In this document: piece after piece, positions 1 through 16,304 of the stretch
Position numbering within the stretch: the first letter of the stretch is position 1
Layout of the letters: the number at the start of each line of letters is the position of its first letter
DNA from: Candidatus Tayloriibacteriota bacterium
GTDB taxonomy: Bacteria > Patescibacteriota > Minisyncoccia > Phycocordibacterales > JAKAEA01
Reading direction: 5' to 3'
Assembly (NCBI GenBank): GCA_029288535.1
Contig: JARIGY010000020.1
Coordinates: 1-16,304 of the forward strand
DNA: 16,304 bases
The notes under the pieces: generated by a model
The model's input: only the letters and a program-made list of their open reading frames with translations
Database searches by the model: none
What the model was told of the DNA's origin: nothing
Translations under genes and position numbers: made by a program

Positions 1-744
1 CATCGGGTACATGTGCTGCCGGCCGAGCGCTCCGTGAAGCGAAACAGGAATGCTCGAGCCGTGGTAATTGACCTTCATGGTGATGCCAATCGGAAATTCG
101 AGAGCGGAAGTATCATATGAACCGTACAATACAGACTCATGTGAACCGTAGACCTCGGCGCCGGGCTCGAAGCCGAAGCTCACTTTCCTATTCCTGATAT
201 TTTCGGAAAAAGTGCGGATGCGGTTGTCGTCATGATTGAAAACAAAAACTCCATCCGGCCTGAGCTCCTGGGCAAGAAAACTTTTTTCGGTTATGAGATC
301 CTCGATCGAAGGGAAAAACTCGACATGCACCGGCACATCGCCGAAACGGGTAATGACTGCGACATCGGGCTTGAGCCACTTCGACACGGTCTCGATGTCG
401 CCAGGCTTGTCGGCGCCGACTTCAAGCACCAGCCACTCGGGATATTTGTGAGGCAGCGCAAAAAGCAGAAAGCCTTCGATGATGTTGCCGAGCCAGATGA
501 AAGGGTTGGACCAGCCGTTGGGGCAGCCGAGAATGGTGAGCGGCACGCCGACTTCGCTGTTGAAACTTTTTTCGCTGCGGCGGGTCGGGAAAGAGCCGGA
601 GAGCACGGTGTAGATAGCGTCTTTGGCCGAAGTCTTGCCGACCGAGCCGGTGATAGCTACGACCTTCGGCTTGTATTTCCTGATGACCATGACCGCTTCC
701 CAGGTCAGGATTTTGACAACGATTGTTTTGAACGTGTTTTTCAT
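1..744 (-). CDS. murF: MurF-type Mur ligase, partial (C-terminus beyond the window)
   Basis: This is an ATP-dependent Mur ligase, most likely the enzyme that adds D-Ala-D-Ala to UDP-MurNAc-tripeptide in the cytoplasm, the last soluble step of peptidoglycan precursor synthesis. I translated 248 residues from the ATG at 744 down to the window edge. A P-loop with GSVGKTS lies at residues 33-39. It is followed by SFNSEVGVPLTIL, by LVLEVGADKPGDI and AVITRFGDVPVHVEFF in the central ATP-binding domain, by the FNHDDNR segment, and by LHGALGRQHMYP at the open end, which matches the LGRHN region of MurF. Family members normally carry an N-terminal uridine-nucleotide-binding domain of roughly 80 residues before the P-loop, but here only about 32 residues precede it. 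The start lies 1 bp beyond the ftsI TAA, and no better upstream start is possible without entering ftsI. Position in the dcw cluster supports MurF over other Mur ligases; the substrate is inferred. Confidence 0.85.
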   Translation of the reverse strand, partial: MKNTFKTIVVKILTWEAVMVIRKYKPKVVAITGSVGKTSAKDAIYTVLSGSFPTRRSEKSFNSEVGVPLTILGCPNGWSNPFIWLGNIIEGFLLFALPHKYPEWLVLEVGADKPGDIETVSKWLKPDVAVITRFGDVPVHVEFFPSIEDLITEKSFLAQELRPDGVFVFNHDDNRIRTFSENIRNRKVSFGFEPGAEVYGSHESVLYGSYDTSALEFPIGITMKVNYHGSSIPVSLHGALGRQHMYPM

Positions 745-745
745 A

Positions 746-2464
746 TTAGCGATCGGGCGGGATCTCATAGTAGTTTATCAGAAATTTTTCAATATTGACA
801 AACGGCTCGGTCAGCGTGTGAGAGGCGTACTCGACTCCCTGCGGCTTGAGCGTGTAGAGGAAAACGAGGAAGCGCGGATTGTATGATGGAAAATAGCCGA
901 AAAAAGAGTGGAGGTATTGGTTGGGATAATATTTGCCGGTCGACGGATCCACAATCTGGGCGGTACCGGTCTTGGCCGCCACGCTGTAATGATCCATTTT
1001 TACGGCGCCCACAAGAAGCGCGTTGTCCACCACCCCGGTAAGCATTTTTGAAATCTCATGCGACGTTTCCGGCTTGAGAACCTGAAGCGGCGCAGGCTCT
1101 GTTATTTTTCGGGAAAAACCGACATTGTAGTCTATCTCCTTCACGACGTGCGGCGTGATAAGCTTGCCGCCGTTGGCGAGGACAGACAAAGCGCGGGCAA
1201 TGGCGACCGGACTTTCGGCAATTCCCTGGCCGAACGACGCGGTGGCATATTCCACGTCGCGCGGGCTTTTAAGGTTGTTCATGAGCGGACTGGCTTCGTT
1301 GGGAAGGTCGATGCCGGTTTTCTCGCCCAGACCGTATTTATTGAGAAAATAATCTGCAAACACCCCATTGCCGGTTTTGCCTTCGACATATGCTGCGCCG
1401 AGGTTGAGCGACTCGTTGAGAATGGTCTGCATCGGAGTGCTGGGACCGCGGGCTTTCAAGTCGTAATTGCAGATAGTGCTCTTATTGAGCTTGATGCAGC
1501 CGGTGTCATTGTAGGTCGAATCGGGCGTGATCGCTCCCGTATCAAGGCCGGCGGCAAGCGTCAGCGGTTTGACGATCGATCCCATTTCGTAAATGCTCTG
1601 CACAAGCGGGTCGGTAAAGGATGCGATATTCTTCGTCTGCTGGAATGTGTTCGGATCGAACGACGGGTTTGCAGCCATGGCATAGATTTCTCCGGTATTG
1701 GGATCGATGACGATGCCGCCGGTAATGACAGACCGGTACTGATCCTGCACTACCTGCAATTGCTTTTCGAGAGCTGCCTGGACGCTCGGCTCGATGGTAG
1801 AAACGATATCGCCCTCCGTCTTGCCGGTATCGGTAAGCGTCTGGTGGATGTCGGAGAAAATTTCGGCGAAGAAGTTTACATACACATCATCTCCAGTCCG
1901 GGTCAGCGTAGACTCATATTGTTTTTCCAGGCCATATTGGCCGGACACGGTCGTGCCGTCCTTATTGAAGCCGACAAAACCGAGCAGCTGGGCCGCAAGC
2001 TGCTGGCCGGGATAGTACCGCCACTTTTCTTCGTACGTATTGACGCCCGAGATGGAAAGCGCATTCACTGCCTTTGCGATATCGGGGTCGGTGCGCTTGG
2101 CTATCTCTTCATAGCTGTCATTCTGCTTTGTCGCGCGCGCAATAAAATCAGCATGATCCAATTTGATTACTGCAGAAAGTTTGGCATACGCATCTTCCGG
2201 GTTTTTTATAAGCTTGGGATTGATCGCAATAGTATACCCGAGCCGCAATGACGCCGCCGCCATGAGCGTAGTATCTTTTGACTGGAAGAAAATGGTGCCA
2301 CGGTCGAAAACGCCTCCGACAGGCTGGATATATTGCCTATCGGCGCGTTCGCTGAACTGTTTGCCCGAGACGATCTGCACGAGATAGAGTTTCGTCGCCA
2401 AAAATAGCGCAAAAATAATGCAGACGATAGAAACAATCCGGATTCTGACGACGGGGTCGCTCAT
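746..2464 (-). CDS. ftsI: Class B penicillin-binding protein (FtsI/PBP3-like transpeptidase)
   Basis: This is a membrane-anchored D,D-transpeptidase that crosslinks peptidoglycan, probably at the septum. The protein has 572 residues. A short cytoplasmic tail and a membrane helix at about residues 10-31 are followed by a dimerisation domain and then the transpeptidase domain. The three active-site motifs are intact: SIVK at 296-299 (serine nucleophile), SLN at 352-354 and KTG at 498-500. Length is typical for the family and there are no C-terminal PASTA repeats. It lies 22 bp after the FtsL-like gene and 1 bp before murF, the usual dcw order, which favours the divisome enzyme over PBP2; a second class B protein (8647-10365) sits with mreBC. 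The ATG at 2464 is preceded by no clear Shine-Dalgarno sequence. The assignment as class B PBP is certain; the septal role rests on context. Confidence 0.92.
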   Translation of the reverse strand: MSDPVVRIRIVSIVCIIFALFLATKLYLVQIVSGKQFSERADRQYIQPVGGVFDRGTIFFQSKDTTLMAAASLRLGYTIAINPKLIKNPEDAYAKLSAVIKLDHADFIARATKQNDSYEEIAKRTDPDIAKAVNALSISGVNTYEEKWRYYPGQQLAAQLLGFVGFNKDGTTVSGQYGLEKQYESTLTRTGDDVYVNFFAEIFSDIHQTLTDTGKTEGDIVSTIEPSVQAALEKQLQVVQDQYRSVITGGIVIDPNTGEIYAMAANPSFDPNTFQQTKNIASFTDPLVQSIYEMGSIVKPLTLAAGLDTGAITPDSTYNDTGCIKLNKSTICNYDLKARGPSTPMQTILNESLNLGAAYVEGKTGNGVFADYFLNKYGLGEKTGIDLPNEASPLMNNLKSPRDVEYATASFGQGIAESPVAIARALSVLANGGKLITPHVVKEIDYNVGFSRKITEPAPLQVLKPETSHEISKMLTGVVDNALLVGAVKMDHYSVAAKTGTAQIVDPSTGKYYPNQYLHSFFGYFPSYNPRFLVFLYTLKPQGVEYASHTLTEPFVNIEKFLINYYEIPPDR

Positions 2465-2486
2465 TGAAACTTATTGTACCACGCGA

Positions 2487-2825
2487 TCAGCGTGAAGAAT
2501 TAAATGAGAGCGTTGCTGCGGGCTTTTGCTGCGCCAAAAACGTAGTTGGAGAAAAATCCATAAAGCCTTTTTCATGGGCCAGATCGAGCGTAATACTGTC
2601 CTTGAGCGTAATGTATTTGAATTCAAGTCCGCCTATCGATGTGGAGAGCGTAGCAACCGTACGGCCGGTCTGCTCCCTAGCAACGACATTCATGACTGTC
2701 CTGTTGACGAGATACACATACAGCGCAAAAAGAGAGACGAGCAGCGCAAGCGCCGCGAAAAACAGGACTTTGGTGTTGAGTGCCTGGAGCTTATTGAGCG
2801 ATAGTGCGTGAGCTTTTGTTTTCAT
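2487..2825 (-). CDS. FtsL-like bitopic division protein
   Basis: This is a 112-residue protein with one predicted membrane helix at about residues 18-40 after a short basic cytoplasmic tail, followed by an extracytoplasmic segment of about 70 residues. That is the architecture of FtsL, the small divisome subunit that pairs with FtsB and helps activate the septal synthase. FtsL sequences diverge so strongly that I recognise it by size, topology and place: it sits between rsmH (2 bp gap) and ftsI (22 bp gap), exactly where ftsL lies in most dcw clusters. The extracytoplasmic part is not a convincing long leucine zipper, so coiled-coil pairing cannot be claimed from sequence alone. It ends in TGA at 2487-2489, which supports TGA being a stop in this genome. 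Confidence 0.75.
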   Translation of the reverse strand: MKTKAHALSLNKLQALNTKVLFFAALALLVSLFALYVYLVNRTVMNVVAREQTGRTVATLSTSIGGLEFKYITLKDSITLDLAHEKGFMDFSPTTFLAQQKPAATLSFNSSR

Positions 2826-2827
2826 TG

Positions 2828-3727
2828 CTATATTTTTTCGATAATTCGTAATTTTGCACTGCGAGCCCTGCGATTTCCCGAAAGCTCATCCTGTGCTGCC
2901 GTAATCGGCTTCTTCGTGATGAGGTTCGCCAGATCCTCGTGCGCTTTGCTTCTAAAAAAGTTTTTGACGATCCGGTCTTCGAGACTATGAAATGAGATCA
3001 CCGCCATCCTGCCGCCGGGTGCCAATCTTTCGAAACCCTTTTCGATCCCCTCTTCGAGCGCTTTGAGTTCCTGATTGACGGCAATGCGTATGGCTTGGAA
3101 CGTTCTCGTAGCGAAATGGATTTTGCCTTTTGTGTATTTGACAGGCACCGCAGATTTGATGATGGCGACAAGCTGATGAGTGGTCTTTATCGGCTCGATA
3201 GCCCGGGCGTAGACGATGGCGTGAGCGATCTTATTGGCATATCGATCTTCGCCGAAACCGCGGATGATCGTCTGGAGCGTATCCTCCTGCCAGGTGTTGA
3301 CCACATCTTCGGCCGTCGTATCATCTTCGCCGGCTTCCTTGGCGAATGTCATCCGCAAAGGCTCGTCGAAACGAAAGCTGAAACCCCGGCCCGATTCGTC
3401 GAGCTGGTTGGAGCTTAATCCGATATCCAGCAGGATCCTGTGTACCTTCTGAATACCAAGCGTATCAAGAATAGTATCGATGTTCCGGAAATTACCCTGA
3501 ACGAATGCCGCGTCGGCTTCCATCTTTTGAAACCGGGATGTTGCCCGGGCCAATGCTTCAGTGTCCATGTCGATGCCGATGATCCGCACCGTTTTGCCGA
3601 AGCGTTTTGCAACCTCTTCGGCATGGCCTCCCGAACCAAGCGTGCCGTCGACATATATGTCGCCAGGCTGGATAGCGAGACCGTCTATTGAATTATGTAA
3701 AAGAACGCTGCTGTGGCCGTATTCCAT
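2828..3727 (-). CDS. rsmH: 16S rRNA (cytosine(1402)-N(4))-methyltransferase RsmH (MraW)
   Basis: RsmH uses S-adenosylmethionine to methylate the exocyclic N4 of C1402 in the 16S rRNA decoding centre. The 299-residue protein has all the family signatures. These are GHSSVLL near the N-terminus, the SAM-binding DGTLGSGGHA at 27-36 and GIDMD at 51-55, DIGLSSNQLDESGRGFSF at 101-118, HFATRTFQAIRIAVNQEL at 204-221, ISFHSLEDRIVKNFF at 244-258, and the C-terminal RRARSAKLR at 286-294. Length is close to the usual 300-315. It follows mraZ by 3 bp and ends in TAG 2 bp before the FtsL-like gene, so it is almost certainly on the mraZ transcript. No Shine-Dalgarno motif stands at a normal distance from the ATG at 3727. 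Confidence 0.98.
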   Translation of the reverse strand: MEYGHSSVLLHNSIDGLAIQPGDIYVDGTLGSGGHAEEVAKRFGKTVRIIGIDMDTEALARATSRFQKMEADAAFVQGNFRNIDTILDTLGIQKVHRILLDIGLSSNQLDESGRGFSFRFDEPLRMTFAKEAGEDDTTAEDVVNTWQEDTLQTIIRGFGEDRYANKIAHAIVYARAIEPIKTTHQLVAIIKSAVPVKYTKGKIHFATRTFQAIRIAVNQELKALEEGIEKGFERLAPGGRMAVISFHSLEDRIVKNFFRSKAHEDLANLITKKPITAAQDELSGNRRARSAKLRIIEKI

Positions 3728-3730
3728 GGC

Positions 3731-4165
3731 TTAGAAGGCGCCGACCTCTCCGAGTTTCTGTGCCAACGTATCGGCCTCGGATTCGATCTTCCTCTTGTAC
3801 TCGGCCCACTTCGTAGAATTCCAAAGTTCGATGCGATTGTGGACGCCTGTTAAGACGACTTCCTTATCGAGCTTTGCAAAACTTTTGAGATGTTCCGGGA
3901 TGAGCATCCGACCGACCGCGTCGACGTCTACATCCATGGCACCTGCCAGCATAAAACGATTGAACCCTCTCGTGTCGGCCTGGCCCATGCTGAGGCCAGC
4001 CAGCTTCTCCGCTATTTTTTCCCATTCTCCCAATGGGTACAGGAACAAACAGTTATCCAGGCCGTGCGTGATGACAACTTTCTTGCCGACCTCCTTCCGG
4101 AATTTTGCCGGAAGCGAAATGCGGTTTTTGTCGTCTATCGTATGGGTGTATTGGCCGAGTAGCAT
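3731..4165 (-). CDS. mraZ: Transcriptional regulator MraZ
   Basis: MraZ is a double AbrB/SpoVT-fold DNA-binding protein that forms ring oligomers and, where studied, represses its own dcw operon by binding short direct repeats upstream of mraZ. This copy has 144 residues, the normal length. The two DxxxR motifs that define the tandem domains are present: D11-R15 in DDKNRISLPAKFR and D82-R86 in VDAVGRMLIPEH. It is the first gene of the dcw operon, 3 bp ahead of rsmH. Its promoter (4222-4249) is embedded in a seven-box operator (4200-4262), which makes autoregulation very likely. The leader is about 50 nt by promoter position. The only Shine-Dalgarno-like AGGA lies about 16 nt from the ATG, too far for normal use. 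Confidence 0.97.
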   Translation of the reverse strand: MLLGQYTHTIDDKNRISLPAKFRKEVGKKVVITHGLDNCLFLYPLGEWEKIAEKLAGLSMGQADTRGFNRFMLAGAMDVDVDAVGRMLIPEHLKSFAKLDKEVVLTGVHNRIELWNSTKWAEYKRKIESEADTLAQKLGEVGAF

Positions 4166-4199
4166 GTTATTTCTGTAACTTTCCTAAATCTGAAACCTA

Positions 4200-4262
4200 C
4201 CACTTTCTCCCACTTACAACCATTATATCCCACTCTCTTCCATTTACAACCATACTTATCCA
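4200..4262 (-). promoter_or_regulatory. MraZ operator: seven TGG boxes at exact 10-bp spacing
   Basis: On the minus strand TGG occurs seven times in perfect 10-bp register. The plus-strand CCA triplets start at 4200, 4210, 4220, 4230, 4240, 4250 and 4260. Each box is purine-TGG followed by six variable bases; the best copies read GTGGGA. Known MraZ sites are TGGG-type boxes with 5-bp spacers, usually three or four of them, so both motif and period match. The array spans the -35 and -10 elements of the mraZ promoter and ends 34 bp before the ATG. Confidence 0.88.
4222..4249 (-). promoter_or_regulatory. Predicted mraZ (dcw operon) promoter
   Basis: Reading the minus strand, a consensus -10 element TATAAT lies at 4227-4222. 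A -35-like TTGTAA lies at 4249-4244 (four of six matches to TTGACA), with a 16-bp spacer. Transcription would begin near 4215, giving a leader of about 50 nt. Both elements fall inside the MraZ box array, so bound MraZ would block RNA polymerase directly. Confidence 0.72.
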
Positions 4263-4285
4263 CTTTTATTCCCGCTTCGCACAAT

Positions 4286-4336
4286 AAAAAACAGCTTTAC
4301 GGAGTTGTAAAGCTGTTCATCTTCCAAAGGGAAGAT
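4286..4336 (-). terminator. Two-hairpin rho-independent terminator
   Basis: Reading the minus strand after the small membrane-protein gene, a 7-bp stem (4330-4336 with 4319-4325, 4-nt loop) is followed after one base by an 11-bp perfect stem (4307-4317 with 4290-4300, 6-nt loop). Six consecutive T follow (4291-4286). It ends 24 bp before the first MraZ box, so it separates the lysS/ABC transcript from the dcw operon. Confidence 0.85.
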
Positions 4337-4340
4337 TCGA

Positions 4341-4472
4341 TTACGGTATTCCAAAAATAAAGTGAACTGCGAAAAAAACAAGAGACATGGTGAGAAGCCC
4401 GCCGAGAACGATTTTCTCAGCAAGGTTACGCTCAAACCAAAATTCTTTCCATTCTTTCCAGAAACTCAGCAT
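4341..4472 (-). CDS. Small single-pass membrane protein, unknown function
   Basis: This is a predicted protein of 43 residues. It has a tryptophan- and charge-rich N-terminal half (FWKEWKEFWFERN) followed by one hydrophobic segment at about residues 20-41 that runs nearly to the C-terminus. I chose the ATG at 4472 because AAAGG stands 5 nt upstream of it (4478-4482). The reading frame remains open upstream to a TTG at 4538, but that would add 22 residues with no ribosome binding site. A strong two-hairpin terminator starts 4 bp after the stop, as expected at the end of a real transcription unit. I do not recognise a family. It could be a small membrane-associated peptide linked to the upstream ABC exporter, but that is only proximity. 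Confidence 0.6.
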   Translation of the reverse strand: MLSFWKEWKEFWFERNLAEKIVLGGLLTMSLVFFAVHFIFGIP

Positions 4473-4477
4473 ATCTG

Positions 4478-4482
4478 CCTTT
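4478..4482 (-). promoter_or_regulatory. Ribosome binding site deciding the start at 4472
   Basis: Minus-strand AAAGG lies 5 nt before the ATG at 4472. It is one of only two clear Shine-Dalgarno motifs in the window and the reason for preferring the 43-residue form of the small membrane protein. Confidence 0.55.
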
Positions 4483-4524
4483 CTGCTCCCTGAGCAAATG
4501 ACTAATGGAAATACTACTGCAAAT

Positions 4525-4565
4525 TTATAAAAAAGCAATTATAAAATATAGAGGTTAGACCTCTA
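4525..4565 (-). terminator. Possible weak terminator after the DUF1653 gene
   Basis: A perfect 7-bp stem with a 3-nt loop (4549-4555 with 4559-4565) starts 1 bp past the TAA at 4567. On the minus strand it is followed by an AT-rich tail with an interrupted T stretch and a run of six T at 4534-4529. The T-tract is not directly next to the stem, so termination may be partial. Confidence 0.4.
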
Positions 4566-4566
4566 C

Positions 4567-4887
4567 TTACTCACTGAGATACATTTTCTTCTTGATTTCT
4601 TCAAGCTGTTTAATAACTTCAGGATCTGTAATTTTAGTAAACCGCGGGAAAGTTTTGCCATCTTTTTCGAGTGCCCCAATAAACATATCAAAAGGTCTGG
4701 ACTGAAAATTTGCTGGCGGCATCTATTCGCTTTCATAAAGCGGCCTATAGAGCACAGTAAAAGTATTTTCCTCTGTATTTCGCGCGATACCCACTACTTC
4801 ATACATGTAGTTATACTTTTTTCCGTGTGGGTCGTGCTTGTAATGATAATAAAAACCCTTTTCTGGAAATATTGTTGTATTGTGCAT
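4567..4887 (-). pseudogene. DUF1653-family protein interrupted by an in-frame TAG
   Basis: One minus-strand frame from the ATG at 4887 to the TAA at 4567-4569 encodes a DUF1653-like protein of about 106 residues, broken by a TAG at 4723-4725. The first 54 residues carry GFYYHYKHDPHG, YEVVGIARNTEENTF and VLYRPLYESE, the usual N-terminal half of this small family. After the TAG the same frame gives MPPANFQSRPFDMFIG, EKDGKTFPRFTKI and a lysine-rich tail (51 residues), the usual second half. The ATG directly after the TAG (4722) has no ribosome binding site. The TAG could be a single G-to-A change from a TGG tryptophan codon, although that residue is inferred. It follows the ABC exporter by 9 bp. 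DUF1653 has no established biochemical function that I can state. Alternatives are a sequencing or assembly error, or two separately made halves. Confidence 0.75.
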
Positions 4888-4896
4888 AAAATATAA

Positions 4897-6633
4897 TCAA
4901 GAATACATGCTTTGCTTCTGCCACATAGAAAAGTAACTACCTTTTGCATTTAATAATTCAGCATGAGTTCCTTGTTCGATTATTTTGCCCTCATGCATGA
5001 CTAAAATCCTATCAAGCCGAGAAATACTACTTAATCGATGGGCAATAATGATTGCAGTACGATTATGTATCATTCTAGGGATTGCATCTTGGATCAATTT
5101 TTCGCTTTCGCTGTCCAAAGCGCTGGTAGCTTCATCAAAAATAATTATAGAAGCGTTTTTTAACAAAGCTCTGGCTAAAACAATCCGTTGTTTTTGTCCT
5201 CCGCTTAGTTTTACACCACGCTCCCCCACAGTAGTATTATAACCTTCACTCAAATCTAAAATGAAATCATGAGCATGTGCAATCTTTGCAGCACTTATCA
5301 TTTCTTCATCGGTTGCTTCTCTGTTAAAATATAAAATATTTTCTTTTATTGTTCGGTGAAAAAGCAACGGTTCCTGAGGTACATACGAAATTTTTTGACG
5401 CAGCTCGCTTTGGCGCATATTTCTTATATCAACTCCATCTATCGCGATAGAGCCTCCATCAACATCATCAAAACGCATCAATAATCCGGCCAAAGTACTT
5501 TTTCCAGCCCCGCTTAAACCTATAATTCCGACATGCTCTCCACCTTTGATGATTAAATTCATATCCGTAAAGACAGGGTGGGATTTTTTTGTTTTATAAG
5601 CAAAAGCTACATTTTGCAGTTGAATTTCTGCTTTGGTCATTCGTAGGGATTGTGGATTTGCTATATCCATAATTGATTCATAGGCGTTCCCTAGATACTC
5701 AAGTGTCGGATATACTTTGGCGATATGCTCATCATTGCGCGATATGAGATCCGGCAGTTCACCAATGCTCTGCATTATTTGTAATAAATATATAAATATC
5801 AATACAATAAGGCCAACTGATTCGATACCGTTTCTGGTGGTATTAAGCGCAATATAAAATCCAAATACCATAGCTAGGCCAGTAAGTGCGATTCTCGGCA
5901 AATCGAAAAATGCGACGGCTTTGTGGCGCAACCAGAAGTTCTTCATCTCTTCTTCAGAAAGTTCTGCAACCTTCCTTAAAGACTCAGATTCATGGCCGGC
6001 CGATTTGAAGGCAACTGCATTTGTTAATTCATCTGATACTTCACCTGTCAATTTGCGGTATATTTCTTGTGCAGGTTTGCGGTATTTATTAACCCTACTG
6101 AATGACCACATGACATACGCCCCTAAAATTAAAACAGTGACTACCGCTAGCAAGCCAAGCGGCGGCCGCACAAAAAATAGAACAACAACGGGACCGAAGA
6201 GTGAAACAAACATTCTGACTGCATCACTGCGATGCAAACGAACCAGTGCCATTGTTCCATCCAGATGCTGTCTAAACAAACTTATTAGATATCCGGTTTG
6301 ATGATCGCGATAAAAAGACAGATCTTTGCCAACTAACTTTTGGTAATAGTTCATGAGCAACACCTTGTACCGTGTATCCGTCGTTTTGATCGCAAGTAAT
6401 TCACCGAGCGCACCAATTAATGTACCGGCAATATATACGAGTATAAAAAGAAGAATGAGAGATTTTGCCTTTTCAGTACTCCCTGTAGCCATATCTAATG
6501 CAAGATATGAAACAATAAGCACAAGAAAAACCTTTTGGGTAAGCGTTCTTATGCATTCAGTAACAATTCCAATCCAAAGTAATGGCAAATTGCCATAAGC
6601 ATGTAATAAATGTTTATATACAGCCTTTTTCAT
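4897..6633 (-). CDS. ABC exporter half-transporter (membrane domain fused to ATPase)
   Basis: This is an ATP-driven export protein of the fused type that works as a dimer in the cytoplasmic membrane. The 578 residues split into a membrane domain (about 1-300, with hydrophobic helices near 20-45, 56-80, 140-176 and 250-290) and a C-terminal ATPase. The ATPase is complete: Walker A GLSGAGKST at 372-380, Q-loop Q420, signature LSGGQ at 476-480, Walker B with D500 and E501, D-loop SALD, and switch histidine H532. Its substrate (lipid, peptide or drug) cannot be read from the sequence. It begins 6 bp after the lysS stop and so is probably co-transcribed with lysS. Its DNA is clearly AT-richer than its neighbours: a hand count gives 21 of 60 G+C at 5041-5100, against 37 of 60 at 9301-9360. 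This suggests a separate origin. Confidence 0.93.
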   Translation of the reverse strand: MKKAVYKHLLHAYGNLPLLWIGIVTECIRTLTQKVFLVLIVSYLALDMATGSTEKAKSLILLFILVYIAGTLIGALGELLAIKTTDTRYKVLLMNYYQKLVGKDLSFYRDHQTGYLISLFRQHLDGTMALVRLHRSDAVRMFVSLFGPVVVLFFVRPPLGLLAVVTVLILGAYVMWSFSRVNKYRKPAQEIYRKLTGEVSDELTNAVAFKSAGHESESLRKVAELSEEEMKNFWLRHKAVAFFDLPRIALTGLAMVFGFYIALNTTRNGIESVGLIVLIFIYLLQIMQSIGELPDLISRNDEHIAKVYPTLEYLGNAYESIMDIANPQSLRMTKAEIQLQNVAFAYKTKKSHPVFTDMNLIIKGGEHVGIIGLSGAGKSTLAGLLMRFDDVDGGSIAIDGVDIRNMRQSELRQKISYVPQEPLLFHRTIKENILYFNREATDEEMISAAKIAHAHDFILDLSEGYNTTVGERGVKLSGGQKQRIVLARALLKNASIIIFDEATSALDSESEKLIQDAIPRMIHNRTAIIIAHRLSSISRLDRILVMHEGKIIEQGTHAELLNAKGSYFSMWQKQSMYS

Positions 6634-6639
6634 AGAAAA

Positions 6640-8106
6640 CTACTTTGGCCGCATGGTCGGAAACAGGATCACTTCCTTGATGTTATGCATATCGAGCAAA
6701 AGCATGACGAGGCGGTCGATGCCGATCCCGACACCGCCTGCTGGCGGCATGCCGTATTCCAAAGATTCGACAAAGTCATGGTCGAACGCCTGCGCTTCCG
6801 CATCGCCCGCTTTCCTGTTGGCTTCCTGCGCTTCGAAACGGGCGCGCTGGTCTATCGGATCGTTGAGCTCGGAAAAGCCTTTTACTATTTCAATGCCGCC
6901 GACGATAAGCTGGAACGCATCGACAAGGTTCGGATCTTTCTCCGAACGCTTTGCCAGCGGAAGCATGTTCACCGGGTAGTCCACGATAAACGTCGGCTGC
7001 GTGAGCTTGGGCCGAACGGCTTTTTTATAGATATTATCTATAATCTTTTCAAGCGGATCGGTCTTGTTTACGCTCACGCCATGCGAATGGGAAATAGTAG
7101 TAAGCTGAGCGAGATTTATATTCGCCATATCTTCTATTCCCGCATACTGCTTGAGCAGATCCTGATATGAAATAACACTGAAAGCTTTTGTAAAATCTAT
7201 TGCTTCGCCTTCATGAGTGAGTTCGGTTTTATAGAATACGTTTTTAACGATGCTTTTGAGCATCATCTCGACAAACGCCATCTGGTGATTTTTGTCGGTA
7301 AAGGTCTCGTAAAACTCAAGCATCGTAAACTCGGGGTTGTGGGTCACATCGATCCCCTCGTTCCTGAAATTGCGGGAAACTTCATAGACTTTCGGAAAGC
7401 CGGCGACGAGCAGGCGCTTCAGATAGAGCTCGGGCGCGATCCGGAGAAAAAGTTCTACGTCCAGAGCATTGTGGTGCGTGATAAACGGCAAGGCGTTGGT
7501 GCCGCCGGCGATAGGCTGGAGCATCGGCGTTTCGACTTCGAGAAAATTGCCGGCATCGAGAATTTTGCGGATTTCAGAAATGATTTTTGAGCGCAGGATG
7601 AATCGGGTTTTCACTTCCGCGTTTGAAAGGATATCGAGATAACGCTTGCGGAAGCGCTCTTCGACATCCTGCAGGCCGTGCCATTTCTCCGGCAGCGGCA
7701 AAAGGGATTTGGAAAGCATCTTCCAGCCTTTGACTTGGATACTTTTTTCGCCACGCTTGGTGACAAAAAGCGTACCGTGAATTTCAACAAAATCTCCGAT
7801 ATCAATGGCATCAGTAAAAAGTGACCACAGCGATTCTTCAACATCTTCCTTTTTCATGACGCCCTGGAACTTTCCTGTACCGTCGTCGAGGTGAAAGAAA
7901 ACCAAAGAACCCATCGATCGGATCGACATGACGCGGCCGACAATGTACACAACAGGATTTGCAGTTGCCAGGATTTCGAATTTTTCGGCCAGTTCGAGCA
8001 ATGAATAATCCCTGCGGCTCTGCGCCGGGTACGGATCCATGCCATGCTGTTTGAGAAGTTCAAGCTTTCCAAGCCGGGTTTGCCGGATATCGTCGAGGTT
8101 TGACAT
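6640..8106 (-). CDS. lysS: Lysyl-tRNA synthetase, class II
   Basis: This enzyme charges tRNA-Lys with lysine in the cytoplasm. The 488-residue protein has the class II layout. An N-terminal OB-fold anticodon-binding domain (about 50-135, VYIVGRVMSIRSMGSLVFF onward) leads into the catalytic domain. Motif 1 lies around FLEVETPMLQPIAGGTNALPF (188-208). Motif 2 is in the stretch 239-263 (KVYEVSRNFRNEGIDVTHNPEF and on). Motif 3 is GGVGIGIDRLVMLL (457-470). Length matches bacterial LysS. It follows greA by 18 bp; greA-lysS adjacency is common in bacteria, and both are probably driven by the greA promoter. It ends in TAG just 6 bp before the ABC exporter start. Confidence 0.98.
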   Translation of the reverse strand: MSNLDDIRQTRLGKLELLKQHGMDPYPAQSRRDYSLLELAEKFEILATANPVVYIVGRVMSIRSMGSLVFFHLDDGTGKFQGVMKKEDVEESLWSLFTDAIDIGDFVEIHGTLFVTKRGEKSIQVKGWKMLSKSLLPLPEKWHGLQDVEERFRKRYLDILSNAEVKTRFILRSKIISEIRKILDAGNFLEVETPMLQPIAGGTNALPFITHHNALDVELFLRIAPELYLKRLLVAGFPKVYEVSRNFRNEGIDVTHNPEFTMLEFYETFTDKNHQMAFVEMMLKSIVKNVFYKTELTHEGEAIDFTKAFSVISYQDLLKQYAGIEDMANINLAQLTTISHSHGVSVNKTDPLEKIIDNIYKKAVRPKLTQPTFIVDYPVNMLPLAKRSEKDPNLVDAFQLIVGGIEIVKGFSELNDPIDQRARFEAQEANRKAGDAEAQAFDHDFVESLEYGMPPAGGVGIGIDRLVMLLLDMHNIKEVILFPTMRPK

Positions 8107-8124
8107 TGATACAGTATACGAAAC

Positions 8125-8592
8125 TTACGCCAAGTTCACAATTTTATATTTTGCAAGGCCGACTGGAGTCTGAACGGTAAAGGTGTCGCCTTTCTTTTTG
8201 CCTTTCATGGCGATGCCGATCGGAGAAATGATTGAAAGCTTGTTCTGAGTCATGTCCGCTTCTTCCGAACCGACGATGATGTATGTTGCGGATTCTTTTC
8301 GGCCTTCTTTGATGATTTCTACGGTCGAGCCGACATTGGCCGCTTCGGAGTGATGCGCGTCGACAATTGAAACATCTTTCAAAATAGCATCGAGCCGGCC
8401 GATGCGCTCTTCGAGCAACGCCTGGCGCTCGCGGGCCGAATGGTACTCGGCGTTTTCGGAAAGGTCGCCGAGCTGTTTTGCGTATTCGAGTTCTTCAGCG
8501 ACGTCTTTTCTTCCGGACGTTCGCAGCTGTTCCAATTCTTTTGTAAGCTCATCGAACTTGTCTTTTGTCAGATAATGTTTTTCAGTGTTCAT
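8125..8592 (-). CDS. greA: Transcription elongation factor GreA
   Basis: GreA enters the RNA polymerase secondary channel and stimulates cleavage of backtracked RNA, rescuing stalled complexes. The 155-residue protein has an N-terminal antiparallel coiled coil (about 1-75) and a C-terminal FKBP-like domain. The tip motif LGDLSENAEYHSARERQ (41-57) keeps the two acidic residues that act in cleavage, D43 and E46. The C-terminal ISPIGIAMKGKKKGD is typical. A good promoter overlaps the upstream mrdA stop codon, giving a leader of about 22 nt with no Shine-Dalgarno motif. lysS follows 18 bp downstream. Confidence 0.97.
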   Translation of the reverse strand: MNTEKHYLTKDKFDELTKELEQLRTSGRKDVAEELEYAKQLGDLSENAEYHSARERQALLEERIGRLDAILKDVSIVDAHHSEAANVGSTVEIIKEGRKESATYIIVGSEEADMTQNKLSIISPIGIAMKGKKKGDTFTVQTPVGLAKYKIVNLA

Positions 8593-8621
8593 GGGAAATG
8601 TTAAGTTTTAAAATTGAATGC

Positions 8622-8650
8622 AGTATATCCTTTTTTTGAAGCGAGGTCAA
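8622..8650 (-). promoter_or_regulatory. Predicted greA-lysS promoter
   Basis: On the minus strand, TTGACC at 8650-8645 (five of six to consensus) and TATACT at 8627-8622 (five of six) are separated by exactly 17 bp. The -35 element overlaps the TGA stop codon of mrdA (8647-8649). Predicted transcription starts near 8615, about 22 nt before the greA ATG. Confidence 0.75.
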
Positions 8651-10365
8651 TTGGCCAAATACTCAGGCGTGTTGATATGCATCCAATCGAAGAGCTGGCG
8701 GGCAACGTATGGCGCGCCAATGACGTTGTGGATCGGGCCGTGCTCCATCATAACTACGAACGAATAGCGCGGATTATCAAAAGGGAAAAAGCCCGTCACC
8801 CACGAGTTGTCGAAATCCTTATTGACGCCGAGCTCGGCCGTACCGGTCTTGGCGCCGATCTTCACATAGTCGACATTGAGCGCGGCAGCAGTACCCTGGA
8901 TAGCCGAGAGCCGCATGCCGTCATGCACGACATCGAAATAGGATCGCGGCAGGTTGATATGCTCGGCGCTGGCAATCATACTTGTATCATGGGCGATAAT
9001 GGTCGGATGCAGAAGCGTGCCGTAGTTGGCAACCGCGCCGATAGCCCGGACAACCTGAAGCGGCGTAACCTGAAAACCGTACTGGCCGATAACTGAGTGA
9101 TACGTATCGCCCAAGCGCCACGGTTCGCCGTTGAAATTTGCCGCCTTCCAAGCCGGCGAAGGTACCTGACCCTTTTGCAAACCGAAAAAAGGAGAGCCGA
9201 CGTCGTGACCGTAGCCGAACATCGACGTGTATTTGTCTATGTTGGCAATACCCATGCCCGGCTGGTCGCCGAAACCGCCGCCGACTTCATAAAAATAAAC
9301 GTCGGAAGACTGCTGGATGGCGTGGCGCATATCGAGCGGACCCTGATCCATCCAATCCCGAAAAACCGTTTTCTGGCTTGGATCGTACGGATTCTGGATG
9401 GAAATGGAACCGGTCGTATACAGAATCTTGTCCGGAGTAATAGTGTGCGTATCGAGCGCTCCGAGAGCCATGACGGGCTTTACGATCGAGCCAGGAGTGT
9501 AGAGACCTGACGTTGCCCGATCGAGCATCGGCGTCGATTTATCGGTAAAATAACTCGTGATGAGTTTTGCATTCGAACCGTCGGCCAGGACCTGGTCGTT
9601 ATATTCCGGGTACGTCACCTCCGCGATGATTTCGCCGGTTTTGACATCCATCATCACGCCGGCGCCGCCGGTAAAACCGCGGTCTTTGGCAACGCCGGAA
9701 ATGATATCGTAAAGCTGCGACTGGATGCGCGAGTCGATGCTCAGGTTCAAGCTCTCCCCGCTTTGGGGCGGATTCATGATATTTTGGGAAGCCACTCCGC
9801 CATGCGCGTCGGTCTCGGTTATCTTCACGCCGTTTTTGCCCTGGAGCCTGTCATTGAAGAATTTCTCCGCGCCGTCCATGCCGACATAGTCTTCGCGATA
9901 ATAGAAACCGGAGCTGTCTTTCGAAGGGTATTTTACATAGCCGACGATATTGGCGGCACCGGATGTCGTGGCATATTGGCGGGCGGAAAAATCCGGATCG
10001 TTATCATTGCCGACATTCCAGGCGAGCAGCGTATTGTTGCGGTCGTAGATCACGCCGCGATCCGCAAAAATGACCGTATTGCGCAGGCTGTTGTTTTCGC
10101 TTCGGGCTGCAAACGCCGCGCCTTGCTTCACCTGCAGATTCCAAACCCGGTAGCTGTACAGGATGCCGACGATCAGGAAAAAAATGCCCGTAGCCGCGAC
10201 AACTTTGCGCGAAATCGGCTTTTCCATCCTGCCTTCGAACTGGTCCCGGTCGAACTGCGGCAGATTGCTCGAGTCGAGAAAAATCTCATCCGGGTCGATT
10301 CCCTCTTTGCCCCGATTGAACCAGCTGCGTTTGAATTTTTTGCGGAATTGTAAAAATGGATTCAT
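8647..10365 (-). CDS. mrdA: Penicillin-binding protein 2 (elongasome transpeptidase)
   Basis: This is a class B D,D-transpeptidase for side-wall peptidoglycan synthesis, partner of the MreBCD system. The 572 residues comprise a cytoplasmic tail of about 50 residues (longer than usual), a membrane helix at about 53-72, the dimerisation domain (NTVIFADRGVIYDRN at 96-110) and the transpeptidase domain. Active-site motifs are SIVK at 293-296, SSD at 353-355 and KTG at 506-508. The SSD form of the second motif and the WRLGDTYHSVIGQYGFQVTPLQ-type segment (416-437) are characteristic of PBP2 rather than FtsI. It lies at the end of the mre operon, 11 bp after the mreD-like gene. Its stop codon overlaps the -35 element of the greA promoter. 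The matching length of the two PBPs is chance, as their sequences differ throughout. Confidence 0.94.
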   Translation of the reverse strand: MNPFLQFRKKFKRSWFNRGKEGIDPDEIFLDSSNLPQFDRDQFEGRMEKPISRKVVAATGIFFLIVGILYSYRVWNLQVKQGAAFAARSENNSLRNTVIFADRGVIYDRNNTLLAWNVGNDNDPDFSARQYATTSGAANIVGYVKYPSKDSSGFYYREDYVGMDGAEKFFNDRLQGKNGVKITETDAHGGVASQNIMNPPQSGESLNLSIDSRIQSQLYDIISGVAKDRGFTGGAGVMMDVKTGEIIAEVTYPEYNDQVLADGSNAKLITSYFTDKSTPMLDRATSGLYTPGSIVKPVMALGALDTHTITPDKILYTTGSISIQNPYDPSQKTVFRDWMDQGPLDMRHAIQQSSDVYFYEVGGGFGDQPGMGIANIDKYTSMFGYGHDVGSPFFGLQKGQVPSPAWKAANFNGEPWRLGDTYHSVIGQYGFQVTPLQVVRAIGAVANYGTLLHPTIIAHDTSMIASAEHINLPRSYFDVVHDGMRLSAIQGTAAALNVDYVKIGAKTGTAELGVNKDFDNSWVTGFFPFDNPRYSFVVMMEHGPIHNVIGAPYVARQLFDWMHINTPEYLAN

Positions 10366-10376
10366 GCGGTTTGCGC

Positions 10377-10640
10377 TTATCTGCCGTAAAATCGAAGCCG
10401 GCGCTTGAGCGTTTCGGCAATGACGAAAAGAAAAACTGCGAGAAGCGTGATGACGAATTGAAAATGATGGAACGGCGCGATAGGGGCATTATAGAGCGAA
10501 TCGATACCGATGCCAAGAAAAAGGATTTCATAAAAAGAGGAAAAAATGAAAAGGCCGGCGACCCCGAACAGCATGGCGGCCCACCAGGGGAAAAGAAACA
10601 GCGAAATCAGGAGCAGGATATCGGCAAAGATCCTTCTCAT
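10377..10640 (-). CDS. Short MreD-like multi-pass membrane protein
   Basis: This is an 87-residue, very hydrophobic protein with about three predicted membrane helices (near 6-22, 24-45 and 60-79) and a basic C-terminus (ETLKRRLRFYGR). It sits between mreC and mrdA, the standard place of mreD. MreD is the integral membrane subunit that joins MreC and PBP2 in the elongasome. The start overlaps the mreC stop by one base (TAATG), implying translational coupling. Typical MreD proteins are around 160 residues with five or six helices, so this would be about half size. The role is inferred from position and topology; I see no diagnostic motif. Confidence 0.65.
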   Translation of the reverse strand: MRRIFADILLLISLFLFPWWAAMLFGVAGLFIFSSFYEILFLGIGIDSLYNAPIAPFHHFQFVITLLAVFLFVIAETLKRRLRFYGR

Positions 10641-11443
10641 TATTTTTTTTCAATCATGACATACCCGAGCGCCGTCACGTCTGCGGCATTTTTGAAAAGC
10701 GCGCGCTCAAACGAATCGACCGCACTCGCATTGATGACCTCGATCGAGCCGAGCATCATCACCGAGGTTGAAGAAGCGAGCGAAACCGTATCGCCTTCTT
10801 TCACCTGAGTATTCTTCGGCAGCTTTATTTCAAAATTGCCGGCGCCATGCCCTGTCGCCAGGGATTCGACCGAGCTTGAACCGATAAGCACCGGCGTTTC
10901 CCTGTCGGGCGAAGAATAGAGCACGACAGTGGAGGTGCGCTCCGACACATCGCTCACTGTGCCGAGAACGCTATTTTCATCGGCAAGCACCAGGTCGCCG
11001 ATCTTGATCCCTGCGGTTTTGCCGGCATCGACAATCATCGTGTCGTACGGGGAAAAACCGGGTTTTGAAATGATCCGCGCAATCGCGAACTTCCTATCGG
11101 CAGTCGTGCTCGTAGCCAATTTTTCGAGAGCGGCATTCTGGTCTTTGTAAAAATCGCGCTCGGTTTTGATCGCGTCCGAAAGCGCAAGCTTGTCTTTGAG
11201 CGCCTGGTTTTCGGCCACGAGCGATGCTTTGAAATGAAAATAATTCCAGACCGCATCGAAACCGCCGCCGATGCCGCCGCGAGCCGCAAGGACGGGTCCG
11301 CCCGCCGTCTGCAGTGCAGGCGTAAGGATATGCGGCTTCCAGATATTCAAAACGACAGCCAGGACAAGTACGCCGCCAACAATGCCGGTAGCGACCGCTG
11401 TTTTTCTGCGTTTGCGCCGATTATCGCGCTGGGGGTAGATCAT
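10640..11443 (-). CDS. mreC: Rod shape-determining protein MreC
   Basis: MreC is a bitopic scaffold linking the cytoplasmic MreB filament to the periplasmic or outer face wall-synthesis enzymes. From the ATG at 11443 it has 267 residues. These are a strongly basic tail (RDNRRKRRK), a membrane helix at about 16-34, a coiled coil at about 72-110 (SLVAENQALKDKLALSD onward) and the two-part beta domain with IISKPGFSPYDTMIVDAG at 124-141 and IGDLVLADENSVLGTVSDV at 147-165. The start overlaps the end of mreB by 23 bp. The frame extends to a TTG at 11467, which I reject as lacking a ribosome binding site and adding overlap. The mreD-like gene follows with a one-base overlap. Confidence 0.92.
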   Translation of the reverse strand: MIYPQRDNRRKRRKTAVATGIVGGVLVLAVVLNIWKPHILTPALQTAGGPVLAARGGIGGGFDAVWNYFHFKASLVAENQALKDKLALSDAIKTERDFYKDQNAALEKLATSTTADRKFAIARIISKPGFSPYDTMIVDAGKTAGIKIGDLVLADENSVLGTVSDVSERTSTVVLYSSPDRETPVLIGSSSVESLATGHGAGNFEIKLPKNTQVKEGDTVSLASSTSVMMLGSIEVINASAVDSFERALFKNAADVTALGYVMIEKK

Positions 11444-12485
11444 CTTCGTTTTGGATAAGGACTTCAAAATACTTCGGCAGGTTTTCCAGTATGACGCCGG
11501 TGCCGCGAGCGACGGCAGTGAGCGGGTCTTCGGCGATATGCACGGGGATTTTCAAATATTCCCGAAGCATGGTATCCAAGCCGCGTATGAGGGCGCCACC
11601 GCCGGAAAGGTAGAGGCCGCGATTCATGACATCGGCGATCATTTCGGGCGGAGTGGTTTCCAGCACTTCTTTCGCCGCTTCAAGCAGCGTGTCGATGGAC
11701 TGCGAGGTCGCTTCACGGATATCGGCATCGGTAATCACCACTTCGCGCGGCAAACCTGTCACCAAATCGCGGCCTTTGATTACTGCTTCGAGCGGAGTTT
11801 CTCCGGCGAGGACTGTGCCGATGGCGATCTTGATATACTCGGCGGTTTTTTCCCCGATGAGGATTTTGAATTCGCCGCGGATGTAGGCAGTGATGTCGTT
11901 GTTGAGCTTGTCTCCGGCAACTTTCAGATTCTTGAATGTCACGACGCCGCCGAGTGAGATGACAGCGATATCCGTCGTACCGCCGCCGATATCGATGATC
12001 ATGCTGCCGACAGGCTCCATCACCGGCAGGCGGATGCCGATAGCCGCAGCCATCGGTTCTTCGACTATGAACACTTCCCGGGCGCCGGCATTCTTGGTCG
12101 CGTCGCGCACGGCCCGAGTTTCGACGTTGGTAATGCCGGATGGCACGCCGATAACCACTCTCGGTCCGAGAAATTTGCGCCCATCGGCCTGCGCCCTGTT
12201 TAAAAAGTAAGCGATCATTTCCTCGGTCACTTCGAAATCAGAAATCACGCCGTCGACAAGCGGCCGGATGGCGGTGATGTGCTGCGGCGTGCGGCCGAGC
12301 ATTTCCTTGGCCTGCGTGCCGACCGCGACAACCGTGCCTGTCTTCTGGTTGAGCGCCACAACAGATGGCTCGTTGAGAATGATGCCGCGACCACGAAGAT
12401 ACACCAGGGTATTTGCAGTACCGAGATCGATGCCGATATCGTGGCTGAACATTTTATTGAATTTGTTTCGGAAGTTCTTGAACAT
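11421..12485 (-). CDS. mreB: Rod shape-determining protein MreB (actin homologue)
   Basis: MreB polymerises with ATP under the membrane and directs elongasome movement, so this cell is probably rod-shaped or at least elongates by side-wall growth. The 354-residue protein has the actin-fold signatures. Phosphate 1 is DIGIDLGTANTLVY at 16-29. The connect region lies near VVIGVPSGITNVETRAV (110-126). Phosphate 2 is DIGGGTTDIAVI at 165-176. The adenosine loop is LYLSGGGALIRGLD at 291-304. The basic N-terminal extension MFKNFRNKFNKMF may act as a membrane anchor; an internal ATG at M12 is a possible alternative start. The gene follows proS by 5 bp, so it appears to share the proS promoter. Confidence 0.98.
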   Translation of the reverse strand: MFKNFRNKFNKMFSHDIGIDLGTANTLVYLRGRGIILNEPSVVALNQKTGTVVAVGTQAKEMLGRTPQHITAIRPLVDGVISDFEVTEEMIAYFLNRAQADGRKFLGPRVVIGVPSGITNVETRAVRDATKNAGAREVFIVEEPMAAAIGIRLPVMEPVGSMIIDIGGGTTDIAVISLGGVVTFKNLKVAGDKLNNDITAYIRGEFKILIGEKTAEYIKIAIGTVLAGETPLEAVIKGRDLVTGLPREVVITDADIREATSQSIDTLLEAAKEVLETTPPEMIADVMNRGLYLSGGGALIRGLDTMLREYLKIPVHIAEDPLTAVARGTGVILENLPKYFEVLIQNEDDLPPAR

Positions 12486-12490
12486 TATTT

Positions 12491-13735
12491 TTATAGTGCG
12501 GACAATGCTGCTTCATCGAGCATTTTCGTTTCTCCCGTCGCCCGGATTTTCATTTCCAGTTTTCCGCTCTCCAAAGTCTTATCGGAAACCACGACGCGGT
12601 ACGGGATGCCGATAAGATCGGAGTCGGCGAATTTCTCTCCGGCCCGGGCATCCCTATCGTCAAACAGGACTTCGATTCCTTTTTGCGTCAGTTCGGTATA
12701 AAGTCTCTCGGCATATTCTTTTGCCTTGAGCTCTTTGCCGGGCAGATAGACCAGATGGATTTTAAACGGCGCTACGCTTTCCGGCCAGGCAATTCCCTTC
12801 TCATCGCCGAATATTTCCACGATAGTTCCCATCAGGCGGCCCGGGCCGATGCCGTAGCTTCCCATGACAACAGGCTGGGTCTGGCCGTTTTCATCCTGAT
12901 ATACAAGCCCGAGCGGCTCTGAAAATTTGGTTCCTAGACTGAAAATATTGCCGACCTCGACTGCTTTTTTCTCGACGAGCTTTGCCCGGTCTATTCCCAA
13001 ATCCTTCAAGACCTCATCGTTCAGCACTTCTTTGTTAACAGCGATCTTCTTCTCTTCGTCTATATAAATGAGATCCTCGCCCGCATCCGTCACCGCCTGG
13101 AACTCATGCGAGAATTTTGAGAACGAGCCGCCCGACGCAAACGTGACAAACGTTTTGCTGCCGATACCGGCGCGTTCAAAGATATTTATATACGCCTGCT
13201 TGGCCCTTTCATAAAACGCATCGTGCTCTTCAGTATTTTTGGAAAATGAATAGAGGTCCTTCATCAGGAATTCCCGGCCGCGCATGATCCCCGACTTGGC
13301 CCGGGCTTCGTTGCGGAATTTGGTTTGAAACTGATACGCGTATTGCGGCAAGTCCCTGTAGGATTTTACATATTCGGACATGAGCGCCGTGAGCGGCTCT
13401 TCGTGAGTGAAACTCAAGCCGAGTTCGGTGTCATTTTTAAGTTTTGTCTTGAACCAATTATCCACGACATCGTCCGACCAGCGATTGGTTTTTTCCCAAT
13501 TCGTCTTGTCCTGCAGCGCCGTCATGAACATTTCCTGTCCGCCGATCGTGTTCATTTCCTGCCGGATGATTTCCACGATCTTGTTCAAGACTCGCAACCC
13601 AAGCGGCAGGAACGAATACACTCCCGCCATTTCCTTGTGGACATAGCCGGCGCGGATCAATAGTTGCGCATTTTTCGACACTTCATCCTTCGGAGCTTCT
13701 TTGCGGGTTTTGGTGAAAAGAGTAGATTGCCTCAT
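12491..13735 (-). CDS. proS: Prolyl-tRNA synthetase, short form without the editing insert
   Basis: This enzyme charges tRNA-Pro with proline. From the ATG at 13735 it has 414 residues, beginning MRQSTLFTKTRKEAP, a typical bacterial ProS N-terminus. Class II motif 1 lies around GVYSFLPLGLRVL (38-50), motif 2 around TKFRNEARAKSGIMRGREF (138-156), and motif 3 in MGSYGIGPGRLMG (291-303). The anticodon-binding domain fills about 324-414. Bacterial-type ProS normally has about 180 residues of editing (INS) domain between motifs 2 and 3; here only about 40-50 residues remain (around 219-262), so post-transfer editing of Ala-tRNA-Pro in cis is absent. Upstream TTG (13771) is rejected because the predicted -35 element lies there. 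It is the first gene of the mre operon. Confidence 0.96.
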   Translation of the reverse strand: MRQSTLFTKTRKEAPKDEVSKNAQLLIRAGYVHKEMAGVYSFLPLGLRVLNKIVEIIRQEMNTIGGQEMFMTALQDKTNWEKTNRWSDDVVDNWFKTKLKNDTELGLSFTHEEPLTALMSEYVKSYRDLPQYAYQFQTKFRNEARAKSGIMRGREFLMKDLYSFSKNTEEHDAFYERAKQAYINIFERAGIGSKTFVTFASGGSFSKFSHEFQAVTDAGEDLIYIDEEKKIAVNKEVLNDEVLKDLGIDRAKLVEKKAVEVGNIFSLGTKFSEPLGLVYQDENGQTQPVVMGSYGIGPGRLMGTIVEIFGDEKGIAWPESVAPFKIHLVYLPGKELKAKEYAERLYTELTQKGIEVLFDDRDARAGEKFADSDLIGIPYRVVVSDKTLESGKLEMKIRATGETKMLDEAALSAL

Positions 13736-13742
13736 GCATCGA

Positions 13743-13771
13743 ATACTACAGGAAAAGGCAGAGTCGGTCAA
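13743..13771 (-). promoter_or_regulatory. Predicted proS-mre promoter, possibly leaderless
   Basis: On the minus strand, TTGACC at 13771-13766 (five of six) and TAGTAT at 13748-13743 (four of six, with the key TA...T kept) are 17 bp apart. Transcription would start near 13736-13735, at the proS ATG itself. No Shine-Dalgarno motif precedes that ATG, which fits a leaderless transcript. Confidence 0.5.
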
Positions 13772-13801
13772 AATTCGATGAATGGCTGTTTTTAACTATA
13801 T

Positions 13802-13831
13802 TTGACCTATGTATTATTATTGTGGTATAAT
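13802..13831 (+). promoter_or_regulatory. Strong predicted promoter of the plus-strand gene
   Basis: TTGACC at 13802-13807 and a perfect TATAAT at 13826-13831 are separated by 18 bp. TGG directly before the -10 gives an extended -10 motif (TGnTATAAT). Expected start is near 13838, leaving a leader of about 78 nt. It points away from the proS promoter; the two -35 elements are 30 bp apart. Confidence 0.82.
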
Positions 13832-13904
13832 ACTCTTCAGAGAAAGTGATCTTGGCTTGTTGCCTTGATACTCACATAGAACCTGGTTACTGCACCATTT
13901 ACAA

Positions 13905-13912
13905 AAGGTGAT
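13905..13912 (+). promoter_or_regulatory. Strong ribosome binding site for the gene at 13916
   Basis: AAGGTGAT, complementary to the 16S rRNA 3' end, lies just 3 nt before the ATG at 13916. It is the best Shine-Dalgarno motif in the window. Its GGTG could pair with CACC at 13893-13896, which might partly mask it. Confidence 0.7.
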
Positions 13913-13915
13913 TTC

Positions 13916-14314
13916 ATGACAGAGACCCTGAAAAAGCTCCCCCGCGTCCTCCTCCTTGACTGGCAAGGCCACTACGGTTTCCTCGAAGTTGAGGATGTCC
14001 AGAACAGGGTTGAGCTCGTGACTTTCGGTGGCAGGGAGCTACTGAAGTCTGTTCTCTGGTACCACCCGACAGCGAATAATTTCGCGGTCGGGATCGCCGA
14101 GACCGTCAGACAGGAAACATACGACCTCATCATCCTCGGCAACAACCAGGGTAACGGGGTCGAGATCGCAAAACTCCTGCCTGATGAAGCCAAGGAGAAA
14201 ATCGTCGTTGCATCGCACTTTGGGTGTGATGAAACGGGATATCGTGAACTTGGTATCAAGCGGTTTCATCAGCGCGGCGAATTGGTCGAGATTCTCAGAC
14301 TGTTTGCTGCCTAA
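13916..14314 (+). CDS. Small receiver-like protein without phospho-acceptor, unknown function
   Basis: This is a 132-residue soluble protein and the only plus-strand gene. Its alternating strand and helix pattern resembles a response-regulator receiver domain: RVLLLD at 10-15 (strand 1), YDLIILG at 69-75 (strand 3), KIVVAS at 94-99 (strand 4) and IKRFHQRGELVEILRLF near the C-terminus (strand 5 and last helix). The usual acceptor aspartate after strand 3 is replaced (LGNNQGNG) and the conserved lysine of strand 5 is missing (FHQR), so phosphorylation in the normal way is not expected. It has no DNA-binding output domain. It is monocistronic, with an extended -10 promoter, a strong ribosome binding site and its own terminator, which suggests high or independent expression. 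The receiver reading is a fold-level guess; no named family is recognised. Confidence 0.8.
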   Translation: MTETLKKLPRVLLLDWQGHYGFLEVEDVQNRVELVTFGGRELLKSVLWYHPTANNFAVGIAETVRQETYDLIILGNNQGNGVEIAKLLPDEAKEKIVVASHFGCDETGYRELGIKRFHQRGELVEILRLFAA

Positions 14315-14365
14315 CAAGACAGCTGACGGCACAACGGTTCCTGGAGTACCGCCCAATAGTTCTTA

Positions 14366-14406
14366 GCCCCCGTGGAAATTATTTCCACGGGGCTTTTATT
14401 TATTTT
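14366..14406 (+). terminator. Rho-independent terminator of the plus-strand gene
   Basis: An 11-bp GC-rich stem (14368-14378 with 14382-14392, loop TTA) is followed by CTTTTATTTATTTT. It begins about 50 bp after the TAA at 14314 and ends 6 bp before the convergent rseP stop codon. On the minus strand no T-tract follows the stem, so it is not an obvious terminator for rseP. Confidence 0.88.
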
Positions 14407-14411
14407 ACAAT

Positions 14412-15518
14412 TTATTTCACAAACAGTTTCGCGATGTCGTGATATGTCACGACAAGCATGAGCAGGAGGAGCAGTGCCAAGCCGGTGGTGTTAACCACTT
14501 GCACGACTTTCTGGTTGAGCGCGCGGCCGCGGATTTTCTCGATAATAACGAAGAGCACTCGCCCGCCGTCGAGCGCAGGAAACGGAATAAGGTTGATGAT
14601 GGCCAGGTTGATCGAAATGAACGCGGTGAATGAAAGCACATACGCGAAGCCGAGATGCGTCGCATCATTGACCAGGCCGGCGATACCGACCGGGCCGGTA
14701 ACGTCGGAAACTTTCGCATGGCCGGTAATTGCCGTCCAGAAAAATTGAGCGAGCCCGACTGCGGTGGCGGAGACAAGATTTGCGGTGAGTTTTGCGCCTT
14801 GCCACACCGCGCTAAAGAATCCGAAATGAATAGTGCCGAGCGTTTCCATCGTGATGCCGATCGTCGCGACCGCATCGCCGGAGTGGACAGTCGGCGTCAG
14901 CGTAACGGTCTGCGCACTGTTGCCGCGCAGATACGAAATAGTGATCGGCTGATTCGCGTGATGCGACGTAAAATTCTGGATCGCCTCGCTTGAAGGGTTC
15001 GGTATGGTTTGATCGGAAGCGCTCAAGTTGGTGATCTGGTCGCCGGTCTGGAGATGAGCCGCGTCGGCGGGAGAATTCTTTACGACAGACGTGATAGTGA
15101 GCGCGCTGTTCTGCACAGTTCCCTGACCCTGGTAGTCGGTAGGCGCAGGCATGCCGGTCATGAAGCTCAGCGAGAGCAGGAGCCAGGCGAAAATGATATT
15201 GAACGCAATGCCGGCAAGCAGCACGAGAGCCTGGATGTGGCGCGGCTTGGCTACGAAACTGTTCGGGTCGATGGGAGCGCTTGCGTCGCCGGCTTCATTG
15301 GTCTGGTTATCCTCGCCGAAAATCTTCACATAGCCGCCGAACGGAATGAGGTTCAAGGCGTAGCGGGTGCCGCCCCGGGTAAAGCTCGCGATGCGCGGCG
15401 GAAACCCGAGCGCGAATTCATCGACACGGATGCCGGCCGCCTTGGCAACCAGAAAATGTCCGAGTTCGTGGACGAAAACAAGCGAAGCGAGAATGACGAT
15501 GAAAATGATAACGTACAT
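14412..15518 (-). CDS. rseP: Site-2 protease RseP (membrane zinc metalloprotease)
   Basis: This is an intramembrane protease of the M50 family that cuts membrane-spanning substrates such as anti-sigma factors or signal-peptide remnants. The 368-residue protein has the zinc-binding HELGH at 17-21 in the first membrane helix, FGGYVKIFGED at 60-70, a second helix at about 96-120, a PDZ domain at about 130-215 (ITSVVKNSPADAAHLQTGDQI), GPVGIAGLVN at 275-284, and the third metal ligand in NLIPFPALDGGR at 309-320. I start at the ATG at 15518; a TTG at 15536 would lie inside the inverted repeat and add only six residues. A 20-bp inverted repeat stands 9 nt before the ATG. uppS, cdsA and dxr, often found between frr and rseP, are absent. 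Confidence 0.95.
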   Translation of the reverse strand: MYVIIFIVILASLVFVHELGHFLVAKAAGIRVDEFALGFPPRIASFTRGGTRYALNLIPFGGYVKIFGEDNQTNEAGDASAPIDPNSFVAKPRHIQALVLLAGIAFNIIFAWLLLSLSFMTGMPAPTDYQGQGTVQNSALTITSVVKNSPADAAHLQTGDQITNLSASDQTIPNPSSEAIQNFTSHHANQPITISYLRGNSAQTVTLTPTVHSGDAVATIGITMETLGTIHFGFFSAVWQGAKLTANLVSATAVGLAQFFWTAITGHAKVSDVTGPVGIAGLVNDATHLGFAYVLSFTAFISINLAIINLIPFPALDGGRVLFVIIEKIRGRALNQKVVQVVNTTGLALLLLLMLVVTYHDIAKLFVK

Positions 15519-15527
15519 AATGATTGC

Positions 15528-15590
15528 TAAGATCAAAAAATTTAAAACGTCTGGGATTTATCTCGAAGACTTTTAAATTTTTTGATCTTA
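15528..15590. repeat. 20-bp perfect inverted repeat between frr and rseP
   Basis: The arm 15528-15547 is an exact reverse complement of 15571-15590, separated by 23 bp. A further 3 bp (15549-15551 with 15568-15570) can pair inside the loop past a one-base bulge. The arms are AT-rich with A6/T6 tracts. The structure fills most of the frr-rseP gap and ends 9 nt before the rseP ATG. It could be a bidirectional terminator, a leader structure controlling rseP, or the remnant of a small mobile repeat; the sequence does not decide. Confidence 0.9.
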
Positions 15591-15599
15591 AGCATTAAA

Positions 15600-16151
15600 T
15601 TAACTCATAATCTCCTTTTCTTTTCTTGCCGCCAGGTCGTCGAGCGATGCGTTTGCCTCTTTGATGCATTTTTCCATATCAGCCTTGAATCGGAATTTCT
15701 CATCCTCGCTCATGCCACCCTCTTTCTCTCTTGCCTGAATGTCGCTCCAGATCTCGTCGCGGACTTTGCGAAGCGAAACCCTTGCCTGCTCCAAACGCTC
15801 TTTGAGGATCTTGATGAGCGATGTGCGGCGTTCGCCGGAAAGCTCCGGAAATGAAACGCGGATACCCTTGTCGTCAACCGCCGTGGACACGCCGAGGTCT
15901 GCCGCCATGATAGCCTTCTCGACATCCTTCGCCTGCGACGGATCCCACAGCGTAATGCGCAGCGTCCGCGGATCTTCGGTCATTATCGAACCGAGCTGGT
16001 TTAGTGGTGTGCGCGTGCCGTACGCTTCGGCAAATACGTTATCAAGCAGGCTCGGCGTCGCCCGTCCGGTGCGGATCTGCGACTGTTCTTTCTTGAGCCA
16101 TTCCTCCACATCCTTAATTTTCTTCTTGAGCGGGTTGAAATCGTAGGTCAT
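15600..16151 (-). CDS. frr: Ribosome recycling factor
   Basis: Together with EF-G this factor splits the post-termination ribosome so it can be reused. The 183 residues match the usual length of about 185 and the two-domain form, a three-helix bundle with a beta-rich domain inserted at about 30-105. Recognisable segments are QIRTGRATPSLLD at 25-37, YGTRTPLNQLGSI at 44-56, DPRTLRITLWDPS at 60-72 and FPELSGERRTSLIK at 101-114. The ATG at 16151 overlaps the stop of the preceding gene (ATGA), implying translational coupling. It is followed by the inverted repeat and rseP. Confidence 0.97.
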   Translation of the reverse strand: MTYDFNPLKKKIKDVEEWLKKEQSQIRTGRATPSLLDNVFAEAYGTRTPLNQLGSIMTEDPRTLRITLWDPSQAKDVEKAIMAADLGVSTAVDDKGIRVSFPELSGERRTSLIKILKERLEQARVSLRKVRDEIWSDIQAREKEGGMSEDEKFRFKADMEKCIKEANASLDDLAARKEKEIMS

Positions 16152-16304
16152 ATGATAGGTAGTATAAGAGAAATATGCTCAAGAATCAATTTTAATGACG
16201 GAGAACGGTCGGATAAATAACTCCTGAGCTTCAAAAGCTCTTTCAGTATTTCCGAATAATCTTTTATTTTTTTACCGGAAAGTTCGCGGATGATGCCATC
16301 TACC
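16148..16304 (-). CDS. C-terminal end of an unidentified protein, possibly DNA polymerase III delta'
   Basis: A minus-strand frame runs open from the window edge to a TGA at 16148-16150, overlapping the frr ATG. It encodes 51 visible residues, including ELSGKKIKDYSEILKELLKL and SPSLKLILEHISLILP, helical and mixed-charge. The SPxLxLEH-like end recalls the C-terminal helices of clamp-loader delta' (HolB) or a related AAA protein, but the similarity is slight and based on memory of the family. The coding status is well supported by the four-base coupling to frr; the identity is not. Its start and most of its length are outside the window. Confidence 0.6.
   Translation of the reverse strand, partial: VDGIIRELSGKKIKDYSEILKELLKLRSYLSDRSPSLKLILEHISLILPII

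Follow-up and report, generated by a model that had tools for sequence, protein, structure and literature searches.

The mraZ promoter of this Candidatus Tayloriibacteriota genome carries seven TGG motifs on the minus strand at exact 10-bp steps, which together fill positions 4200-4262 of the window (the whole stretch of 16,304 nucleotides analysed here). The array is probably an autoregulatory MraZ operator of the dcw promoter in an extended, family-specific form, in which a four-box core is shared with the order and box 1 lies at the place of a DnaA-box 9-mer. As judged from sequence comparison, the array is a variant form of an already known operator, to which MraZ is predicted to bind. The larger lead is a predicted DnaA box that is held at the mraZ promoter across an order.

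The seven-box array and the mraZ promoter

The seven boxes are direct repeats in a single orientation, with GTGG in boxes 1, 4, 6 and 7 and ATGG in boxes 2, 3 and 5. Compared with the full box AAAGTG[G/T], box 1 (4260..4262, context AAAGTGGATAA, AAAGTGG) and box 7 (4200..4202, AAAGTGG) match at 7/7 bases, and box 4 (4230..4232, AGAGTGG) and box 6 (4210..4212, TAAGTGG) match at 6/7. Boxes 2 (4250..4252), 3 (4240..4242; TAAATGG, 5/7) and 5 (4220..4222) deviate from AAAGTG. The array overlaps a promoter-like TTGTAA-16-TATAAT sequence and lies 34 bp upstream of mraZ. Box 2 stands directly before the -35-like hexamer TTGTAA (4244..4249, minus strand), and the TTG of this hexamer is found in 5/5 family members. 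The -10-like hexamer TATAAT (4222..4227, minus strand) is located between boxes 4 and 5; its final T is the first base of box 5, which overlaps the end of the hexamer. A promoter scan of 3900-4900 found 2 promoter-like sites where shuffles give 2.2, so this match by itself is not significant and the promoter is supported instead by the equal place of the -10 and -35 in relatives. A terminator-like hairpin (4289..4318, minus strand) lies between an upstream small ORF and the promoter, and 2 terminator-like sites were found in total as against 0.8 expected from shuffles. The window contains no known RNA element at Rfam gathering thresholds.

The exact register described in the earlier note is confirmed. 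The TGG-N7 pattern repeated seven times has one match in the window, at 4262-4200 of the minus strand, and 200 shuffles that preserve dinucleotides contain no match. When the 300 bp upstream of mraZ are randomised 20,000 times under a first-order Markov model, runs of TGG at 10-bp steps never exceed three boxes (reached in 51 cases). The four-box runs in the genome's own assembly (792,295 bases, 107 contigs, 95.6% complete) are solely the four overlapping matches inside 4200-4262; none occurs elsewhere in that assembly, and a backwards control of the scan gave 0 matches. The assembly therefore holds no second array of at least four exact boxes that would point to a wider MraZ regulon.

A turn of B-DNA is about 10.5 bp. 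Since the 10.0-bp step is shorter than this turn, a drift of about 100 degrees accumulates over six steps, and the boxes are not strictly on one face of the helix as had been proposed.

The array had also been described as unusually long, which is correct for the phylum sample and does not hold as a claim of uniqueness. A seven-box match is present in 2 of the 379 genomes sampled from the phylum, and the second is a (TTGGG)n simple repeat; the genome of the window is therefore the sole one of the 379 with a seven-box array of this type, in a sample that does not include two family relatives with seven boxes. A pattern scan of contigs returned at least 119 stretches with seven-box arrays. MraZ was sought only within the DNA around each match, and among the matches listed at least 5 of the 119 arrays are upstream of a MraZ-like gene. 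In the remaining 114 some arrays are at the end of a stretch, where a neighbouring MraZ gene could be missed. The arrays of L008 (Acidimicrobiaceae) and L029 (an actinobacterium) have the same orientation relative to the MraZ-like gene as in the window, among the matches listed. Because at least five such arrays stand by MraZ-like genes outside the phylum, again among the matches listed, the length is not unique and the idea of seven boxes as a unique feature was discarded. A further observation among the matches listed is a seven-box TGG array of opposite orientation upstream of a MraZ-like gene in L018 (Alphaproteobacteria), L083 (Rhodospirillaceae) and L109.

The mraZ gene (3731..4165, minus strand, 144 aa) is the first gene of a dcw-type cluster and encodes both MraZ half-domains. 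Its product scores 127 bits with PF02381 and 157 bits with TIGR00242 (cut-off 98), and MraZ matches in the assembly occur only at this gene. Behind it lies a presumed regulated operon (746..3727, minus strand) that contains mraW/rsmH (2828-3727), an unnamed 112-aa ORF with no family match (2487-2825) and a penicillin-binding protein (746-2464). The unnamed ORF is in the usual place of ftsL and is called ftsL by position only. Genes for mreB, mreC and a second penicillin-binding protein are found at 8647-12485, which puts shape and division genes near each other on one stretch. A 132-aa ORF with no Pfam match (13916-14314, plus strand) is located amid otherwise minus-strand genes. MraZ rings of E. 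coli and Mycoplasma differ in size. A model of the protein built from a three-row alignment has a mean pLDDT of 85 and matches Mycoplasma MraZ structures, including M. genitalium MraZ entries that are titled as complexes with promoter and with 4 box promoter (9r4j, 9sz7). Literature searches found no paper on these new MraZ-DNA structures.

The array resembles two operators that have been characterised. In Mollicutes the MraZ operator consists of direct repeats of AAAGTG[T/G] (Fisunov 2016 as cited in PMC8475190). The window likewise has the AAAGTGG box at the mraZ promoter, with repeats that all point the same way, and no other place of this kind was found in the genome. The array differs from the Mollicutes case, for which the title of one complex names a 4 box promoter, in having seven unbroken boxes across both hexamers with box 1 over a DnaA-like box. 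In Burkholderia cenocepacia, four 7-nt repeats with 3-nt spacers are described in a region bound by MraZ in EMSA (PMC7761207). The repeat unit of 7 + 3 nt at the mraZ promoter is the same; however, the B. cenocepacia site is reported downstream of the -10, while the window has a core pair on either side of the -10 and an array that reaches beyond the -35.

A G4 motif has been reported in a mraZ promoter, and a G-quadruplex controlling mraZ has been proposed for Staphylococcus aureus (PMC11796246, as far as its available text goes). The repeats here are likewise G-rich and at the mraZ promoter, but GGG occurs in just two boxes of the seven, loops of 7 to 8 nt would be required, and a G-quadruplex does not need an exact 10-bp spacing. 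A G-quadruplex was rejected on inspection of the sequence by eye, and is very improbable as the explanation of the array.

Conservation of the boxes in the family, order and class

Upstream regions of mraZ were compared in genomes that are mostly draft assemblies. MraZ was found in 143 genomes of the order, and 300-bp upstream regions were taken from 136 of them (G010, G093, G105, G106, G107, G131 and G147 were left out); L213 was dropped as no start was found, which left 4 family and 131 order loci. From 223 class genomes with MraZ, 22 loci were taken and L170 was dropped, which left 21, and 20 more loci were added later. From a set of 123 phylum genomes with MraZ, 40 loci of other classes were taken. 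The main set therefore has 156 loci (4 family, 131 order and 21 class). The order loci share descent, so their numbers cannot be read as numbers of independent events. The alignment was anchored on boxes 6 and 7 by a profile that had been trained on these same order loci, and the counts of boxes 2, 3 and 5 took box 4 as their anchor; the near-total conservation of boxes 4, 6 and 7 is therefore partly by construction.

MraZ is present and the array is kept in 5/5 family genomes examined. All seven boxes are found in G000, G001 and G004, and six in G002 and G003, where box 3 is TAG. In these five genomes 20 of the 21 TGG columns are invariant, compared with 21 of the 42 other columns of the array; the other invariant columns are mainly the bases after box 1, the -35 TTG, the -10 and positions near boxes 6 and 7. 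The leader of mraZ in G001 (L005) also has an inverted repeat, GCTCATCCGT ... ACGGATGAGC, between the array and the start, which was not seen by eye in other family members.

The alignment of upstream regions, a check set beforehand, finds the 10-bp box pair kept in the relatives. An AAGTGG pair at 10 bp is present in 148 of the 156 loci, where the pair AAGTGGGANNAAGTGG scores above every reversed and reverse-complemented control (family 4/4, order 128/131, class 16/21). Over the same threshold, 12 of the 20 later class loci have the pair, as do 29 of the 40 loci taken from the phylum's other classes. Box 6 is itself present in 147/148 loci as the anchor, and the positions of TGG relative to it, with the number of loci out of 146 to 148, are +10 (144), -21/-20 (99), -31/-30 (94), -11/-10 (38) and -52/-51 (63); the TGG at +10 is that of box 7 (144/148 loci). 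The longest exact run in 158 loci, including two that were later dropped, is seven boxes in 3 loci, five in 2, four in 9, three in 20, two in 119 and one in 5. In 3,160 simple shuffles (20 per locus) it is three boxes in 6 and two in 282.

The spacing of the boxes separates a core from the rest. A clear box 4 is present in 127 of the 144 loci examined; 98 of these show a distance of 21 bp between boxes 4 and 6, 27 a distance of 20 bp and 2 a distance of 22 bp. AGTG[GT] is present at the place of box 4 in 85/137 loci. Among order loci whose gap is 21 bp, 66/87 have the TGG of box 3 exactly in register, as against 0 to 3 when the register is shifted by 1 to 3 bp; where the gap is 20 bp, 11/22 have it. 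Box 5 has its TGG in 23/87 and 8/22 order loci, respectively. For box 2 the counts are 3/87 and 2/22, which do not exceed those of neighbouring shifts, so this box is at background level outside the family. By this comparison four boxes form the core that the order shares: boxes 3 and 4 precede the -10, boxes 6 and 7 follow it, and in most loci the two pairs are separated by 21 bp. According to the gap and box counts, the usual operator consists of two pairs that straddle the -10 and are out of step by one base; the family shows no such slip and carries additional boxes.

Another proposed origin of the array is a three-box operator that was recently duplicated in tandem over 30 bp, and TRF does report a period of 30 with two copies at 81 percent. 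The two halves agree at 22/30 bases in the window, but at just 15/30, 14/30 and 18/30 in three relatives that carry the array, and the order as a whole shares boxes 3, 4, 6 and 7. The low match in relatives makes a recent duplication highly unlikely.

The same counts bear on the suggestion of the earlier note that seven equivalent MraZ boxes could be read at once by one ring or two and may give a steep autoregulatory response. The exact 10-bp register, the 7/7 boxes in three and 6/7 in two family members, and the same-orientation arrays upstream of MraZ-like genes in L008 and L029 (among the matches listed) are in agreement with it. Boxes 2, 3 and 5, however, deviate from AAAGTG, boxes 2 and 5 are not or only partly kept in the order, another element explains the position of box 1, and one solved complex is titled as having a 4 box promoter. 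It is therefore unlikely that the seven boxes are equivalent: the order conserves boxes 3, 4, 6 and 7 and, in part, box 5; outside the family box 2 does not rise above background; and the place of box 1 is that of the DnaA-box 9-mer. The broader claim that the array is a MraZ operator fares well, with a real MraZ gene adjoining, a period and box type as in characterised operators, and boxes that are kept in relatives.

A predicted DnaA box at the place of box 1

The exact 9-mer TTATCCACA is present on either strand in 112 of the 156 upstream regions (order 93/131, class 18/21, family 1/4 loci); the best of 300 shuffled 9-mers reaches 11. In the order, its start lies -62 to -48 from box 6 in 82/128 loci, with 67 in one orientation and 15 in the opposite one. 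When the upstream regions are divided into 15-bp bins, the 9-mer is at this fixed place in 81/125 order loci and in 0 to 7 loci elsewhere. The 9-mer at the fixed place or the box pair is missing in 49/131 order loci, and in 38/131 the 300 bp contain no 9-mer at all. At -52/-51 loci often have a full TGTGGATAA and not just TGG, and some have its complement. Among 137 loci measured from the -10, 31 have the start of the 9-mer at -38 and 19 have it at -37, which is also where AGTGGATAA starts in the window. In the later samples the 9-mer is found in 15/20 class loci and 16/40 loci of other classes, often at other places and also downstream of the boxes; the fixed place is therefore a feature of the order. 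In four loci of the same class (L169, L186, L355 and L369), DnaA-box-like GTGGATAA copies were seen on the downstream side of the MraZ boxes and not upstream of the -35, in some cases as two or three consecutive copies.

Upstream of recA the 9-mer has 0 exact matches in 28 regions of order genomes, compared with 19/28 upstream of mraZ in the same 30-genome group, although the two sets of 28 are not identical; 28 of the 30 recA loci could be oriented, one of them with only 120 bp upstream. The 9-mer occurs 18 times in the 792,295-base assembly, which gives a chance of about 0.007 for one occurrence in 300 bp. In the same genome TTATCCACA is found three times between dnaA and dnaN, together with two TTATNCACA relatives, and once upstream of dnaA. 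The genome has 32 TTATCCAC sites, and 20 stretches that cover part of them were taken. Contig 36 (L291, 1-6000) carries the probable oriC of the genome: five TTATNCACA boxes lie between dnaA and dnaN, and a further box is located upstream of dnaA. Next come ORFs that resemble rnpA and yidC and are named from sequence only.

The window has a one-base variant of the 9-mer. The DnaA-box-like TTATCCACT (4256..4264, plus strand) matches TTATCCACA at 8/9 bases and overlaps box 1, and its minus-strand start is 37 bases upstream of the -10. The TTATCCAC occurrence at 4256-4263 is at the same place as TGTGGATAA in order loci. TTATCCACT is common to G001 and G004, while G002 and G003 keep TGTGGATAA. Positions 4256-4264 do not match TTATNCACA, as the last base differs, and box 1 of the window is therefore called DnaA-like only. 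TTATCCACT is not among the five boxes that separate dnaA from dnaN in the same genome; together with the 8/9 match, this suggests that DnaA may not bind the site in the window. The A at the variant base also makes AAAGTGG, so a switch from a DnaA box to a MraZ box would be the simplest reading of the change. AGTGGATAA is also present at the place of box 1 in five other genomes of the order, which suggests that the change occurred more than once.

It is possible that the upstream TGTGGATAA is a variant of the MraZ box or the site of another factor and has no link to replication, but this is rather doubtful. The element contains GTGG and is often 20 to 21 bp from box 3, nearly in phase; GTGGATAA is found among MraZ boxes in other classes; and E. 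coli MraZ can bind over a DnaA box, as cited in PMC4446571. The base before GTGGATAA, however, is T in 67/72 cases, as opposed to A in 219/256 before the GTGG of boxes 6 and 7, and the element has the opposite orientation at the same place in 15 loci, while the MraZ boxes run one way. This contrast of the leading base and the positions speak against a mere MraZ-box variant. In addition, the whole 9-mer equals the boxes between dnaA and dnaN of the window's genome.

Proposed regulation of the division cluster

Under the preferred reading of an extended MraZ operator, MraZ on boxes 3, 4, 6 and 7 would cover the -10 and the start site and would repress mraZ and the genes behind it. Extra in-phase boxes may add affinity or spread. 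In the family, the two core pairs are separated by exactly 20 bp as opposed to the usual 21, and three more boxes are in phase with them: one at the end of the -10 (box 5), one ahead of the -35 (box 2), and box 1. The last of these is probably a captured MraZ box or a site of competition between DnaA and MraZ. In relatives, binding of DnaA beside the -35 could have an activating or a repressing effect; in the window, DnaA probably no longer has the site at box 1 or has to compete for it.

A wider possibility, put forward tentatively, is that the division promoter of the order reads DnaA (replication status, upstream of the -35) and MraZ (feedback, across the -10), and that the two may have been fused in the window's family by a one-base change, with MraZ displacing or competing with DnaA. 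A precedent in E. coli makes such a fused site slightly likelier. At the mioC promoter MraZ is reported to bind over part of the DnaA box, and overexpression of MraZ results in about 12-fold less mioC transcription (both Eraso 2014 as cited in PMC4446571). The mioC case is the closest in kind, since a MraZ site and a DnaA box share bases at one promoter, which is predicted from sequence here. It differs in that it is by oriC and in one species, while here the promoter is that of mraZ itself and the 9-mer is at a fixed place in many members of the order.

DnaA has also been placed at the promoters of ftsL in Bacillus subtilis and ftsZ in Caulobacter crescentus (Goranov 2005 and Hottes 2005, as cited in PMC8203912). 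The similarity is a DnaA site, predicted in the present case, at the promoter of a division gene; the difference is one predicted box at a fixed distance from the mraZ -10, order-wide, and beside or inside a MraZ operator. Two other reports count against the DnaA part of the explanation, as far as the sources describe them. The DnaA boxes upstream of ftsZ in E. coli have no role in ftsZ transcription (cited in PMC8203912), and in B. subtilis the ftsL-operon products RsmH and PbpB seem unchanged after DnaA boxes 6-7 of the origin are blocked (PMC11019786). A link between a DnaA box and the mraZ or dcw promoter in these bacteria was not found in the literature by title or abstract, nor in the available text of PMC12494982 and PMC7561715.

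According to PMC8203912, a major effect of DnaA on when cytokinesis takes place has so far not been shown. The genomes of the order are small (0.4 to 1.2 Mb). Given the deposited complexes of MraZ with promoter DNA, the seven-box array would be a natural test of the number of boxes that a MraZ ring can use. The predicted DnaA box, at one place of the mraZ promoter throughout the order and beside the operator of the cluster's own repressor, would make a role of DnaA in the timing of division directly testable.
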